From contig NZ_JAVJQO010000008.1 of assembly GCF_040218225.1 (NCBI RefSeq), positions 248,001 through 312,000 of the forward strand: a DNA stretch of 64,000 nucleotides, read 5' to 3'. Origin of the DNA: Gracilimonas sp. (GTDB taxonomy: Bacteria; Bacteroidota; Rhodothermia; Balneolales; Balneolaceae). Below the pieces are notes generated by a model. That model did no database searches. It was not told the origin of the DNA and saw only the letters and a program-made list of their open reading frames with translations. Below, in pieces: positions 1 through 64,000 of the stretch. Numbering within the stretch: position 1 is the first letter of the stretch; each line of letters opens with the position of its first letter. A program made the position numbers and the translations under genes.

Positions 1-848
1 ATATGCCTTTCTTCTCAAAAAAGCTGCTTGTGGATATGTCAACGTTGGTTAGCAGAGCTGTTTATTTTACTGCTGACCAGATTTCGCCCGTAACAACAGC
101 AAACAAGGAGTGGGAGATGCGGTTTGAAGCCGAAGAGAGTAATATCATTCCCATCTATAACGGGGTGAATACAGATCTTTTTAAACCAACTCCAAAACCT
201 AAGCAAACCCAGGATGTACCCACAGTAATTGCCGTAGCGCAGGTTTTTCCTTTGAAAGATATTGAAACCATGATTCGGGCTGCTGATTTGGTTCGGAAAG
301 AGATTCCAGCGGTTCAGTTTAAGGTATATGGAAGCCTGGAGGTTGATAAAGATTACGTTGAAAAATGCAGGGACTTAATTAAAGAGCTGAAATTGGAAGA
401 CACATTTCATTTTGGAGGCTTTCATGATCAGCCAAGCATGATTTTTAATGAGGGTGATATATCTATCTTAACCTCAATCTCGGAAGGATTCCCCTATACA
501 GTTATTGAATCTATGAGTTGTGCACGCCCAGTTGTGGCTACAGATGTAGGTGGTATCAGAGATGCACTTGAGGGTTGTGGAATTTTATGTAAGCCCAGGG
601 ACCCTCAGGACATTGCAAAAGGAGTGGTGAAATTATTGAATGACGATGATCTCCGGCTTGAATTGGGTAGTAAAGCCAGAGAAAGGGTATTGCTTACCTT
701 TACAACAGAAAAGTCAGTAGATGCTTACTACGATTCATACATGAAGTTGGCATCTCAACACAGAACTCCGTTGAAGAAAAACGTTCAGATAGCTTCTGTT
801 CTTAAGCTGCTCAGTCATCTTGAAGAAGCGGAGTTTGAGCATGCCTGA
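1..848 (+). CDS. pelF: PelF-like family 4 glycosyltransferase, C-terminal part (cut by window start)
   Basis: The reading frame is open to the window edge, so only about the last 281 residues are present; PelF proteins are about 500 residues, so the N-terminal half lies upstream. Counting from the first in-frame Met, visible features are a nucleotide-sugar region (IYNGVNTDLF), the PelF-like stretch VFPLKDIETMIRA and the GT4 EX7E motif with Glu161 and Glu169 in EGFPYTVIESM, followed by VVATDVGG. PelF is the cytosolic glycosyltransferase that polymerises Pel from UDP-activated amino sugars (family knowledge). The next gene is PelG-like and overlaps its stop by 8 nt, which supports PelF over a generic GT4. 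The final 30 residues, after the GT fold, have no clear assignment. Confidence 0.85.
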   Translation, partial: MPFFSKKLLVDMSTLVSRAVYFTADQISPVTTANKEWEMRFEAEESNIIPIYNGVNTDLFKPTPKPKQTQDVPTVIAVAQVFPLKDIETMIRAADLVRKEIPAVQFKVYGSLEVDKDYVEKCRDLIKELKLEDTFHFGGFHDQPSMIFNEGDISILTSISEGFPYTVIESMSCARPVVATDVGGIRDALEGCGILCKPRDPQDIAKGVVKLLNDDDLRLELGSKARERVLLTFTTEKSVDAYYDSYMKLASQHRTPLKKNVQIASVLKLLSHLEEAEFEHA

Positions 849-2475
849 ACTAGACCAGATCCAAGTTTCAGAGCTTACCAAGCCTGAAGCGGTTGACCAA
901 ATAACGGAACGTGTATACCAACTAATTGGAAACCCAATCAGTAAATGGGCCGTTGCAGCTACCATCGAGTCTTTAGGAGTTCGAAATGTTGATGCCCAGA
1001 CAGATTATGGATTCCAATCCGTATTTGATCTGGGTGATGAAGTTTACAGAAGGATAAAAAGCAGGGAACAGGAATCAGCCCTTAAGGATGAGGACGATAA
1101 AGATGAGTTTAAATTTGGTGGTATTGGGCGAACCCTTAAACTATTTGCCAGGCATTACAGTGCTGGAATGGTTTTTTCTATGCCAATGCTATCCCAAATC
1201 ATAGCTATCATAGTTTTTGAATATGCACTATGGGCCTGGTTTGATTTCAATGAAGCTCAGGCAACGGTAGTGGCTTTAGGTACCATGCTCTCTTTTATAT
1301 TGACCGGTGGTTTCATTCAAACATTGGGAAGGTTAGTATCAAAATATAAAGGAGAGGGTAATTACTACTTAGCCGCCAAAGCAACCATATCTGTCCTGAA
1401 AATTGGCATTCCGTTTGTATTAATATCTGCAGTTGTCATTTTTGCCATTAATCTGATCTTACCTTTTTATCCGCAACAGCTTATCATTTTGGCAATGATT
1501 TATATGGTGCTGATTTCATTATTATTACTGTCAGCATCGGTTCTGTTTGCCACAGAACAACGGCTTATGATTTTGGTCGGTATTGTAGGGGGTACCATTT
1601 TTGTAATTTTTGGAATGGATTTCGCAGGCCTGGGAATTTATTTATCCCAATGGCTCGGCATTCTAACGTCTACGCTAATAATAGCCGCATACGCATTTAT
1701 TTATTACAGGCTTAAAATACAGTCGCTTCGTCAGGAACTCTTTAAGCAATCTTTGCCAGAAGGGGAAGTAAGCTATTATAATACGTATCGATATTTTGTG
1801 TATGGATTTTGCTATTTCACCTTTCTATTTATGGATCGATTGATGGCATGGTCGGCCGGACCACCACCTCCAGAATATATCGTTTGGTTTAATACTCCAT
1901 ACGAACTTGGGATGGACTGGGCTCTTATCAGTCTGGTTATTACGATTGCGATGCTTGAATTTAGTGTTCAATCATTTTCTCTGAACCTTATTCCAGCTCA
2001 GAAAAAAGCAGTTATTTCAAAGATTAAGCTTTTTAATCGCTTTTTTAAACGTTTTTATATCAAACAGATTATTCTGCTTTTAGTTATTGGGGGGGCATCG
2101 ATAGTGATTACTTATTATGGTGTATTAAGCCTTCGGGTATTTGAAAATGAAGTTCCTGAGATTGCTGACTTCTTTGCAAACGAGATGACATTTAGGGTAT
2201 TCTGGCTGGCAAGTATAGGCTATTTGTTTTTGATTTACGGGCTATTAAACAGCTTATTTTTCTTTACGCTGAACCGTCCTGAAATGGTGATGTATTCGAT
2301 GATTGGTTCATTGTTTGTGAACTTTATAACCGGATTTTTATGCAGTCGGATTTTTGGACTGGAATATGCCGTAATTGGCCTTATTGCCGGAGCTGCTGTG
2401 TTCGGGATTTCTACCGGAATTTTAGCAAAAAGATTTTTTAAACATCTCGATTACTTTTATTACTCTGCATATTGA
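841..2475 (+). CDS. pelG: PelG-like polysaccharide transporter with N-terminal cytoplasmic extension
   Basis: 544 residues if started at ATG 841, which overlaps the upstream stop (ATGCCTGA). An upstream TTG at 820 is possible but less likely. Residues 1 to about 105 are hydrophilic and charged; about a dozen hydrophobic segments then run to the C terminus (for example MVFSMPMLSQIIAIIVFEYA and FCYFTFLFMDRLMAWSAG). The MDRLMAW...WFNTPYELGMDWALI region resembles PelG, a MATE/Wzx-like inner-membrane protein that moves Pel polymer across the membrane with PelD, PelE and PelF. Known PelG proteins are about 450 to 500 residues and begin close to the first membrane segment, so the soluble N-terminal extension is unusual. 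PelG-like is firmly supported by synteny and topology; exact family membership needs a profile search. Confidence 0.8.
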   Translation: MPELDQIQVSELTKPEAVDQITERVYQLIGNPISKWAVAATIESLGVRNVDAQTDYGFQSVFDLGDEVYRRIKSREQESALKDEDDKDEFKFGGIGRTLKLFARHYSAGMVFSMPMLSQIIAIIVFEYALWAWFDFNEAQATVVALGTMLSFILTGGFIQTLGRLVSKYKGEGNYYLAAKATISVLKIGIPFVLISAVVIFAINLILPFYPQQLIILAMIYMVLISLLLLSASVLFATEQRLMILVGIVGGTIFVIFGMDFAGLGIYLSQWLGILTSTLIIAAYAFIYYRLKIQSLRQELFKQSLPEGEVSYYNTYRYFVYGFCYFTFLFMDRLMAWSAGPPPPEYIVWFNTPYELGMDWALISLVITIAMLEFSVQSFSLNLIPAQKKAVISKIKLFNRFFKRFYIKQIILLLVIGGASIVITYYGVLSLRVFENEVPEIADFFANEMTFRVFWLASIGYLFLIYGLLNSLFFFTLNRPEMVMYSMIGSLFVNFITGFLCSRIFGLEYAVIGLIAGAAVFGISTGILAKRFFKHLDYFYYSAY

Positions 2476-2484
2476 GGTACCTCT

Positions 2485-4110
2485 ATGATTAAAGACGTTC
2501 GAAGTTACATACATACAGTGGGCAATCGGCTTAGTAAAGCGTTCTCTATGGAGGCTTTTGGTACCGAAGACCAGCTTGAATTCTGGGAGCTGTCGGCCGA
2601 GCATTTATCCCGAAAAGAAAATCCTTCTTTCAGCGACCTCGTAAATTGGATGGATTTATTGTACAGGGCGCCTGTCCATTTTGTCTATAAGCTGCAAGAT
2701 GAAAAGCTCATACTTGATAGAAGACATGTGCTTACAAAAAATATATTACGTGATAATAAAGACGAAAACGAACCTCATAAACAAACTCCTCAGCAAAAAG
2801 AATTTATAAGAGATTTTGAGTACCAGCTACAGAATCTGGAAAAGAAAATGACTATGGATGAGGTGTTTAAGGAACACGGGATAACATCTCATTCTATTGG
2901 TCAATGTGAGCACATTCCGTTATTCAGTAAGGATGGAAAGCAATGGGGAATCTATTGTGCAGGTCCATATACCAAAAGCCCGGAGCAAATCACTCCAAAA
3001 CTCTCTATTGTAGGCCGTTTGTTAGCGAATTGGCTGATTAGCCTCGACGAAGAGGAGAGTAACCCACAGAAAGAGTATGAACAGAAAATTCAAAGTGTGG
3101 TCTCTGATTTAGGCAGTGGAAAGCTAAATTCGGAAGGCATCGCACAGATTATTCTCCGATATGTGGTACATGGCCGGAAAGTAGGGTCTGGTTGTATTGT
3201 TGAGTTTACTAAAAACGGGCATAAACTATTAGCTTCGCTCGGCATGAAGGAAAAAGTAGCAAACTATTTTACTGCAGCGGGCAGCGAAAAACTTTACGAA
3301 GACAATGATGGTAAAGTAAAGGCTACTGAACATGGCGAGCAATTTCTTCAGCATTGGGGTAAAAAAGTTGATGTAGAATATTTCAAGGGCGAACACCATT
3401 CTGGTTTTATTTTAGTCGAAAAACCTGAAGATGAATCTAGGCTCGATATCCCAGGCCTGCTTCATGAAATTGGATTTTCATTATCTAATTTGTTCGACTA
3501 TAGATTTAAAAATCATTTTTTCTCCAACAGGTTGATGGATAGTTACTACAAAATGTTGCGAGCCATCGAAGAAAGCCGGGAAAAAACGCGTCATCACACT
3601 CCTCGAATGATAGCATTTGTACAGCGATTTGGTATGCTGTTTGGTTTGGAAGACGAGGAAATGGAGATAATCACAAAAACTGCCAAACTCCATGATATTG
3701 GTTATGTAGGTGCTGTGAGTATTGAACCGGGTAAAACTATTGGAGGAGAGTTATCTCATCCTATTATCGGTGCAAACCTGATTGAACAACTTTCTATTGA
3801 GCGGGATGTTCTGGAGGGAATAAAAACTCATCATGAATGGGTTAATGGCAATGGTTCTCCGGGAGGATTAAAGTCAGAAAGTATTCCATGGACAGGTAAA
3901 ATTATAGGTCTCTTTGAGTACGTTGTAGATTTTATTGAAACGCATTCCAATGATGATTCCAAAACTGATGAACAATGGATTGAATTATTATCAAAAAGTT
4001 TAATGGAACGCGCTGATATAGAATTTGATATGGTATTAATTCCTACAGCAATACAGCTTCTGCAGGCTTTAGGCTGGGAAGAATGCGTGAGGCTAGGTGT
4101 TGAGGAATGA
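2485..4110 (+). CDS. GAF-like protein with degenerate C-terminal HD-GYP domain, candidate PelD replacement
   Basis: 541 residues with no signal peptide or membrane segment, so cytoplasmic. Residues about 50-190 and 200-335 look like two GAF-type sensor folds (weak call). The C terminus has the HD-GYP layout: His371 (HTPRM), His403-Asp404 (KLHDIG), His425-Pro426, His449-His450-Glu451 and then NGNGSPGGL. The signature is altered: the Lys after HDIG is Tyr407, GYP is GSP (Ser458), and the usual late metal-binding Asp appears as Glu478 in LFEYVVD. HD-GYP domains hydrolyse c-di-GMP; the altered residues suggest binding or altered activity rather than standard turnover (inference). The gene lies 9 nt after pelG and overlaps the GH114 gene by ATGA. 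In known pel operons PelD is a membrane-anchored GAF plus degenerate GGDEF c-di-GMP receptor. Confidence 0.75.
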   Translation: MIKDVRSYIHTVGNRLSKAFSMEAFGTEDQLEFWELSAEHLSRKENPSFSDLVNWMDLLYRAPVHFVYKLQDEKLILDRRHVLTKNILRDNKDENEPHKQTPQQKEFIRDFEYQLQNLEKKMTMDEVFKEHGITSHSIGQCEHIPLFSKDGKQWGIYCAGPYTKSPEQITPKLSIVGRLLANWLISLDEEESNPQKEYEQKIQSVVSDLGSGKLNSEGIAQIILRYVVHGRKVGSGCIVEFTKNGHKLLASLGMKEKVANYFTAAGSEKLYEDNDGKVKATEHGEQFLQHWGKKVDVEYFKGEHHSGFILVEKPEDESRLDIPGLLHEIGFSLSNLFDYRFKNHFFSNRLMDSYYKMLRAIEESREKTRHHTPRMIAFVQRFGMLFGLEDEEMEIITKTAKLHDIGYVGAVSIEPGKTIGGELSHPIIGANLIEQLSIERDVLEGIKTHHEWVNGNGSPGGLKSESIPWTGKIIGLFEYVVDFIETHSNDDSKTDEQWIELLSKSLMERADIEFDMVLIPTAIQLLQALGWEECVRLGVEE

Positions 4111-4970
4111 AACTGAAGCTTTTGGTAGCATCCATAATGGCAAGTACACTTGTACAATGTAAAAGCACTAATCAGGCTTCATTTTCTATAGCCAGTCAAA
4201 CTCCTTTTGCCGTTTGTTATGCTAAAGTTACTCCCGATCAGCTGCAAAATTATAGCATGGTAATTATTGAGCCTGATTTCTATAGCAAAGAAGAAATGGC
4301 AGCTTTACGTGCAACCGGTACAAAAATTATTGCTTATATCACTCTGGGAGAAGTAGATACAAATCGATGGTATTATCCCCGGCTTGCAGAAATCGGTTTT
4401 TTGGGTAAAAATGAAAACTGGAATAGTTTTTTTGTTGACCTTGAAAAAGATGAAACCCGTCAGATTATCCTGACCGAAGTATTACCAAGAATAGCAGAGA
4501 AAGAGGTTGATGGCTTTTTCCTTGATACCGTTGATGCTGTATCTCCTGTAACGGAGAGAGCTCACCTTCAGCCTTATATGGTTCAGCTTATTGAGGGAAT
4601 TAGAAAACGGTACCCGGCTAAGATCATCATTCAGAATGCTGGTGTTTTTTTACTGGAAGAAACAAAGGACGATATTGATGCCTTTCTAACTGAGGCTTTG
4701 GCTTCGGATTATGATTTCGAAAAGAAAGAGTACAAAATTCGAACGGCACAAGAATACAACGAAAGGCTGGAATACCTGAATCATTATTCTGAGAAAAGCG
4801 GAAAACCTTATTTCATAGTCGGTTTTGCGGATACTGATTTAAAGAGAAGCCAAATTAAAACCCGATTAGATACTTTAGCTCGTCCTTATTTTATAAGTAA
4901 TATTGGCTTAAGTGAGTTGCCCGTTCTGCCTGATTCTGTAGCTAATACTTTGAAAGCCGGGAGATTATGA
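4107..4970 (+). CDS. GH114 endo-alpha-1,4-polygalactosaminidase-like lipoprotein (PelA hydrolase domain alone)
   Basis: 287 residues. A short N-terminal hydrophobic stretch ends at LVQC (Cys18), a slightly off-consensus lipobox, so an envelope lipoprotein is likely. The body has the TIM-barrel pattern of GH114/TM1410: MVIIEPDFY, IIAYITLGEVD, GFFLDTVDAV (Asp140) and DAFLTEALAS (Glu197), acidic residues expected at strand ends. In Pseudomonas PelA this hydrolase is the N-terminal domain of a large protein that also carries the deacetylase and cleaves Pel. Here it is a separate gene, joined to its neighbours by ATGA overlaps on both sides. Likely role: trimming or release of the polymer in the periplasm. 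Confidence 0.82.
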   Translation: MKLKLLVASIMASTLVQCKSTNQASFSIASQTPFAVCYAKVTPDQLQNYSMVIIEPDFYSKEEMAALRATGTKIIAYITLGEVDTNRWYYPRLAEIGFLGKNENWNSFFVDLEKDETRQIILTEVLPRIAEKEVDGFFLDTVDAVSPVTERAHLQPYMVQLIEGIRKRYPAKIIIQNAGVFLLEETKDDIDAFLTEALASDYDFEKKEYKIRTAQEYNERLEYLNHYSEKSGKPYFIVGFADTDLKRSQIKTRLDTLARPYFISNIGLSELPVLPDSVANTLKAGRL

Positions 4971-7024
4971 ACTACGATTTTCAGGCTATTTTTTCGGTTA
5001 TCCGGTTAACCATCAGCTTTCTTTTTGTTTTTGGTTTTGTAACACCCTTATTTTTTGAACACGCAGGAAAGAAAAAAGGAATTGATCGTATTGTACTTTC
5101 CTGGGTAGGACTGGGTGGATTGATTATCATTGGTACCTTTGTCCTTGTCAACCTTCATATCTATGATTTCATCAGTATCATGTTTTGCCTGCTGATGCTG
5201 CCTTTCTTGGTTCATTTCTTTAAAAGGACGTGGGAAGGAAATACCATTGCAGATATTTTTAATACTGCAGAAAATCGTATAGTTGCTAATCATGTTTTAT
5301 TTATTGAAAAGATAAGGAAGCTAACATGGACTGGTATAAAAGACCGGATTCTTAAAAAGCCTTCCATCAAGCCAGAGAATCCTTACACCTTTGCCGCAAT
5401 AGCGATTGGGATATTAGCGTCGGTGTTAAGAATCATTCCTTCTATCCAAAATTCAGCTCCATTTAGCAGGGTCTGGTATTTTGAGTTAGATGCTGTAAAA
5501 AGGTTAAGCCTTCAGGAGTATTTTACGGGCTATCCGGTTCCTAAGGGAATGCACTCCATCATAAACTTTTTTAGTACAATTACCCAGGTTAGCCCGGAGA
5601 TGATTTTACACATCATTGGTGCGTTAATAAGTTTTTTCCTGGCTATTATCATCTTTTGGTTGATGAGAGACCTTACAAAGGGAAAACATCTTTCTGCAGC
5701 ATTGCTTTCTTCCTTAATTTATGCTGTTTTTCCAACGCTTTTTCTGCCCGTTTCTTTAGAGCTTGAATCAGAATTAACTTCTCTTTCTTTTTCACTATGC
5801 TTCGCGCTTCCAACAATGTTGTTCTATCTTCGAAATATAAGGTCAGGAGGGAAGAGCCCCTGGTTTTATATTTTTATGGGCATTGTGGCAACAGGTCTTT
5901 CGAATATTTTTGTGCTAATGATGGTGCTTTTGCCTTTTATGCTGCTAGGAATATTATCCATACCAGCTGGCAACTTCATAAAGAGATCCGGAAAGGTTCT
6001 ACTTTATCTTTCTTCAATCTATGCAGTAACGCTTGCACCATACATTTTGTATTGTCTGTCATCAGGACTAAGCATTAATACATTTTTTCAGGATCAGCTA
6101 TTTAATACGCAGGTTTTTAGTTTTACGACGAGTCTGATAATGCCAATTGAAGAGCTCAGCCTCATTTACTTGTATGCCGGACTTAGTTTGTTTGCAGCAT
6201 TTATTATCCGGCTATTTGTAAAGAAGAAGAAGCGCATCGGAGATGAGTTGGTTTTTCTTCTTCTCTTTATCTGTGCATCATACTTGTACACACCATTTTT
6301 TGATTACCAATATATCTATATCGATCCCGATCAATTGAATAGTTTTTATGGAATTCTGATCTGTATTTTCTTTGGCTTGTCTCTTCATTCCATATTTACT
6401 TTTCTGGAGTGGGTTATAAAGCCCATTAAAAAAATTACGCCTTACATAGTACCAATTCTTACCCTCGGAATTGTCGTTTTCTTATATGCTTATCAGGGGG
6501 GGCTTAGGGCAAGCAGAATGTTGCCTAAAACCGAACCAAATGGTTTTTTTAATGCTTATTATAATATCATAAATGAAAGAATTCCTTATACCTATGCCAC
6601 GGTAGGGCCCGAGCTTGATCGTGAGTTGGCTACTAATCGACATTATTTTATGAATTACCAGTTTTTTCTGGATAATTATGGCGCCATTGATTCTCTGTAT
6701 CAAGAATATTTAACCTTCCCTGATGATCAAAGACCAGAAGTTCAGGAAGTGCCGCCTGCTAGTATTTTTCTCTTTGTTGAAAAACCTCCTTATGGTTCTA
6801 TTCAGCAGGGAATATTGTACGATGCCCAAAGAATAATGAGAGATATAGAGCAGTGGTTGGTAACATTCAGACAGCTGAAAGGGAGAAAAATCAAGGTATA
6901 TCACGAAACAGAAGAAGCTATCGTTTATGAAATTATAAACAGGGACGATGAATCTACCATAAGAGGTGTTTTGAAGAATATTTATCCCAATGAGGAAGGA
7001 CGTGCAGCACGATTTTTCAAATAA
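4967..7024 (+). CDS. Large polytopic membrane protein of the Pel-like locus (GT-C-like, function unknown)
   Basis: 685 residues. About a dozen hydrophobic segments occupy residues 7-85 and 140-510, with a charged cytoplasmic-looking insert at about 86-138, and a soluble C-terminal domain of about 170 residues follows. An acidic loop (YFELDAVKRLSLQEYF, around Asp175) after an early membrane segment recalls GT-C glycosyltransferases, but no diagnostic motif is clear. It does not resemble PelE (two membrane segments plus TPRs). The start overlaps the GH114 stop (ATGA), and the end overlaps the next gene by about 35 nt, so it is translated as part of this operon. It may be the membrane partner of PelF/PelG, a lipid-linked sugar transferase or a modifying enzyme. 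I do not recognise the family. Confidence 0.7.
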   Translation: MNYDFQAIFSVIRLTISFLFVFGFVTPLFFEHAGKKKGIDRIVLSWVGLGGLIIIGTFVLVNLHIYDFISIMFCLLMLPFLVHFFKRTWEGNTIADIFNTAENRIVANHVLFIEKIRKLTWTGIKDRILKKPSIKPENPYTFAAIAIGILASVLRIIPSIQNSAPFSRVWYFELDAVKRLSLQEYFTGYPVPKGMHSIINFFSTITQVSPEMILHIIGALISFFLAIIIFWLMRDLTKGKHLSAALLSSLIYAVFPTLFLPVSLELESELTSLSFSLCFALPTMLFYLRNIRSGGKSPWFYIFMGIVATGLSNIFVLMMVLLPFMLLGILSIPAGNFIKRSGKVLLYLSSIYAVTLAPYILYCLSSGLSINTFFQDQLFNTQVFSFTTSLIMPIEELSLIYLYAGLSLFAAFIIRLFVKKKKRIGDELVFLLLFICASYLYTPFFDYQYIYIDPDQLNSFYGILICIFFGLSLHSIFTFLEWVIKPIKKITPYIVPILTLGIVVFLYAYQGGLRASRMLPKTEPNGFFNAYYNIINERIPYTYATVGPELDRELATNRHYFMNYQFFLDNYGAIDSLYQEYLTFPDDQRPEVQEVPPASIFLFVEKPPYGSIQQGILYDAQRIMRDIEQWLVTFRQLKGRKIKVYHETEEAIVYEIINRDDESTIRGVLKNIYPNEEGRAARFFK

Positions 7025-10000
7025 AAATCCGGATTATAAAGCCAATTGGTCAGTTGGATTTCTCAATGCAATAGCTGCGTTTGTTGTGATTTCTTTGGTA
7101 CTTCTTTCAGGGTGTCAGAAAGACGGCTCATACAGGAACATTTCACAATTTGATGCTTCTGCCCAATCACCTCTTGTAATGGTAATAAAGAACCAGGCAA
7201 ATGATTTCAGTGCAGAAGTTTCAGAACAGGTTTTAAAAGCTTTGGATTATACTAAAATTCCTTATTTCACAATTGATCTCGGAATACTGACACAGGAATT
7301 TGATATCCCTCAAACAGTAAGAAGTCTGATTGTAACTACCGACCGGATACAACAGCTCTCTGATGAGGAAATTGAGGGAATGATTGAGTTTGTTACTCGG
7401 GGTAATTCCATTTTGATTGTAGGTCCCATCAGTAATTCCAGATTTTCGTTTTTACAGGGCGTGAAGCAAAATGCTACTTTTGATATAGATTCAATTGATG
7501 TTGGCTTTCAGTTAAATGATGATGCTTTTCCGGGCATGAAGGGAAAAAGTTATATGTCGCCGGGCCTGCTTCCGCACTATGGCTTACTTGCGGGAGATTT
7601 TGACAGCGAAACAAAGTTTTTGGCAAGTACTGCCACCAATTCTGCTCAGCCATTTATTATTTCAAATAGAATAGGTTTGGGAGAAGTAGTAACTATTAAC
7701 AGCTTTGTTGTAGGGGGTAAAATTTATAGAGGAATTCTTTTCTCATCCATATTGAGGGGCTTGCAGGGTATTCCTTACCGGGTAGCTGATGTAAGTACAA
7801 TCTTTCTGGATGACTTCCCCGCACCACTGTATAACGAAAAGTTAGCCCCCATCGATGAAGAATACGATGTCACACACGCCGAATTTGTAAGTAAGATTTG
7901 GTGGCCAGATATGAAAGCATTAGCTGATTCATTTGGCATTAGCTATTCGGCTATGACAGCTTTTAATTATAATGCTAATGTAGTGCCACCCTTTGACTTT
8001 CAGGAATGGAGGCAGGGTTCCGTTGTTTACAATCAAAATATTGTACCCGGGAGCATTTATTTAGCGAATGATATCAGGGACACCCGGCATGAGCTCGCTT
8101 TTCACGGATACAATCACTTCTCGCTTTGGTTGGAAGACTGGGATAATATGAACTTCATGATCTCTTCGCTTCAGGCTGCCAGAAAACGATGGAGAGTTGA
8201 TAACCTTGGTGCTTTACCTACAAATTATGTACCTCCAACAAATGAAATTGACTCAGTTGGAATACAAGCCATTGTTAAAGGCATGCCGAGCATTAGATAC
8301 ATGAGCTCACTCTATTTTGGAGATAAGGAAGAAGGTAAGGGAAGGGAATTTGATCCTGAACCTTATGCACCAGCAGCCTTATACAATTACCCGCGTATTA
8401 GCAGTGGTTTTACGATGAATGAAAACTCACTGATGGATCAGCATGGCTTGCAATTACTGACCGGCATATGGAATCACTTTGTACACCCGGATGATGTTTT
8501 TCAGGTTAACCAGCGTATTGAAGATGAATTTAAAAGTCGTAACCCTTTGGGGCTAGGTTGGAAATCAGACCCGGAATATGGTTATGGTCTTTATCAACTT
8601 CTAAGCCAAAGAATAAAGTATACCAACTACCATTATCCGAACAATCGTTTTGTTACAGCAACAAATGGTGGAAGAAAGACAAAAGACTGGCGGCAGGGAC
8701 TTTCAAAATATTCTTTAAATGGACCTTCTATTAAGATTAATACAGGTTTCAGAAACAACTACAATCCAAGGTTTCCCAATGACCCCAAGCATTGGTACAT
8801 GTATGTAACGGAAGAACAATCAAGAGAAATTGATATTACGCTTAACCAGCAAGAACTAGATTACTCTCGCACGAAAATTTGGGATGGCTATCTTTATCAG
8901 TTTAGAACAACAACGGATGTATTCTTTGTGCCAAATTTTGATAAAAGGTTTTACTATGACAGGCAGTTTGTGAATAGTCTGGTCCGTGATCAAATCAATA
9001 ATTATCGTCAGTCTTCGCTGGCCGGTACCTCTTCGGAGATAGAGGGAAACTGGCGTGATACCCGTCTTGAAGATGCAGTAAAAGCCTGGCGACGGAATCC
9101 AAGCTTATCGAATCAGGAACAGTTGATCTCTTTGAGTGTGGAGTTTAATCAAATTCCGCGTGCCATAGAGATTCTGGAAAATAGATTGCTCAGAAATAAG
9201 ATTTGGGTGCAAGATGATATCAACCGCTTACTCACTTACTACGGATGGGAAGGGATGCAATCAAGGGCTGAGATGTTTCTTGAAAGACTATGGGAAGAAC
9301 ATCGTTCAGCAAAAGTTATAGCGTTGAAGAATCAGGCAGTTGCTGCTTTAGGTTTATTTGGTGAAGACTTTGAACGCAGATGGAGAACGCGTGAGTTGCA
9401 GCTTGCTCCCGATGATTATGAAACTTTACTAAGCTATACCAAATCGATTGAATCACAGGAGAACTGGCCTGAGATGAAAGAGAATCTAAAGAGATTGCTG
9501 GATATGCGTCCTCAGACTGATTCACTTTATGCTTTCACAGTCCAACGGTCCATTTACTATGAAAGTCCTGATAGCACTATGGAGTTAGTAGAAGAGTTTC
9601 CGGACTATTCATACGAACAACTTACACCATATGCATCAAACCTTGCCCTGATGTATGGTTTTGAAGCCAATGAATATGAGAAGGCATTATTCTGGGCCAA
9701 TAATTCACCCGATTTTGACGAACAATTAAAATTATTCTGGTTGGCACAGTTAAATTTAGATGCCCTTTATTTAGCTCAGGCGAAAGAATTAATTAATAAC
9801 AACCCGACTAATGACAGCCTGCGTTCTTTTGTGGGAACCAACTTGTTTTATGAAGGTTTTTATGAAGAATCATACAGTACCTTATACCCACTTTTCGAAC
9901 AAGAAAGGGCAGAAGGCTTATCAGCTGATACGCTTATTAGAAATGAAATTGGCTTTATGCCTTATAAAGGTAAAAAAGATTTTTACAAACGGTATCCAAA

Positions 10001-10937
10001 GTTCTTTGATTCTGACCAAAAACAGGCCTTAGAAGACGAATATCGCTGGACGGAAAGCGTGAAAGTTTCTCTTTTCGGAGAATACCGGGACGATAATTTC
10101 AACAATACCTTTGCACGCGGTGGACTATCAGTTCAATTAGGTAACCGAAGGAAAAATACTCACACATTAAAAACTGAGTACCTGTTATTCTCAGATGACG
10201 ATTCACAAACTGACCTGACCCTTAATTACCAAGGGGCTGGTTATTTATTCGCCCATCGTTCTGATAACCAACAATTTGAATTTCGTGCAGGTCCAACAGT
10301 ATTATTTGGTGAGAGCGAATTTATTCCAGAGGGGCTAATTGGGATGAGTTTCTCAAAAGATTCAGCATTTACTTCCTTAGAATTAACAGGAGGGGCAGAG
10401 TTAACATCCACATCTCTCCAGAATGATTATTACCAGGCACAGCTACAACTGTATAGACAAGACTATTGGCTAAAAAATAAGTTAGTGAGCTCTATATCAG
10501 CTAATACTAAGTATTATACCAATGATGTGCTCAGATATGGGGGGCAAGGCCGTCTTTTCCTTGATTTGATGAAAACCAAGTTTAGGGTACGTCCTTTGGG
10601 AGAGGTTAGTTATTCAGATGCTACTGAAAGCTTTTTGAGTGGAATACCTTACTACACACCTGATCAGTATTTTTCACAAGGCTTAGGATTGGACTTACAA
10701 TATCGCAACCCGGATAATTTTGATTACCGTACTCAACTTACCGGTGAAATAATGGGCAAACATGAACGAAGGGAAGGGTTTTTCCTTACCGGGAGAATTC
10801 AACTGGAGCATAAGTTCAGGAACTTCTGGCAGATTAGCTTAGGTAGTGAAATTTCTACCAGCCAGGTATATCGATCAAATCGAATTTTCTTTACTATTTC
10901 TCATTACTTTCCAAAGAAATTAAGAGCAAGAAACTAG
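6990..10937 (+). CDS. Lipoprotein fusing PelA-like deacetylase to PelB-like TPR and outer-membrane beta-barrel
   Basis: 1315 residues. The N terminus has a hydrophobic stretch ending in the lipobox LLSGC (Cys42). Residues about 60-265 look like a Rossmann/glutamine-amidotransferase-like domain. Residues about 268-430 resemble a polysaccharide deacetylase: IFLDDFP (Asp274, Asp275), AFHGYNHF (His372, His376, HxxxH) and NYVPPTN. Residues about 690-1010 are helical and TPR-like. Residues about 1020-1315 alternate amphipathic beta strands and end in an aromatic-rich strand (RIFFTISHYF), as in the PelB export barrel. In Proteobacteria PelA and PelB are separate and interact; here they appear covalently joined. 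The start is uncertain: ATG 6990 overlaps the previous gene, and a GTG five codons in is an alternative. Confidence 0.82.
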   Translation: MRKDVQHDFSNKNPDYKANWSVGFLNAIAAFVVISLVLLSGCQKDGSYRNISQFDASAQSPLVMVIKNQANDFSAEVSEQVLKALDYTKIPYFTIDLGILTQEFDIPQTVRSLIVTTDRIQQLSDEEIEGMIEFVTRGNSILIVGPISNSRFSFLQGVKQNATFDIDSIDVGFQLNDDAFPGMKGKSYMSPGLLPHYGLLAGDFDSETKFLASTATNSAQPFIISNRIGLGEVVTINSFVVGGKIYRGILFSSILRGLQGIPYRVADVSTIFLDDFPAPLYNEKLAPIDEEYDVTHAEFVSKIWWPDMKALADSFGISYSAMTAFNYNANVVPPFDFQEWRQGSVVYNQNIVPGSIYLANDIRDTRHELAFHGYNHFSLWLEDWDNMNFMISSLQAARKRWRVDNLGALPTNYVPPTNEIDSVGIQAIVKGMPSIRYMSSLYFGDKEEGKGREFDPEPYAPAALYNYPRISSGFTMNENSLMDQHGLQLLTGIWNHFVHPDDVFQVNQRIEDEFKSRNPLGLGWKSDPEYGYGLYQLLSQRIKYTNYHYPNNRFVTATNGGRKTKDWRQGLSKYSLNGPSIKINTGFRNNYNPRFPNDPKHWYMYVTEEQSREIDITLNQQELDYSRTKIWDGYLYQFRTTTDVFFVPNFDKRFYYDRQFVNSLVRDQINNYRQSSLAGTSSEIEGNWRDTRLEDAVKAWRRNPSLSNQEQLISLSVEFNQIPRAIEILENRLLRNKIWVQDDINRLLTYYGWEGMQSRAEMFLERLWEEHRSAKVIALKNQAVAALGLFGEDFERRWRTRELQLAPDDYETLLSYTKSIESQENWPEMKENLKRLLDMRPQTDSLYAFTVQRSIYYESPDSTMELVEEFPDYSYEQLTPYASNLALMYGFEANEYEKALFWANNSPDFDEQLKLFWLAQLNLDALYLAQAKELINNNPTNDSLRSFVGTNLFYEGFYEESYSTLYPLFEQERAEGLSADTLIRNEIGFMPYKGKKDFYKRYPKFFDSDQKQALEDEYRWTESVKVSLFGEYRDDNFNNTFARGGLSVQLGNRRKNTHTLKTEYLLFSDDDSQTDLTLNYQGAGYLFAHRSDNQQFEFRAGPTVLFGESEFIPEGLIGMSFSKDSAFTSLELTGGAELTSTSLQNDYYQAQLQLYRQDYWLKNKLVSSISANTKYYTNDVLRYGGQGRLFLDLMKTKFRVRPLGEVSYSDATESFLSGIPYYTPDQYFSQGLGLDLQYRNPDNFDYRTQLTGEIMGKHERREGFFLTGRIQLEHKFRNFWQISLGSEISTSQVYRSNRIFFTISHYFPKKLRARN

Positions 10938-10969
10938 AAACATACTTTAATAAGATTCGTAGCCCGATT

Positions 10970-11278
10970 ATGCGTTTTATAAGAAAACATTTAGAGTGGT
11001 TTATTTTCAGCGCAGGACTCATGCTTCTGGCATTTATGAATCCTGAAAATGCGGGTACATCGCTTTGCTTTTTTGAGTGGGCAGGTATAGATTTTTGTCC
11101 GGGAGAGGGATTAGGACATTCGATATCATATACATTTCGGGGAGATTTAACATCGGCTTTTCAGGCTCATTTGGCCGGGCCGGCAGCCGTTTTTATTCTT
11201 GCAGGGCGCATCATCTATCTTCTCAAGAATCTTTATAAAGAATCAAAACTAACTACAAATAAGGAACAGCATGGCTAA
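10970..11278 (+). CDS. DUF2752 family small membrane protein
   Basis: 102 residues with two hydrophobic segments (about 9-24 and 66-86) around a loop reading FCPGEGLGHSISYTFRGD. That is the DUF2752 signature, usually CPGCGLTR or CPGCGLGHS followed by a G-D/N and an NP/AHP-like motif. The second Cys of the usual CPGC is Glu here. No function is established for the family. It lies 32 nt after the Pel-like fusion gene and overlaps the TM2 gene by 8 nt, so it may be the tail of that operon or a separate housekeeping pair; DUF2752 and TM2 genes are commonly adjacent in Bacteroidota. Confidence 0.75.
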   Translation: MRFIRKHLEWFIFSAGLMLLAFMNPENAGTSLCFFEWAGIDFCPGEGLGHSISYTFRGDLTSAFQAHLAGPAAVFILAGRIIYLLKNLYKESKLTTNKEQHG

Positions 11279-11612
11279 TGTAATTGATCATTTACCAGAA
11301 CTAGAAGGCGACGAGTCATTATATGTCGGGAAATTACTTTCTGAATTTTCTGATGAACAGGCTTCTAAATTTGCTTCAGTATATCGATCACGACGGAAAG
11401 ATCCCCAAACGATATTGATTACCTGTATTCTCGGGTTTTTCTTAATTGCGGGTGTACATCGCCTGATGTTAAATCAGATTGGAATGGGTATACTCTATAT
11501 TTTCACCGGTGGCCTTTGCCTGATCGGCACCATTGTTGACTTGGTGAATTATAAGGACATGGCATTTCAATATAACCGTGGCGTAGCGAAAGAAATACAA
11601 TCGTACATATAG
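11271..11612 (+). CDS. TM2 domain membrane protein
   Basis: 113 residues. The N-terminal half is soluble (ELEGDESLYVGKLLSEFSDEQ), followed by two membrane helices with a TM2-like pattern: ILGFFLIAGVHRLML, then GMGILYIFTGGLCLIGTIVDL ending in the Asp typical of the domain. TM2 proteins are small inner-membrane proteins of unknown role. The start overlaps the DUF2752 gene by 8 nt, indicating co-translation. It ends 7 nt before the convergent DUF5777 gene. Confidence 0.78.
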   Translation: MANVIDHLPELEGDESLYVGKLLSEFSDEQASKFASVYRSRRKDPQTILITCILGFFLIAGVHRLMLNQIGMGILYIFTGGLCLIGTIVDLVNYKDMAFQYNRGVAKEIQSYI

Positions 11613-11618
11613 TCCGGT

Positions 11619-12491
11619 TTATTTACCCAGGCCAAAGAATCGGTTTATATTAAAGCCGAACCGGAAATCAAGATCCAGAATATTGGTATCAGTACGTGCA
11701 AGTAAGTGTTGTTCGGTAAACCATCGTCCGCTCATAAAAAAGAGCTGAAAAACATGCCCGCCCGTATCGATTTCATAAGAGACGGCAATATGGTCTTTGG
11801 TGTTTGGGTTTCTGTTGCCTAAAACAGGCAGGTATTCAAAAGCGAGGGCATTTCGGTTATTAAGCTTATATCGACCGGCTAGTCCAACTCCTACTATGGT
11901 ATTGTACAACTTGCCGTTGTTTTGTTCTTTTACAACGGTGTTGAAGTGTGAAATCATAGGGGATATTTGCAGGCTTAACTTGTCGTTAAACTTTCGGGCA
12001 ACCATAACAGAAGTGAAATAGTTAAGGCGCTCTGAAAAAGTGTAATTGAAGCGTCTTTCTTTTTGGGTTGAAATACCGACATCACCTTTAATGGCAATCT
12101 GAATAGGTATTTTATCAGATTTTAGCTGCTCGAGAATAATATATTTAGCTCTCAGATCCACTACATCTTCAATGCCGGTTCTTCCGATTCCAATGTCAAG
12201 TTTGTCTGTTACCCCGTAATCGATGCCAAGCCGTACTGCTGCTCCGCCATCTAAGCCATAAAAATCTTCAATCCCTCCTGAAACCAACCCGAAATTATGC
12301 ATTACCATGCTATTCATGTTATTCTGGGGAAGGCCCGTCACCGTACTTAAACCGGCTATGCTACCTGCAAGAAAAATATCCTCAACCGGCCCATCCTGAA
12401 CTGCCCGTTTGCGTTCCAAAACCTGCGCATGCACAGAATAACTTCCAAAAATAGCTATCAGAACCAATAATGTTGTTTTTCGAATATTCAT
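11619..12491 (-). CDS. DUF5777 family outer-membrane beta-barrel protein
   Basis: 290 residues from the ATG giving MNIRKTT; an ATG three codons upstream would overlap the YceI stop. A signal peptide (to about residue 22, VHAQ) is followed by strands rich in alternating aromatic and glycine residues and ends in FNINRFFGLGK. The segment VEDIFLAGSIAGLSTVTGLP and the many barrel-like strands (LRAKYIILEQ, KFNDKLSLQISPMIS) match DUF5777 proteins of Bacteroidota. It is the third gene of an operon with a haem-type lipoprotein and YceI, a combination I have seen associated with envelope redox or decomposition products, but no role is known. Confidence 0.75.
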   Translation of the reverse strand: MNIRKTTLLVLIAIFGSYSVHAQVLERKRAVQDGPVEDIFLAGSIAGLSTVTGLPQNNMNSMVMHNFGLVSGGIEDFYGLDGGAAVRLGIDYGVTDKLDIGIGRTGIEDVVDLRAKYIILEQLKSDKIPIQIAIKGDVGISTQKERRFNYTFSERLNYFTSVMVARKFNDKLSLQISPMISHFNTVVKEQNNGKLYNTIVGVGLAGRYKLNNRNALAFEYLPVLGNRNPNTKDHIAVSYEIDTGGHVFQLFFMSGRWFTEQHLLARTDTNILDLDFRFGFNINRFFGLGK

Positions 12492-12492
12492 T

Positions 12493-13038
12493 TTAATCAT
12501 TTACGGGTTTCAGCAAAGCTTCGATTTCAATTTTCTGTTCCTGATCTACTTTCACAAACAGCAAACTAGGAGGGACGATTTCATAGTCTTCAAGCCTTAA
12601 TACCCAACTGGCCTTCACTAATAGCCCTTCCGGTTTCATTTGCATAGTTCCTTCAATGGCAACTTCCCGGCTTATACCATGAATTTTGAATTCCCCTTCA
12701 ACGCTAACAGGTTGTTCTGCAGTTGTATCAGGGTTGAAATCAGAAGTGAGCGTCCCAAAAAACTCAGCAAAGGGGAACTTTTCGGTTTCAAGGGTTTCCT
12801 TCATATCCCGGTCTCTTTTCTTAATTCCAGTCTGAAGAGTGGTCAGATCTATGTAAAAATCTACCTTATTGTTATCCAGATTAATCAAGCCCGTGAGGTT
12901 ATCAGAATTTCCGGAAAATGAGTGCAAAGGTACTTCAGAGTGAAAAACAGCGCGACCTTCTTCAGTCATATATGATTGAGCCGTGGCTAATGAAATAAAT
13001 CCTAGAATAAATATGAGTGTAGTTTGAATTCTTTTCAT
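12493..13038 (-). CDS. YceI family periplasmic lipocalin-like protein
   Basis: 181 residues from the ATG before KRIQTTLIFILGF. A much longer in-frame extension exists but lies across the upstream gene and lacks a signal peptide, so it is rejected. A signal peptide ends at ATAQS; the remainder has YceI features: FHSEVPLHSFSG, KVDFYIDLTTLQTGI, RDRDMKETLETEKFPFAEF and GEFKIHGISREVAI. YceI proteins are periplasmic antiparallel-barrel proteins that bind isoprenoid chains. The start is 1 nt from the stop of the haem-type lipoprotein gene, so the two are co-transcribed. Confidence 0.9.
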   Translation of the reverse strand: MKRIQTTLIFILGFISLATAQSYMTEEGRAVFHSEVPLHSFSGNSDNLTGLINLDNNKVDFYIDLTTLQTGIKKRDRDMKETLETEKFPFAEFFGTLTSDFNPDTTAEQPVSVEGEFKIHGISREVAIEGTMQMKPEGLLVKASWVLRLEDYEIVPPSLLFVKVDQEQKIEIEALLKPVND

Positions 13039-13039
13039 G

Positions 13040-13450
13040 TTAGTTGTCCTGTGCTCCGCCTGTAATCCAGGCTTCAATTTTTGCAATCTCTGATGGTGTA
13101 AGAAACTCGCCCGTAGTAGGCATTCTGCTACCAAAAGAGGGGTTGGGTTTGATTTTGTCAACAAGCGGACTATTATCCGGTTCTCCAGGTATAACAATGG
13201 GTCCACCAGAAACAGCTCCTGAACTATTTAATACTGCGCTATAAGAAGAAAGATTAACACCATTGGTTGAAGAACTGATATGGCAGCCACTTCCTCCACA
13301 ACTTGAATTAAATATTGGCTGAATATCAGCAGAATAACTAATATCGTTTGGATCAAAATCAGGCGTAGAGGAAATATCTTCGACATTATTGATGCAGCCT
13401 GTACTAAATAGAAGCACAATTATTAAAAAAGAAGAAAAGATCGGACGCAT
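13040..13450 (-). CDS. Lipoprotein with CX4CH haem-binding motif (c-type cytochrome-like)
   Basis: 136 residues from ATG 13450; a TTG four codons upstream is possible. The signal peptide ends in the lipobox FSTGC (Cys19). A single haem-like site reads SCGGSGCH, a CX4CH rather than CXXCH. This spacing is typical of Bacteroidota/Planctomycete-type PSCyt1 proteins, which have a downstream hydrophobic region and a distal Met (here SRMPTTGEF). It probably works in periplasmic electron transfer, with YceI and DUF5777 as operon partners. Axial Met assignment is inference. Confidence 0.8.
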   Translation of the reverse strand: MRPIFSSFLIIVLLFSTGCINNVEDISSTPDFDPNDISYSADIQPIFNSSCGGSGCHISSSTNGVNLSSYSAVLNSSGAVSGGPIVIPGEPDNSPLVDKIKPNPSFGSRMPTTGEFLTPSEIAKIEAWITGGAQDN

Positions 13451-13511
13451 AGTTAGCCTCAATTAAAAATATTATTAGTTATTATAAAATAACTGTTGAA
13501 TGTTAAACGAT

Positions 13512-13530
13512 TTTGCATCATTAATGCAAA
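13512..13530. promoter_or_regulatory. Palindrome TTTGCAT-N5-ATGCAAA in divergent intergenic region
   Basis: A perfect 7-bp inverted repeat with a 5-bp spacer (CATTA) lies in the 113-bp gap between the minus-strand haem-type lipoprotein operon and the plus-strand HD-domain gene. Its size suits a dimeric repressor or activator site. No nearby regulator gene is seen. Chance occurrence in AT-rich DNA is possible. Confidence 0.4.
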
Positions 13531-13563
13531 TGTTAATACGCAAACAAATACTAAGTAGATGTT

Positions 13564-14109
13564 ATGACTAACATAAATAGAGAAACTTCTTTGGAATTGT
13601 TACACAGTTACATTGAAAGCGAAAGCTTGCTGAATCATTCAAAGATGGTTGCAAAAGCAATGGAAGCTTACGCCCGTTCATTAAATAAATCAGATCAACG
13701 GATAGAGGAGTGGTGGACTGCGGGTTTGTTACATGACCTTGACTGGGAGAAATTTCCGGACGAACATCCACATAAGGCTGTAGAAGAGATTCTGCCGAGT
13801 CAGGGATATTCAGCATCAGTAATAGAAGCAATTAAAGCTCATGCACCTGAACGGACAGGTAAAGAACCGGAAACGGAAATAGAACGTTATCTTTTCGCCT
13901 GTGATGAGCTTTCGGGTTTCATGAATGCTGTTTCTTTAATGAGGCCAAATGGCTTTGAGGATATGAAAGTAAAATCGGTAACAAAAAAGCTTAAGGATGC
14001 TAAATTTGCAGCTAATGTACCCAGAGAGGATATACGGAAAGGGGCTACTTTAATCGGGAAAAACCTGAATGACCATATCATATTTATGATTGAAGTATAT
14101 CGTGAATGA
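13564..14109 (+). CDS. HD-domain phosphohydrolase-like protein
   Basis: 181 residues, soluble, no signal peptide. HD signature: early HSKMV, then GLLHDLDWEKFPDEHPHKA (HD at about 56-57, with nearby His) and a later ACDELSGF Asp. Such small HD proteins act as metal-dependent phosphohydrolases on nucleotides or similar phosphates; substrate unknown. It is monocistronic on the plus strand, starts across the palindromic gap from the cytochrome/YceI operon and ends before an apparent terminator. Confidence 0.8.
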   Translation: MTNINRETSLELLHSYIESESLLNHSKMVAKAMEAYARSLNKSDQRIEEWWTAGLLHDLDWEKFPDEHPHKAVEEILPSQGYSASVIEAIKAHAPERTGKEPETEIERYLFACDELSGFMNAVSLMRPNGFEDMKVKSVTKKLKDAKFAANVPREDIRKGATLIGKNLNDHIIFMIEVYRE

Positions 14110-14461
14110 TCTGGTTATTTCCATTTAAGTATATCTTCAAAAACTTTAAAACTTCAAGTCTTGGGATTTAGATTAGCAAAACCAATTGCTCTTATAGAAA
14201 GACAGACTTTATTCTGGATTAGGTTCAATCCAACTTTTGAGGACCGATAAACTTTCTTAAAAAAAGAAACCCGGACCGATCAAAATCCGGGTTTTTTTCT
14301 TTAGGGCATTTGGTGCTTATGCAGCATCCAAAAGCTCTTTGCTCTTCGCTACACAAGTACGTCCACTAAAAAGGAATGTTTCAGGAGATTCATAAATTAT
14401 TGATATCAGATTAATGTAGTTCGAATATTCTCTTTTAAATTTCTATTTGTATCTTTATGCT
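14110..14461. other. Intergenic region with a hairpin and a terminator
   Basis: This 352-bp gap between the HD-domain gene and mltG contains a short hairpin TGGATT-AGGTTC-AATCCA at 14215-14232 and a terminator at 14267-14300. The rest (14301-14461) is AT-rich with no clear gene; mltG is likely expressed from a promoter inside it. The hairpin plus terminator could be a small RNA or just the 3' end of the HD-domain transcript. Confidence 0.5.
14267..14300 (+). terminator. Rho-independent terminator
   Basis: Stem AAACCCGGA (14267-14275) pairs perfectly with TCCGGGTTT (14286-14294) around a 10-nt loop and is followed by a run of T. It probably ends transcription of the HD-domain gene (or an sRNA) upstream. 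The preceding AAAAAG can extend pairing, so it could act bidirectionally to some extent. Confidence 0.85.
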
Positions 14462-15547
14462 ATGAATCTTCAAAGACAAATTGCTTTAACCAAGCCAGAG
14501 CTAATTTCAGCGCTGCTGGTTTTTACACTTATAGTAGTAGTGGTGTTGAGCTCCCGGCTCACTCGACTTACCTCAGGTACTTCTGTTTTGTTTGAGGAAC
14601 AAATAGAAGTCATTCTTAATGAAGATACAGGACTAGAAGAGATGCAGGTCCATTTGGACGATAGGGGAATAGCATATGATAAAGCTGAAATGGAGTGGGC
14701 AGCTCGTATACTTGGATGGAGGAAAATGCAGCGCGGTCGATATGTGTTTGAAGGAGAATATTCATATAACGGTTTTTTATCCAAAATGGCGAGAGGTATT
14801 CAGGATCCGGTTTCGGTAGTTATCCTGCCTGGCATTACCCCGGAAAGATTAGCCTTTACAGTTGCTGAAAATTTACATTTTGATTCAGATTCTTTTGTAC
14901 AAGTATTGACGGATAGTTCCTATTTAGCTGAAAAAAATCTTACCAAGGAAGAACTTTTTGGCCGTATGCTTCCCGAAACTTATTTGATCTACTGGACCAG
15001 TTCACCCCGAGAGTTTCTCAGCAAAATTCTGAGAGAATTTGACAATTCAATGACAGCAGACTTCAGGGAACAGGCAGAAGAACTCGATTTAACTTTGAAT
15101 GAAGTCATTACCCTGGCCTCCATTGTAGAATGGGAAGCAAAAAATCAGGAAGAGAAGCCGATCATTAGCGGATTGTACTGGAATAGATTGAACAGGGGGA
15201 TGCGCTTGCAGGCAGATCCTACCGTTAACTTTGCGTTGGGAGAACGCCGCAGGCTTTTATTTGAAGACTATCAGGTCGACCATCCATACAATACTTATAT
15301 GAACAATGGATTGCCACCAGGACCGATAACAAATCCAAGTCTCTCAACAATAGAGGCGACTTTATATCCAGAAGAACACGACTATTTATATATGGTTGCT
15401 AATCCTGAAGGCGGACATATTTTTACCAGAACTTTTAGTGAACACCAGGCAGAAAGTGAGAAGTGGAGACGTTGGTTAAGAGAGCAGTATCGAATCAAAA
15501 GACAGCGTGAAGCGGAGGAGCAAGCTAATGAGCAAGAAACCCGCTAA
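14462..15547 (+). CDS. mltG: Endolytic murein transglycosylase MltG
   Basis: 361 residues from the ATG before NLQRQIA; a TTG five codons upstream is less likely. One N-terminal membrane segment (about 15-31), LysM-like region, then the YceG/MltG domain with the conserved LASIVEWEAK (catalytic Glu223), YWNRLNRGMRLQADPTV and a conserved GLPPGPITNPS. MltG cleaves nascent glycan strands in the periplasmic face of the inner membrane and sets strand length. It is convergent with an LpoA-like gene; the stops are 32 nt apart. Confidence 0.94.
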   Translation: MNLQRQIALTKPELISALLVFTLIVVVVLSSRLTRLTSGTSVLFEEQIEVILNEDTGLEEMQVHLDDRGIAYDKAEMEWAARILGWRKMQRGRYVFEGEYSYNGFLSKMARGIQDPVSVVILPGITPERLAFTVAENLHFDSDSFVQVLTDSSYLAEKNLTKEELFGRMLPETYLIYWTSSPREFLSKILREFDNSMTADFREQAEELDLTLNEVITLASIVEWEAKNQEEKPIISGLYWNRLNRGMRLQADPTVNFALGERRRLLFEDYQVDHPYNTYMNNGLPPGPITNPSLSTIEATLYPEEHDYLYMVANPEGGHIFTRTFSEHQAESEKWRRWLREQYRIKRQREAEEQANEQETR

Positions 15548-15579
15548 ACTACTTTCTTCTAGCTGATAGAGCAGACTTT

Positions 15580-17268
15580 TTACCGGATTTGTTTGATTTT
15601 TACTTCCTGATTGATGTGCGTGTTTTCAAAACTCACATCCATGATCAAGCCGCGATAGTTATTAAATTTTTTGAGGCCTTCCTTAAGATATCCCGGATTT
15701 TGTACTCTCTTCAGAGTTCTTAGAGCTACATTAGCTGCATCGTAGCCTATAAGTGCAAAACGGTTGGGATCGGTATCAAAACGAAGACGAAATTCACTTT
15801 CAAAATCTTCGATATCAGTATTACCCGGATTCTGTTCAAAGGTTTTGGTGAAATAGATTTCGGTGTCGGGAAGATTACGGGAATCGATATCAGCCATTTC
15901 CCATTCCTCTGATCCAAGAACCGTCATATCAGTTCCTATAGCTTCAAGATTGGTAAGCAATGAACTAATCAGGGTTTCTGCAATATTGCCGGTAAAAGGA
16001 GCGTATACCGCGTCTATATTATAGTTGAACACGGTATCTACTTCAGGATCGAAGTTTCTTGCATATTTACTGATATCGTAGCCTTCAGATTCAAGATCTT
16101 CGACATAGTATCTTACAACTTCACCCCCTAATTTTCTAGCTTCATCAAGAAAAGCTACAGCAGAAGGTTCACCCAGAGATCCGCGTTCAGCTATTACAGC
16201 AAGAGTGTCATATCCAAGGTTTTGAATAGCAAACTGTGCCATTCTTTGTCCCTGTATGGCAAAGGTGGGATTTAATTGGAAAGTGTATGTAAGATCAAGG
16301 TTAAGGCTGTCAGAATTTGCAAGAGGGGTTAGCATCGGCACTTCATATAATTCGGCATACTTTGACATTGCTACAGCAACTTCAGAGAACAAGGGGCCAA
16401 TAATTATGTCAGCGTCATGATTCCAAACCAATTCATTGGCAATGGATGGTGCATTAGCAGCATCGGCATCTGTATTCTTATAAGTTAGAAAAGCCTTAAG
16501 ATCTGTATTTTCACTATTGAATTTTTCAACGGCAAGTTGAATTCCAAAATATAAGTGTTGAGGAATTTCAAACTGAGGTGATTCAATATCGAATTGTGGG
16601 AGTGCTACTCCAATATTGTATGCTAATCCGGATGGTGCTTTTGTATATCTATTTGGATTATACCGTTGCATGTACGCTGCTGAATCACTCAGCAGTGTTT
16701 CTATGGAAGCATAGTTGGAAGTGTCCGAAACCGTCGTTGTCTTATATGCTTTAAACAGGGCTCGGGCAGAATCCAGGTCTAACTTACCAATACCTGCCTT
16801 AACAAGATCTAGCCTAACAGCATCATATTTTGTTGCTTTAAATGTGTTGAAACGCTGTTCCAGGGTTAAATAATTAACCACATCCCGATAAAAAGAAAAT
16901 GCTGCTCTGGAAATAGACGGCTCACGTGAATTCTCTTTTAGTTCATGGAGGGCATCAAGAGAAGCAGCAAAGTTTTTGAGTTGGAAATCAGCAAGGGATG
17001 AAGTGTACTTTGCTTCGGAATAAATTTCAGAAGAAGTACTGTCAACGCGGTTTAAATATTCCTTGGCCTTAATAAAGTTATTTAAGGCATAATGGCTTTT
17101 TCCAGCAAATAACTGGGCACTTGGATTTTCTGATTGTTCAAAAATCCGCAGAGCGCGTTCGTAGTTTCCTTCCTCATAAAACTCAATTCCGGTTTGAAAA
17201 GATTGAGCTATTGCAGAGGCAGTGAAAACAAAAATAAGTGCTAAAGAAAATAGAAGTCGTTTCATCAA
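15580..17268 (-). CDS. LpoA-like protein: N-terminal TPR plus periplasmic-binding fold
   Basis: 562 residues. Signal peptide (cleavage near AIAQS), then helical TPR-like repeats to about residue 160 (GIEFYEEGNYERALRIFEQ), then from about 215 a type I periplasmic-binding fold (YNIGVALPQFDIESPQ, DADIIIGPLFSEVAVAMS, PMLTPLANSDS). This two-part order is that of LpoA, the outer-membrane activator of penicillin-binding protein PBP1A, but there is no clear lipobox, and annotation pipelines would name it an amino-acid ABC substrate-binding protein. No ABC transporter genes are adjacent. Facing mltG, a peptidoglycan-related role is plausible but unproven. Confidence 0.7.
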   Translation of the reverse strand: MMKRLLFSLALIFVFTASAIAQSFQTGIEFYEEGNYERALRIFEQSENPSAQLFAGKSHYALNNFIKAKEYLNRVDSTSSEIYSEAKYTSSLADFQLKNFAASLDALHELKENSREPSISRAAFSFYRDVVNYLTLEQRFNTFKATKYDAVRLDLVKAGIGKLDLDSARALFKAYKTTTVSDTSNYASIETLLSDSAAYMQRYNPNRYTKAPSGLAYNIGVALPQFDIESPQFEIPQHLYFGIQLAVEKFNSENTDLKAFLTYKNTDADAANAPSIANELVWNHDADIIIGPLFSEVAVAMSKYAELYEVPMLTPLANSDSLNLDLTYTFQLNPTFAIQGQRMAQFAIQNLGYDTLAVIAERGSLGEPSAVAFLDEARKLGGEVVRYYVEDLESEGYDISKYARNFDPEVDTVFNYNIDAVYAPFTGNIAETLISSLLTNLEAIGTDMTVLGSEEWEMADIDSRNLPDTEIYFTKTFEQNPGNTDIEDFESEFRLRFDTDPNRFALIGYDAANVALRTLKRVQNPGYLKEGLKKFNNYRGLIMDVSFENTHINQEVKIKQIR

Positions 17269-17330
17269 GATCTTGAATAAATTGGTTACCTGATTTATAA
17301 CTAAGCTGAAGCTAAAAAGTTCTGACTAAA

Positions 17331-18881
17331 TTATTCCCACTCAATTGTGGCTGGTGGTTTGGAACTGATATCATAAACCACACGATTGATGCCCTTGATT
17401 TCATTTATAATTCGATTTGAAACATGAGCTAAAAACTCATAGGGAAGGTGCGCCCAGTCGGCAGTCATCCCGTCCAAACTGGTTACAGCTCTGAGGGCGA
17501 TAGTAAATTCATATGTACGTTCGTCACCCATAACACCCACACTTTGAACCGGGAGAAGAACGGCCAGAGCCTGCCAAACTTCGTTGTACAGGTTCTGTTT
17601 TTTGAGCTCTTCGATAAAAATATAGTCTGCTTCTCTCAACAAATTGAGTCGCTCTTTCGATAATTCTCCTAAAACCCGGATGCCAAGTCCCGGACCCGGG
17701 AAAGGATGGCGACCTATAAAGTGATCAGGAATGCCTAATGCTTTTCCAACTTCACGAACTTCATCCTTGAACAGCTCCCGTACAGGTTCAATCAAATCGA
17801 GCTTCATTTTTTCCGGAAGACCACCGACGTTGTGATGTGATTTTATAGTAGCTGACGGACCTTTGAATGACACACTCTCAATTACATCAGGATAAAGAGT
17901 ACCCTGAGCTAAATATTTAAAATCGGCATCATCACCAATTTCATCCTCAAAAACGTCAATAAATGCATTACCGATAATCTTTCGTTTTTCTTCCGGATCA
18001 GAAACACCAGATAAGCGGTCAAGAAATAGCCCGGAAGCATCGACTCCTCTTACTGGAAGATGCAAGTCTTTAGTGTAAAGGTCTAAAACCGATTCAAATT
18101 CATGCTTTCTTAGAAGCCCGTTATCAACAAATACACATTCAAGCTGATCACCAATTGCTTTGTGTATCAGAGTAGCTACAACTGTTGAATCTACTCCACC
18201 TGAAAGGGCACATAAAACCTTGTCGTCTCCAACTTTCTCACGAATAGACTTAATCTGTTCGTCAATAAATGATTTGGAAGTCCAGTCGCCTTTAAGTCCA
18301 CAAATCGTGAACGCAAAGTTTTCGAGAAGTTGTTTTCCAAATTCGGTATGTGCAACCTCGGGATGAAACTGAACTCCATAAACATGGTTTTCTGTATGGC
18401 GTACCGCGGCTACTTTTGCATTAGCAGTATGTCCTATAATTTCATAGGAAGAAGGGAGCTCATGGATGTGGTCGCCGTGACTCATCCAAACCACACTTTC
18501 TTCTTTTATATCTTTGAGCAAGTCTTCATCATTATCAATCAAAAGATTTGCACGCCCATACTCTCGCTTTTCGGCTTTTTCTACACTTCCCGGGATTTCA
18601 TTATGAGCAAGAAGCTGCAGTCCATAACAAACACCTAAAATCGGTATATCCCAGTCAAGGATTTTTGTTTGAAGGTCCGGAGCGTCTTCATCATTGACGC
18701 TTTTTGGACCACCGGAAAGAATGATACCGCCCGGGGTTGGAGTTGAGACATCTTCCAGATTTACGTTGTAGGGGTGAATTTCGCAGTAGATGTGAAGCTC
18801 TCGCAGCCGACGTGCTATTAACTGAGTGAATTGAGAACCGTAATCAAGGATTAGAATCCATTCCGAATGTCGGCTGTGCAT
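17331..18881 (-). CDS. guaA: GMP synthase (glutamine-hydrolysing)
   Basis: 516 residues, usual length. Class I glutamine amidotransferase domain with [23 protein letters not shown] (nucleophile Cys) and [11 protein letters not shown] (His/Glu), then ATP-pyrophosphatase domain with [12 protein letters not shown] and C-terminal dimerisation domain with [13 protein letters not shown]. It makes GMP from XMP, Gln and ATP in the cytoplasm. Starts at MHSRHSEW. Gap of 62 nt to the LpoA-like gene downstream-reading side and 56 nt to gcvH; separate transcription likely. Confidence 0.97.
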
Positions 18882-18937
18882 GAAATTTTAGATAATATTA
18901 GTGAGTGAAATAAATAAAACCTTGATAGAGATAAAAG

Positions 18938-19318
18938 TCAGGCTATGACTTCTTCATATTCTTCTGCTGAAAGTAAATCATCCAGCTGAGAGTTGTCAGC
19001 AATCTTAATTTTTACCATCCACCCATCGCCGTAAGGATCTTCGTTTACAAGTTCAGGCTCGTCTTCAAGCTTTTCGTTGAGTTCAACTATTTCACCATCA
19101 ATGGGAGCATAAAGGTCAGACACGGTTTTAACAGCTTCAACCGTACCAAAAGTATCGTCTTTTGAAAATTCAGAGCCTTCTGGTTCCAATTCTACAAAAA
19201 CAATATCACCTAATTCACCCTGAGCAAAATCAGTGATGCCAATCGTAGCGGTTCCGTCTCCATTGTCTTTAATCCACTCATGCTCGCGGGTATATTTCAA
19301 TTCAGCAGGTATGCTCAT
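18938..19318 (-). CDS. gcvH: Glycine cleavage system H protein
   Basis: 126 residues. Lipoyl domain with [13 protein letters not shown]; the lipoyl-carrying residue is Lys64. Conserved N-terminal YTREHEWIK. It shuttles aminomethyl groups between the P, T and L proteins; the others are not in the window. It starts 6 nt after accC and is likely the last gene of the efp-accB-accC-gcvH cluster, which is an unusual placement for gcvH. Confidence 0.95.
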
Positions 19319-19324
19319 CGTAGT

Positions 19325-20677
19325 TTAGTCTTCTTTGGGTGTATATTTAAATTCTCGTTCTAAATACTTGGTATCGAATTTCCCTTTGATGAAATTTTCA
19401 TCATCCATTAACTGGATATGGAAAGGAATGGTTGTTTTAATTCCTTCAATAATGAATTCTTTAAGCGCACGCTTCATTTTTTTGATGGCATCTGGTCTGG
19501 TGGGGGCGCTCACAATCAGCTTGGCAATCATTGAATCATAATGGGGAGGAATACGATATCCGGAATATGCGTGAGTATCTAAGCGGACCCCATGTCCACC
19601 AGGAGGATGGAAAACAGTAATTTCACCCGCAGAAGGGCGGAAATTATGAGCAGGATCTTCAGCGTTAATACGGCATTCAATAGCATGATTATTAAACTTT
19701 AGCTCAAAAGGCTTAAGTTTTTCTCCGGCGGCTACTTTGATTTGCTCCTCAATCAGATCTATACCTGTAACTTCTTCGGTAACAGGGTGCTCAACCTGAA
19801 TACGGGTATTCATTTCCATGAAATAGAAATTATGATCATCGTCTACGAGGAACTCAACGGTACCAGCTCCTTCATAGTTAACCGCTTTAGCCGCATTAGT
19901 TGCTGCATTACCCATTCTTTCCCGAAGCTCTTCCGTCATAAGGGGAGATGGAGACTCTTCCAGTACCTTTTGGTGGCGACGCTGCAGAGAGCAATCCCGC
20001 TCACCTAAATGGGTATGATTTCCATGTTGATCGGAGAGAACCTGTATTTCAACATGATGAGGATTTGTAACGAAGCGTTCGATGTAAACAGCCGGGTTAT
20101 TGAAAGCCGTTTCAGCTTCATTTCGGCACATCTTATAATTTTTTTCGAGCTCAGATGCTTCCATCACCATACGCATACCACGACCACCACCTCCGGCAGA
20201 AGCCTTAATAATTACAGGGAAGCCGATTTCTTTGCAAACTTTTTTTGCCTCTTCGTAGCTGTCCACTTCACCGTCACTACCGGGTACAACAGGAACATTA
20301 TTGGCAATCATTGTAGCTTTGGCTACGGACTTATCACCCATCTTATTGATAGCTTCCGGGGAAGGGCCAATGAATTTAATGTCGTGTTCACCGCATATAC
20401 GAGAGAATTCAGCGTTCTCAGCTAAAAATCCATAACCAGGATGGATAGCTTCAGCGTTGGTTATTTCTGCCGCAGCTAAAATACTAGGTATCTTTAGATA
20501 ACTTTCTTTTCCAGCCGGAGGGCCTATACATACGGCTTCATCAGCAAATTTTACATGCAGGCTATCAGCATCGGCAGTAGAATAAACAGCTACCGTCTTG
20601 ATGCCCATTTCCTGACAAGTGCGAATTATTCGCAGTGCGATTTCTCCTCGATTTGCAATCAGAATTTTATTGAACAT
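19325..20677 (-). CDS. accC: Biotin carboxylase subunit of acetyl-CoA carboxylase
   Basis: 450 residues, usual length. [20 protein letters not shown] at the start, ATP-grasp loop [12 protein letters not shown], and [14 protein letters not shown]. It carboxylates the biotin on AccB with bicarbonate and ATP. It follows accB by 9 nt and precedes gcvH by 6 nt. Confidence 0.97.
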
Positions 20678-20686
20678 GAAAGCCGT

Positions 20687-21172
20687 TTAGTCTTTTTTGA
20701 TAATGAAAAGTGGTTGTTCGTATTCAACGGGTTGTGCGTCGTTTACAAGAATTTGTTTAACGGTGCCGCCGAATTCAGCTTCAATTTCATTCATGATTTT
20801 CATGGCTTCCACTATACAAAGCGTATCGCCTTTAGAAACTTTATCGCCTACCTTCACAAAAGGATCTGAATCAGGTGATGGAGACTCATAGAAAGTTCCC
20901 ACGATAGGAGAGGTTACTGTATCACCGTCAGCTTTGTCTGCTGAATCTCCGGATTCGCCTTGAGAAGCCGGAGCAGGTGCCTGTTGTTGTGCAGGAGCAG
21001 CAGGTTGTGCTGGCGCCTGAGGAACGGCTTGAGCTGGTTGCGTATAGCTTACCTGCTGGACCTCACCTTGTTTTTTAACTTTAATTTTGAAATCGCCTTC
21101 CTCGAGTGATACTTCGTTAACATCACTCTCAGCGATCATGTCTAAAATGTTTTTGATCAGTTTTAAATCCAT
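20687..21172 (-). CDS. accB: Biotin carboxyl carrier protein of acetyl-CoA carboxylase
   Basis: 161 residues. N-terminal domain ([15 protein letters not shown]), a Pro/Ala/Gln-rich flexible linker at about 42-70, and C-terminal biotinyl domain with the EAMKIMNEI motif, biotin on Lys125; thumb region [15 protein letters not shown] is present. It carries the carboxyl group for fatty-acid synthesis. It lies between efp (8 nt upstream) and accC (9 nt downstream). Confidence 0.97.
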
Positions 21173-21180
21173 GATAAATC

Positions 21181-21750
21181 TTATTTAGCTCGTTCTATAT
21201 ATTCTCCGGTTCGGGTATCAACGCGAATTTTTTCACCTTCGTTGATGAAAAGTGGAACTTGAACCGTAGCTCCAGATTCTAAAGTAGCTGGTTTACTGCC
21301 ACCTTGTGCGGTATCGCCACGAAGGCCTGGGTCTGTTTGTTCAATGGTGGCTTCAATATGATCTTTTGGTTCTACATACAAAACAGACTCTTCATCAGCG
21401 TTTACAACAACTACACAATTCTGACCGTCTATCAAAAACCCTTTTCTTTCTACCTGGGAGGCATTCACGGGAATTTGTTCATAGGTATCGGTATGCATCA
21501 AGTAGTAGAGTTCTCCGTCATTATAAAGATACTGATATTCCCGGGTTTCAACCCTTACGGCCTCAGCGTTTTCACCTGATCGCCAGGTTTTATCAATATT
21601 CTTTTCATTAACAATTCCCTTTAGTTTCGTGCGAACGAAAGCCGGGCCTTTTCCTGGCTTAACGTGTTGAAACTCAGTAATGGAGTAGAGTTCTCCGTCC
21701 AGATCCAGAACCATTCCGTTTCTGAAGTCTGATGTTGATACTTTTGACAT
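21181..21750 (-). CDS. efp: Elongation factor P
   Basis: 189 residues with three OB/KOW-like domains. The modification loop reads VKPGKGPA with Lys34 at the tip, so it is a lysine-type EF-P. It relieves ribosome stalling at polyproline. First gene of the efp-accB-accC-gcvH cluster; the efp-accB-accC order is common in bacteria. Confidence 0.96.
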
Positions 21751-21817
21751 TCTTTAGGTTTTCCTCCGATAAATTTCGACCAAAAATACCACCTGCCTGC
21801 TTGGATAACAAATGAGT

Positions 21818-23164
21818 TTAGATGAAATTAGAGATCAAATTATAAAGAATGGCTGCTGGGCAAATATATTTGATGAAAATAGGCCACACTTTAGAGAAGA
21901 GGGTCTGTTTAATTCCAGCAAATCCGTATTCCATTTCGTTTAGCGCCTGATCAGTTTTCCAGACGTAACCCACAAACAGACAGATTAAAAATCCTCCAAG
22001 TGGTAAACCGATGGTGCTAAATAAATAATCAAACCAACCAATTAAGGCGGGGAAGAAAGCAACAGTTACGGATATCGCTAAAATACCTGACCCAACAGTC
22101 CAGGCGGCTTTTTTTCGTTGTACTTCAAATTCATCAATAACAAAAGAAACCGGAACTTCCAGCAGTGATATCGTAGATGTTAAAGCGGCAATACTAAGTA
22201 GCAAGAAAAAGGTCACCCCTAAAATCATACCTACTGCGCCGCCAATTGTGTGGAACAAGGCAGGAAGAATCTGAAAAACTAGATCTGTACTGGACGCCAG
22301 AGAACCACCCGCATTGATGTTGATACCCTGACTTTGTGCAAGATACATGGCCGGAACAATAAGTAAACCAGCAAGAAATGCAATTCCTACATCAGCTAAT
22401 GTTACAAAAGCAGCGGCTTGTGGAATATTTTCTTTTTTGTTCAGGTACGAACCGTAGGTAATGAGTGCACCCATTCCCAATGAGAGTGAGAAGAAAGCCT
22501 GACCCATTGCTGAAAATATTAATCCAGCATTAATCTTACTGAAGTCAGGGAGTAAATATACACTAACGCCTTCTGAACTACCAGGTTGCAGAAGTACATA
22601 AACAATCATGATCAGAATAATACCTATCAGAAGTGGCATCATCGCTTTGGTGGCCCGCTCAATGCCGTCACTTACACCAGCTGTAATAATCTTAATAGTC
22701 CCCAACATGAATACAGTGGCAATAATCGCATTTTTAAATCCATTGTTGGTATCGGTAAGCCAATCTGCAGCTCCGGACCATCCAAAGAAATAGAAGATCT
22801 CTTCGAAGGCAAAACCAAAAGCCCAACCAGCAACTACGGTATAAAAGGAGAGAATCATCACTCCACAAATAACACCCCATAACCCTACAAGGGGATAAAA
22901 CTTGTTCGAACTAATGGCTTTGAAAGCACCAACAGGATTTTTTCCGGATTTTCTACCAATAGATATTTCTGCTACCATCACCGGAAAACCGATTGCAAAC
23001 GTACATAGCAGGTAAATGAGAAGATATGCGGCGCCTCCTTCGGTGGCTACTTTAGTTGGGAATGCCCAAATGTTGCCAAGTCCTACCGCTGAACCGGCAG
23101 CTGCGAGTATAAAACCAAGTTTTGAATTCCATGAACCGCGGTCGGTTGTGGTTGTTCCAGCCAA
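21818..23164 (-). CDS. SNF (NSS) family sodium-dependent transporter
   Basis: 448 residues, LeuT-fold Na+:solute symporter. TM1 contains GSAVGLGNIWAFPT, the Na+/substrate region, and about 11-12 hydrophobic segments follow. Bacterial members usually take up amino acids; substrate cannot be told from sequence. The start is TTG (residues AGTTTTDRG follow) preceded by an unusually strong Shine-Dalgarno. Monocistronic or first of a minus-strand group with guaA/efp cluster downstream; a 44-nt gap separates it from the GH13 gene. Confidence 0.93.
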   Translation of the reverse strand: MAGTTTTDRGSWNSKLGFILAAAGSAVGLGNIWAFPTKVATEGGAAYLLIYLLCTFAIGFPVMVAEISIGRKSGKNPVGAFKAISSNKFYPLVGLWGVICGVMILSFYTVVAGWAFGFAFEEIFYFFGWSGAADWLTDTNNGFKNAIIATVFMLGTIKIITAGVSDGIERATKAMMPLLIGIILIMIVYVLLQPGSSEGVSVYLLPDFSKINAGLIFSAMGQAFFSLSLGMGALITYGSYLNKKENIPQAAAFVTLADVGIAFLAGLLIVPAMYLAQSQGININAGGSLASSTDLVFQILPALFHTIGGAVGMILGVTFFLLLSIAALTSTISLLEVPVSFVIDEFEVQRKKAAWTVGSGILAISVTVAFFPALIGWFDYLFSTIGLPLGGFLICLFVGYVWKTDQALNEMEYGFAGIKQTLFSKVWPIFIKYICPAAILYNLISNFI

Positions 23165-23170
23165 GTGTGT

Positions 23171-23178
23171 TCCTCCTT
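23171..23178 (-). promoter_or_regulatory. Strong ribosome-binding site before a TTG start
   Basis: AAGGAGGA on the minus strand, 6 nt before the TTG start of the SNF transporter. It supports that start. Strong Shine-Dalgarno sequences are rare in this window, so it is notable. Confidence 0.75.
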
Positions 23179-23208
23179 AGGATTATTTAAATGAAAACGT
23201 AAAATATT

Positions 23209-25233
23209 TTAAGCATTACTCACACGCAACTTTCTTAATACAACTCCTGAAATTGCGGGTACCAACATCGATTTTTCAACACTTTTTAAGGTGGAAGAAC
23301 CAGCTTTTTCAGAATTAACAACAACTTCCCAATACCCTTCGGGAAGTATAATTTCGTGAGCGTGTTTGTAGCTCGCGTTCAATGATACAAAGTAATCATA
23401 CATATCACCTGAACTTTTTCCATCAATTGAAAAAGTTACATGAAGCGGATCTTTATATACTTTAAAGTTGATTTCATTAGGTTTTGCTTTTCTTAAAGCA
23501 GGGGTGTTTAACCGTAACTGAATCAATCCTTTATAGTAATTAAATAAATTTTTATTGATGTCAATTTCATTAAAATTCAGCCAATTCGTTTCGTCATCTT
23601 TATTGTAACTATCCCGATCGAGTTGGCCTTTTTTAGAATCTTTTCCAGACGGATCCTGAATCACTTTTGAGCGAGCCCATTCCTGCCCGGCATGCATCAT
23701 AGTTATGCCCTGAGAGACGAACAACGACAATGCAGCTAGTTTAGCTGTTTTTAATTCTTTTTTTGAGAGGGAAGTAATTTCTTTTCTATCCTCAAATACC
23801 TGAGTCTGTTTTTCAGGGTCAAGGGCAATCCGGATATGATCTCCCAAAGTGTATCCGTCATGACTTTCCAGGTAGTTAACAGAGTGACCTGAATGATTGA
23901 AAAGACCATGTTCTCCAGGCTCAAGGGTGCCGCGAATTAAATTTTCGATGCCAAAACGGGAGAGATTGGGATCTGTTTCACCGAAGATGAAGCCTTTGTT
24001 TTCAACCGGATGGTATCCCTTGAGCCCATTTCTGATTTTATCATTCCAGGAAGCCCAGTCATGGTCGGAAAAACCGGAGGGTTTATAATCACCGCCCCAG
24101 GGTTCTGCAATAAGGATAACATTGGGATTGATCTTCCGTGCTTCCTCGCGGATTAAATCGATTGTTTCCCAGTCTATAATGCCCGCTAAATCAAACCGAA
24201 ATCCATCGATATGGTATTCAGTCATCCAGTGTTTTATCGATTCTACTATTAACTCTCTGGAATATTTCGAAGCAGTATTTATGTCATTTCCAGTCCAGCT
24301 GTCATTTAGATAATTACCTTTCTCATCCAGGCGGAAATAATGATCTTTAGCTGTGTATTTGAGCGGGTTCAAATCATAATGGGAGGCATGATTGTAAACT
24401 ACATCCATTATAACTGAGATATTCTCTTTGTGTAGCGCTTTAACCAGCGACTTAAGCTCGAGCTGTGCACTTGTATCCCGTCCAACAACTTTTCCGACTT
24501 CGAGTGTAGCATCCGAGGCATAAATGGTTTCTGGTGCAAAGAAAAAGGAGGTCATATATCCCCAATAATTTCTGGCATAAGGATTCCAGGTATTTTTTAC
24601 GCCTTCAGCTGTTTTTTCCCCGAATGGGGGTTCGAAATACCCAAATTTTTGAAGGGGAAGAAATTCAACGGCATTTACTCCAAGCCTTTTCAGGTGGCTG
24701 ATTCCACCAACTTCAGCCTCACGAAAGTCATTATAAATACCTTGCACAAAGGTTTTTGCTGATGAATGAGCTACCATATCTTTAATATGTGTCTCATAAA
24801 TCACTAAATCTCTTGGGTCTTCCGGAGTTACAAAATCATCGTCTTGCCAGTCGAAGGGTTCTTCCGATATGATCTTGGTTTTAGGAAATTGAAGATGATG
24901 ATTTTTAGATGTTACATGCCGGCTACGGGGATCAGCAATGGCATGGTTAGTAGAAGTGAAAAAAGGATCATCTTCCGGACCATCTATTTTATAAGCGTAC
25001 CATTTATCGGTAAAATTATCCTGGATGATGGTTTCCCAAATACCCTCGTCATTTTTATCTAACGGCAATTCGAGGCCGGAATCGTGCTCATACTCTTCAT
25101 AGATAATCAGGCTAACAGAATTAGCTTTAGGAGCAAAAAGCCGAAAAACTGTTTGTTTTCCGCTAGTAGAACACCCAAGCGGAAATTGGTCAAGCTTTTC
25201 GATCGTACAGATATGTTGAGTTTCTTCCGGCAT
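23209..25233 (-). CDS. GH13 debranching enzyme (pullulanase/isoamylase-type)
   Basis: 674 residues, no signal peptide, so intracellular. N-terminal CBM48-like domain (VFRLFAPKANSVSLIIYEEY), then the GH13 TIM barrel: NYWGYMTSFFFAPE, MDVVYNHAS (motif I), DGFRFDLAGIID (nucleophile Asp), ILIAEPWGGD (acid/base Glu) and NYLESHDGYTLGDH (motif IV); C-terminal beta domain. NYWGYMTSFFFAPE is closer to isoamylase/GlgX than to type I pullulanase, so alpha-1,6 debranching of glycogen or starch is likely. It follows metG by 3 nt. Confidence 0.88.
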   Translation of the reverse strand: MPEETQHICTIEKLDQFPLGCSTSGKQTVFRLFAPKANSVSLIIYEEYEHDSGLELPLDKNDEGIWETIIQDNFTDKWYAYKIDGPEDDPFFTSTNHAIADPRSRHVTSKNHHLQFPKTKIISEEPFDWQDDDFVTPEDPRDLVIYETHIKDMVAHSSAKTFVQGIYNDFREAEVGGISHLKRLGVNAVEFLPLQKFGYFEPPFGEKTAEGVKNTWNPYARNYWGYMTSFFFAPETIYASDATLEVGKVVGRDTSAQLELKSLVKALHKENISVIMDVVYNHASHYDLNPLKYTAKDHYFRLDEKGNYLNDSWTGNDINTASKYSRELIVESIKHWMTEYHIDGFRFDLAGIIDWETIDLIREEARKINPNVILIAEPWGGDYKPSGFSDHDWASWNDKIRNGLKGYHPVENKGFIFGETDPNLSRFGIENLIRGTLEPGEHGLFNHSGHSVNYLESHDGYTLGDHIRIALDPEKQTQVFEDRKEITSLSKKELKTAKLAALSLFVSQGITMMHAGQEWARSKVIQDPSGKDSKKGQLDRDSYNKDDETNWLNFNEIDINKNLFNYYKGLIQLRLNTPALRKAKPNEINFKVYKDPLHVTFSIDGKSSGDMYDYFVSLNASYKHAHEIILPEGYWEVVVNSEKAGSSTLKSVEKSMLVPAISGVVLRKLRVSNA

Positions 25234-25236
25234 TAA

Positions 25237-27276
25237 CTATGTAATAGGACTTCCGGGCTCGGCTTCGGTTTCAACAAACTTGAGGTTGCCCTCTGAGTCT
25301 TCTGCCATTAGAATCATACCCTGACTTTCAACTCCCATTAGTTTTTTGGGAGCGAGATTAGCCACGACACTTACTTTTTGCCCGGGTAGATGCTCTGCGT
25401 TAAAGTGCTTGGCGATGCCGGATACAATTTGGCGTTTCTCCAGCCCGATATCGACCGTGAACTTAATGAGCTTGTCTGATTTTTCAATTTTTTCAGCAGT
25501 TAGAATTTTTCCTGCCCGTAAATCCAGTTTCATAAAATCACCGAATTCAATGTCATCTTTTAATTCAGGGACATCCGGTTTTGGGTCTGCGGCTTTTGCT
25601 TTGTCGTGTAGTTTTTGAATTTGTTCTTCGATGAGCTCGTCCTCAATTTTATCAAATAAAATGTCTCCCTGCTTCACTGGGGTTCCTTTATCCAGCATAT
25701 TTGATGTGATGTCATCCCAACTGAAATCATCACTAATACCGAACTGTGCTCTTAATTGCTTCATTTTTGCGGGAAGAACCGGATCAAATAAGCAGGAGAG
25801 AGCAGCGCTTATCTGCAGACTTACATATAATGTATTTCCACATTTTCGGGGCTCAGATTTTCTTGTTTTCCACGGCTCAGTTTCCGTGAAATAGCGATTT
25901 CCAATTCGTGCGAGATTCATGGTCTCACTAATAGCCTCCTTGAATCGGAAGTTTTCGTAAGCCTGTGTGACTTTCCCCTTTTGATCTTCAATAGCCTTAA
26001 GAGTCTCTTTGTCTAAATCTGAGGGCTCAATCAGTTCCGGAACTTTACCATCAGCATAATTGGCAGTAAAAGAAAGCGAGCGGTTTGTGAAATTGCCAAG
26101 CACATCTGCGAGTTCATTATTGATGCGTCCCTGAAAATCTTTCCAGGAAAAATCAGAGTCTTTGGATTCCGGAAGGGTAGTTCCCAATGCGTAACGAAGT
26201 AAATCAGGGCTGAACTCTTCAACATCCAGGTATTCATGTAACCATACAGCCCATCCGCGGGATGTGGATAGTTTCCGGCCCTCCAGATTTAAAAATTCAT
26301 TGGCTGGCACATTTTTAGGCAGTACATAATCACCATGTTCCATCAGAACGACCGGGAACATGATGCAATGAAAGACAATATTATCTTTCCCAATGAAGTG
26401 ATAAAGCTCGGTATTTTCATCTTGCCAGAAATCTTTCCAGAGTTCTGGTTTCCCTTGTTCCTGAGCCCATTCTTTGGTAGCTGATACATATCCGATAGGC
26501 GCATCAAACCATACATACAATACTTTACCCTTGGCTTCATCGAGTGGAACAGGAACGCCCCAACTGAGGTCACGGGTAGCGGCACGGTCGGCAAGTCCAT
26601 CATTCAGCCAGCTCTTAACCTGACCCATCACATTAGGCTTCCAGTTTTCCCGGCTGTCAATCCATTTTTCGAGTTTTGGCTGAACATCACCCAGCGGCAT
26701 ATACCAGTGCTCTGTTTTCTTGAGTTCTGGTTTCTCACCGGTTAAAGCACTCACCGGATTTTTTAATTCGGTAGGGGAAAGGGAGGTTCCGCAGTTTTCG
26801 CACTGATCTCCATACGCTTCTTCAAAACCACAATTTGGACAGGTTCCTTTTACATAACGGTCGGGAAGAAACATGTCCGCTTTAGAGTCATATAGCTGCT
26901 CCTCGGTTTTCTTTTTAAAGAAGCCCTTTTCGTATAGCGTGGTAAAAAACTCCTGCGATGTCTCGTGATGAACCTTTGAACTGGTTCGGCCATAGTAGTC
27001 GAAAGTGATTCCAAAATCCTCAAACACTTTCTTATTCATTTCATGATAACGATCTACAATATCCTGAGGAGAAACTCCTTCTTTCTCCGCGGCAATAGTT
27101 ATTGGAACGCCATGTTCGTCAGAACCGCAGATGAAAGCTACATCGGCATCTGTACGGCGTTTATAGCGGCAGTAGAAGTCGGGGGTGAGGTAGGCTCCGG
27201 CAAGGTGACCAAGATGAATGGGGCCGTTAGCGTAAGGCAGCGCCGAAGTAACAAGAATTCGTTTTTTATTGGGCAT
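25237..27276 (-). CDS. metG: Methionyl-tRNA synthetase with C-terminal tRNA-binding domain
   Basis: 679 residues. Class I motifs: HLGH at about 21-24 (HIGH) and KLSTS in GRKLSTSRG (KMSKS-like). Zinc-type insert with CPNCGFEEAYGDQCENCG. C-terminal EMAP/Trbp111-like domain (KLDLRAGKILTAEKIEKSD, QGMILMA), which dimerises and helps bind tRNA. Charges tRNA-Met in the cytoplasm. Transcribed from a promoter upstream in the gap that also holds an inverted-repeat element; followed 3 nt later by the GH13 gene. Confidence 0.97.
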   Translation of the reverse strand: MPNKKRILVTSALPYANGPIHLGHLAGAYLTPDFYCRYKRRTDADVAFICGSDEHGVPITIAAEKEGVSPQDIVDRYHEMNKKVFEDFGITFDYYGRTSSKVHHETSQEFFTTLYEKGFFKKKTEEQLYDSKADMFLPDRYVKGTCPNCGFEEAYGDQCENCGTSLSPTELKNPVSALTGEKPELKKTEHWYMPLGDVQPKLEKWIDSRENWKPNVMGQVKSWLNDGLADRAATRDLSWGVPVPLDEAKGKVLYVWFDAPIGYVSATKEWAQEQGKPELWKDFWQDENTELYHFIGKDNIVFHCIMFPVVLMEHGDYVLPKNVPANEFLNLEGRKLSTSRGWAVWLHEYLDVEEFSPDLLRYALGTTLPESKDSDFSWKDFQGRINNELADVLGNFTNRSLSFTANYADGKVPELIEPSDLDKETLKAIEDQKGKVTQAYENFRFKEAISETMNLARIGNRYFTETEPWKTRKSEPRKCGNTLYVSLQISAALSCLFDPVLPAKMKQLRAQFGISDDFSWDDITSNMLDKGTPVKQGDILFDKIEDELIEEQIQKLHDKAKAADPKPDVPELKDDIEFGDFMKLDLRAGKILTAEKIEKSDKLIKFTVDIGLEKRQIVSGIAKHFNAEHLPGQKVSVVANLAPKKLMGVESQGMILMAEDSEGNLKFVETEAEPGSPIT

Positions 27277-27349
27277 GAATGCGTTTTATCCGTCTTTTTA
27301 CCGAAGATAAGAAATGGTTGGTTTAATGTTTAAGGTGGATTGAAAAAAT

Positions 27350-27512
27350 AACCTGTCATCGCGAGGAGTATCATTGCTTATATTTGATTCCTAAGAGCTT
27401 CCGACACGGTGATCTCCATAACCTACTTGGGATATTGCTATCAAGAGATTGCTTCGTCGACATAAGTCACAATCTTGTATTCAGCATTTTGTGCTCCTCG
27501 CAATGACAGGTT
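27350..27512. repeat. MITE/REP-like inverted-repeat element
   Basis: 163-bp element bounded by 21-bp inverted ends. The left begins AACCTGTCATCGCGAGGAG and the right end, reverse-complemented, AACCTGTCATTGCGAGGAG; they match at 19 of 21 positions. The interior contains AGAGATTGCTTCGTCG, which recurs in dispersed repeats of many Bacteroidota. It has no ORF and lies between the divergent metG and tmk. Probably non-autonomous and dispersed in the genome; only one copy is in this window. Confidence 0.7.
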
Positions 27513-27555
27513 TTAATAAATTTTTCTGTTACTCATTTCTCCTTAACTTCACTGC

Positions 27556-28158
27556 ATGCTTATAACATTTGAAGGAATAGACGGAAGCGGGAAGTCCACA
27601 CAGATTTCCCTGTTAAAAGAAAGGCTTATCGAACTGGGGCATAAAGTGAAGGTATTTCGGGAGCCCGGAGGAACCGATGTATCTGAAATGATTCGCGGAA
27701 TGCTGCTTAACCCCGAGCTGGATATTGATCCGGTGACCGAGCTTTTGCTGTTTTCATCAGCGCGATCGCAACTGGTGGCAGAAAAGGTTCAGCCTTTACT
27801 TAAAGAAGATGTGATTGTTATTCTGGATCGGTTTTATGACTCCACCACAGCATACCAGGGGTTCGGGCGCAAGAGCATGCCCATCGAGCAGATTCACCAA
27901 ATTAATGTAGCTGCCACGCACAATCTGGTACCGGATTTTACTTTTTACCTGAGGCTGAGCCTTGAAGAAGCCGCTGAGCGCACAAAAAGCTTTGAAAAAG
28001 ACCGTATGGAACTCTCAGGAGATTCCTTTTTCAAACGAGTTTTTGAAGGATTTGAGTATTTAGCAAAAACAGAATCGCGTTTTAAGACGATTAATGCCGG
28101 TCAGGACAAAGATGCCATTCACGAAGATATTTTTTCAGAACTGAAATCTTCGCTGTGA
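27556..28158 (+). CDS. tmk: Thymidylate kinase
   Basis: 200 residues, usual length. P-loop GIDGSGKST (residues 7-15), DR motif in ILDRFYDSTTAYQG, and LID region ERTKSFEKDRME. Phosphorylates dTMP to dTDP. Divergent from metG across the repeat element. Confidence 0.96.
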   Translation: MLITFEGIDGSGKSTQISLLKERLIELGHKVKVFREPGGTDVSEMIRGMLLNPELDIDPVTELLLFSSARSQLVAEKVQPLLKEDVIVILDRFYDSTTAYQGFGRKSMPIEQIHQINVAATHNLVPDFTFYLRLSLEEAAERTKSFEKDRMELSGDSFFKRVFEGFEYLAKTESRFKTINAGQDKDAIHEDIFSELKSSL

Positions 28159-28212
28159 TTTACCCTCTGTTATTTTTTAAACACATTTTTGATGTAACAA
28201 GGGAGGAGTAAT

Positions 28213-28269
28213 ATGTCTTTTTTAAGAAACTTTACGGTTATCCGATTATTTATCTGCGATGATCATTGA
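28213..28269 (+). CDS. Candidate 18-residue ORF with strong Shine-Dalgarno (hypothetical)
   Basis: ATG with GGGAGGAG 4 nt upstream, then 18 codons (MSFLRNFTVIRLFICDDH) and TGA. It lies in the 229-bp gap between tmk and the SRPBCC gene. A Shine-Dalgarno this strong is rare here, but the ORF is too short to judge by coding bias. It may be a small protein, a leader peptide or a chance ORF. Confidence 0.3.
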   Translation: MSFLRNFTVIRLFICDDH

Positions 28270-28387
28270 GGCTTAATCTTTTTATCCGTAAATTTAAAGC
28301 AATCTGGATGAGTCCTGCCTGTTTCCATGACAACCAGTTCATCAAAAGAATACAATTCTAACGATCATAACTACCAAGTAATAAATT

Positions 28388-28864
28388 ATGGCGCACGAAA
28401 GAATCGAAATTGATCTACCTCTTGCCAAAGTATACGAGCTCCTTTCTAATCCAGTTGAATTTCCTAAGTTCTTGGATCGCATCGATAAAGTAGAGAGAGT
28501 TAACTCTCAAACTTTCGAGTACAAGACTGACATTGGAGGAGAAGAGTATCAGTGGACAACTAATCTTATCGATAATCTTCGTAACACTCGTTTTGCCTGG
28601 ATTACTATCAATGGTAATCTGAATCAAACCGGAACTATTCGTTTTACTCCGCTTGATAATGGCGAACGCACACGCGTTGAATTTTCTCTGGACTACCGAA
28701 CTTTCTTCGGTGATCCTGAAGAAGAATTGGCTTCTTTCATTGAAGATTCACCTGCTCAGCTTAAAAAAGATCTTGAGACATTCAAGAAATTAGCTGAAGG
28801 CGGAACCTTCAAAGAAACTCCAATCGAGCCAACCGAAGAGACCGAAGAAGAAGTTACCGCATAA
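28388..28864 (+). CDS. SRPBCC/START-like family protein (polyketide cyclase/COQ10-like)
   Basis: 158 residues. ERIEIDLPLAKVYELLSNPVEFPKFLDRIDKVERVN at the start, with WTTNL and FTPLDNGERTRVEFSLDY, is the helix-grip fold of SRPBCC proteins; an acidic C-terminal tail (EPTEETEEEVTA) follows. Such proteins bind hydrophobic ligands such as quinones or lipids; ligand unknown. A terminator follows. Confidence 0.85.
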   Translation: MAHERIEIDLPLAKVYELLSNPVEFPKFLDRIDKVERVNSQTFEYKTDIGGEEYQWTTNLIDNLRNTRFAWITINGNLNQTGTIRFTPLDNGERTRVEFSLDYRTFFGDPEEELASFIEDSPAQLKKDLETFKKLAEGGTFKETPIEPTEETEEEVTA

Positions 28865-28898
28865 GGTATTTCAATCTTTATATTATTTACATTACTTG

Positions 28899-28928
28899 AT
28901 GCGCATCTCAACGATGCGCATTTTTTTT
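28899..28928 (+). terminator. Rho-independent terminator after the SRPBCC gene
   Basis: Perfect 9-bp stem ATGCGCATC (28899-28907) and GATGCGCAT (28913-28921) with loop TCAAC, then a run of T. It separates the SRPBCC gene from aroE, and it argues against aroE starting at the upstream in-frame ATG at 28896, which would lie in the hairpin. Confidence 0.9.
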
Positions 28929-28946
28929 GTCATTATTCAAGGACGT

Positions 28947-29798
28947 ATGGATTTCAGTGAGTTTTTAAAATCAGAGTCAAGCCAAAAACCTCATTATTTA
29001 TTAATTGGAAGCCCGATAAGCCACAGTGTGTCTCCATTAATGCATAATGCCGCTTTAGATCATCACGGGCTTAAAGCTGAATATCATGCGGTCGCAGTTC
29101 GTAATAGTGAGATTTCTACCTTGATTGCTCATTTCAATCGCCTCGAGTTTCTGGGAGCAAATATTACCATCCCTTATAAAGAAACACTTTTTGATGCTAT
29201 GGACACACTGGGTGTGGAAGCTGCACAAATCGGGGCTATTAACACCATTGTAAAAAGAGACGGTAAAATTGTAGGTGAGAATACCGATGAATATGGATTC
29301 CGCGTTCCCATCGAGGACTATGAAGATGACCTGGCCGGAGAAAGAGCAGTAATTTTTGGAACAGGGGGAGCGACCAAGGCTATTTGTTATGCACTTCGTG
29401 AAATGGGAATTGAAGAGATTGTAATGGTTTCCCGCCGCCCGGGGCAATATGACGAACACTCTGATATCATCATGTGCAATTATGAGAACTGGACAGCTTA
29501 TGCCGAGGAAGCGGCTATTATTATTAATGCCACTCCGTTAGGGATGGTACCTAATACAGATGCTTCACCAGTCAAAGATCATGAAGTTGAAGTCTTATCT
29601 GGTAAAATCTGCTATGATGCCGTATATAATCCCCGCGAAACCAAGTTTTTGAAACAAGCCAAGAAAGCTGATGGCATTCCAATAGAAGGGCTGGATATGT
29701 TGATCTATCAGGGGGCGAAATCTTTTAAGATGTGGACCGGACAGGAATTTCCAACCGGACTCATAAAAATGAAATTGGATGATGTCTTCCCGCATTAA
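28947..29798 (+). CDS. aroE: Shikimate dehydrogenase
   Basis: 283 residues from the ATG giving MDFSEFLK, preceded by AAGGA. LLIGSPISHSVSPLMHN, ITIPYKE (catalytic Lys), NTDEYGF and GTGGATKAI (NADP binding). Reduces 3-dehydroshikimate to shikimate on the pathway to chorismate that also feeds the trp operon. It overlaps pgeF by 20 nt. Confidence 0.93.
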   Translation: MDFSEFLKSESSQKPHYLLIGSPISHSVSPLMHNAALDHHGLKAEYHAVAVRNSEISTLIAHFNRLEFLGANITIPYKETLFDAMDTLGVEAAQIGAINTIVKRDGKIVGENTDEYGFRVPIEDYEDDLAGERAVIFGTGGATKAICYALREMGIEEIVMVSRRPGQYDEHSDIIMCNYENWTAYAEEAAIIINATPLGMVPNTDASPVKDHEVEVLSGKICYDAVYNPRETKFLKQAKKADGIPIEGLDMLIYQGAKSFKMWTGQEFPTGLIKMKLDDVFPH

Positions 29799-30528
29799 TT
29801 TTATAAAACCTGAATTGCTGAATGGCGAAGTAATTTCCAGCTGGTTTACGCTTCGAAATCAGGAAGCGGTTCATCCCGGATTGGATATACCGGGCCTGAA
29901 TCTGGGGCTTAATACCTCAGAGAAAGCTTCAATAGTCTTATCAAACAGACAGCGGCTTTTACAAGAAATTGGAACAGATCAGGAGCGTATTGTATATGGG
30001 GTGCAGGTTCACCAAACGGAAATTGAGGAAGTAACACAAGGTGGTATCTACGAAGGTACTGATGGGTTTGTAACCAAAAACTCAGGCTTAACTTTGGCTA
30101 TTCAGGTGGCTGATTGTGCAGCTGTGCTAATGGGAGATGCTAAAAATAAAGTTATAGGAGCAGCTCATGCCGGATGGCGTGGAGCAGTGGCTGACATAGT
30201 CCCAAAAACAATCCAAAGAATGGAAAAGCTTGGAGCTGATGCGAGGCATATTAAAGTATTTGTAAGTCCATGCATATCTCTTCACAATTTTGAAGTAGGA
30301 GAGGAAGTAGCAGTTGAATTTCCGGAACAGTTTGTAGACAGAACGAATTATGCCAAACCACATGTTGATTTGAAAGCTTTCATCAGATATCAATTATTGA
30401 ATGAGGGTATTGAGAGCAATCACATAGAAGTTAATGATTCATGTACCATTGCTGATGAAAATTTCTATTCATACCGACGTCAAAAAGATAAAAGCGGACG
30501 GATGATGGGAATTATCAAACTAAACTAA
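29779..30528 (+). CDS. pgeF: Peptidoglycan editing factor PgeF (multicopper-oxidase-like fold)
   Basis: 249 residues. Conserved metal ligands: His in GVQVHQTEI, Cys in VADCAAVLMGD, His in AAHAGWRGAV, plus SCTIADENFYSYRR. The family was long called laccase-domain protein but proofreads peptidoglycan precursors, removing wrong Ser at position 1. Overlaps aroE, so co-transcribed. Confidence 0.92.
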   Translation: MMSSRINFIKPELLNGEVISSWFTLRNQEAVHPGLDIPGLNLGLNTSEKASIVLSNRQRLLQEIGTDQERIVYGVQVHQTEIEEVTQGGIYEGTDGFVTKNSGLTLAIQVADCAAVLMGDAKNKVIGAAHAGWRGAVADIVPKTIQRMEKLGADARHIKVFVSPCISLHNFEVGEEVAVEFPEQFVDRTNYAKPHVDLKAFIRYQLLNEGIESNHIEVNDSCTIADENFYSYRRQKDKSGRMMGIIKLN

Positions 30529-30543
30529 AGAAGTTTTTACGCA

Positions 30544-31443
30544 TTGAGAGTTAGCTACAGTCCCGGTTATGTTGCAGACATTCCAGATGACCACATCTTC
30601 CCGATGAAGAAGTTCAGAGGGCTACACCAATATTTATTGGAAAGAAATGTTCTGAAAGATTCCGAAATAGTAGAACCTTCTATGGTTGACCATTCCAATT
30701 TGATTATGGCTCATACGCAAAGATATGCTAATGCCATCTGGGAAGGAACGCTAGACCGCAAAGAAGAACGCAGGATGGGTTTGCCATGGAGTAAGTCGCT
30801 GGCTATAAGATCAAGGCTGGCCGTGCAGGGGACGATAAATGCCGGTTTGATGGCGCTGCAAGATGGAATTGCAGGGAATTTAGCCGGTGGAACTCATCAC
30901 GCTATGCCTGATTTGGGAGAAGGTTTTTGTGTATTCAATGATGTGGCCGTTGCGATCAAAGTACTGCAACAATCAAAGTGGGTAAATAAAGTCATGGTGA
31001 TAGATTGTGACGTACATCAGGGAAATGGAACCGCCTTTATATTTGCTGATGATCCTAATGTATTCACGTTTTCCATTCATGGAGAAAAGAACTATCCCTT
31101 TAAGAAACCGCCTTCTGATCTTGATGTTGGCTTGCCCGACAAAACGGAAGATAAAGGATACCATAGAGCTTTGATTACAGCCTTGGATTCTATCCTGACT
31201 AATTTCAAACCAGACCTGGTTTATTATTTAGGTGGAATTGATCCATTGGAAGCCGATCATTTTGGCAGATTATCCCTCACATTAAAGGGACTCAGAGAAA
31301 GGGAGCGAATTGTGATCGAGTCCGTAACACAACGGAATTTGCCTATGGTATTGTTGTTGTCGGGAGGATATGCACCAACTCTTAATGATACGGTTATTGC
31401 ACATGCCCAAATGTATGAAGTAGCAAAAGAAATGGGTTTTTAA
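30544..31443 (+). CDS. Histone deacetylase-like amidohydrolase
   Basis: 299 residues from TTG 30544, directly before the conserved VSYSPGYVADIP. Zinc-hydrolase motifs: GGTHHAM, DCDVHQGNGTA (Asp, His ligands) and GGIDPLEADHFGRL (third Asp). Bacterial members deacetylate acetylated amines such as polyamines or act in acetoin metabolism. Starts 15 nt after pgeF, so co-transcribed. Confidence 0.88.
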   Translation: MRVSYSPGYVADIPDDHIFPMKKFRGLHQYLLERNVLKDSEIVEPSMVDHSNLIMAHTQRYANAIWEGTLDRKEERRMGLPWSKSLAIRSRLAVQGTINAGLMALQDGIAGNLAGGTHHAMPDLGEGFCVFNDVAVAIKVLQQSKWVNKVMVIDCDVHQGNGTAFIFADDPNVFTFSIHGEKNYPFKKPPSDLDVGLPDKTEDKGYHRALITALDSILTNFKPDLVYYLGGIDPLEADHFGRLSLTLKGLRERERIVIESVTQRNLPMVLLLSGGYAPTLNDTVIAHAQMYEVAKEMGF

Positions 31444-31486
31444 AAATCATTGCTTAATTTGAAGCAGAACTAAATCAAGAAGTATT

Positions 31487-32635
31487 TTGAACAAACAAAA
31501 ACTGGCTATTCTGGGATCAACAGGATCCATTGGGACACAGGCGCTTGAAATCGTCCGTCAGCACCCCGATAAATTTGAGATTGTTGCTCTTACCGCCAAT
31601 TCCAATTGGGAATTACTTGCTGAACAGGTAAAAGAATTCAGGCCGAAGTATACCCTGATTAGTGATGAGGATCATTATCAGGATTTTAAAAAGACAGTGT
31701 CTGATGCAGAAGTTCTTACCGGAGCTGAAAATTTACCCGCTATTGCTTCTTTAGAAGAAGTGGATACGGTTTTAAATAGTCTTGTCGGATTTGCGGGTTT
31801 TGAATCTACCCTTGAGGCCATTCGTTCAGGTAAGAAAGTAGCGCTTGCCAATAAAGAGTCGTTGGTGGTTGGGGGAGAGCTAATAATCGCTGAGCTTAAA
31901 AAATCAGATGCAGAACTCATTCCGGTTGATTCAGAACACAGTGCTATGTTGCAATGTCTGGTAGGCGAGTCTATGGATGATATTGAAAAGATAATCATCA
32001 CAGCAAGCGGAGGGCCGTTTCGTGAGCTATCCAAGGAACAGATGCAAAAAGTAACGGTTGAGCAAGCTCTGGATCACCCCAACTGGAGTATGGGAGCAAA
32101 GATCACGATTGATTCTTCAACCATGATGAATAAAGGGCTTGAAATTATCGAAGCTCATTGGCTTTTTGATATTCCCGTAGACAAAATTGAGCCGGTTATC
32201 CATCCGCAAAGTATTATTCATTCCATGATTACTTTTACAGATGGTTCGAGTAAGGCACAGTTAGGTTTGCCAGACATGAAAGTTCCAATTATATATGCGC
32301 TGAGCTATCCCGAAAGGCTACCGCTGGATACACCCAGAATGAACTGGAAAGAGGTTCAAAATCTTACCTTTGAACCCGTTGATTTTGATAAATTTCCCTG
32401 CGTAAAATTAGCTATGGATAGTATCACAAAAGGGGGATATGCTCCGGCAGTTTTAAACGCAGCTAATGAAGTTGCCGTAGAGCGATTTTTGAACAAAGAA
32501 ATTGGTTATATTCACATCCCTGAAATTGTAAAAGAAAGTTTGGCTAACATTGAATTGAATGATAGTTTGAACACAGAGACGTTAAAAGAAATAGATAAAG
32601 AGACGCGGAAATTCGCGCATTCAATTATTAAATAA
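31487..32635 (+). CDS. dxr: 1-deoxy-D-xylulose-5-phosphate reductoisomerase
   Basis: 382 residues, usual length; TTG start directly before NKQKLAILGSTGSIG, the NADPH-binding motif. SEHSAMLQCL, SGGPFRE and HPNWSMG are catalytic. Second step of the MEP isoprenoid pathway. Opens a run with rseP (5-nt gap), psd and pssA. Confidence 0.96.
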   Translation: MNKQKLAILGSTGSIGTQALEIVRQHPDKFEIVALTANSNWELLAEQVKEFRPKYTLISDEDHYQDFKKTVSDAEVLTGAENLPAIASLEEVDTVLNSLVGFAGFESTLEAIRSGKKVALANKESLVVGGELIIAELKKSDAELIPVDSEHSAMLQCLVGESMDDIEKIIITASGGPFRELSKEQMQKVTVEQALDHPNWSMGAKITIDSSTMMNKGLEIIEAHWLFDIPVDKIEPVIHPQSIIHSMITFTDGSSKAQLGLPDMKVPIIYALSYPERLPLDTPRMNWKEVQNLTFEPVDFDKFPCVKLAMDSITKGGYAPAVLNAANEVAVERFLNKEIGYIHIPEIVKESLANIELNDSLNTETLKEIDKETRKFAHSIIK

Positions 32636-32640
32636 TTTAC

Positions 32641-33981
32641 ATGGACTGGTTTTTAAGTTTATTAAACACGCTCCTGATTTTTGGTGGAGCATTGATGATC
32701 CTGGTTTTTATTCATGAACTGGGTCACTTTTTAGCAGCAAAATTTTTTGGAATGAGGGTTGAACGCTTTTCCATTGGATTTCCACCCCGGGTTTGGGGCT
32801 TTCAGAAGGGAGATACAGATTATTGTATAGGTGCAACCCCACTTGGAGGGTATGTAAAAATATCTGGGATGATCGATGAAAGCATGGACACTGACCATCT
32901 TGAAAAAGAACCAGAGCCATGGGAATATCGAAGTAAGCCTGTTTGGCAGCGTATCATAACGATTACTGCCGGAGTGATTTTCAATATGATTCTGGCTTTC
33001 TTTATCTATTTTGGATTGACATACAGCCAGGGTAAAGCAGTTCTTCCTATTGATGAAACGGAAGGAATTTACGTTCCGGAAACATCTATTTTATATGAAA
33101 TAGGATTTGAAACAGGCGATAAAATTGTAGGTGTAAACGGACAAAGGGTAACTTACTTCAATGAGTTGGTATCAGCTTCAGAGCTTACTTCAGATAACCT
33201 GACCTACATGGTGATGCGAAATGGGCAACAGGTTTCTGTTCCTGTTACTCCGAACTTTTTGGATAGCCTGCAAACCCGTGGCTTTCTTGATCCAACGTAT
33301 TCGTTTCCAAGTAAGGTGTCATCAGTACCAGCCGGAAGGCCCGCTGCTGAAGCCGGCTTGGAAGCAGGCGATCGCATTGTGTCAGCAAATGGAGATACCG
33401 TTAAGTATTGGGTTCAACTGGTAGAGATTATTCAAAATGCAGATTCAGCGGTTAACTTTGGTGTGCAACGCGGTGATTCGCTTTTCTATGCATCTATCAC
33501 ACCCGATCCGGAGACTAAAACTATTGGCATAGCTTCACCTCAGATTCAAACATTGGGCTTAATGCGCATCGAATATGGATTCTGGGAGTCTATAGGCGAA
33601 GGATATAATCAAACCATAGAGCAAACAGTGGGTATTGTTCAGGGTTTTGCAAGAATGATTACGGGCGATATTTCCGTCACTCAGAACCTCGGCGGCCCGA
33701 TAGCTATAGCAAGCATTACCCGTGAAGCTACAGATCAGGCTGGTTGGATTGGATTCTGGAATATAACGGCGCTGCTCAGTATTACGTTGGCTATTTTAAA
33801 TATTTTACCGATCCCAGCTCTTGATGGAGGTCACCTTGTATTTTTACTTTACGAAGGTATTACACGTCGTGAACCGTCTGAGAAAGTGAGAATGATTGCG
33901 CAACAAATAGGTTTTTTCCTGATGATTGGTTTATTCATTTTTGTAATGTTTAACGACGCATTCAGATACTTCGGACTTTAA
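32641..33981 (+). CDS. rseP: RIP metalloprotease RseP (site-2 protease)
   Basis: 446 residues. HELGH at residues 25-29 (zinc, catalytic), two PDZ-like domains in the periplasmic middle (about 110-310), ALDGGHL motif (LDG) near the C terminus, four membrane segments. Cleaves anti-sigma factors and signal peptides within the membrane. Dxr and RseP are frequently adjacent in bacteria. Confidence 0.95.
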   Translation: MDWFLSLLNTLLIFGGALMILVFIHELGHFLAAKFFGMRVERFSIGFPPRVWGFQKGDTDYCIGATPLGGYVKISGMIDESMDTDHLEKEPEPWEYRSKPVWQRIITITAGVIFNMILAFFIYFGLTYSQGKAVLPIDETEGIYVPETSILYEIGFETGDKIVGVNGQRVTYFNELVSASELTSDNLTYMVMRNGQQVSVPVTPNFLDSLQTRGFLDPTYSFPSKVSSVPAGRPAAEAGLEAGDRIVSANGDTVKYWVQLVEIIQNADSAVNFGVQRGDSLFYASITPDPETKTIGIASPQIQTLGLMRIEYGFWESIGEGYNQTIEQTVGIVQGFARMITGDISVTQNLGGPIAIASITREATDQAGWIGFWNITALLSITLAILNILPIPALDGGHLVFLLYEGITRREPSEKVRMIAQQIGFFLMIGLFIFVMFNDAFRYFGL

Positions 33982-33983
33982 AT

Positions 33984-34634
33984 ATGTTATCTAAAGAAGG
34001 TTACCCAACAATAGCTCTTGTAATCACAGTTTCTATTTTGGTCTGTGGTTTTGCATACTATTTCTTAAATCACTGGTTTGCTTATGTGATTTATGCCGGT
34101 ATGGGAACGTTAACTTGCCTTACTATCTTTTTCTTTCGGGATCCGGATCGTAATATCCCCGAAGATGAGAACTTGATTATTTCACCGGCTGATGGCAAAG
34201 TTGTTTTTGTGAAAGAGGTAGAAGAGGAAGTGTATTTAAAGGGTAAAGCAACCCAAATAAGTATCTTTTTGTCACCATTGAATGTCCACGTAAACCGGAA
34301 TCCTGTTTCAGGTTCTTTGGAGTATGTGAAATATCATCCCGGAGAATACCTGATGGCTTGGACTGAACATGCTTCAGAGCTTAATGAACGCGCAGATTTT
34401 GGTGTACTTCATCCCTCTCAGGCCAAAATATTTTTCCGCCAGATTACCGGCTTTCTTGCCCGACGAATTGTCTACAACATTAAAGAAGGAGATCAACTGA
34501 AAGCTGGGGAGAGATTTGGAATTATGAAATTTGGCTCCCGAATGGATGTTGTAGTTCCTGCTAATGTAGATGTGAAGGTTAAACCAGGTGATACCACCCG
34601 AGCAGGAGAATCAATAATTGGGGTTATTAATTAA
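33984..34634 (+). CDS. psd: Phosphatidylserine decarboxylase proenzyme (short form)
   Basis: 216 residues. FRDPDRNIP, LNVHVNRNP and MKFGSRMDVVVP; autocleavage is expected between Gly184 and Ser185 to give the pyruvoyl group. One to two N-terminal membrane segments (about 8-50). Makes phosphatidylethanolamine. Starts 2 nt after rseP and shares a base with the pssA start. Confidence 0.95.
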   Translation: MLSKEGYPTIALVITVSILVCGFAYYFLNHWFAYVIYAGMGTLTCLTIFFFRDPDRNIPEDENLIISPADGKVVFVKEVEEEVYLKGKATQISIFLSPLNVHVNRNPVSGSLEYVKYHPGEYLMAWTEHASELNERADFGVLHPSQAKIFFRQITGFLARRIVYNIKEGDQLKAGERFGIMKFGSRMDVVVPANVDVKVKPGDTTRAGESIIGVIN

Positions 34635-35464
34635 TGAAATATCCGATTCAGAAAAAATATCATTCTTTCAAACAGCGCAGAAAACGCAGGAAAGAACAAA
34701 AACCACCGGTTAACAAGAAGATCGCAGTTCCCAGTTTCTTTACACTGATGAACTTGTTCAGTGGATTCCTGGCTATTATTTCTATCTCTGACGGAGACTT
34801 TATCCGGGGAGCATGGCTGATTGCGCTTGCAGGATTATTTGATGTTTTTGACGGATTAATGGCTCGACTTGCCAACGCAACCAGCGACTTTGGTATAGAA
34901 CTTGATTCTATAAGTGATATGGTATCTTTTGGTGTAGCCCCGGGTTTTCTAATCTATACCTGGAGTCTACACGAACTTGGCTTTGTTGGTATTATCGTGA
35001 GTGCTTTACCTCCACTTTGCGGAGCAGTTCGATTAGCCCGATTTAATGTGAATGCCCGTTTACATCCAAGGCCTGATTTCTTTGTTGGATTGCCAATTCC
35101 TGCTCAGGCCATTATTTTGGGTGCCTTTTTCCTGACCTTCCGAGATTCTCTTGAACTGTTCTCTTTTCTCGAAAACGGATTAAATTCAGTGCTTATACCA
35201 TTTATCGTAGTTATTTCATTTCTGATGGTGAGCACCCTTCCTTTTGACAAAATTCCAAGATTTGATCGAAAAACTATTAAGGAGCAAAAGGGAAAGTTTG
35301 TACTGTTCCTGATATATCTAATCCTCATTCTGGCATTCAAAGAATATGGACTCATGGCCGTATTTACTCTGTTTATTTTGAAAGGAGTGATTATCGGTGC
35401 TATTCAATTTTTCACCGATGATTACGGCCCGGCCGGAGTAGATGAATTCCAGGATTACAGCTGA
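34634..35464 (+). CDS. pssA: CDP-diacylglycerol-serine O-phosphatidyltransferase
   Basis: 276 residues. CDP-alcohol phosphotransferase motif Asp73-Gly74, Ala77-Arg78, Gly87, Asp91, Asp95 in DGLMARLANATSDFGIELD. About six membrane segments; a basic N terminus of about 28 residues. Supplies phosphatidylserine to Psd. Its stop overlaps the convergent wecB stop by about 10 nt. Confidence 0.95.
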   Translation: MKYPIQKKYHSFKQRRKRRKEQKPPVNKKIAVPSFFTLMNLFSGFLAIISISDGDFIRGAWLIALAGLFDVFDGLMARLANATSDFGIELDSISDMVSFGVAPGFLIYTWSLHELGFVGIIVSALPPLCGAVRLARFNVNARLHPRPDFFVGLPIPAQAIILGAFFLTFRDSLELFSFLENGLNSVLIPFIVVISFLMVSTLPFDKIPRFDRKTIKEQKGKFVLFLIYLILILAFKEYGLMAVFTLFILKGVIIGAIQFFTDDYGPAGVDEFQDYS

Positions 35465-36549
35465 TCTTTAATTGCTTTCTTGATCCTGACTGCTGCATTT
35501 CCATCTCCGTATATCATGGACGCATCGAGGATTTCACCGCCGTTTAATAGAGCTTCTGAATGTTTAATAACTACTTCTGGGTTGGTTCCTGCCAATATTC
35601 CCAGACCTGATTCAATTAGCTCTTGCCGTTCTGTTTCGTTTCTTAAAACCAACACTGGTTTTCCCAGGGCTGAAGCCTCTTCCTGAATACCACCAGAGTC
35701 AGATAGTATTAAATCAGCTCGTTTTAACACGTGGAGAAAGGAAAGGTAGTCAAGAGGCTTTATTTGTAAGAAACGATCACTAGAAATCGCAGCTTTTTCA
35801 ACGGCTTTTGTCACATTTGGGTTTGGATGGGCCGGAAAGATGACGCACAGCTCCTTGTGATCTTGCAGAAGCTTCTTTATAGCCTCAAATACTTGCATTA
35901 AAGGCTTGCCATGATTCTCACGCCGATGAGCAGTTAAAACGAGTAATTTCTGGTTATTGCTTACCTTAGTGAGTACTTCAGGTACAGATTTTTCAAAAAT
36001 ATGAGTGTTGGTGATCTGCTTAAGAGCGTCAATAACTGTATTACCTGTAACCGCAATTGAATTTTTAGAAATGCCCTCACTTAATAAATTTTTCTTATTC
36101 AGATCAGTTGGTGCAAAATGAAAATAAGCCAGATGTGAAATCTGCTTTCGGTTCATTTCTTCGGGAAAAGGGTAATAGGGGTCGTGACTTCTTAATCCTG
36201 CTTCTACATGAAGCACCGGAATTTTTTGATAGAAAGAGGAAAGTGCAGTAAGGTAAGAAGTAGTTGTATCTCCCTGAACCATAACATAGTCAGGCCGGGT
36301 GTCTTCAATTACTTTTTTCAGCTTCGGAAGCAGACTTTGGGTCAGGCTGAACAAATCCTGATTGGGTTCCATGATATTTAAATTAATATCTGGCTCTATA
36401 CCAAAAAGAGACAGCATCGGCTCAACTAATTCTTTGTGTTGACCTGTATGCAAAACGGTAACCTCAAACTCGTCTTTGAGTTCTAAGATGACCGGAGCCA
36501 GTTTAATAACTTCCGGTCGTGTGCCGAATGCGATTAGAATCTTCTTCAT
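35455..36549 (-). CDS. wecB: UDP-N-acetylglucosamine 2-epimerase (non-hydrolysing)
   Basis: 364 residues from the ATG before KKILIAFGTRPEV, which overlaps the upstream stop (ATGA). GTRPEVIKLAP, VQGDTTTSY, HVEAGLRSHD and SDSGGIQEEA are the active-site motifs. It makes UDP-ManNAc, a precursor for ManNAc-containing glycans. Last gene of the nine-gene unit and convergent with pssA. Confidence 0.95.
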   Translation of the reverse strand: MKKILIAFGTRPEVIKLAPVILELKDEFEVTVLHTGQHKELVEPMLSLFGIEPDINLNIMEPNQDLFSLTQSLLPKLKKVIEDTRPDYVMVQGDTTTSYLTALSSFYQKIPVLHVEAGLRSHDPYYPFPEEMNRKQISHLAYFHFAPTDLNKKNLLSEGISKNSIAVTGNTVIDALKQITNTHIFEKSVPEVLTKVSNNQKLLVLTAHRRENHGKPLMQVFEAIKKLLQDHKELCVIFPAHPNPNVTKAVEKAAISSDRFLQIKPLDYLSFLHVLKRADLILSDSGGIQEEASALGKPVLVLRNETERQELIESGLGILAGTNPEVVIKHSEALLNGGEILDASMIYGDGNAAVRIKKAIKDQL

Positions 36550-37577
36550 GAACATAATCTTTTATATTGTTCTGCTGTCAACTCGGCTACTCTTTCCCAC
36601 GTAAAATTTGTCAAGATGTGATTCTTTAGTTCTTCGGATTTCTCCTTTTTTAAAGCGTTATTAAGGCCAGTTGAAAGAGATTTCGAAGAATCCGGGTTTA
36701 TAAACTCAGCAAAACCTTCAAAATAATCTTTTGTTCCACCACGCTCGGTTATTACAATATGAGATCCCGTCAGTGCGGCTTCCATTGCCGCAATGCCGGG
36801 AGTTTCAAACTGGGAGGGAAGTACAAATACCTTACTGGCGGCGTAAGCGGAGGTGAGTAATTCTGATTCATGATTCAGTGTTTCAACCAAAGTAACATTT
36901 CCGGCTTTCTGAGCTAGTGATAAGCACTTTTGTCCATATTTATCCTGATTAAAGGAACCAATAATTACGACTTTTGCTTCAATTTGATCTGCAATTTCCA
37001 GTAATTTAATCACATTTTTACGCCGAGCAGCGGCCTGACCTGCAAAAAGCACGAAATCTTTAATCCCATATTTTTCCAGAAACAAATCTGGTGTTGCGTT
37101 AGAAAATCTCTTTTCCACACCATTAGGGATAGTCTCTATCTTATCAGCTGAAATAGAGAACCCTTGTTGTATCAGGTTGGCTTCAGCAGAGGTATTCGGG
37201 AGGTTCAGGTCTGCTTTACTGCATAGCTTTGATTTAACACTGAAATCGGATCGAATCCCGGAACCAAATATGGAACTAAGTTTTTCGATCTTAAGGGCTC
37301 TTCTAATGAAGGCTGCATTTCTGTTGGAGAAAAAGATGGGAGAAAGGAAAAGAGGAATTCCAAGTGCTTTAACTTGTTCTACGATACCGACATTTTCTAT
37401 AGAAGCACCAAATACATGCACAAGATCCAAATCAAGGGTTTTGATATCATCCCAGGGAGAAATCAAATAAGGTTCTATCCCAAAAAAAGATATATGCTGT
37501 GTAGTCTGTAAAGCCTGGGTTCTTAGCCCTCCGGATACAGCCGCAATGCTCATCGGTGCTACATAGCCTACTTTCAT
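36546..37577 (-). CDS. Family 4 glycosyltransferase
   Basis: 343 residues. GT-B fold; FAGQAAARRKNVIKLLE and ETPGIAAMEAALTGSHIVI (EX7E-like) are GT4 signatures. No signal peptide. ATGA overlaps with the genes on both sides tie it to the deacetylase-like gene and wecB. Acceptor and donor unknown; probably glycan assembly. Confidence 0.9.
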   Translation of the reverse strand: MKVGYVAPMSIAAVSGGLRTQALQTTQHISFFGIEPYLISPWDDIKTLDLDLVHVFGASIENVGIVEQVKALGIPLFLSPIFFSNRNAAFIRRALKIEKLSSIFGSGIRSDFSVKSKLCSKADLNLPNTSAEANLIQQGFSISADKIETIPNGVEKRFSNATPDLFLEKYGIKDFVLFAGQAAARRKNVIKLLEIADQIEAKVVIIGSFNQDKYGQKCLSLAQKAGNVTLVETLNHESELLTSAYAASKVFVLPSQFETPGIAAMEAALTGSHIVITERGGTKDYFEGFAEFINPDSSKSLSTGLNNALKKEKSEELKNHILTNFTWERVAELTAEQYKRLCS

Positions 37578-39109
37578 AATCGAATCCTGTTTTTCCAGTC
37601 TAAGAGTGATGTTTTAAGTAGTTGTAAGTTCCTTCTTCTCATTTCAGAAGCTTCATTAGGATTAGGAAGATAGGGGTTCGAATACTTTAATTTTGATGAT
37701 TTTGTAAGGTCTGTCACAGCCTTTTCTGTGGTTACTAAATCAAACTCAAAGTGGTTGAAAGATACTTGGATCAATTTTTCCGGATCCGAAGATTTATCAA
37801 TAGAAACCCTGTTATCTTTCATATATGCATCAAACGTAAATGCTTGTCGTTCTTTCCAGAAGGTAGCAAACTGAGCAAAAGTCAGGTTTTCAAAATCATG
37901 GACATTACTCAGTTCTAAAAGATGATCTATAACGGAAAGTCCGGGCTGAAGTGGATGATGATAGAAAAAAGCTGGCTCAAAACGGGATAATTTATTCCGT
38001 AAAATCTGTTCAAAATAACTCTTCATATCTTTAATAGAGTATTGACGCCGATTCAAACTTCCCGTACAAACAGGGTGTATAGGAATTTGAAGCGGGAGAT
38101 GTTCTTTAGCGGGCTGAAAAGGTAATCCATCATAGCCGAATGTAAATTCCGATGAGTAAGTAAAGTCAGTTTGATGTAAAGCTTTACTAAGTGCTTTGTT
38201 CCATATTCCATAAGGCGCGCAAAAACCTGTAGGTTCAAATCCTGCTTTTTCGAGAAGCTGCAGTCCATTATTTATATTATGAAACACTTTTTTGTAAGAA
38301 TCAGAAGTCCCATGTTCATATCCATGGAGGGCAATTTCCTGGTTTTGAAAGGACTTAAAATGCTCCAGCCAGTCTTCATGAGCCTGAACATGCAAAAACC
38401 AGGTAGCTGATTTCTTGTGCTTATGGATAATTTCATATAGCTGATCAATGGATTCTTTATCTCCAAAATCACTATCGATTCGAAAACCAAAAACAGGCTT
38501 TGGTGTAGGGGATGTCCACTTTTCGATATAGGGTAAAGACCTGAGAAAGTGAAGTTCTTTTAGTACAGATTTCAAGGTTTCTGATAATTCGTGTTTTGAA
38601 ACCTGACTTACTATCTCATCCGGATTTTCCTTGTGCTGACTATAAAAATATTTTCTTTTATATCCTGAAGATTGCAATAAATCACCGGCATCAACTCCCA
38701 AATAAGCCAGATTGTATTTTGCGTCAGGATCTATATAAACCAGTCCCTCAAGCAAGGATGAATCTTCATGAGTTCTGATTTTCGAACGGATATCTATATG
38801 AGATATGTGCGATAAAAAGGATTTCCGGGAGTCATTAATGATCGTTTTCTGATGATAGGAGTGAATTTTTTTGCTTTCATTAAAAACTACATTATCACCA
38901 ATTTCTAAAAGGCTTCCTTTTTTTTTCAGAAAGCCCTTTAACTTTGACCTTTGATCTTTATCAGGTTTTTTATTTTGAATAATAACACTGTACTGATATT
39001 CTAGGTCATAGTTGTAGTTAACCTCTTCAAAGGAAACTCCCAGCTGATCTAATAAGGCAGTCCATGCGTTATTTTTCTCCTGAATTCCTATACACAGTCG
39101 CTGCTTCAT
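37574..39109 (-). CDS. Cytoplasmic polysaccharide deacetylase-like protein
   Basis: 511 residues from the ATG at 39109, which overlaps the flippase stop (ATGA). No signal peptide or membrane segment. NodB-like motifs occur in the middle: RIDSDFGD (Asp212/Asp214), ALHGYEHGTS (His262, His266) and FCAPYGIWN (Pro299-Tyr300-Gly301). N- and C-terminal regions are unassigned. Deacetylases on exported glycans normally work outside; a cytoplasmic one could act on a lipid-linked precursor. Operon with a flippase, glycosyltransferases and wecB. Confidence 0.8.
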   Translation of the reverse strand: MKQRLCIGIQEKNNAWTALLDQLGVSFEEVNYNYDLEYQYSVIIQNKKPDKDQRSKLKGFLKKKGSLLEIGDNVVFNESKKIHSYHQKTIINDSRKSFLSHISHIDIRSKIRTHEDSSLLEGLVYIDPDAKYNLAYLGVDAGDLLQSSGYKRKYFYSQHKENPDEIVSQVSKHELSETLKSVLKELHFLRSLPYIEKWTSPTPKPVFGFRIDSDFGDKESIDQLYEIIHKHKKSATWFLHVQAHEDWLEHFKSFQNQEIALHGYEHGTSDSYKKVFHNINNGLQLLEKAGFEPTGFCAPYGIWNKALSKALHQTDFTYSSEFTFGYDGLPFQPAKEHLPLQIPIHPVCTGSLNRRQYSIKDMKSYFEQILRNKLSRFEPAFFYHHPLQPGLSVIDHLLELSNVHDFENLTFAQFATFWKERQAFTFDAYMKDNRVSIDKSSDPEKLIQVSFNHFEFDLVTTEKAVTDLTKSSKLKYSNPYLPNPNEASEMRRRNLQLLKTSLLDWKNRIRL

Positions 39110-40509
39110 CCTAAAACCTTTTTCTTTGCCCATTCTAGTTGTTCGGGCTTAAGAATACCGAATTGAATGATAATTGCGATGAATATGACTGAGGCAATGG
39201 CAGCGTTTATCAAAGGCATCAACGGACTGAAAAGAAAGATAATGAATAATATAATCGCAGCAGGGTAGCTTATCAGTAATGGTTTTAAATAATTCAGGGG
39301 GACAACTTTTCTGAACCAAAAATAGGTGAAAAGGGTGATTATAATTTCAGCTGCAGAAACTGAGATTGCTACCATTGTAGAGTTCCCTAAAGCAGTAAAG
39401 CTAAAAATGATAATGGCAGAAATTGTGCCTCCAAAACAGGTGGCCAGAAAGTATTCTTTGTCTTTATTAGTGGCTATTAGTCCAAATGAGAACAGGCTAT
39501 TAATGAAAGTAGCGGCAATAAGTATCGACAGAATCTGGAGTAATATAACACTCTCTGCATACTGATCTCCATAAAGCAGATGTGTGATTTGTTCAGCCCC
39601 GATAGCCGTTATCATAGCAATTAGAGCTCCGCCAGCGGCTACAAATCTGAAGACAGTGTCAATTTTTTTGTTAGCTTCGGCACGATCCATGCTCCATAAA
39701 GAGGAAAGATTTGGAAGTAGCAGGTTTACAAAAACACGATCTATCATCATAGCAATGATAACAACTCGAAAGGCTGCTCCATACAATCCTGCATCTCGTA
39801 ATGATAAAATTCCTCCAATTAGGATAGGTGGCAAAAGATGCACTATTTGGGCAAAAAACTTGCCTAATCCTAAAATAGAGCTTGTTTTAAGCAGGTCAGG
39901 ATAGATCTGCAGGCCTCTTGAAGGAAGACTGAAAGGTTTATCTTTTATCGCAAAAGTAGCAAGGGTGAGAGCTGCGATGGCAACTCCTGTGGTATACAGA
40001 ACGGGAACGAGAGTGACATCTTCAACCGAATGCACCATAAAAATGACCAAAAGGAAATAAATAAGTCCATTCAAAATTTTTGAAAGGGCTATTTTCCCGA
40101 ATTGCTGCTTTCCGGAATAAAACCATTCCATGAGTGCCATATAAGGGATTATTGAATACAGGTAACCTAATATGACTTGCTTTTCTATTTCTCCGGTATT
40201 GATTAACGAGACAATTGCAGTGGAGCCAATAAGGACAATGATCCCCAGAAAGAGCTTCATTCTGAATATTTCCAGTACTCTGAAAATTCTCTTAGAAGGC
40301 TCTTTGGCTGTTTCTCTGGTTCCTATACTAATTAATCCCATATCGGAAACCCAGGTAGCATATCCAAGAATAGAAAGCGCAACCGTAATAAGTCCATAGA
40401 ATTCTGAACCTAAAGTACGGGCAAGATATATTGAGGTAAGAAAAGAAAGCCCGCGGCCAGCTATATCACCTACAACAATCCAAAACGCTTTTTCTTTCAG
40501 TTTAGCCAT
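39106..40509 (-). CDS. Wzx-like flippase (oligosaccharide/O-antigen translocase)
   Basis: 467 residues, about 12-14 hydrophobic segments. It starts KEKAFWIVVGDIAGRGLSFL and has the polysaccharide transporter pattern (YLARTLGSEFYGLITVALS). Family members flip lipid-linked oligosaccharides to the periplasm. Overlaps the next gene by ATGA and the previous gene by about 8 nt. Confidence 0.9.
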   Translation of the reverse strand: MAKLKEKAFWIVVGDIAGRGLSFLTSIYLARTLGSEFYGLITVALSILGYATWVSDMGLISIGTRETAKEPSKRIFRVLEIFRMKLFLGIIVLIGSTAIVSLINTGEIEKQVILGYLYSIIPYMALMEWFYSGKQQFGKIALSKILNGLIYFLLVIFMVHSVEDVTLVPVLYTTGVAIAALTLATFAIKDKPFSLPSRGLQIYPDLLKTSSILGLGKFFAQIVHLLPPILIGGILSLRDAGLYGAAFRVVIIAMMIDRVFVNLLLPNLSSLWSMDRAEANKKIDTVFRFVAAGGALIAMITAIGAEQITHLLYGDQYAESVILLQILSILIAATFINSLFSFGLIATNKDKEYFLATCFGGTISAIIIFSFTALGNSTMVAISVSAAEIIITLFTYFWFRKVVPLNYLKPLLISYPAAIILFIIFLFSPLMPLINAAIASVIFIAIIIQFGILKPEQLEWAKKKVLG

Positions 40510-41518
40510 TCTTATTTGCTTGTAATTGCCGTTGCAACAATTGGCTTAGTTCATCCTGAGTGGTAAATAAATCAACATTTGTTTCTTTCCCTTCTTCACT
40601 CAAACACCCCATATCTGGTGCTATAATCTTCTTATGATATGCTTTTGCCATATGATATCCACCGGAAGAAAGAATTTCACGATAGTTAAAAACACAAAGA
40701 TCGGCAGCACTGTAAAACCAGGGGACTTGTTTCTCATCGATAAAGTGAGGAATGACCTTAATACGGTTACTTTTCTTTTGCCTTGCCTCTAGCTGATCGA
40801 ACAACTTCATATTTCCTTTTTTAACAGGGCCTACAACCAAGAGTTTACATTCCTGTTTCAGTTCAATAACTAAATCAGATACTTTCTCTATCTGTTTGTA
40901 GCGGCTTATGTTACCAAACATTAATATGGTCGTTAAATCTGGTTTTAGCTCGCAATTATAGTGCTCGTTCAGTTTATCTCTGGCAATATCTTTATCGATA
41001 GGTTCTGCCGGAAAATCCGGATGTGGTATTAGTCTGAATTTGTCTTCAGAAACTTCCAGTCGATTACTCATTAGTTTCACTGCCTTTTCGCAATGAACAT
41101 GAAGAACTTTAGACCAGCTTGCCATTTTCTTATGCAGGTAACTATGCAGACCAAGATATTTTTGGTCATGTGGAAACTCATTATGCAGCGTCCAAACAAT
41201 GTTTCCGCCAAGCTTATGGAAAAAATATAGGCACAACATTTTCCAGGGCATACCCAGCAAGGATTTAAAATCCTGGAATTCCAACCAATGATAATGAAGA
41301 ATAGCCTGACGGTTAGAAAGTATACCCGCTACCAGTTTAAAATGATTAAATACACTTATAGACTGAATATCATACTCTTTGCCTTCTATCAACTCTTTGT
41401 AGAGCAGATATAAATAATCAGATTTTTTATGCGAAAACCGAATTAAAGGTACTACATAGACGATACGCGCATCTTCATTTACTGATGCGTAAATCTCTTT
41501 AAGAGATGTTACCTCCAT
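40502..41518 (-). CDS. Glycosyltransferase (GT-B fold)
   Basis: 338 residues. LMFGNISRYKQIEKVSDLV and YSAADLCVFNYREILSSGGY resemble GT4 and teichoic-acid/mannosyl glycosyltransferases; no signal peptide. First glycan gene after the PorV-like genes, spacing 13 nt. Specificity unknown. Confidence 0.85.
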   Translation of the reverse strand: MEVTSLKEIYASVNEDARIVYVVPLIRFSHKKSDYLYLLYKELIEGKEYDIQSISVFNHFKLVAGILSNRQAILHYHWLEFQDFKSLLGMPWKMLCLYFFHKLGGNIVWTLHNEFPHDQKYLGLHSYLHKKMASWSKVLHVHCEKAVKLMSNRLEVSEDKFRLIPHPDFPAEPIDKDIARDKLNEHYNCELKPDLTTILMFGNISRYKQIEKVSDLVIELKQECKLLVVGPVKKGNMKLFDQLEARQKKSNRIKVIPHFIDEKQVPWFYSAADLCVFNYREILSSGGYHMAKAYHKKIIAPDMGCLSEEGKETNVDLFTTQDELSQLLQRQLQANKNG

Positions 41519-41531
41519 AAAAAAGTCCTTA

Positions 41532-42473
41532 TTAAAATTTGTACTGAATCCCGATGGAATGTACTGTTCCGTAACCGGTATTGAAAGGAACTAACGCATA
41601 ATTAAAGGTGATTTCATCGGTTGAGAAGGCTGCTCCAAATGAAATCGGACGAACATTATTCTGGGTTTTGTACCCGCCACTGATCTGTAATACCTCAGCT
41701 ACTGTAAAAGAGAGCCCCAAATTAAAATATGAGCCAGGGACAGTATAGTCAGCATAATCTTTATCATCGGTTTCTACTAGGGGATGTACAAAATCGGCAT
41801 AGGCAGTTAAAAGAACGGGTAAATCATCATTTTTTGGAGGCGTGAAGTTAAGCACATCAACTGATGTGCCTGCTTTGAAATTTGTCGGAAGAGGGGTAGC
41901 GTTGATATTTAACTTCTCCATCTCTCCCAAATTAGTCACAGAAGCTCCCACACGAACCATCTCGTCCAATAATTCACTTGCAATTCCAAAGTTGAACGCA
42001 TAACCATTGGCCTGATAAGTGAAGTTTTCCTCATTCAGATATTGAAATGCGCCACCCAGGGCAAAGTATTTAAAATCATATGAGTATGCGGCAGCAATAG
42101 AGATATATTGAATGGAAAATTCACCGTTTGGAGGACCGGGATTATTTCGGGATTCATAGTCGTCGGCCCCGGAAGTATAAAAAGAAAAAGCTATGGCCCT
42201 TTGTTCATTTCTGAAGTTAACACCACCGAAAATATTATTCACGTTAGCAATCCAAAAAGAATATCCCAGATCAATAGAGGAATGATCATTGAGCGAAAGT
42301 AACGCCGGATTGGAGAAAATCGATGCTGAACCTTCAGAAATAGAGGTTGTTGCTTCCGCTTTGGAAAGAGAGTAGGGAGTTGGTGAAATACTAAGTACTT
42401 CAAATCCGCTGCCCTGAGCAAAAAGAACAGTACTGCTTATCGAAAAAAAGAGGACGAAAAATCCGGTTTTCAT
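41532..42473 (-). CDS. PorV/PorQ-like outer-membrane beta-barrel protein, copy B
   Basis: 313 residues. Signal peptide (FAQG), then barrel strands with Gly-Ser-rich and aromatic residues ending in HSIGIQYKF; ASIFSNPALLSL is the PorV-family NPA motif. In type IX secretion PorV and PorQ are outer-membrane shuttle or attachment proteins. Second PorV-like gene in tandem; overlaps copy A by ATGA. Confidence 0.75.
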   Translation of the reverse strand: MKTGFFVLFFSISSTVLFAQGSGFEVLSISPTPYSLSKAEATTSISEGSASIFSNPALLSLNDHSSIDLGYSFWIANVNNIFGGVNFRNEQRAIAFSFYTSGADDYESRNNPGPPNGEFSIQYISIAAAYSYDFKYFALGGAFQYLNEENFTYQANGYAFNFGIASELLDEMVRVGASVTNLGEMEKLNINATPLPTNFKAGTSVDVLNFTPPKNDDLPVLLTAYADFVHPLVETDDKDYADYTVPGSYFNLGLSFTVAEVLQISGGYKTQNNVRPISFGAAFSTDEITFNYALVPFNTGYGTVHSIGIQYKF

Positions 42474-43525
42474 AAATTCAGTCGTAAAGAGAATACATGC
42501 ATGTTAGAAATTCGGTAAGGTTCCATCACAAAAGCATAGTCGATGGAAGGAGAAAATACATCAAAAGGAAGATGAATGGAAAAGCCACTGCTTAATGACC
42601 AGCTGTCAAATTCGGTGGTCTCTGGTAATTGCCATCCTGCCCGCAGGGTAAAGCGTTCATGAGCTTTCCAGGAACCCCCTAAACGAAATTGAGTTGAACT
42701 CGTGGTAATTGTCTCGGTTTCCATGATTGTAATAGGATTACCCTGATCAATAAAGATGCGCTGCCGTTGTAATTCTGAAGTATAGGTTTGTATCTCAAAA
42801 TCACTGGATATGGTATATTTATCCCGTTGGTAAGCAAATCCAAATACAATGCGGGTAGGAAAATCATTTGCTTCATTTCGGCCTTGGTCTAAACCATAAA
42901 GCTGCTGCGGATTCCATGTATAGTTAGCTAAAAGATCCTTAACTGACACTCCTATGCTGGTATAATTTCCGGGGAAATATAAAAACCCGAGATCTATTCC
43001 AACTGTAAAGGCATTATCTAATTCAGCATGGTAATCAGCTAAACTGAACTTAAGTCCAATTCCTGCATGAAATCTTTCACTCATCCTGATACCAAAATTA
43101 CTCGCCAGCTGATATTCATTGATGTTAAAAAGTTCGGTGGGATATCCGCTGACCGTTCTTCCATCAATATCCTGTACGCCAGACCTTAATAAATTAATGG
43201 AAATACCTGCAGAAGGAGGTAACTGAAGGTGAATTCCTGAACTTTGGAATACCCGGTCAAATTTTAGTGCACCAACGGTTAAATCTGCTTGTCTGATATT
43301 TGAAAAAAGAGCAGCTTGTGCCGGATTGTAATAAGCAAAGACCCCTTCAGATGTAACTGCACTCATAGCATTGCTCATAGCCATTCCCCGTGCACTGTAT
43401 CCTATGCGATGCGATGCACCGGCAAATCCTCCATTTTGTGCAAATAAGGAAGGAGAGATTAATCCAAATAAAAGAAGTACAGACAGAATTATATTCTTAT
43501 TGATATCTGGGAATTTATAATTCAT
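42470..43525 (-). CDS. PorV/PorQ-like outer-membrane protein, copy A
   Basis: 351 residues. Signal peptide (LFAQ), then RIGYSARGMAMSNAMSAV and FAYYNPAQAALF, the PorV/UPF0164 N-terminal pattern (ARxxGMGxA and YNPA), and barrel strands to HVFSLRLNL. Only weakly like copy B, so not a recent duplicate. Start overlaps the propeller gene stop by one base. Confidence 0.8.
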   Translation of the reverse strand: MNYKFPDINKNIILSVLLLFGLISPSLFAQNGGFAGASHRIGYSARGMAMSNAMSAVTSEGVFAYYNPAQAALFSNIRQADLTVGALKFDRVFQSSGIHLQLPPSAGISINLLRSGVQDIDGRTVSGYPTELFNINEYQLASNFGIRMSERFHAGIGLKFSLADYHAELDNAFTVGIDLGFLYFPGNYTSIGVSVKDLLANYTWNPQQLYGLDQGRNEANDFPTRIVFGFAYQRDKYTISSDFEIQTYTSELQRQRIFIDQGNPITIMETETITTSSTQFRLGGSWKAHERFTLRAGWQLPETTEFDSWSLSSGFSIHLPFDVFSPSIDYAFVMEPYRISNMHVFSLRLNL

Positions 43526-45186
43526 TAATCCACCACTAAAATTTTTCCGGTTGTTTGTTTATTACCGGTTTGTATTACATAAATATAGGGTCCGTTTGCT
43601 ACTTTTCGTCCTTTTCCATCAATTCCATCCCATATAGCTTCGTAGGTTCCTGGAGTAAAAGAGGCATTTTCAATTTCCCGAACTAAATTCATTCCGAAAT
43701 CAAAAACCCGGACTTTAACATTCACTTGTTGATCGACTTCAAACTTGATGCGAACCAATTCGTGAACTGTAGGAGAGAAGGGGTTGGGATAAGCATAACT
43801 GTTAACATTGCGTCCTTCTTCATGAATATTACCACCATCAAGCGGGAAATCTACACGTGTAATTTGCCAATTGTCAAAAACCTGGTTTGTAACACAACAT
43901 TCATGTGATGCCAATCCGTCGCTTGTTGAAACCCATACGCGATCCGTTGTAGAAGTAGCAGAGTAAAAAATAGCCGAGGACTTAATAAATGTATTTGGGC
44001 TTTTTATTTGTGGTGATTTTATCCAGGTATCGCCACCGTTGGGAGATATGAATAGTCCATTATCGCCGGTTGCAAAAACGTATCCATCTTTAAAGCCGAT
44101 ATCGTTGATACGTTCTCCAATCAACATTTGCTCAAACGTTTGTCCACCGTCATCGGTATAAACCAGACCCTGGTTCTCTTGCCCCGATTCAATTACTCGA
44201 TTAGTCATCCAGATTTTTCCTGTACCGGGTTCTTCTTTGATTTCAATGACCCAGTTTCCAATTAATCCATTTGCAGAGCCATCATAAGTAATATGATTCC
44301 ATCTGATGCTATCTGTTGGTGCTGAAAGTGCATTATCAGATACATTAATGCCATTTCCAGTTCCCACCCAGACTCTGTTCTGAGTATCAATATGCACCCC
44401 AAAAGCACGGATATTAAATCCAACGCTGCTTATAGGATCATACCTGTTAATCTGAACAGCATTACCGGAAGCAAGTATTAAGCTAGAGCCCCAGGTATAA
44501 TCGTCATCCGGAGTCATTTCTGAAACATTATCAGGGGGAAGAATTACTCGCTCCCATGTTTGACCAAAGTCAGTACTTCTAAGCAACCCTCCGGCAAAAT
44601 TTGTAGAGAATACAACGTTATCCTTGAAATCAACTTCGTACGGTGGCGCTTGTTCAGGAACTGTAAATCTAATACGATTATAGGTAACACCACCATAAGT
44701 AAACTGGATATCACAATCCGGATCGTAATCTTCAGCAGTGGCTGGCCGTTGATAATCGGGATCAGTTGAAAAACATTTGGCGGGTGGATCAGGATCCAGA
44801 ACCGGAGGTTCAAATCTCCAGGAATCTCCACCATCTATTGAAAAATAGTAACCATAAGCGGTCTGAGGATTACTTTCGGCATCAGTATTTGTAAATCCTA
44901 AACCAGCCAACACGGTATCTTGTCCGAGTTCAAGTGAGTATACTCTGCCAATTCCACTTACTACACTATCTGCATTTTCTGGAGTGAACCATTCTGCCAC
45001 ATTGCCAATGTTTCGATTCAATGATGGGCTAATCCACACTGTATCTCCATAAGCAAGGATAGTACTTACACCATTTACCCTGATTGAGTTGAAATTATCC
45101 TGGTTTGGATCAAGTGGTCCGTAAACCTGAGATAATCCAGCTAAAGGAATGAATAAAAGAGTTAGAACAGCTAAAAATTTCTTCAT
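43525..45186 (-). CDS. Secreted beta-propeller protein with FlgD-like C-terminal sorting domain (PorZ-like architecture)
   Basis: 553 residues. Signal peptide (LAGLSQ), then BNR-like propeller repeats (VWVGTGNGINVS, GYVFATGDNGLFISPNGGDTW, VWVSTSDGLA) and a C-terminal FlgD-Ig-like type IX sorting region: YPNPFSP...VKVRVFDFGMNLVREIE...WDGIDGKGRKVANGPYIYVIQ. The propeller plus sorting-domain layout and the PorV neighbours recall PorZ, which is about 780 residues and delivers A-LPS in T9SS. Catalytic sialidase residues are not evident, so a sialidase name is not justified. Confidence 0.72.
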   Translation of the reverse strand: MKKFLAVLTLLFIPLAGLSQVYGPLDPNQDNFNSIRVNGVSTILAYGDTVWISPSLNRNIGNVAEWFTPENADSVVSGIGRVYSLELGQDTVLAGLGFTNTDAESNPQTAYGYYFSIDGGDSWRFEPPVLDPDPPAKCFSTDPDYQRPATAEDYDPDCDIQFTYGGVTYNRIRFTVPEQAPPYEVDFKDNVVFSTNFAGGLLRSTDFGQTWERVILPPDNVSEMTPDDDYTWGSSLILASGNAVQINRYDPISSVGFNIRAFGVHIDTQNRVWVGTGNGINVSDNALSAPTDSIRWNHITYDGSANGLIGNWVIEIKEEPGTGKIWMTNRVIESGQENQGLVYTDDGGQTFEQMLIGERINDIGFKDGYVFATGDNGLFISPNGGDTWIKSPQIKSPNTFIKSSAIFYSATSTTDRVWVSTSDGLASHECCVTNQVFDNWQITRVDFPLDGGNIHEEGRNVNSYAYPNPFSPTVHELVRIKFEVDQQVNVKVRVFDFGMNLVREIENASFTPGTYEAIWDGIDGKGRKVANGPYIYVIQTGNKQTTGKILVVD

Positions 45187-45987
45187 TTACTCTACTATAC
45201 TAAATGTTGTTTTAACGGTATCGCTTACTAAGCCACCTTTATCAATTGCGTAATAGTGAAGGTCAAAAGTTTGAAGCTGGCTTCCAGAATTTACGGGGAA
45301 GGCCGCGGTAAAAACCGAGTCGCTGGCACTTATATCTTCTCCATTTTCACCATCATCGTACAAAGTGAAGGGGGAGCTATTGACCTCCCCGGAAGAACGA
45401 TTAAAAATTCGCACAAAAACACCTTCAATGGTATCAATGCCTTCTTCATCGGTAACCTTTGCAGTAAACCGGTAAAGGTTTGTTCCAGAACTTGGTCTTT
45501 GTACGGTTTCAGGGTTTTGGGCAGATAAAATCTCAGGCCGAACTTCAGAAAAGCCAGTGATCTTTAATGAAGCAGTGGCATAGTTAAAATCACTTCCGTC
45601 AGATTCCTCTACAATTACATTTACTTTATAATCCAGAAAAAATGTTGTCTTCGTCTCAAAAGGTATTTCAAGTTGATACTCATCATCAGAAGATGTTCCG
45701 TCCATATTCTGATGTAATACAACCTGTTCGGATACTCTGTCAGTAATAGTGATTGTCGGTAAAACTCCATCGGCAAGGTTCTGGGTAATGGCGGTAAAAC
45801 TTACTACAACAGTTGTATCTTTAACTCCGTCGGTTCCGGATGTGAATTGTACGTTCTGAGGTGAAACATCAAAATTTAAAATACTTGGTTCGTCCTCAAA
45901 GATATCTTTAGGGGAAGTAGTCGAATCACAAGAAAGTGCCGCCAAGCTTATAAAGAGCAAAAGGGTGTAGATGAATAGTTGCTTCAA
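45187..45987 (-). CDS. Ig-like lipoprotein of unknown function
   Basis: 266 residues from TTG 45987. Lipobox LAALSC (Cys20). Two Ig/Cadherin-like beta domains; DDGENGEDISASDSVFTA is a Ca2+-type acidic segment found in Bacteroidota surface proteins. First gene of the nine-gene unit; the propeller gene starts at the next base. Function unknown. Confidence 0.7.
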   Translation of the reverse strand: MKQLFIYTLLLFISLAALSCDSTTSPKDIFEDEPSILNFDVSPQNVQFTSGTDGVKDTTVVVSFTAITQNLADGVLPTITITDRVSEQVVLHQNMDGTSSDDEYQLEIPFETKTTFFLDYKVNVIVEESDGSDFNYATASLKITGFSEVRPEILSAQNPETVQRPSSGTNLYRFTAKVTDEEGIDTIEGVFVRIFNRSSGEVNSSPFTLYDDGENGEDISASDSVFTAAFPVNSGSQLQTFDLHYYAIDKGGLVSDTVKTTFSIVE

Positions 45988-46083
45988 AATATAATTTACT
46001 GCTAAAAGGTTAATGCATAATGGTAAGGATTCATTGTTCTTAAATCCAATACGGTTTTAAACTAAATAAATTGTGGAACTTCA

Positions 46084-46116
46084 TATTGCATGTACTTATC
46101 GATGCCGTTATATTCG
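46084..46116 (+). promoter_or_regulatory. Candidate promoter of the trp operon
   Basis: TATTG (46084-46088), 20 nt, then TATATTCG (46109-46116), near the Bacteroidota consensus TTTG-N19-21-TAnnTTTG with one mismatch in the second box. It would give an almost leaderless start for the leader peptide. A weaker alternative is TTG at 46071 with TACTTATC at 46093-46100. Confidence 0.35.
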
Positions 46117-46123
46117 ACGCGTT

Positions 46124-46198
46124 ATGAGAAAACAAATCGTTCAACTTAATGCTTGGTGGTGGCCTGTTGTAAGAAATAACAGTGGGTCTCGTATGTGA
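46124..46198 (+). CDS. trpL: trp operon leader peptide with WWW
   Basis: 24 codons: ATG, then a run of basic and polar residues, three consecutive Trp codons (codons 11-13, TGG TGG TGG at 46154-46162), Pro, and a stop TGA. The peptide is MRKQIVQLNA-WWW-PVVRNNSGSRM in segments. It sits 117 nt before trpE in the classic position of an attenuation leader. A stalled ribosome at the Trp codons would expose the antiterminator arm that starts at codon 19. No Shine-Dalgarno is clear. Confidence 0.9.
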   Translation: MRKQIVQLNAWWWPVVRNNSGSRM

Positions 46199-46237
46199 TT
46201 GAGCGAAAAAGGAAAGAATGTAACCAAACCCACTGTT
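46178..46237 (+). promoter_or_regulatory. trp attenuator: antiterminator pairing
   Basis: AACAGTGGG (46178-46186, leader codons 19-21) is a perfect complement of CCCACTGTT (46229-46237), giving a 9-bp antiterminator stem that takes the left arm of the terminator. AACAG can also pair with CTGTT (46164-46168) as a weak pause hairpin just after the Trp codons. With low Trp-tRNA the ribosome stalls and the antiterminator forms; otherwise the ribosome covers the first arm and the terminator forms. Confidence 0.85.
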
Positions 46238-46260
46238 CCGTCGGAATTGTGGGTTTTTTT
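46226..46260 (+). terminator. trp attenuator terminator
   Basis: AAACCCAC (46226-46233) pairs with GTGGGTTT (46249-46256); an inner stem TTCC/GGAA closes the loop, and T residues follow. It ends 55 nt before trpE and is mutually exclusive with the antiterminator. Confidence 0.92.
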
Positions 46261-46314
46261 ATTTAATCAAACTGCCACAAAATCTCTAAAGCACAAATTT
46301 TAGTGGCTAAGTAA

Positions 46315-47775
46315 ATGGACAAAGAAAGATTTTTAAAGCTTAGTGAAGAATACACGGTCGTCCCGGTATACCGAAGGCTGCTGGCTGATGTACTTACCCC
46401 TGTATCTTTATTTATGAATATTCGGGAAGGAGCTGAATTTCCATTTCTGTTGGAATCGGTGGAGGGCGGAGAGCAGTTGGCTCGTTATTCGTTTATAGGA
46501 AGAAATCCATATCAAAAGTTGGTTTTTGATGGAAAAAGAACCACCCTTGAATCAGCAGGAGAAATCAAAGAAGCAGAGAAGGGATATTTTGATAAGCTTA
46601 AAGAACTCACTACTGCCTATTCTGAACCTACGCTTCCTGAACTTCCACGTCTAAAAGGGGGTGCCGTTGGTTTTTCTGCTTATGATACGTTCCGCCTCGT
46701 AGAAGAACTCCCAAACGTTCCGGATGATGATTTGAATCTGCCGGAAGCAATATGGGCTTTTTATGATGAAGTCTTCGCTTTTGATCATGTGAAGCATCAG
46801 GTGGTACTTATTAAAACTATATTTGTTGAAGAAGAGAGCAATTTAGATGAAGCTTATGAAAAAGCTCAGCAGTGTCTCGATGAGATGGAAAAGGCAGCTC
46901 TGAATTCAAATTATCAAAACCGTTCTTTTAGTATTGATACGAATTCACTGTCGAGTAATATGGAACAGGAATATTTTGAACGAATTGTAGATAAGGGCAA
47001 AGAATACATTTATGAAGGTGATATTTTCCAGGTAGTGCTATCCCAGCGATTTGAAGCTGATATGAGTGGGGATCCTTTCATGCTTTACAGGGCATTGCGA
47101 ATGGTGAATCCATCTCCTTATTTATTCTACCTGGATTTTGAGGGTTTCCAGCTGGTTGGCTCATCACCGGAAGTACTGGTTCGAGTTCAGGAAGGAGAAA
47201 CAAGAGTGCTGCCTATTGCCGGAACCCGGCCAAGAGGAAAAACCCGCCAAGAAGATCTGGATCTTGAAGAGGACCTTAAAAACGATCCCAAAGAAGTAGC
47301 AGAACATATTATGCTGGTTGATTTAGGACGTAATGACTTATCACGTGTGTGCAAGGCTGGTACCGTTAAAATGGAACGAAATCAGGTGATCGAGCGATAT
47401 TCACATGTAATGCACATTGTAAGCGATGTGGTTGGCAAACTTCGGGATGATCAAACTTCCGTGGATGCATTGATGCAATGTTTTCCGGCCGGAACCGTGA
47501 GTGGTGCTCCAAAAATAAGAGCAATGGAAATTATCGATGAATTGGAACCATCCAAGCGAGGTATATATGCGGGAGCTGTTGGCTACTTCGATTTCTCCGG
47601 GAATATGGATACCTGTATTGCTATCCGCACAATGGTAGTAACGAATAACAAAGCCTATATTCAGGCCGGTGCAGGGATTGTAGCAGATAGCAATCCCACC
47701 AAAGAATTTGAAGAAACACAAAACAAAGCGGGCGCTTTAATACAGGCGCTTAGCGTAGCTTTAGATATTCAATAA
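46315..47775 (+). CDS. trpE: Anthranilate synthase component I
   Basis: 486 residues. [17 protein letters not shown] carries the feedback-site LLES motif; C-terminal chorismate-binding domain has [44 protein letters not shown]. Makes anthranilate from chorismate with TrpG. First gene of the attenuated operon; ends 9 nt before trpS. Confidence 0.97.
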
Positions 47776-47784
47776 AATAGATCA

Positions 47785-48771
47785 ATGAGTAAAAATAAAA
47801 CCATTTTATCTGGTATCACCCCTTCAGGAAAACTCCATATAGGCAACTATTTTGGAGCCATTCGTCAACACATTGCCACTCAGGATAAGGGAGATGCGTT
47901 CTACTTCATTGCCAATTACCATTCACTCACATCGGTTAATAATGGGGAAGAGGTGCGCCAAAACACGAGGGATATTGCACTTGATTACCTTGCATTAGGG
48001 TTGGACCCGGAGAAATGTACCTTTTTTGCTCAAAGTGATGTGCCTCAGGTCACTGAACTTGCATGGATATTAGGTACCTTAACTCCAGTGAGTTTAATGG
48101 AAAAGGGGGTTGCTTATAAAGATAAAGTAGCTCAGGGTATGAACCCCAACATCGGACTATTTACCTATCCGATTTTGCAGGCCGCTGACATTCTGATTTA
48201 TCACTCCGATGTGGTTCCGGTAGGGCAAGATCAAAAACAAAATATTGAGATTTGCCGGGATCTGGCTGGTAAGTTTAATCACACTTACAATGGTGAATAT
48301 CTCAAACTTCCCGAAGAGCACATTGTTGAATCTGTAGCCGTAGTTCCTGGTATTGACGGGCGCAAAATGAGTAAAAGTTATGGTAATACCATTAATATTT
48401 TTGCGGAAGGAAAAGCGTTGAAAAAGCGTGTCATGTCTATTGAAACCGATTCAACACCACTTGAAGAGCCCAAAGACCCCGAGACGGATAATGTGTTTGC
48501 TCTCATAAAGCTCTTTGCAGATAAAAGTACACAGAAGCAGATCGCAGATAAATACAAAGCGGGAGGTTATGGGTATGGCCACGCCAAAAAAGAGTTGTTG
48601 GGCATGATTGAAGAATATTTTGCTGAAGCCCGTGAAAGACGACATAAACTCGCCGAGAATCTGGATTATGTACACGATGTATTACGAGAAGGGGGTAAAA
48701 AGGCCAGAGAACGCGCAGAATCTGTAATGGAGCCTATCAGAGAAGTAACAGGAATTGTTCGGCATTTTTAA
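47785..48771 (+). CDS. trpS: Tryptophanyl-tRNA synthetase
   Basis: 328 residues. HIGN (residues 18-21, HIGH motif) in KLHIGNYFGAI and KMSKSYGN (KMSKS). Charges tRNA-Trp. Its place between trpE and trpG is unusual: it puts the enzyme that makes the sensed signal (Trp-tRNA) under the same attenuator. 9 nt after trpE, 3 nt before trpG. Confidence 0.96.
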   Translation: MSKNKTILSGITPSGKLHIGNYFGAIRQHIATQDKGDAFYFIANYHSLTSVNNGEEVRQNTRDIALDYLALGLDPEKCTFFAQSDVPQVTELAWILGTLTPVSLMEKGVAYKDKVAQGMNPNIGLFTYPILQAADILIYHSDVVPVGQDQKQNIEICRDLAGKFNHTYNGEYLKLPEEHIVESVAVVPGIDGRKMSKSYGNTINIFAEGKALKKRVMSIETDSTPLEEPKDPETDNVFALIKLFADKSTQKQIADKYKAGGYGYGHAKKELLGMIEEYFAEARERRHKLAENLDYVHDVLREGGKKARERAESVMEPIREVTGIVRHF

Positions 48772-48774
48772 ATT

Positions 48775-49338
48775 ATGATTCTGATTATCGATAATTACGA
48801 CTCGTTTACCTATAACCTGGTACATTTGGTAGCAGCAGAAACGGATAATTATAAAGTCATCCGTAATGATGCTATGACACTGGATGAAATCAGGGAATTA
48901 AGACCTTCAAAGATTTTAATCTCTCCTGGTCCTGGGCGACCTCATGAAGCAGGAATCACAGAAGAAATTATCCGTGAACTCGGAAAAGAGACCCCTATTT
49001 TGGGAGTGTGCCTTGGCCATCAGGCTATAGGGGAAGTATTCGGAGCTAAAGTTATTCATGCACCTAAATTGATGCACGGCAAGGTTTCCAAGGTATCACA
49101 TGATGGAAGGTTTATATTTAAAGGGGCTGAAAAAGATTTTGTAGCAACGAGATATCATTCTCTTGTATTAGATCCTGATACCATCCCCGAGGTACTCGAA
49201 ATTACAGCTCAATCAGATGATGGGGTAATACAAGGAGTTCGTCATAAAGAGTTCCCGATACAGGGAATCCAATTTCACCCCGAAAGCATTTTAACCACTG
49301 AAGGACCCAAACTCATTCAAAACTGGTTACGTCAATAA
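48775..49338 (+). CDS. trpG: Anthranilate synthase glutamine amidotransferase subunit
   Basis: 187 residues. SPGPGRPHEAG, LGVCLGHQAIGE (catalytic Cys) and GIQFHPESI (His, Glu). Supplies ammonia to TrpE and may also serve PabB. Shares one base with the trpD start (TAATG). Confidence 0.95.
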   Translation: MILIIDNYDSFTYNLVHLVAAETDNYKVIRNDAMTLDEIRELRPSKILISPGPGRPHEAGITEEIIRELGKETPILGVCLGHQAIGEVFGAKVIHAPKLMHGKVSKVSHDGRFIFKGAEKDFVATRYHSLVLDPDTIPEVLEITAQSDDGVIQGVRHKEFPIQGIQFHPESILTTEGPKLIQNWLRQ

Positions 49339-50378
49339 TGGATTTTAAAAGTATACTTAATAAACTTTCTTTTTCTGAAAACCTGAGTCAAATTGAAGCT
49401 GAAACGGCCTTAAATCTTATTATGACAGGGGAGGTTTCTGAGGAACAAATTGCTTCCTTCCTCACGGCCATGCGTTTAAAAGGTGAAACGATTGAAGAAC
49501 TCACCGCTTTCGTTAAAGTAATGCGTTCAAAAGCCGTTAAAGTAGATGTGGACATAGAAGGAGCTATTGATTTAGTGGGAACCGGTGGGGATAAATCCGG
49601 AACGTTTAATATTTCTACTGCCTCCTCCTTTATTACTGCCGCTGCCGGAGTTTCGGTTATAAAGCATGGAAATCGCAGTGCATCCAGTAAATGTGGTTCT
49701 GCCGATGTTTTAGAATATTTAGGGGCTTCTATTGAACTGGGTAAAGAAGGGGTTGAACAGGTTTTTAAAGAAGTAGGAATGGCTTTCATGTTTGCTCCTA
49801 TGTTTCACCCGGCTATGAAATATGTAATGCCTACAAGAAGGGAATTAGGCTTCCGAACCTTCTTTAATATCCTTGGGCCTATGGTGAATCCTGCCGGAGT
49901 TCAGCGCTATGTGATTGGTGCATTTAGCAAAGAAGTGGCGGAAAAAATGGTGCACATTCTTGCGAACCTGAACACTGATTTTGCTTATACCTTTAATGCT
50001 CACGACGGTCTTGATGAAGTCAGCCTGACTTCCCAGTCTGAAGTCTTTGAATTGAAAGATAAAGTGGTTTCAACTTCGATACTGTTTGATCCGGAGACCA
50101 TTGGGTTTAAAAAGGTGAATATGGAAGCATTGATGGGTGGTGGTAAGGAAGAAAATGCTAAAATCTTAACCAGCATCATGGCTGGAGAAGCAACCGAAGC
50201 TCAACAAAATATTGCCCTGTTAAATGCTACATTTGCAATTCAGGCTTCCGGAAAAGTAGATAAGCTGGAAGAAGCGAAGGAATTGGCTACAGAAGCACTC
50301 GAATCAGGGAAGGCGCGCAAAATGCTCAATGATTTTATAGATGCTACAAACGACGCTATGGGGACGTTTAAGTACTGA
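49338..50378 (+). CDS. trpD: Anthranilate phosphoribosyltransferase
   Basis: 346 residues. DLVGTGGDKSGTFNIST (PRPP site), KHGNRSASSKCGSADVLE and RRELGFRTFFNILGP. Adds phosphoribose to anthranilate. TGATG overlap with trpC. Confidence 0.96.
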   Translation: MDFKSILNKLSFSENLSQIEAETALNLIMTGEVSEEQIASFLTAMRLKGETIEELTAFVKVMRSKAVKVDVDIEGAIDLVGTGGDKSGTFNISTASSFITAAAGVSVIKHGNRSASSKCGSADVLEYLGASIELGKEGVEQVFKEVGMAFMFAPMFHPAMKYVMPTRRELGFRTFFNILGPMVNPAGVQRYVIGAFSKEVAEKMVHILANLNTDFAYTFNAHDGLDEVSLTSQSEVFELKDKVVSTSILFDPETIGFKKVNMEALMGGGKEENAKILTSIMAGEATEAQQNIALLNATFAIQASGKVDKLEEAKELATEALESGKARKMLNDFIDATNDAMGTFKY

Positions 50379-51196
50379 TGAGTAATATACTTGACCAAAT
50401 AGTAGAGAAAACGGCTGAAGACCTCTCAAAACGCAAAAAAAGGATTTCCTTCAATGACTTTAATTCATTTGAAGGATTTGAAAAGAAGCCGATTTCATTT
50501 AAGAATGCATTACAGAAAAAAGACTCTGTTTCCATCATTTCTGAAGTTAAAAAAGCTTCTCCTTCCAAGGGTATTATTCGCCCAGATTTTGATCCGGTTG
50601 ATATTGCACTCCGGTATGAAGAGGGTGGAGCTTCTGCGATTTCTGTCTTAACTGACCAACCGTTTTTCCAGGGAGATTTAGATTATCTTGAAGCCATATC
50701 GAAACGGGTACAGCTTCCTCTGCTTCGTAAAGATTTCATCATCGATCCATACCAGATGAAAGAAGCAAAAGCTTATGGTGCTGATGCAGCCTTAATCATT
50801 GTTGCAATTACAGAAGGTGCACAACTCGAAGAACTTCTTCATGCTGCCAAAGAATTTGAATTGGATGCTCTCGTTGAATGTTATGATGAGGAAGATTTTG
50901 AAAGAATCGATTTCAGTCTGGTTGATATTTTAGGTGTAAACAATAGAGATTTGAAAAATTTTGAAGTAGATGTGCACCGCGGCATCAATATTCTTCAGAA
51001 ATCACCAGAAGGGACCATATTAGTTTCTGAAAGCGGATTGTCATCAGGAAAAGATTTGGCACTGTTGAAGAAAGAAGGAATCCATTCGGCCTTAATCGGT
51101 GAGTATTTTATGAAACAAAAAGACCCTGGTCAGGCCGTAAAAGATCTACTGGAACAAACAGAAGAAGAATTTGAGAAGTTGATTACTCATGAGTAA
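50378..51196 (+). CDS. trpC: Indole-3-glycerol phosphate synthase
   Basis: 272 residues. SIISEVKKASPSKG (catalytic Lys), LLRKDFIIDPYQ, GVNNRDLKNFEVD and SESGL. Makes indole-3-glycerol phosphate. Overlaps trpF by 8 nt (ATGAGTAA). Confidence 0.96.
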   Translation: MSNILDQIVEKTAEDLSKRKKRISFNDFNSFEGFEKKPISFKNALQKKDSVSIISEVKKASPSKGIIRPDFDPVDIALRYEEGGASAISVLTDQPFFQGDLDYLEAISKRVQLPLLRKDFIIDPYQMKEAKAYGADAALIIVAITEGAQLEELLHAAKEFELDALVECYDEEDFERIDFSLVDILGVNNRDLKNFEVDVHRGINILQKSPEGTILVSESGLSSGKDLALLKKEGIHSALIGEYFMKQKDPGQAVKDLLEQTEEEFEKLITHE

Positions 51197-51839
51197 ACGA
51201 GAAAAAACAAGAATAAAAATTTGTGGGATTACAAACCTTGAAGATGCCCGGTTTGCAGCAGGAGCTTTGGTCGATTATCTGGGTTTTATTTTTTATGAGA
51301 AAAGTCCCAGGTATATTGAACCCGGAGAAGCCGGAGCGATTATTAACTGGCTGGAAGGCCCTGAGAAGGTGGGTGTTTTTGTGAATCAGCCACTGGATGA
51401 TGTCAATAGAATAGCCAAAGAAACAGGTTTGGATTATGTTCAGCTTCACGGTAATGAATCCGTGGAATACTGCGAATTGGTTGAGAAACCAATTATTAAA
51501 GTTATTCATATTGAAGAGGAGACGGTGCCTTACTTGCTAGAGCATCAAATTGATCAATACTCGTCAGTTGCTGACTTTCTTCTTTTTGATACAAAGATTG
51601 ATGGTTTATGGGGCGGAACCGGAACTACATTCGACTGGAGTATGCTTACAGAAGCAGATATAGATATTCCATTTTTCCTGTCCGGCGGGTTAAACGCTGA
51701 CAATATCGGCAAGGCAATCGAAACAGTTCATCCTTATGCTATTGATGTATCAAGTAGCCTGGAACAGAAGCCAGGACTTAAAGATTTTGAAAAAATTGAA
51801 GCTTTCATGGATCAAATGAGAGCTTTGGAAGCAAATTAG
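51189..51839 (+). CDS. trpF: Phosphoribosylanthranilate isomerase
   Basis: 216 residues. KICGITNLEDA (catalytic Cys), DYVQLHGNE, DTKIDGLWGGTG and LSGGLNADN (phosphate). Separate from TrpC here. Ends 59 nt before trpB; no terminator in the gap. Confidence 0.95.
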   Translation: MSKREKTRIKICGITNLEDARFAAGALVDYLGFIFYEKSPRYIEPGEAGAIINWLEGPEKVGVFVNQPLDDVNRIAKETGLDYVQLHGNESVEYCELVEKPIIKVIHIEEETVPYLLEHQIDQYSSVADFLLFDTKIDGLWGGTGTTFDWSMLTEADIDIPFFLSGGLNADNIGKAIETVHPYAIDVSSSLEQKPGLKDFEKIEAFMDQMRALEAN

Positions 51840-51898
51840 TTAATCATGTCATCCAGAGGATACTTTGCTGTCGCTTTGAATGACCAGTTTAGATTCAT

Positions 51899-53101
51899 AT
51901 GAATGAAGTAAAAACAAAGAAATACACCTTTCCCGATGCAAGGGGATATTACGGTAAATTTGGCGGTAAATTCGTTCCGGAGATTTTGATTCCTGCTATA
52001 CAGGAGCTGGAAGAGGAGTTTCAAAAAGCTAAAAACGATGAAGATTTTCAGAACGAATTCAAATCATTGCTCGATGAGTATGTCGGCCGGCCTACAAAGT
52101 TAACGTATGCGAATAGACTAACTGAACATTACGGAAAGGCAAAAATTTACCTGAAAAGAGAAGATCTGTGCCACACAGGAGCTCATAAAATTAACAATGC
52201 CATCGGGCAGGTGCTGCTGGCCCGAAGAATGGGTAAGAAACGCATTATTGCAGAGACTGGAGCCGGACAGCATGGGGTGGCTACTGCGACAGCCTGTGCT
52301 AAGTTTGGGCTTGATTGTGTGGTCTATATGGGCGAAGAAGACATGGTTCGTCAAAAGCTCAATGTCGATCGAATGACGTTACTCGGAGCTGAAGTAAGGG
52401 GGGTAAGCAGCGGATCTAAGACTTTGAAAGATGCTACCAATGAAGCCATCCGTGACTGGGTGACCAATGTAGATTCCACTTTTTATATCATCGGTTCGGT
52501 GGTTGGGCCTCATCCTTACCCTATGATGGTTCGATATTTTCATGAAGTAATTGGGCGTGAAACCAAACAACAGATTCACCATTACGAAGGCCGAAACCCT
52601 GATCACCTCATTGCATGTGTGGGTGGTGGATCTAATGCAATTGGCTTTTTCTATCCATTTATCGACGATGAAGAAGTGAATATTATTGGGATTGAGGCGG
52701 CCGGTTTTGGTGTAGAATCTGGTAAAACAGCAGCTACCATGAGCAAAGGAACGCCCGGAATCCTCCATGGGTCGCTGAGTTATCTACTTCAAAGTAATGA
52801 AGGACAAATTGAGCTTGCTCACTCCATTAGTGCCGGACTTGATTACCCGGGCGTAGGCCCCGAACATGCCCATCTTAAAGATTTGGGCCGAGTTAATTAC
52901 TATGCCGTGACGGATGATGAAGCTATGGAAGCCGTAAAATTATTATCCAAGACTGAGGGTATTATACCAGCACTTGAAACCGCACATGCTTTTGCATGGC
53001 TCGAGAAGATGATGCCAGAAACAACAAAAGATGAAATTGTAATTTTAAATTGCTCAGGTCGGGGAGATAAAGACATGGGTACCATTTCAGAAAATCTTTG
53101 A
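51899..53101 (+). CDS. trpB: Tryptophan synthase beta chain
   Basis: 400 residues. [16 protein letters not shown] (PLP Lys), [22 protein letters not shown]. TrpB1-type length. Condenses indole and serine. Confidence 0.97.
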
Positions 53102-53108
53102 TAGAAAT

Positions 53109-53906
53109 ATGAACAGAATTCAAAAAGTATTTAAAGAAAAAGGAAAAGACTCAAAGCTAATGAGTCTTTTCCTGTCGGCAGGTTTCCCGGACTTGGAATC
53201 GTCAGTAGATTTGATTCTTGGACTAGAGCAAAATGGTGCAGATATGATAGAGCTTGGAATTCCGTTCAGTGATCCACTTGCTGACGGACCAACCATTCAA
53301 TATTCCAGTGATGTAGCCATAAAGAATGGAATTACCATGAACAAGATTTTTGGAATGGTAAAAGAAGTTCGTGAACATTCTGAAATTCCGATTATTCTGA
53401 TGGGGTATATGAATCCGATTTTGCGATATGGAATCAAAGAGTTTTGCCAAAAGGCCGAAGAGGCTGGTGTTGATGGACTTATTATTCCTGATATACCCAT
53501 AGAAGAGGGAGGTATCATTGAACATCAAGCTATTGATTCTAACCTGTCTCTTATCTATTTGGTAGCCCCCAACACTTCAGACAAGCGTATGCAGCAAGCT
53601 GATGAAAAGTCGGAAGGATTTGTATATTGCGTTTCCGTTACCGGCGTAACCGGAGCCAGAGATGGTGAAGAAGTATCGAAGTCTGTTAACCGGTTTATTG
53701 AGCGCGTTAGATCAAACATTACCAAGAATCCGGTTATGGTAGGATTCGGTATTAAATCTTATAAAGATGCTGTGGATATCGCATCAAATGCCGATGGTTT
53801 TATAGTTGGTAGTGCCTTAATTGATACCATCAAAAAACACTATCCGAATGAAGGCTGGAAATCAGAGCTCTTTTCCTTCGTTCACTCACTTAAATTTGGA
53901 AATTAA
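53109..53906 (+). CDS. trpA: Tryptophan synthase alpha chain
   Basis: 265 residues. MIELGIPFSDPLADGPTIQ (catalytic Glu/Asp), DGLIIPDIPIEE and GVTGAR. Makes indole from indole-glycerol phosphate. Followed after 9 nt by the DUF4837 gene with no terminator seen. Confidence 0.96.
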   Translation: MNRIQKVFKEKGKDSKLMSLFLSAGFPDLESSVDLILGLEQNGADMIELGIPFSDPLADGPTIQYSSDVAIKNGITMNKIFGMVKEVREHSEIPIILMGYMNPILRYGIKEFCQKAEEAGVDGLIIPDIPIEEGGIIEHQAIDSNLSLIYLVAPNTSDKRMQQADEKSEGFVYCVSVTGVTGARDGEEVSKSVNRFIERVRSNITKNPVMVGFGIKSYKDAVDIASNADGFIVGSALIDTIKKHYPNEGWKSELFSFVHSLKFGN

Positions 53907-53915
53907 TTATTCATT

Positions 53916-55022
53916 ATGCGATTAACCTTAGGTTCTTTTTTAGTCTCAGCTTTAGCTTTACTCTTTATTTCATGCAATGGTGACTACCGGCCACTTGCAG
54001 AAGGTAATACAAGAGAAGTAGTTGTAGTAATGGATTCAACAAAATGGGAAAGCCAGACTGCTGAAGCCATCAGGGATGTATTTGGTAAATGGGTGCTTAC
54101 CGTGCCAAACGGAGAAGCCTATTATGATCTTCAGTTCACCCAAATTCGTTCTCAGTCTCATTTAGACCGACTTAAAAGCCAGAAAAATGTCATTTTTGCT
54201 GCGCAAATTGACGAAGATTCCAATACCGGACGTCAGGTTCGGGGTTTTCTTGATGAATCTGTTGAAGAGCGTGTAAGACAAGGAGAAAGCTTTGCCTTTC
54301 CAGTTGAAGACCAGTGGTATCGTGATCAATATGTCTTAATACTAAGTTCTACATCCGATTCACTACTCGCACAAAAAATCAGGAATACCGAAAATTCATT
54401 GCTAAATAATATGCTCCAGAAAGAGCTGCAGCGCTGGGAGTATTTTGTATACGAGAAGAAAGAACAAACCCAGTTATCCGATTCACTCTGGCAAAACAGA
54501 GGTTTCACTGTTCGTTTCCAGCACGACTACATCAAAAACATTGATACGCTAAACTTTATAAGTTACAGGCGATTTCTTCCCCAGAACGACCGCTGGATGT
54601 GGATATGGTATAAGGATGATGTGAAAGATATTTCATTTCTGGATGACGAGTGGATTATTAATACACGGGATTCTCTGTCTCAGGAATATATAAAAGGGGC
54701 AAGGGATTCCATGTACGTTCAAACTTACACAAACCGCCCTGAAATCAGACCCGTTATTACAGAAAGCTTTCAGAAAGGTCGGTTGCTTGCTTATGAAACC
54801 CGAGGAACATGGTATATGGTTAATGGCTTAATGGGTGGTCCATTTGTCAACTTTACCTATTACGACCCGGATACCAATCGCTTATTCATGATTGATTACA
54901 ATCAGTTTGCACCTGGAGTAAGAAAGAAACTACCATTTGTACGTCAATTCAGGGCAATGGGTCGTACGTTTGAGTCTGATTCTACCTGGACGTCTACATC
55001 TAAGCCAGAACCAGCTTCATAA
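53916..55022 (+). CDS. DUF4837 family lipoprotein
   Basis: 368 residues. Lipobox LFISC (Cys20). REVVVVMDSTKWESQTAEAI and a late RTGTWYMVNGLMGGPF-like segment (here RGTWYMVNGLMGGPFVN) match DUF4837, restricted to Bacteroidota. No known role. It links trpA (9 nt) to bioF (3 nt), so trp and bio genes may be on one transcript. Confidence 0.8.
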   Translation: MRLTLGSFLVSALALLFISCNGDYRPLAEGNTREVVVVMDSTKWESQTAEAIRDVFGKWVLTVPNGEAYYDLQFTQIRSQSHLDRLKSQKNVIFAAQIDEDSNTGRQVRGFLDESVEERVRQGESFAFPVEDQWYRDQYVLILSSTSDSLLAQKIRNTENSLLNNMLQKELQRWEYFVYEKKEQTQLSDSLWQNRGFTVRFQHDYIKNIDTLNFISYRRFLPQNDRWMWIWYKDDVKDISFLDDEWIINTRDSLSQEYIKGARDSMYVQTYTNRPEIRPVITESFQKGRLLAYETRGTWYMVNGLMGGPFVNFTYYDPDTNRLFMIDYNQFAPGVRKKLPFVRQFRAMGRTFESDSTWTSTSKPEPAS

Positions 55023-55025
55023 ACC

Positions 55026-56195
55026 TTGAGTAAAAACTCCGACAAACTGGATTTTATTTCAGAGGCTCTTGCTCAACGAAAAGCTGAACACCGCTTTAGA
55101 GAATTAGTACGGGTTGAACCGGAACCTCAAGGGGCTTCAATAAAGAAAGAAGGGAAGAGTATACTTAACTTCTGCTCCAATGATTATCTGGGTTTAGCTA
55201 CCCATCCCAAAGTTATTAAGAAGAGTTTGGAGTATGCCAGACGCTATGGCGCTGGTTCAACAGCATCCAGGTTGGTAAGTGGAAACTTCACTATACACGA
55301 AGAACTGGAATCCAGGTTAGCCCTGGTATTTGATGTGGAGGCAGCCCTGGTTTTCAATACTGGTTTTCAGGCCAATGCTACCATATTGTCAACGTTAGCC
55401 GATCGAAACTCACTCATCCTAGCCGATAATAAAGTTCATAACAGTCTGCTGCAAGGTGCAATTCTGAGCCGGTCTGATTTGCAGCGTTATGATCATAATG
55501 ATTACCTGCATCTAGAGAAATTACTGGAGAAGGCGCAAAAAAAGTCATATAACCGCATTTGGATCGTCTCAGAAACAGTATTCAGTATGGATGGAGATCA
55601 AAGCGATGTGAAGCGGCTGATTGATTTAGCTGAAAAGTATGATGCTTTGCTATTTTCGGATGATGCCCATGCTCTGGGAGTTTTAGGTGAAAAGGGGTTA
55701 GGGTTGAACTATGGAAAGAAAGGAATTCATGTGTCGCTGGGTACTTTTGGAAAAGCATTTGGAGCTTTTGGTGCCTTTGTCGCTTGCTCTCAACAATTAA
55801 AAGACTACCTCATTAACTTTTGTCCCGGCTTTATTTATACGACAGCATTGCCTCCGGCTGTAATTGGAGCTTTGGAGGCTTCTTTGGAGCTAATACCCAC
55901 CATGGATGCTGAAAGAAAACACATTTATGAGCTAACGCAATATTTCAAAAAAGAAATTCAGCAATCAGGATTTGAAACAGGTGATTCTAATTCCCAAATT
56001 ATACCTGTAATTGTTGGCGATGAAAAGGAGACAATTTCCGTTTCACACCAACTGGAAAATAACGGCATACTTGCTACTGCAATACGTCCGCCAACTGTAT
56101 CCCCGGGATTTTCCCGCATTAGAATTACGATTACTGCAAAACATCAAAAAGAAGACTTAGATAAACTTTTACGTGCATTCGGAAAAAGAAAATAA
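55026..56195 (+). CDS. bioF: 8-amino-7-oxononanoate synthase
   Basis: 389 residues; TTG start. NFCSNDYLGLATHP, FSDDAHALGVLG and a PLP Lys in LGTFGKAFGAFGAF. KAPA synthase of biotin synthesis. Overlaps the next gene by 23 nt. Confidence 0.92.
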   Translation: MSKNSDKLDFISEALAQRKAEHRFRELVRVEPEPQGASIKKEGKSILNFCSNDYLGLATHPKVIKKSLEYARRYGAGSTASRLVSGNFTIHEELESRLALVFDVEAALVFNTGFQANATILSTLADRNSLILADNKVHNSLLQGAILSRSDLQRYDHNDYLHLEKLLEKAQKKSYNRIWIVSETVFSMDGDQSDVKRLIDLAEKYDALLFSDDAHALGVLGEKGLGLNYGKKGIHVSLGTFGKAFGAFGAFVACSQQLKDYLINFCPGFIYTTALPPAVIGALEASLELIPTMDAERKHIYELTQYFKKEIQQSGFETGDSNSQIIPVIVGDEKETISVSHQLENNGILATAIRPPTVSPGFSRIRITITAKHQKEDLDKLLRAFGKRK

Positions 56196-56916
56196 GCTTG
56201 ATTTAGAAATCATTGCGTATCACGGGTGGGGTTTCGATTCATCTTTTTGGAAGAATTGGAAAGATATCCTGCCTCCGAACGTAATGTTAAAGACAGCAGA
56301 TAGGGGATATTTTTTGGAAGAAAAGCTTCCTAAGTTTTCTAATGAATCAAAGCATAAGGTGATATTTTTGCACTCCTTTGGACTCCATTGGTGTCCAAAA
56401 GAGCACATCGAACAGGCCTCATGTGTTGTGATTTTCAATGGGTTCAAAGAATTTCATCCAAAAGATACAGCTGACAGGAAAAGATCTTTAAAGGTGCTCA
56501 AAAAAATGATTAAGCAATTTGATGAAAACCCTAAAGAAGTTCTTAAAAATTTTTGGGTCAATGCCTTTCATCCGGATAAGAAAAAGAATATCCCAAAAGG
56601 GAAACCAGATATTGATTTTCTATTGAAAGATTTAAAAAAACTCAGCACTTCTGTTTTTGATCTTACACACCTGCAAAAAGGTCAACCTATCATCAGTCTG
56701 GATGGTGGAAGTGATAAAATTTTGACTCACAACAGAGGGAAGGAATTCACAGAATTAACCGATGGAAATGCAGTATATCATTTTATAAAGCAAGCTGGGC
56801 ACGGAATGCCGGTTACACATTATAAAGATTGCTGGTCGTTTATAAATGCAATGATTCCTATTTTCCAACACAATGGAAATTACAGAAGAAAAAGAAATCA
56901 ACAGAATAGCCAGTAA
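56173..56916 (+). CDS. BioH/BioG-like alpha/beta hydrolase
   Basis: 247 residues from GTG 56173. YHGWGFDSSFW matches the BioH oxyanion strand HGWGL; triad candidates are Ser68 in FLHSFGLHW, Asp181 in SLDGGSDKIL and His210 in QAGHGMPVTH. The nucleophile elbow is LHSFG, not GxSxG (first Gly is Leu). Placed between bioF and bioC, it probably cleaves pimeloyl-ACP methyl ester. Overlaps bioF by 23 nt and bioC by 44 nt. Confidence 0.78.
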   Translation: MHSEKENKLDLEIIAYHGWGFDSSFWKNWKDILPPNVMLKTADRGYFLEEKLPKFSNESKHKVIFLHSFGLHWCPKEHIEQASCVVIFNGFKEFHPKDTADRKRSLKVLKKMIKQFDENPKEVLKNFWVNAFHPDKKKNIPKGKPDIDFLLKDLKKLSTSVFDLTHLQKGQPIISLDGGSDKILTHNRGKEFTELTDGNAVYHFIKQAGHGMPVTHYKDCWSFINAMIPIFQHNGNYRRKRNQQNSQ

Positions 56917-57682
56917 TTTTGGTCATTCTGCTGAAAACTATCATCAGGAAGCAGAAATTCAAAAGAAAGTAGCCGATGGACTCATCTCCTCGCTGCTGCC
57001 ATGGCGTGAGCTTTTACCCTCCGGACCTATTCTGGAAATAGGTTGTGGAACGGGGTTTTTAACCCGTAAACTGATAGAGCATTTCCCTGAAAAGGAATTC
57101 ATTATTACAGATGCTTCTCCGTCTATGCTTCAATTCTGCAAAGAGGAGCTGGATAATCAAGGGCTTGTAAATGATAAAATTAAGTTCAAAGTGCTTGATG
57201 CGAACGAATTTAAAGAGGAAGATGAGATGTATTCGATGGTAATAAGTAACTTTGCGCCACAGTGGTTCAGGGATACTTCCATAGCCTTAGAAAACCTATC
57301 TCGTGCAATACAGCCAGGCGGGTTGCTACTCTGTTCCTTTCCGGGCAATCACACGTTTGAGCAGTGGTATGAGAACTGTCTTGAACTGGGACTTCCCTAC
57401 ACTGCGAATCCTTTACCTGATGTAGAAGAAGTTGTCGTCAAGCTTTCTATGGGGCCTTTGCAAATCGATTATTACGAGAATGATCTGTTTCAGGAATTCG
57501 ATACTTCACTTGATTTCTTTCGCCATTTGAAACGAATAGGGGCAAGTGAAAATTTAAAAGGTAATTCTTTGTCATCTAAGCAATTCAAGCTCTTACTGAA
57601 TCACTGGGACGAAAAAGCAGGCGACAGAATTAAAGTTAAATGGCATGTCGTTTATTTGGCAGCCAAAAAAGATTTTAAATAA
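56873..57682 (+). CDS. bioC: Malonyl-ACP O-methyltransferase
   Basis: 269 residues. ILEIGCGTGFLTRKLIE (SAM site), ISNFAPQWF and an N-terminal IASNFGHSAENYHQEAEIQ pattern typical of BioC. Methylates malonyl-ACP to start pimelate synthesis. Shares one base with bioD start. Confidence 0.9.
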   Translation: MEITEEKEINRIASNFGHSAENYHQEAEIQKKVADGLISSLLPWRELLPSGPILEIGCGTGFLTRKLIEHFPEKEFIITDASPSMLQFCKEELDNQGLVNDKIKFKVLDANEFKEEDEMYSMVISNFAPQWFRDTSIALENLSRAIQPGGLLLCSFPGNHTFEQWYENCLELGLPYTANPLPDVEEVVVKLSMGPLQIDYYENDLFQEFDTSLDFFRHLKRIGASENLKGNSLSSKQFKLLLNHWDEKAGDRIKVKWHVVYLAAKKDFK

Positions 57683-58305
57683 TGAGTATGGATTTACCAG
57701 AAAAACTATTTATAACCGGAACAGATACTGGTATTGGTAAAACATTCATTTCAGCTATGTTGATGAGCAGTCTGGATGCAACCTACTGGAAGCCAGTGCA
57801 AGCCGGATTGGATGAAGAAACCGATACCGAATTTGTAAAACGAGTTTCGGAAGTTGCAGATCAACGAATCATCCCAGAAAGATATCGCCTGAACACCCCG
57901 ATGTCTCCTCATGGTGCTGCTGATATCGATAAAGTAGAAATATCGCTGCACGATTTCAGCCTTCCTGATTTTGAAACCAAACATCTTATAGTTGAAGGAG
58001 CCGGCGGACTGTGGGTTCCTATTAACTGGAAGGAGTCTATCCTGGATTTAATCACCCAATTTGATATTCCGGTATTACTGGTTGCAAGAAGTGAATTGGG
58101 CACTTTAAATCATACATTATTATCTCTTGAAGCCTTGAGAAGCCGGAGTGTTGAAGTTTTTGGGGTGATTCTTAACGGTCCGCATCACCAAAGCAATAGA
58201 GAGACCATAGAGCATTTCGGAAAAGTACCGGTTTGGGAAGTCCAAGAGTTAGATACAATAAACAAACAGACTCTCATAAAATCATACAAAAGCTGTTTTA
58301 TTTAA
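57682..58305 (+). CDS. bioD: Dethiobiotin synthetase
   Basis: 207 residues. FITGTDTGIGKTFISA (P-loop), WKPVQAG and VEGAGGLWVPI. Forms the ureido ring. 49 nt to bioA. Confidence 0.95.
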   Translation: MSMDLPEKLFITGTDTGIGKTFISAMLMSSLDATYWKPVQAGLDEETDTEFVKRVSEVADQRIIPERYRLNTPMSPHGAADIDKVEISLHDFSLPDFETKHLIVEGAGGLWVPINWKESILDLITQFDIPVLLVARSELGTLNHTLLSLEALRSRSVEVFGVILNGPHHQSNRETIEHFGKVPVWEVQELDTINKQTLIKSYKSCFI

Positions 58306-58354
58306 ATAATAGAGCCATCAACTAATCTTAAATTCTAACTAATTATTAAAGAAA

Positions 58355-59623
58355 GTGCATAAAAACCTCTGGCATCCTTTCACAATTTTAAAAGACGCTC
58401 CGGATCCTATTAAAGTAAAAAGCGGAAGAGGATCCTGGCTTACCCTGGAAGACGGAACCGAAGTTTTAGACGCTATTTCAAGCTGGTGGGTGAATATTCA
58501 TGGGCATACCCATCCTGAAGTAGCAGATGCCATCTATAAGCAAGCCCAGACTCTAGAACATGTTATCTTTGCTGGTTTTACTCATGACCCTGCAGAACAA
58601 CTTGCAGAAATGCTGGTCGAAAAGCTCCCTAAGAACTTAAAGCGGGTTTTCTATTCTGACAATGGTTCTACAGCAGTGGAAGTTGGGATGAAACTGGCCT
58701 ACCAATACTGGAAGAATAAAGGAGAAGACCGAAAAACTTTTATCTGCTTTGAAGGGGCCTACCATGGAGATACTTTCGGAGCCATGTCGGCCGGCGAACG
58801 TTCTGTTTTTACGGATGTTTTTAAAGACTTGTTGTTTGATGTAGAAGTATTGCCTTTTCCTGAAACCTGGATGGGTGACAAAGAAAGAGCACAAAAGGAG
58901 GATGAAGTTATAGAGCAGTTGGAAGACCTGCTTAGCAATCACCCCGACAAATATGCCGGTATTTTGATGGAGCCCATGGTCCAGGGAGCAGGCGGAATGC
59001 GTATGTGCAGCGAGGAATTTATGCAGAAACTGCACTGGGTGAACCGACAGTTTGGAGTATTACTTATTCTGGATGAAGTAATGACTGGGTTTGGCAGAAC
59101 CGGAGATTATTTTGCCTGTCAAAGAGCTCAGGTTGAACCAGATATTATTTGTTTGTCAAAAGGTATTACAGGGGGCTTTATGCCTTTAGCAGCCACTGTT
59201 TGCTCAGACGATATCTTTCAAACCTTCAATTCATCAGATCCAATAAAAACTTTTTGGCATGGCCACAGCTATACTGCAAATCCATTGGGTTGTGCTGCCG
59301 GAGTAGCTTCGATGAAAGTTTTAGAAAGGGAAGAAGCTTTTAGAAAGTTTGAATCTATTCATTTGGAAGAAATTGACAAACTTAAATCAAATCCAAGGCT
59401 TGAGCACTTTAGAGTTACCGGAACCATTGCTGCAATGGACATCAAAAATGATGAAGAGGGAGGTTATCTTAATTCGGTGGCTAATGAAATTAAGAAGAAG
59501 TGTGTTGATTATGGAGTTCTGTTACGTCCCCTGGGAAATGTTCTTTACCTGATGCCTCCTTACTGCACTACAGAAGAGGAATTGAGAAAAATCTATAGTA
59601 CGATTTCAGAACTTATCGAATAG
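58355..59623 (+). CDS. bioA: Adenosylmethionine-8-amino-7-oxononanoate aminotransferase
   Basis: 422 residues; GTG start. LWHPFTILK, SSWWVNIHGHTHPEV, DEVMTGFGRTG and PLP Lys in CLSKGITGGFMPLA. BioB is not in the window. Confidence 0.95.
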   Translation: MHKNLWHPFTILKDAPDPIKVKSGRGSWLTLEDGTEVLDAISSWWVNIHGHTHPEVADAIYKQAQTLEHVIFAGFTHDPAEQLAEMLVEKLPKNLKRVFYSDNGSTAVEVGMKLAYQYWKNKGEDRKTFICFEGAYHGDTFGAMSAGERSVFTDVFKDLLFDVEVLPFPETWMGDKERAQKEDEVIEQLEDLLSNHPDKYAGILMEPMVQGAGGMRMCSEEFMQKLHWVNRQFGVLLILDEVMTGFGRTGDYFACQRAQVEPDIICLSKGITGGFMPLAATVCSDDIFQTFNSSDPIKTFWHGHSYTANPLGCAAGVASMKVLEREEAFRKFESIHLEEIDKLKSNPRLEHFRVTGTIAAMDIKNDEEGGYLNSVANEIKKKCVDYGVLLRPLGNVLYLMPPYCTTEEELRKIYSTISELIE

Positions 59624-59815
59624 TGCCTTTTTTGTATTCGTGCATATTGATCTCAAGTCCTCTAATTAAGAACAAGTCCAAATAGAAAGTACCTTAAATG
59701 CATAAATTAATTATGATTAGTCCTTACGATTCTTTAAAATCTACCTGAGGACAGGGTTTGGGTTTTTGGGGTACTTTTTTCTAATTATATCCCGTCCGTA
59801 AAAGATCGCTTGTAA

Positions 59816-60259
59816 TTATTTAAGCCAACCTTTGGATATTGAATGCCGGGCTATCCAGATGAGTCCAATTCCGAATAAAAAGACCATAATCGGCATTATT
59901 ACTCCTCCAGGACCGTAAACTTCAATTGAGTTGCTCATAAATAGTGAGTGATACAACTGCACAACAATCCCAACAAAGGAAACAATGAAAAGTGGAAGGG
60001 CTAGTTTTCTTTTCATTAAAAGTGCCAAAGACCCAAAAGCACCACCAAATACTGCGAATGCAAAAGCTCCCGTAGCCCATGCAGGTGTATTATTCATAAG
60101 TTCTTGTTGAGCTTCAGGTAGTTCAGCCATTATTTCAGGGCTCATGGTTACGGTCATGATATAAGACATGACGCCAAGTAAGTTCCAAACCAGGGCTCCC
60201 CATCCAATAACCCAAAACCAGGTAGTTATTCCATTATTATTTTGTTCTTCAGTCATCAT
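59816..60259 (-). CDS. Small four-helix membrane protein (hypothetical)
   Basis: 147 residues with about four membrane segments: WFWVIGWGALVWNLLGVMS, AFAFAVFGGAFGSLALL, LPLFIVSFVGIVVQLYHSLF and VIMPIMVFLFGIGLIWIA. Similar proteins are often labelled sugar transporter, but no transporter motif is visible. Preceded by a 192-bp gap (59624-59815) with no recognisable feature. Confidence 0.7.
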   Translation of the reverse strand: MMTEEQNNNGITTWFWVIGWGALVWNLLGVMSYIMTVTMSPEIMAELPEAQQELMNNTPAWATGAFAFAVFGGAFGSLALLMKRKLALPLFIVSFVGIVVQLYHSLFMSNSIEVYGPGGVIMPIMVFLFGIGLIWIARHSISKGWLK

Positions 60260-60319
60260 AAATCAATTAGGTTAGTATTTATAGATATCTCTGGAATAGA
60301 ATAGCTTTCAAATAGTAAT

Positions 60320-60346
60320 AATTATTCTGGTAAAAGTAGAATAATT
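60320..60346. repeat. 9-bp inverted repeat just after tadA
   Basis: AATTATTCT and AGAATAATT, perfect, 9-nt loop, directly 3' of tadA. AT-rich; weak as a terminator but it could mark the end of tadA transcription. Confidence 0.35.
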
Positions 60347-60823
60347 TTAACTGCGGCGTTCTCTGAAAAAAGCTTTCAATAAATGCTCACATTCAGCTTC
60401 CATCACGCCTTGTATCACTTCTACCTGGTGATTGAGCTTTTTATTTGATGAGATATTGAAAACACTGCCACAACCACCGGCTTTGGCGTCTGCTGCTCCA
60501 AAAACAATTCCGCCAAGTTTACTCCATACAGCCGCTCCGGCACACATAGGGCAGGGCTCAAGAGTTACGTACAAGGTACATTCGCTGAGGTATTTCTCAT
60601 CCATGGTTTCGCAGGCGGCTGAGATGGCAATCATCTCAGCATGCGCCGTCGGATCGTTTAATCGCTGAACTTGATTGTAGCCCTTCCCAATGATTTGATT
60701 ATTCCGAACAATGACGGCTCCAACGGGTACTTCGCCTTCATCAAAAGCCTGCTCGGCCAGCATAAAGGCACGGGCCATAAATCGATGATGTTTCTGCCAA
60801 ACTTGTCCTTCAGTTTCATTCAT
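60347..60823 (-). CDS. tadA: tRNA-specific adenosine deaminase
   Basis: 158 residues. HAE (His61-Ala62-Glu63) and LEPCPMCAGA (Cys91, Cys94), zinc deaminase site. Makes inosine at tRNA-Arg wobble. Divergent from apt. Confidence 0.93.
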   Translation of the reverse strand: MNETEGQVWQKHHRFMARAFMLAEQAFDEGEVPVGAVIVRNNQIIGKGYNQVQRLNDPTAHAEMIAISAACETMDEKYLSECTLYVTLEPCPMCAGAAVWSKLGGIVFGAADAKAGGCGSVFNISSNKKLNHQVEVIQGVMEAECEHLLKAFFRERRS

Positions 60824-60881
60824 AATACTTGATTGCTATCCTTGGATTTAACTACCTTGGCGCGAACTTAATCCTATTTAG

Positions 60882-61424
60882 ATGAAAAAAGTAGAGCAAA
60901 GCATAAAAGATTTTATTTCTGAAACCATACGCACCATTCCGGATTTTCCGAAGGAGGGAATTCAGTTTAAAGACATAACAACACTTTTGCAGGATAAGCG
61001 TGCCCTGGAACTTACTTCCTATATGCTGGCTCAACCTTTCAGGCATAAATCTGTGGATTACGTTGTCGGACTCGAGTCACGAGGATTTTTATTCGGTACA
61101 AATCTTGCACAGGATTTAAACGCCGGGTTTGTTCCGGTTCGTAAACCGGGTAAGCTTCCAGCTAAAACACTCTCAGAAACTTATGCTTTAGAATACGGAG
61201 AAGACCGTGTTGAAATACATGACGATGCAATTTTTGAAGGAGCAAAAGTAATCATACATGATGATCTAATTGCTACGGGAGGTACTGCATCTGCAGCATC
61301 GAAATTAGTAAAACGCCTTGGGGGACATATAGTTGGTTATTCCTTTATTATTGAGCTTTCCTTCCTGAATGGACGCGATCAACTTCACCAGGGTGTGCCG
61401 GTAGAAAGTATTATCATCGAATAA
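60882..61424 (+). CDS. apt: Adenine phosphoribosyltransferase
   Basis: 180 residues. VGLESRGFLFG, VPVRKPGKLP and the PRPP loop VIIHDDLIATGGTASAA. Purine salvage. Confidence 0.95.
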   Translation: MKKVEQSIKDFISETIRTIPDFPKEGIQFKDITTLLQDKRALELTSYMLAQPFRHKSVDYVVGLESRGFLFGTNLAQDLNAGFVPVRKPGKLPAKTLSETYALEYGEDRVEIHDDAIFEGAKVIIHDDLIATGGTASAASKLVKRLGGHIVGYSFIIELSFLNGRDQLHQGVPVESIIIE

Positions 61425-61490
61425 CCGGAACAATATTTTATTTCGTGAATACAATTGCTTGAACAAACAATAGTAATTGAGGACACGAAA

Positions 61491-61979
61491 ATGAGACCCC
61501 ATAAACTTACTCCGATTATTCTGTTGGCTTCAATCGTGATGTTAGGCACAGCCTGCAAGACTTTTGTGGTCAAAAATGTGAACTACGCCCACCAAATTGA
61601 ATCAGTTTTAACTCCTGATGAAGATGGAACCGTAACTGATGTCAGACATGGCATTACCTTCAATGTCTCTCCATTTCAAAAACAAGAATTTGGAGAAAAT
61701 GACAGCACCAATCAAATTAAAGAAGTCCGCCTCATTAGGAATGCAGAAGGTTTCTATTTCATCACAGCAAATCAATTCAAGAACGTTTATGTGATGGAAC
61801 CGGGAAACGGATCGCTTAAGCTGAAAAATAAAATCAAAGTTTCTGAGGAAAGGATTTCCGAACCCGCCTTTAATATGAGAGACGGAGTTGTTCAGCTGGT
61901 AAAGGTTGAATCCAATGAAGTTATAACTATGAATCAAAACGGCATTAAAAAGAATGACAAAGAGGAGGAACAATCATGA
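61491..61979 (+). CDS. Hypothetical lipoprotein
   Basis: 162 residues from the ATG at 61491 (MRPHKLTPII); an in-frame TTG 12 codons earlier is rejected because it would leave a long pre-signal. Lipobox MLGTAC. No recognised domain. Stop overlaps the next gene (ATGA). Confidence 0.7.
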   Translation: MRPHKLTPIILLASIVMLGTACKTFVVKNVNYAHQIESVLTPDEDGTVTDVRHGITFNVSPFQKQEFGENDSTNQIKEVRLIRNAEGFYFITANQFKNVYVMEPGNGSLKLKNKIKVSEERISEPAFNMRDGVVQLVKVESNEVITMNQNGIKKNDKEEEQS

Positions 61980-63202
61980 GACGGTTATATACAGCTACTT
62001 TTGTAATGATTGCATTGATAGCAGGTTCAGTATCTGTTACTGCTCAAACATCTGACTATCAGGTAAAAAAGAACTTTGAAGAGCGTTATGCGGAACTTAA
62101 GACATCAATATCGGAAGCGATGACCGTGAAAGAGATTGATAGTTTGCGTACCGAGATTAAAGATTTCGCTTACTATAATGAAGACCATGAAGCTTTGCTT
62201 AATAATGCTTTGTATCCGGAAACTTATGAAAGCAGTATCGATGAACTTGAACAAAGAGCACGAGCTGCAGAACACAAATTGCTGATTATTGAGAATCAAA
62301 ACGAGAAGCTAACCCAGCTTTCTACTGAGCTCTCTAGTTATAAGTCAGAAATTGCAAATTTAAATGAGCGTACCGATTCACTTAGAAATGCAATTTTAGC
62401 TTCTGAAAAGAGTGAAAGTAATCTTTCCAACCTTGTCCAAAGATATCGCAAAAGTATGGAGGAGCGTGATGAATTCGTACTTAATATGATCGATTCTCTT
62501 TTTATCACCTATAAAGATATGCAGGGTGAAGCGTTGGCTGAATTTACCGAAGAGAATGGCCCAAGAGCTTTACAGGAAGAGGATAATCCGTTACACGTTA
62601 TAGAATCTGTGATCGAAGAGAATATTCAGATTCTGAAATCTGATGATGGTTCTTTGCAAACGGAAGATTATCTGCGAATGTATGTCGTACAGAATCGCTT
62701 TTCAGAAGTGTGGAACCAAATTGGAGACGACCTCACTCGTATTTATGCAGGTAATAAAGCCAATGAATGGGAGAACAGTATAGAGAATAAACTGGGTGAC
62801 TGGAAAGCCAGCGCATCAAAAAATATGTGGGCTTCCATGGATAGCTATCTCGAGAAAAACAATGTTGACCTCGGTGCTTTTGATAGTAACGAAAGTTTCT
62901 ACAATTCTATCGAGCAATTTGTTACCAAGGCAACAGATGCCAGCCGTGAGAAAGTTATTACTGATGAAAACTATGCTGATTTTCAGGCTTTTTATGATTT
63001 CTGGAATGGGAAAATCAAAAAAGACTGGGGCAAATTTGTGCAGCAAGGAGAAGTACTCACAATGACTCAAATTTCAACCATTGACACTGAAATTATGACC
63101 TGGAGAGATGAGGCCAAGCCAAAGTCATTCCTTATTCCAATTCTATTTGGATTAAGCCTGTTAACCATAGTAGGTCTTATAATCGTATTAGCAAGAAAGT
63201 AA
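61976..63202 (+). CDS. Envelope coiled-coil protein with C-terminal membrane anchor
   Basis: 408 residues. Signal peptide (VTAQ), coiled-coil-like helices at about 70-165, an alpha-rich domain, and a single C-terminal membrane segment (FLIPILFGLSLLTIVGLIIVLA). No known family recognised. Paired with the lipoprotein by ATGA overlap; a terminator follows. Confidence 0.7.
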   Translation: MRRLYTATFVMIALIAGSVSVTAQTSDYQVKKNFEERYAELKTSISEAMTVKEIDSLRTEIKDFAYYNEDHEALLNNALYPETYESSIDELEQRARAAEHKLLIIENQNEKLTQLSTELSSYKSEIANLNERTDSLRNAILASEKSESNLSNLVQRYRKSMEERDEFVLNMIDSLFITYKDMQGEALAEFTEENGPRALQEEDNPLHVIESVIEENIQILKSDDGSLQTEDYLRMYVVQNRFSEVWNQIGDDLTRIYAGNKANEWENSIENKLGDWKASASKNMWASMDSYLEKNNVDLGAFDSNESFYNSIEQFVTKATDASREKVITDENYADFQAFYDFWNGKIKKDWGKFVQQGEVLTMTQISTIDTEIMTWRDEAKPKSFLIPILFGLSLLTIVGLIIVLARK

Positions 63203-63225
63203 TACCCCAAATATTACTAACTGTC

Positions 63226-63257
63226 AAAAAAGGTCGGCCGGGAGGTCGGCCTTTTTT
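63226..63257 (+). terminator. Rho-independent terminator
   Basis: AAAAAAGGTCGGCC (63226-63239) pairs with GGTCGGCCTTTTTT (63244-63257), 14 bp with two G-U pairs and a GGGA loop. It ends the apt/lipoprotein/coiled-coil region before the phosphatase. Confidence 0.9.
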
Positions 63258-63325
63258 ATTATCAAAAAGAAACTAAATTAAACAGACAACCGTATGGCCT
63301 CACAACTTTTAATCTTGCATGACAT

Positions 63326-63841
63326 ATGAAACGACTCTTATTAATTTCCGGTGTTCTTTTAATATCCTTAACCGCTTTTGCTCAGTCAGCAGAAGAACCA
63401 GTCTCAGAAACAACCTTGATATTTGTTCGTCATGCAGAGAAAGTAGATGATGGTACACGAGATCCATCCTTAAGTGAGCAGGGAAAAACCCGGGCTGTGC
63501 GACTAGCTGACATTATGCTTAAAGAATATAATGTATCAGCTATTTATAGCACACCATATAAGAGAACCAAAGAGACCGCATCTCCAATAGCAGATAGTTT
63601 AGGCATTGTAATCCAGGAATACGGATTGAATGATCCAAAGGGATTGGTTCAGTCTATCATATCCTCGAATAAAGCTTCTACAGCTCTGATTGTGGGTCAC
63701 TCCAACACAACACCACTCTTGGTTAATATATCACTGGGAGAACAACGATTTGAGCAACTCGATGAAAAAGCCTATGGAGATATTTTTATAGTAACCATTG
63801 GTGAGAATCAGCCCCCTAAGGTGGAAAAAAGAAATTATTAA
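63326..63841 (+). CDS. Histidine phosphatase family protein, exported
   Basis: 171 residues. Signal peptide (TAFAQ), catalytic RHAEK (Arg35, His36) and second-His motif IVGHSNT. SixA/PGAM-like; substrate unknown. Its stop overlaps the stop of the truncated minus-strand gene. Confidence 0.85.
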   Translation: MKRLLLISGVLLISLTAFAQSAEEPVSETTLIFVRHAEKVDDGTRDPSLSEQGKTRAVRLADIMLKEYNVSAIYSTPYKRTKETASPIADSLGIVIQEYGLNDPKGLVQSIISSNKASTALIVGHSNTTPLLVNISLGEQRFEQLDEKAYGDIFIVTIGENQPPKVEKRNY

Positions 63842-64000
63842 GGAAGAGAATAATATTTCCTGAGCAGCCATTCACTTCCCAATAAAAGCAATACAAGGGC
63901 AAACCAATAAAAAGAGCGCACTGGAAAAGAATATTTCTCTATCGTCTGTGTACTTGATTGCAGTACATTAGCAGTTTTGAGGCTGTCCCAAAGAGATTCT
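63838..64000 (-). CDS. C-terminal end of a membrane protein (cut by window end)
   Basis: About 53 residues are visible on the minus strand, ending YYSLP and stop. A membrane segment (FYWFALVLLLLGSEWLLRKY) lies near the C terminus, after a charged stretch. The pattern is like the end of BatA/VWA-type Bacteroidota membrane proteins, but the fragment is too short for a firm call. Confidence 0.55.
   Translation of the reverse strand, partial: ESLWDSLKTANVLQSSTQTIEKYSFPVRSFYWFALVLLLLGSEWLLRKYYSLP

Follow-up and report, generated by a model that had tools for sequence, protein, structure and literature searches.

We found that a single gene of Gracilimonas sp. probably encodes the deacetylase and the exporter of a Pel-type exopolysaccharide machine, with both functions on one polypeptide. 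The gene lies at 6990..10937 on the + strand of the window (the whole stretch of 64,000 nucleotides that was analysed). It is a single unbroken open reading frame of 1315 aa, present in one copy in the 3.54-Mb genome. A sequence-only reading had proposed a PelA-like/PelB-like fusion here, and the domain order that it described is present: a lipobox, an alpha/beta domain, a DUF2194/PelADA-like deacetylase with an HxxxH motif, TPR-like helices, and the predicted strands of a 16-strand outer-membrane barrel. The enzyme was recognized by homology and the exporter by a structure model and fold matches, and genes resembling those for PelF, PelG and the PelA hydrolase are nearby. The length of 1315 aa is that of the open frame; an alternative start, GTG at codon 5 (position 7002), would make a protein of 1311 aa. 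About 10 of the 26 family frames listed have a GTG at the equivalent site without a preceding ATG, and the fusion may start at position 7002.

The N-terminal half matches DUF2194 (E 1.7e-63). Residues 63-505 are homologous to Bacillus cereus PelADA (9ZAU; E 8e-32, and E 2.3e-65 in a profile search), and the match spans both the CBM and CE domains, whose limits we took from PMC13254593. Based on this alignment, the alpha/beta domain (residues ~60-262; 7167..7775) corresponds to the CBM114 region of PelADA. The carbohydrate esterase (CE26-like) domain (residues ~263-545; 7776..8624) was placed with the help of a 78-row alignment of the family, which omits two loci that run to contig ends (L138 and L140) and one that is interrupted at 828 aa (L149). 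The seven published active-site residues of PelADA, D262, D263, H350, H354, R458, H488 and D491 (roles in PMC13254593), align with D274, D275, H372, H376, R469, H499 and D502, and none of the seven varies among the 78 sequences aligned; H372 and H376 form the HxxxH motif. The deacetylase had been placed at residues ~60-430. It is present, but the module extends to ~545; a small beta-rich part (residues ~546-657; 8625..8960) comes next. The model has strands at 570-648, a stretch that may correspond to the C-terminal beta-sandwich of PelADA. Pseudomonas-type PelA (9cgy) did not match the fusion protein, though it was included in the PDB set searched. The homology supports a PelADA-like (CE26) enzyme half whose nearest solved relative is of the Gram-positive type (CE26 + CBM114).

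The genes upstream of the fusion, all on the + strand, resemble pel genes. The window begins with the C-terminal part of a gene for a PelF-like GT4 glycosyltransferase (1..848). This part matched the NCBIfam PelF equivalog NF038011 at 120.3 bits (cut-off 100), and a complete copy in a related locus (L002) encodes 527 aa. The PelG-like membrane protein (820..2475) was assigned through its family: 9 of 15 aligned members matched PF16933 at E up to 1, the best at E 1.2e-9. The copy at 820..2475 alone had no PF16933 match, which counts against the Pel-type reading, and PelG found no match when its profile was run against the PDB. The gene at 2485..4110 encodes an HD-domain protein that we take to be HD-GYP-like, with the HD retained and GSP where the consensus reads GYP. 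The next gene (4107..4970; PF03537) encodes a GH114/PelA-hydrolase-like protein whose N-terminal signal, judged by eye, ends in Cys. Its best solved match was PelA (9cgy, E 9.7e-10), and it also matched 5tcb (E 3.5e-6). By homology, PelA's hydrolase half has a gene of its own here. PelD (PF16963) had no match in the genome, in a search without a positive control.

The gene directly upstream of the fusion (4967..7024, + strand) encodes a 685-aa conserved membrane protein whose fold, unexpectedly, is GT-C glycosyltransferase-like. The fold matches were STT3 (8age, Z 21.5), PglB (3rce, 17.1) and ArnT (5f15, 15.9), and the first unrelated row was at 5.7. The protein had no Pfam or NCBIfam match, scattered models were matched by single family members only, and a PDB profile search gave one chance-like row (E 0.01). 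The first external loop of GT-C enzymes usually carries a conserved acid. In this family, no position of 139-215 was acidic in at least 85% of the 58 rows; D predominates at position 162, where the source copy has N. Because the first-loop acid is not conserved, we assign a GT-C fold to this protein and regard catalysis by it as no more than possible. The literature passages available name no GT-C-fold protein as a Pel component, a point against the Pel-type reading.

The PelF, PelG, GH114-type and conserved membrane-protein genes were upstream of the fusion at all 70 named loci whose upstream sequence was long enough. It is possible, though we consider it unlikely, that this architecture deacetylates and exports some other N-acetylated polysaccharide and not Pel (alpha-1,4-GalNAc). 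The GT-C-fold protein, adjoining the fusion at 70 of 70 loci, suggests extra chemistry, as does an extra GT4 gene (of the 19 best named loci, 18 were testable and 17 carry it); the lack of a PelD match in the uncontrolled search is also consistent with another polymer. However, the extra GT4 gene is missing from 52 of 52 testable remaining named loci, and the PelF equivalog, the PelG family, the PelA-type hydrolase and the PelADA-type deacetylase jointly resemble the Pel set. We favor a Pel-type polymer.

The two halves of the fusion appear to be co-inherited, because enzyme-half distances correlate with exporter-half distances (r 0.92, against maxima of 0.13 and 0.10 among 500 shuffles). The fusion might instead be a precursor that is cut in a flexible linker after secretion, with the halves then forming a non-covalent pair like PelA-PelB. 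Residues 676-688 would suit such a linker: they have pLDDT <50 in the model and are in a gap-rich stretch of the alignment. However, we identified no protease site, and the halves are in one frame at 77 of the 80 best named loci. We regard cleavage as improbable, and treat the fusion as one chain.

In the model, the C-terminal half (pLDDT 90.3, pTM only 0.59) has ~21 helices and 16 barrel strands. The 21 TPR-like helices cover residues 658-1022 (8961..10055), and family members match TPR profiles at strengths from weak to strong. The predicted barrel covers residues 1025-1306 (10062..10907). A short modelled helix (residues 1140-1144) lies between barrel strands 7 and 8, the place of Plug-I in PelB according to the available passages of PMC12141448. 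The leading fold matches were PgaA (4y25, Z 23.8), BcsC (6tzk, 23.2; 9b8a, 22.9; 9b8h, 22.6) and PelB (9h80, 21.5), followed by CymA at Z 15.6, in lists from which absence does not exclude a family. Foldseek placed the same five entries on top. In a profile search of PDB sequences, designed TPR proteins gave the best rows (E 0.001), a BcsC fragment was at E 0.41, and there was no PelB row up to E 10 in a set not checked for the PelB chain. PF21197 (PgaA_barrel) had no match in the source genome, with a positive E. coli control; a distant relative (L051) matched TPR families at E 2.3e-23 and gave a hint of PgaA_barrel (E 0.0064). The idea of a PelB-like exporter was borne out by fold: on these searches, the kinship of the exporter half to PelB is one of predicted structure and not of sequence. 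The net charge is -19 for the TPR-like helices and 0 for the barrel as a whole, whereas the PelB barrel interior is reported to be negative in the available part of PMC12141448, which counts against the likeness.

The barrel could be a mere outer-membrane anchor of the deacetylase, with the polymer leaving through another channel. Mean identity is compatible with this, at 0.28 for the helices and 0.29 for the barrel versus 0.46 for the enzyme. However, the top five fold matches are all polysaccharide exporters with repeats and a barrel and exceed the next porin by ~6 Z, and the cluster genes that were read included no other recognisable exporter. An anchor-only role is very improbable, and we retain the barrel as the predicted exit.

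The fusion was present as a single frame of 1268-1349 aa in 26 of the 394 phylum-sample genomes, including the source genome. Its occurrence is patchy: 368 of the 394 genomes do not have it, and these include 2 of the 7 listed genomes of the same genus. PF09960 was matched in 45 genomes, 19 of which are not members: 18 were under the cut-off, and G196, barely above it, covers profile positions 59-153 only and was not counted. G092 and G011 have one stop within the match, in both at the frame end. One frame of >1200 aa was found at 77 of 80 named-genome loci, mostly from Balneolota and Flavobacteriia; these are the best-scoring 80 of 313 relatives, and split versions among more distant relatives would escape detection. 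Locus taxa follow record titles, and L160 (Limnohabitans) and L129 (Sphingobacterium thalpophilum) are MAGs with unchecked titles. An assembly or frameshift artefact joining two genes was rejected as having a negligible chance: nothing was found in its favor, and the single frame recurs in these 26 genomes and 77 loci.

The signal peptide with the lipobox LLSGC (Cys42) is encoded at 6990..7115, and the N-terminal single-pass membrane helix of B. cereus PelADA is absent from the 1315-aa protein. A regular expression found a lipobox in 87 of 99 open frames (overlapping sets). Judged by eye, 3 of the 12 misses resemble lipoproteins that the pattern overlooked, 7 are Balneola-type frames with an A-x-A-Q/N-A-Q-like signal-peptidase-I site, the Aureibaculum frame (L102) has a plain hydrophobic helix in place of the lipobox, and L051 has neither. 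The predicted lipid anchor is common but not universal in the family. The sequence-only reading had called an anchor together with a barrel unusual. The lipobox is there, but the combination is less odd than claimed, because the PNAG system likewise has a deacetylase, PgaB, that is a lipoprotein of the outer membrane (available passages of PMC9384988) and some homologues have no anchor.

We propose a route from cytoplasm to exterior. Judging from its homologues, PelF would build a polymer of N-acetylhexosamine in the cytoplasm, which PelG would move across the inner membrane. The alpha/beta (CBM-like) and CE26-like domains would hold the chain in the periplasm and strip its acetyl groups at a putative zinc-type site with D275, H372 and H376 as ligands, D274 as base and H499 as acid. 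The cationic chain would then travel along the acidic TPR-like helices and through the predicted 16-strand barrel to the outside, so that deacetylation would be coupled to export. The separate GH114-type enzyme would stand in for the PelA hydrolase domain. The N-terminal lipid is probably no more than an aid in holding the enzyme end; it seems replaceable because relatives without a lipid anchor exist. More tentatively, we may be looking at a distinct, widespread Bacteroidota/Balneolota Pel machine, with obligatory one-chain coupling and a GT-C-fold protein that hands over, caps or decorates the polymer at the inner membrane; the chances of this seem to us somewhat below even.

In the literature searched, we found no earlier report of a Pel-type deacetylase-exporter fusion, no described Pel system in Flavobacteriia or Balneolota, and no papers on biofilms of Balneolaceae. 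According to PMC12022489, it is unclear how modification and export are coordinated by the interaction of PelA with PelB. A natural covalent pair would fix a 1:1 ratio and keep the enzyme where the helical rail begins, and therefore the coupling could be tested with one protein. In many Flavobacteriia and Balneolota, our results also suggest a function for the cluster and its DUF2194 gene. In well-studied systems, deacetylation and export belong to separate proteins; here they appear to be on one chain, in relatives too.

B. cereus PelADA (9ZAU; PMC13254593) shares with the fusion the homology over residues 63-505 and the full active-site set, and its genes likewise sit with those for PelF and PelG. 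It starts with a membrane helix and stops after the beta-rich domain, whereas the fusion family mostly has a lipobox and continues into the exporter. PelB of Pseudomonas aeruginosa (9h80; available passages of PMC12141448 and PMC12022489) shares the helical repeats, the 16-strand barrel, the helix between strands 7 and 8 and the Pel-type neighbors, but it has 19 TPRs and is within a PelC ring, whereas the fusion has 21 helices. PelB and PelA are two proteins that bind each other; in the fusion, enzyme and exporter are one chain.

PgaB belongs to the CE4 esterase family, and the PNAG system has other synthase genes. The PgaB-PgaA pair likewise combines a lipidated deacetylase with a TPR-barrel exporter (4y25, our best Z), but as two proteins, according to the available passages of PMC9384988. 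In Fusobacteriota Pel loci (L163, Cetobacterium somerae; L164, Fusobacterium vincentii), DUF2194, PelF, PelG and GH114-type genes are in or beside one cluster, but DUF2194 stands alone there, as a protein of 609 aa in L163 and a frame of 621 aa in L164. L163 also has a GAF-domain gene upstream and, after PelG, a separate 305-aa protein without a Pfam match that is beta-barrel-like by eye. The BcsZC fusion of Zymomonas (PMC7112194) likewise joins a periplasmic polysaccharide enzyme to the outer-membrane pore of its own pathway. That example, found on inspection, is a hydrolase and pore of the cellulose system, whereas the enzyme here is a predicted deacetylase and the fusion forms a broad family.

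We found that the fusion gene (6990-10937, + strand) is one uninterrupted open frame of 1315 residues, present as a single copy, by genome search, in the 3.54-Mb assembly, where the window occupies positions 248001-312000 of contig C8. In the phylum sample, 26 of 394 genomes had a match to the fusion; they belong to 11 of 170 genera, and the frames in all 26 were 1268-1349 aa. DUF2194 scored above cut-off in 27 of these 394 genomes: the 26 fusion genomes and one with a short N-terminal match. The gene is patchily distributed; 5 of 7 listed same-genus genomes carry it. A scan of named genomes gave 313 encoding stretches, and all counts of named loci below rest on the best 80 of these 313. The 80 loci span Balneola, Gracilimonas, Fodinibius, Flavobacterium, Maribacter, Salegentibacter, Mesonia, Gillisia, Aquimarina, Roseivirga and others, and include one MAG titled Limnohabitans. 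A frame of >1200 aa was present in 77 of the 80; of the other three, two reach contig ends and the frame of L149 is interrupted. The single frame in these 26 phylum-sample genomes and 77 named loci rules out an artefact of assembly or a frameshift peculiar to this genome, and the fusion proposed in the sequence-only reading holds.

The two halves of the protein appear to be co-inherited. Pairwise distances of the enzyme correlated at 0.92 with those of the helices and also at 0.92 with those of the barrel; the best of 500 shuffles gave 0.13 and 0.10, respectively. One genome, Fodinibius sediminis, has a second copy (L098:9947-14752) in a rearranged cluster. Its 1602-aa frame has ~300 extra C-terminal residues with a weak match to SPOR (E 0.07).

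By homology, the enzyme half is a PelA-like deacetylase, as had been proposed, of the Bacillus type. Pfam DUF2194 spans residues 47-585 (E 1.7e-63). The sole strong solved relative is PelADA, the Pel deacetylase of Bacillus cereus (9ZAU; fusion residues 63-505, E 8e-32; profile E 2.3e-65), on which the CE26 and CBM114 families were founded (PMC13254593). In PelADA, D262 is described as the base, H488 as the acid and D263, H350 and H354 as metal ligands; R458 activates the base and D491 is placed to activate the acid (PMC13254593). In the alignment (PelADA numbers being the 9ZAU chain number + 25), the fusion equivalents are D274, H499, D275, H372, H376, R469 and D502. Each was kept in 78 of 78 aligned rows, that is, in the window protein and the 77 named loci with frames >1200 aa. 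In contrast, Pseudomonas-type PelA (9cgy), the deacetylase of which is placed in CE21 (PMC12022489), was in the searched PDB sequence set and gave no match up to E 10 with either the fusion or its profile.

The predicted fold also agreed with the proposal of TPR-like helices followed by a C-terminal barrel. Residues 560-1315, modelled with 68 sequences, gave 21 helices (residues 658-1022) and then 16 strands, with a mean pLDDT of 90.3 and a pTM of 0.59; a possible reason for the low pTM is that the helices are loosely positioned relative to the barrel. A short helix sits between strands 7 and 8 of the modelled barrel. PelB is described as a 16-strand barrel with the Plug-I helix between strands 7 and 8 (PMC12141448). 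The exporters of PNAG, cellulose and Pel led the VIA-align list: PgaA 4y25 (Z 23.8, 272 residues, 3.4 A), BcsC 6tzk, 9b8a and 9b8h (23.2, 22.9 and 22.6) and PelB 9h80 (Z 21.5, 319 residues, 5.8 A). The next family was CymA (15.6), and the Foldseek top five were the same five structures. Sequence matches were weaker than the fold: designed TPR proteins matched at E 0.001, and TPR models matched few family members, at E 0.016 or worse. A distant relative (L051) matched TPR_19 (E 2.3e-23) and PgaA_barrel (E 0.0064).

The lipid anchor had been called unusual on a protein that ends in a barrel. A lipobox was indeed found in 87 of 99 frames, but it does not look paradoxical. In its place, a signal-peptidase-I-like site is found in seven Balneola-type frames; an Aureibaculum frame has a plain helix, L051 has neither, and three further misses resemble lipoproteins by eye. 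The lipidated deacetylase PgaB is described as binding the PgaA exporter even without its lipid (PMC9384988). Based on PgaB and the lipobox-free homologues, the anchor looks helpful yet replaceable.

The genes 5' of the fusion overlap or almost abut. On its strand are the 3' part of PelF (to 848; NCBIfam equivalog cut-off passed), PelG (820-2475), an HD protein (2485-4110), a GH114 protein (4107-4970) and a 685-aa membrane protein (4967-7024). Beyond the window's 5' edge, two response-regulator genes, one of them a response-regulator/kinase gene, and a GT4 enzyme were recognised by eye, also on this strand. Of 15 members of the PelG family, 9 were recognised as PelG at E up to 1, with a best E of 1.2e-9. 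Among the best 80 of 313 named loci, the 70 with an upstream stretch of 6.5 kb or longer were testable. In 70/70 the fusion was preceded on its strand by PelF, PelG, GH114 and the membrane protein, the last of these immediately before it. The same held in 19 of a second set of 20 regions, which were picked from among the 26 phylum-sample fusion genomes and overlap the first set. The exception, L051 (L051:5962-9895), had no match to GH114 in its cluster, and other genes intervene between the membrane protein and the fusion; by eye they encode a phosphatase of PP2C type, an HD protein and one that is STAS-like. Downstream, DUF2752 and TM2 genes lie 3' of the fusion (10970-11612, +), as in 13 of 17 Balneolota-titled loci among the best 19.

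The best solved match of the GH114 protein is PelA (9cgy, E 9.7e-10; 5tcb, E 3.5e-6). Therefore, the activities of PelA are split, with the hydrolase separate and the deacetylase on the exporter. PelAH and PelADA are described as separate in Gram-positive Pel loci (PMC7112168).

Among solved structures, the metal-dependent phosphohydrolase 4mcw was the best match of the HD protein (E 1.7e-6), followed by a cyclic-di-GMP phosphodiesterase (E 0.0026). It has GSP where the HD-GYP consensus has GYP. The gene was present in 16 of the 70 testable loci: 16 of 18 among the best 19, which are Balneolota apart from two MAGs (L097 and L099) titled Bacteroidetes bacterium, and 0 of 52 outside them; L051 has one. 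It may sense or degrade c-di-GMP in the place of PelD.

The 685-aa membrane protein had no Pfam or NCBIfam family match. Its model (pLDDT 83.9, pTM 0.85) matched GT-C enzymes (yeast STT3, Z 21.5; PglB, 17.1; ArnT, 15.9; first unrelated row, 5.7). In the first-loop region, where GT-C enzymes usually have a conserved acid, no position was acidic in at least 85% of 58 rows; E114, D453, D455, D575 and E655 were conserved in these rows. The protein may act either as an enzyme or as a scaffold.

From what is shown (sequence homology, the active-site residues, the predicted fold and the conserved neighbourhood) we infer the following probable mechanism. PelF and PelG would build an N-acetylhexosamine polymer and hand it on for deacetylation by the CBM-like and CE domains of the fusion, after which the acidic TPR-like helices would guide the cationic chain toward the barrel. 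The net charge of the helices is -19 in the window protein; across the family its median is -13 and it ranges from -34 to 13. The barrel of the window protein has a net charge of 0.

The PelA deacetylase has been modelled on TPRs 9-15 of the 19 in PelB (PMC12022489). The modelled fusion has about ten helix pairs between enzyme and barrel, as if its enzyme occupied the place of PelB's distal repeats. The fusion is not the sole arrangement of DUF2194 in outer-membrane bacteria, because in two Fusobacteriota records DUF2194 is on its own chain (609 aa, and a 621-aa frame). In the Cetobacterium somerae cluster, which also has a GAF-domain gene and PelF, a separate 305-aa protein comes after PelG; it is barrel-like by eye and had no Pfam family match. 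PelG there (L163:12939-15050) has a long C-terminal tail that contains glycine/tyrosine/asparagine-rich repeats and has a lipoprotein-like start (LSGC, by eye). We found no published account of this deacetylase-exporter fusion in literature on DUF2194, PelA/PelB, Bacteroidota Pel, BcsZ/BcsC fusion and Balneolaceae biofilm, a search in which subscription journals were thinly covered. A related idea is already in print, with BcsZC of Zymomonas (PMC7112194). Like the fusion described here, BcsZC joins a polysaccharide enzyme to a pore, although there the enzyme is a hydrolase and the polymer is cellulose.
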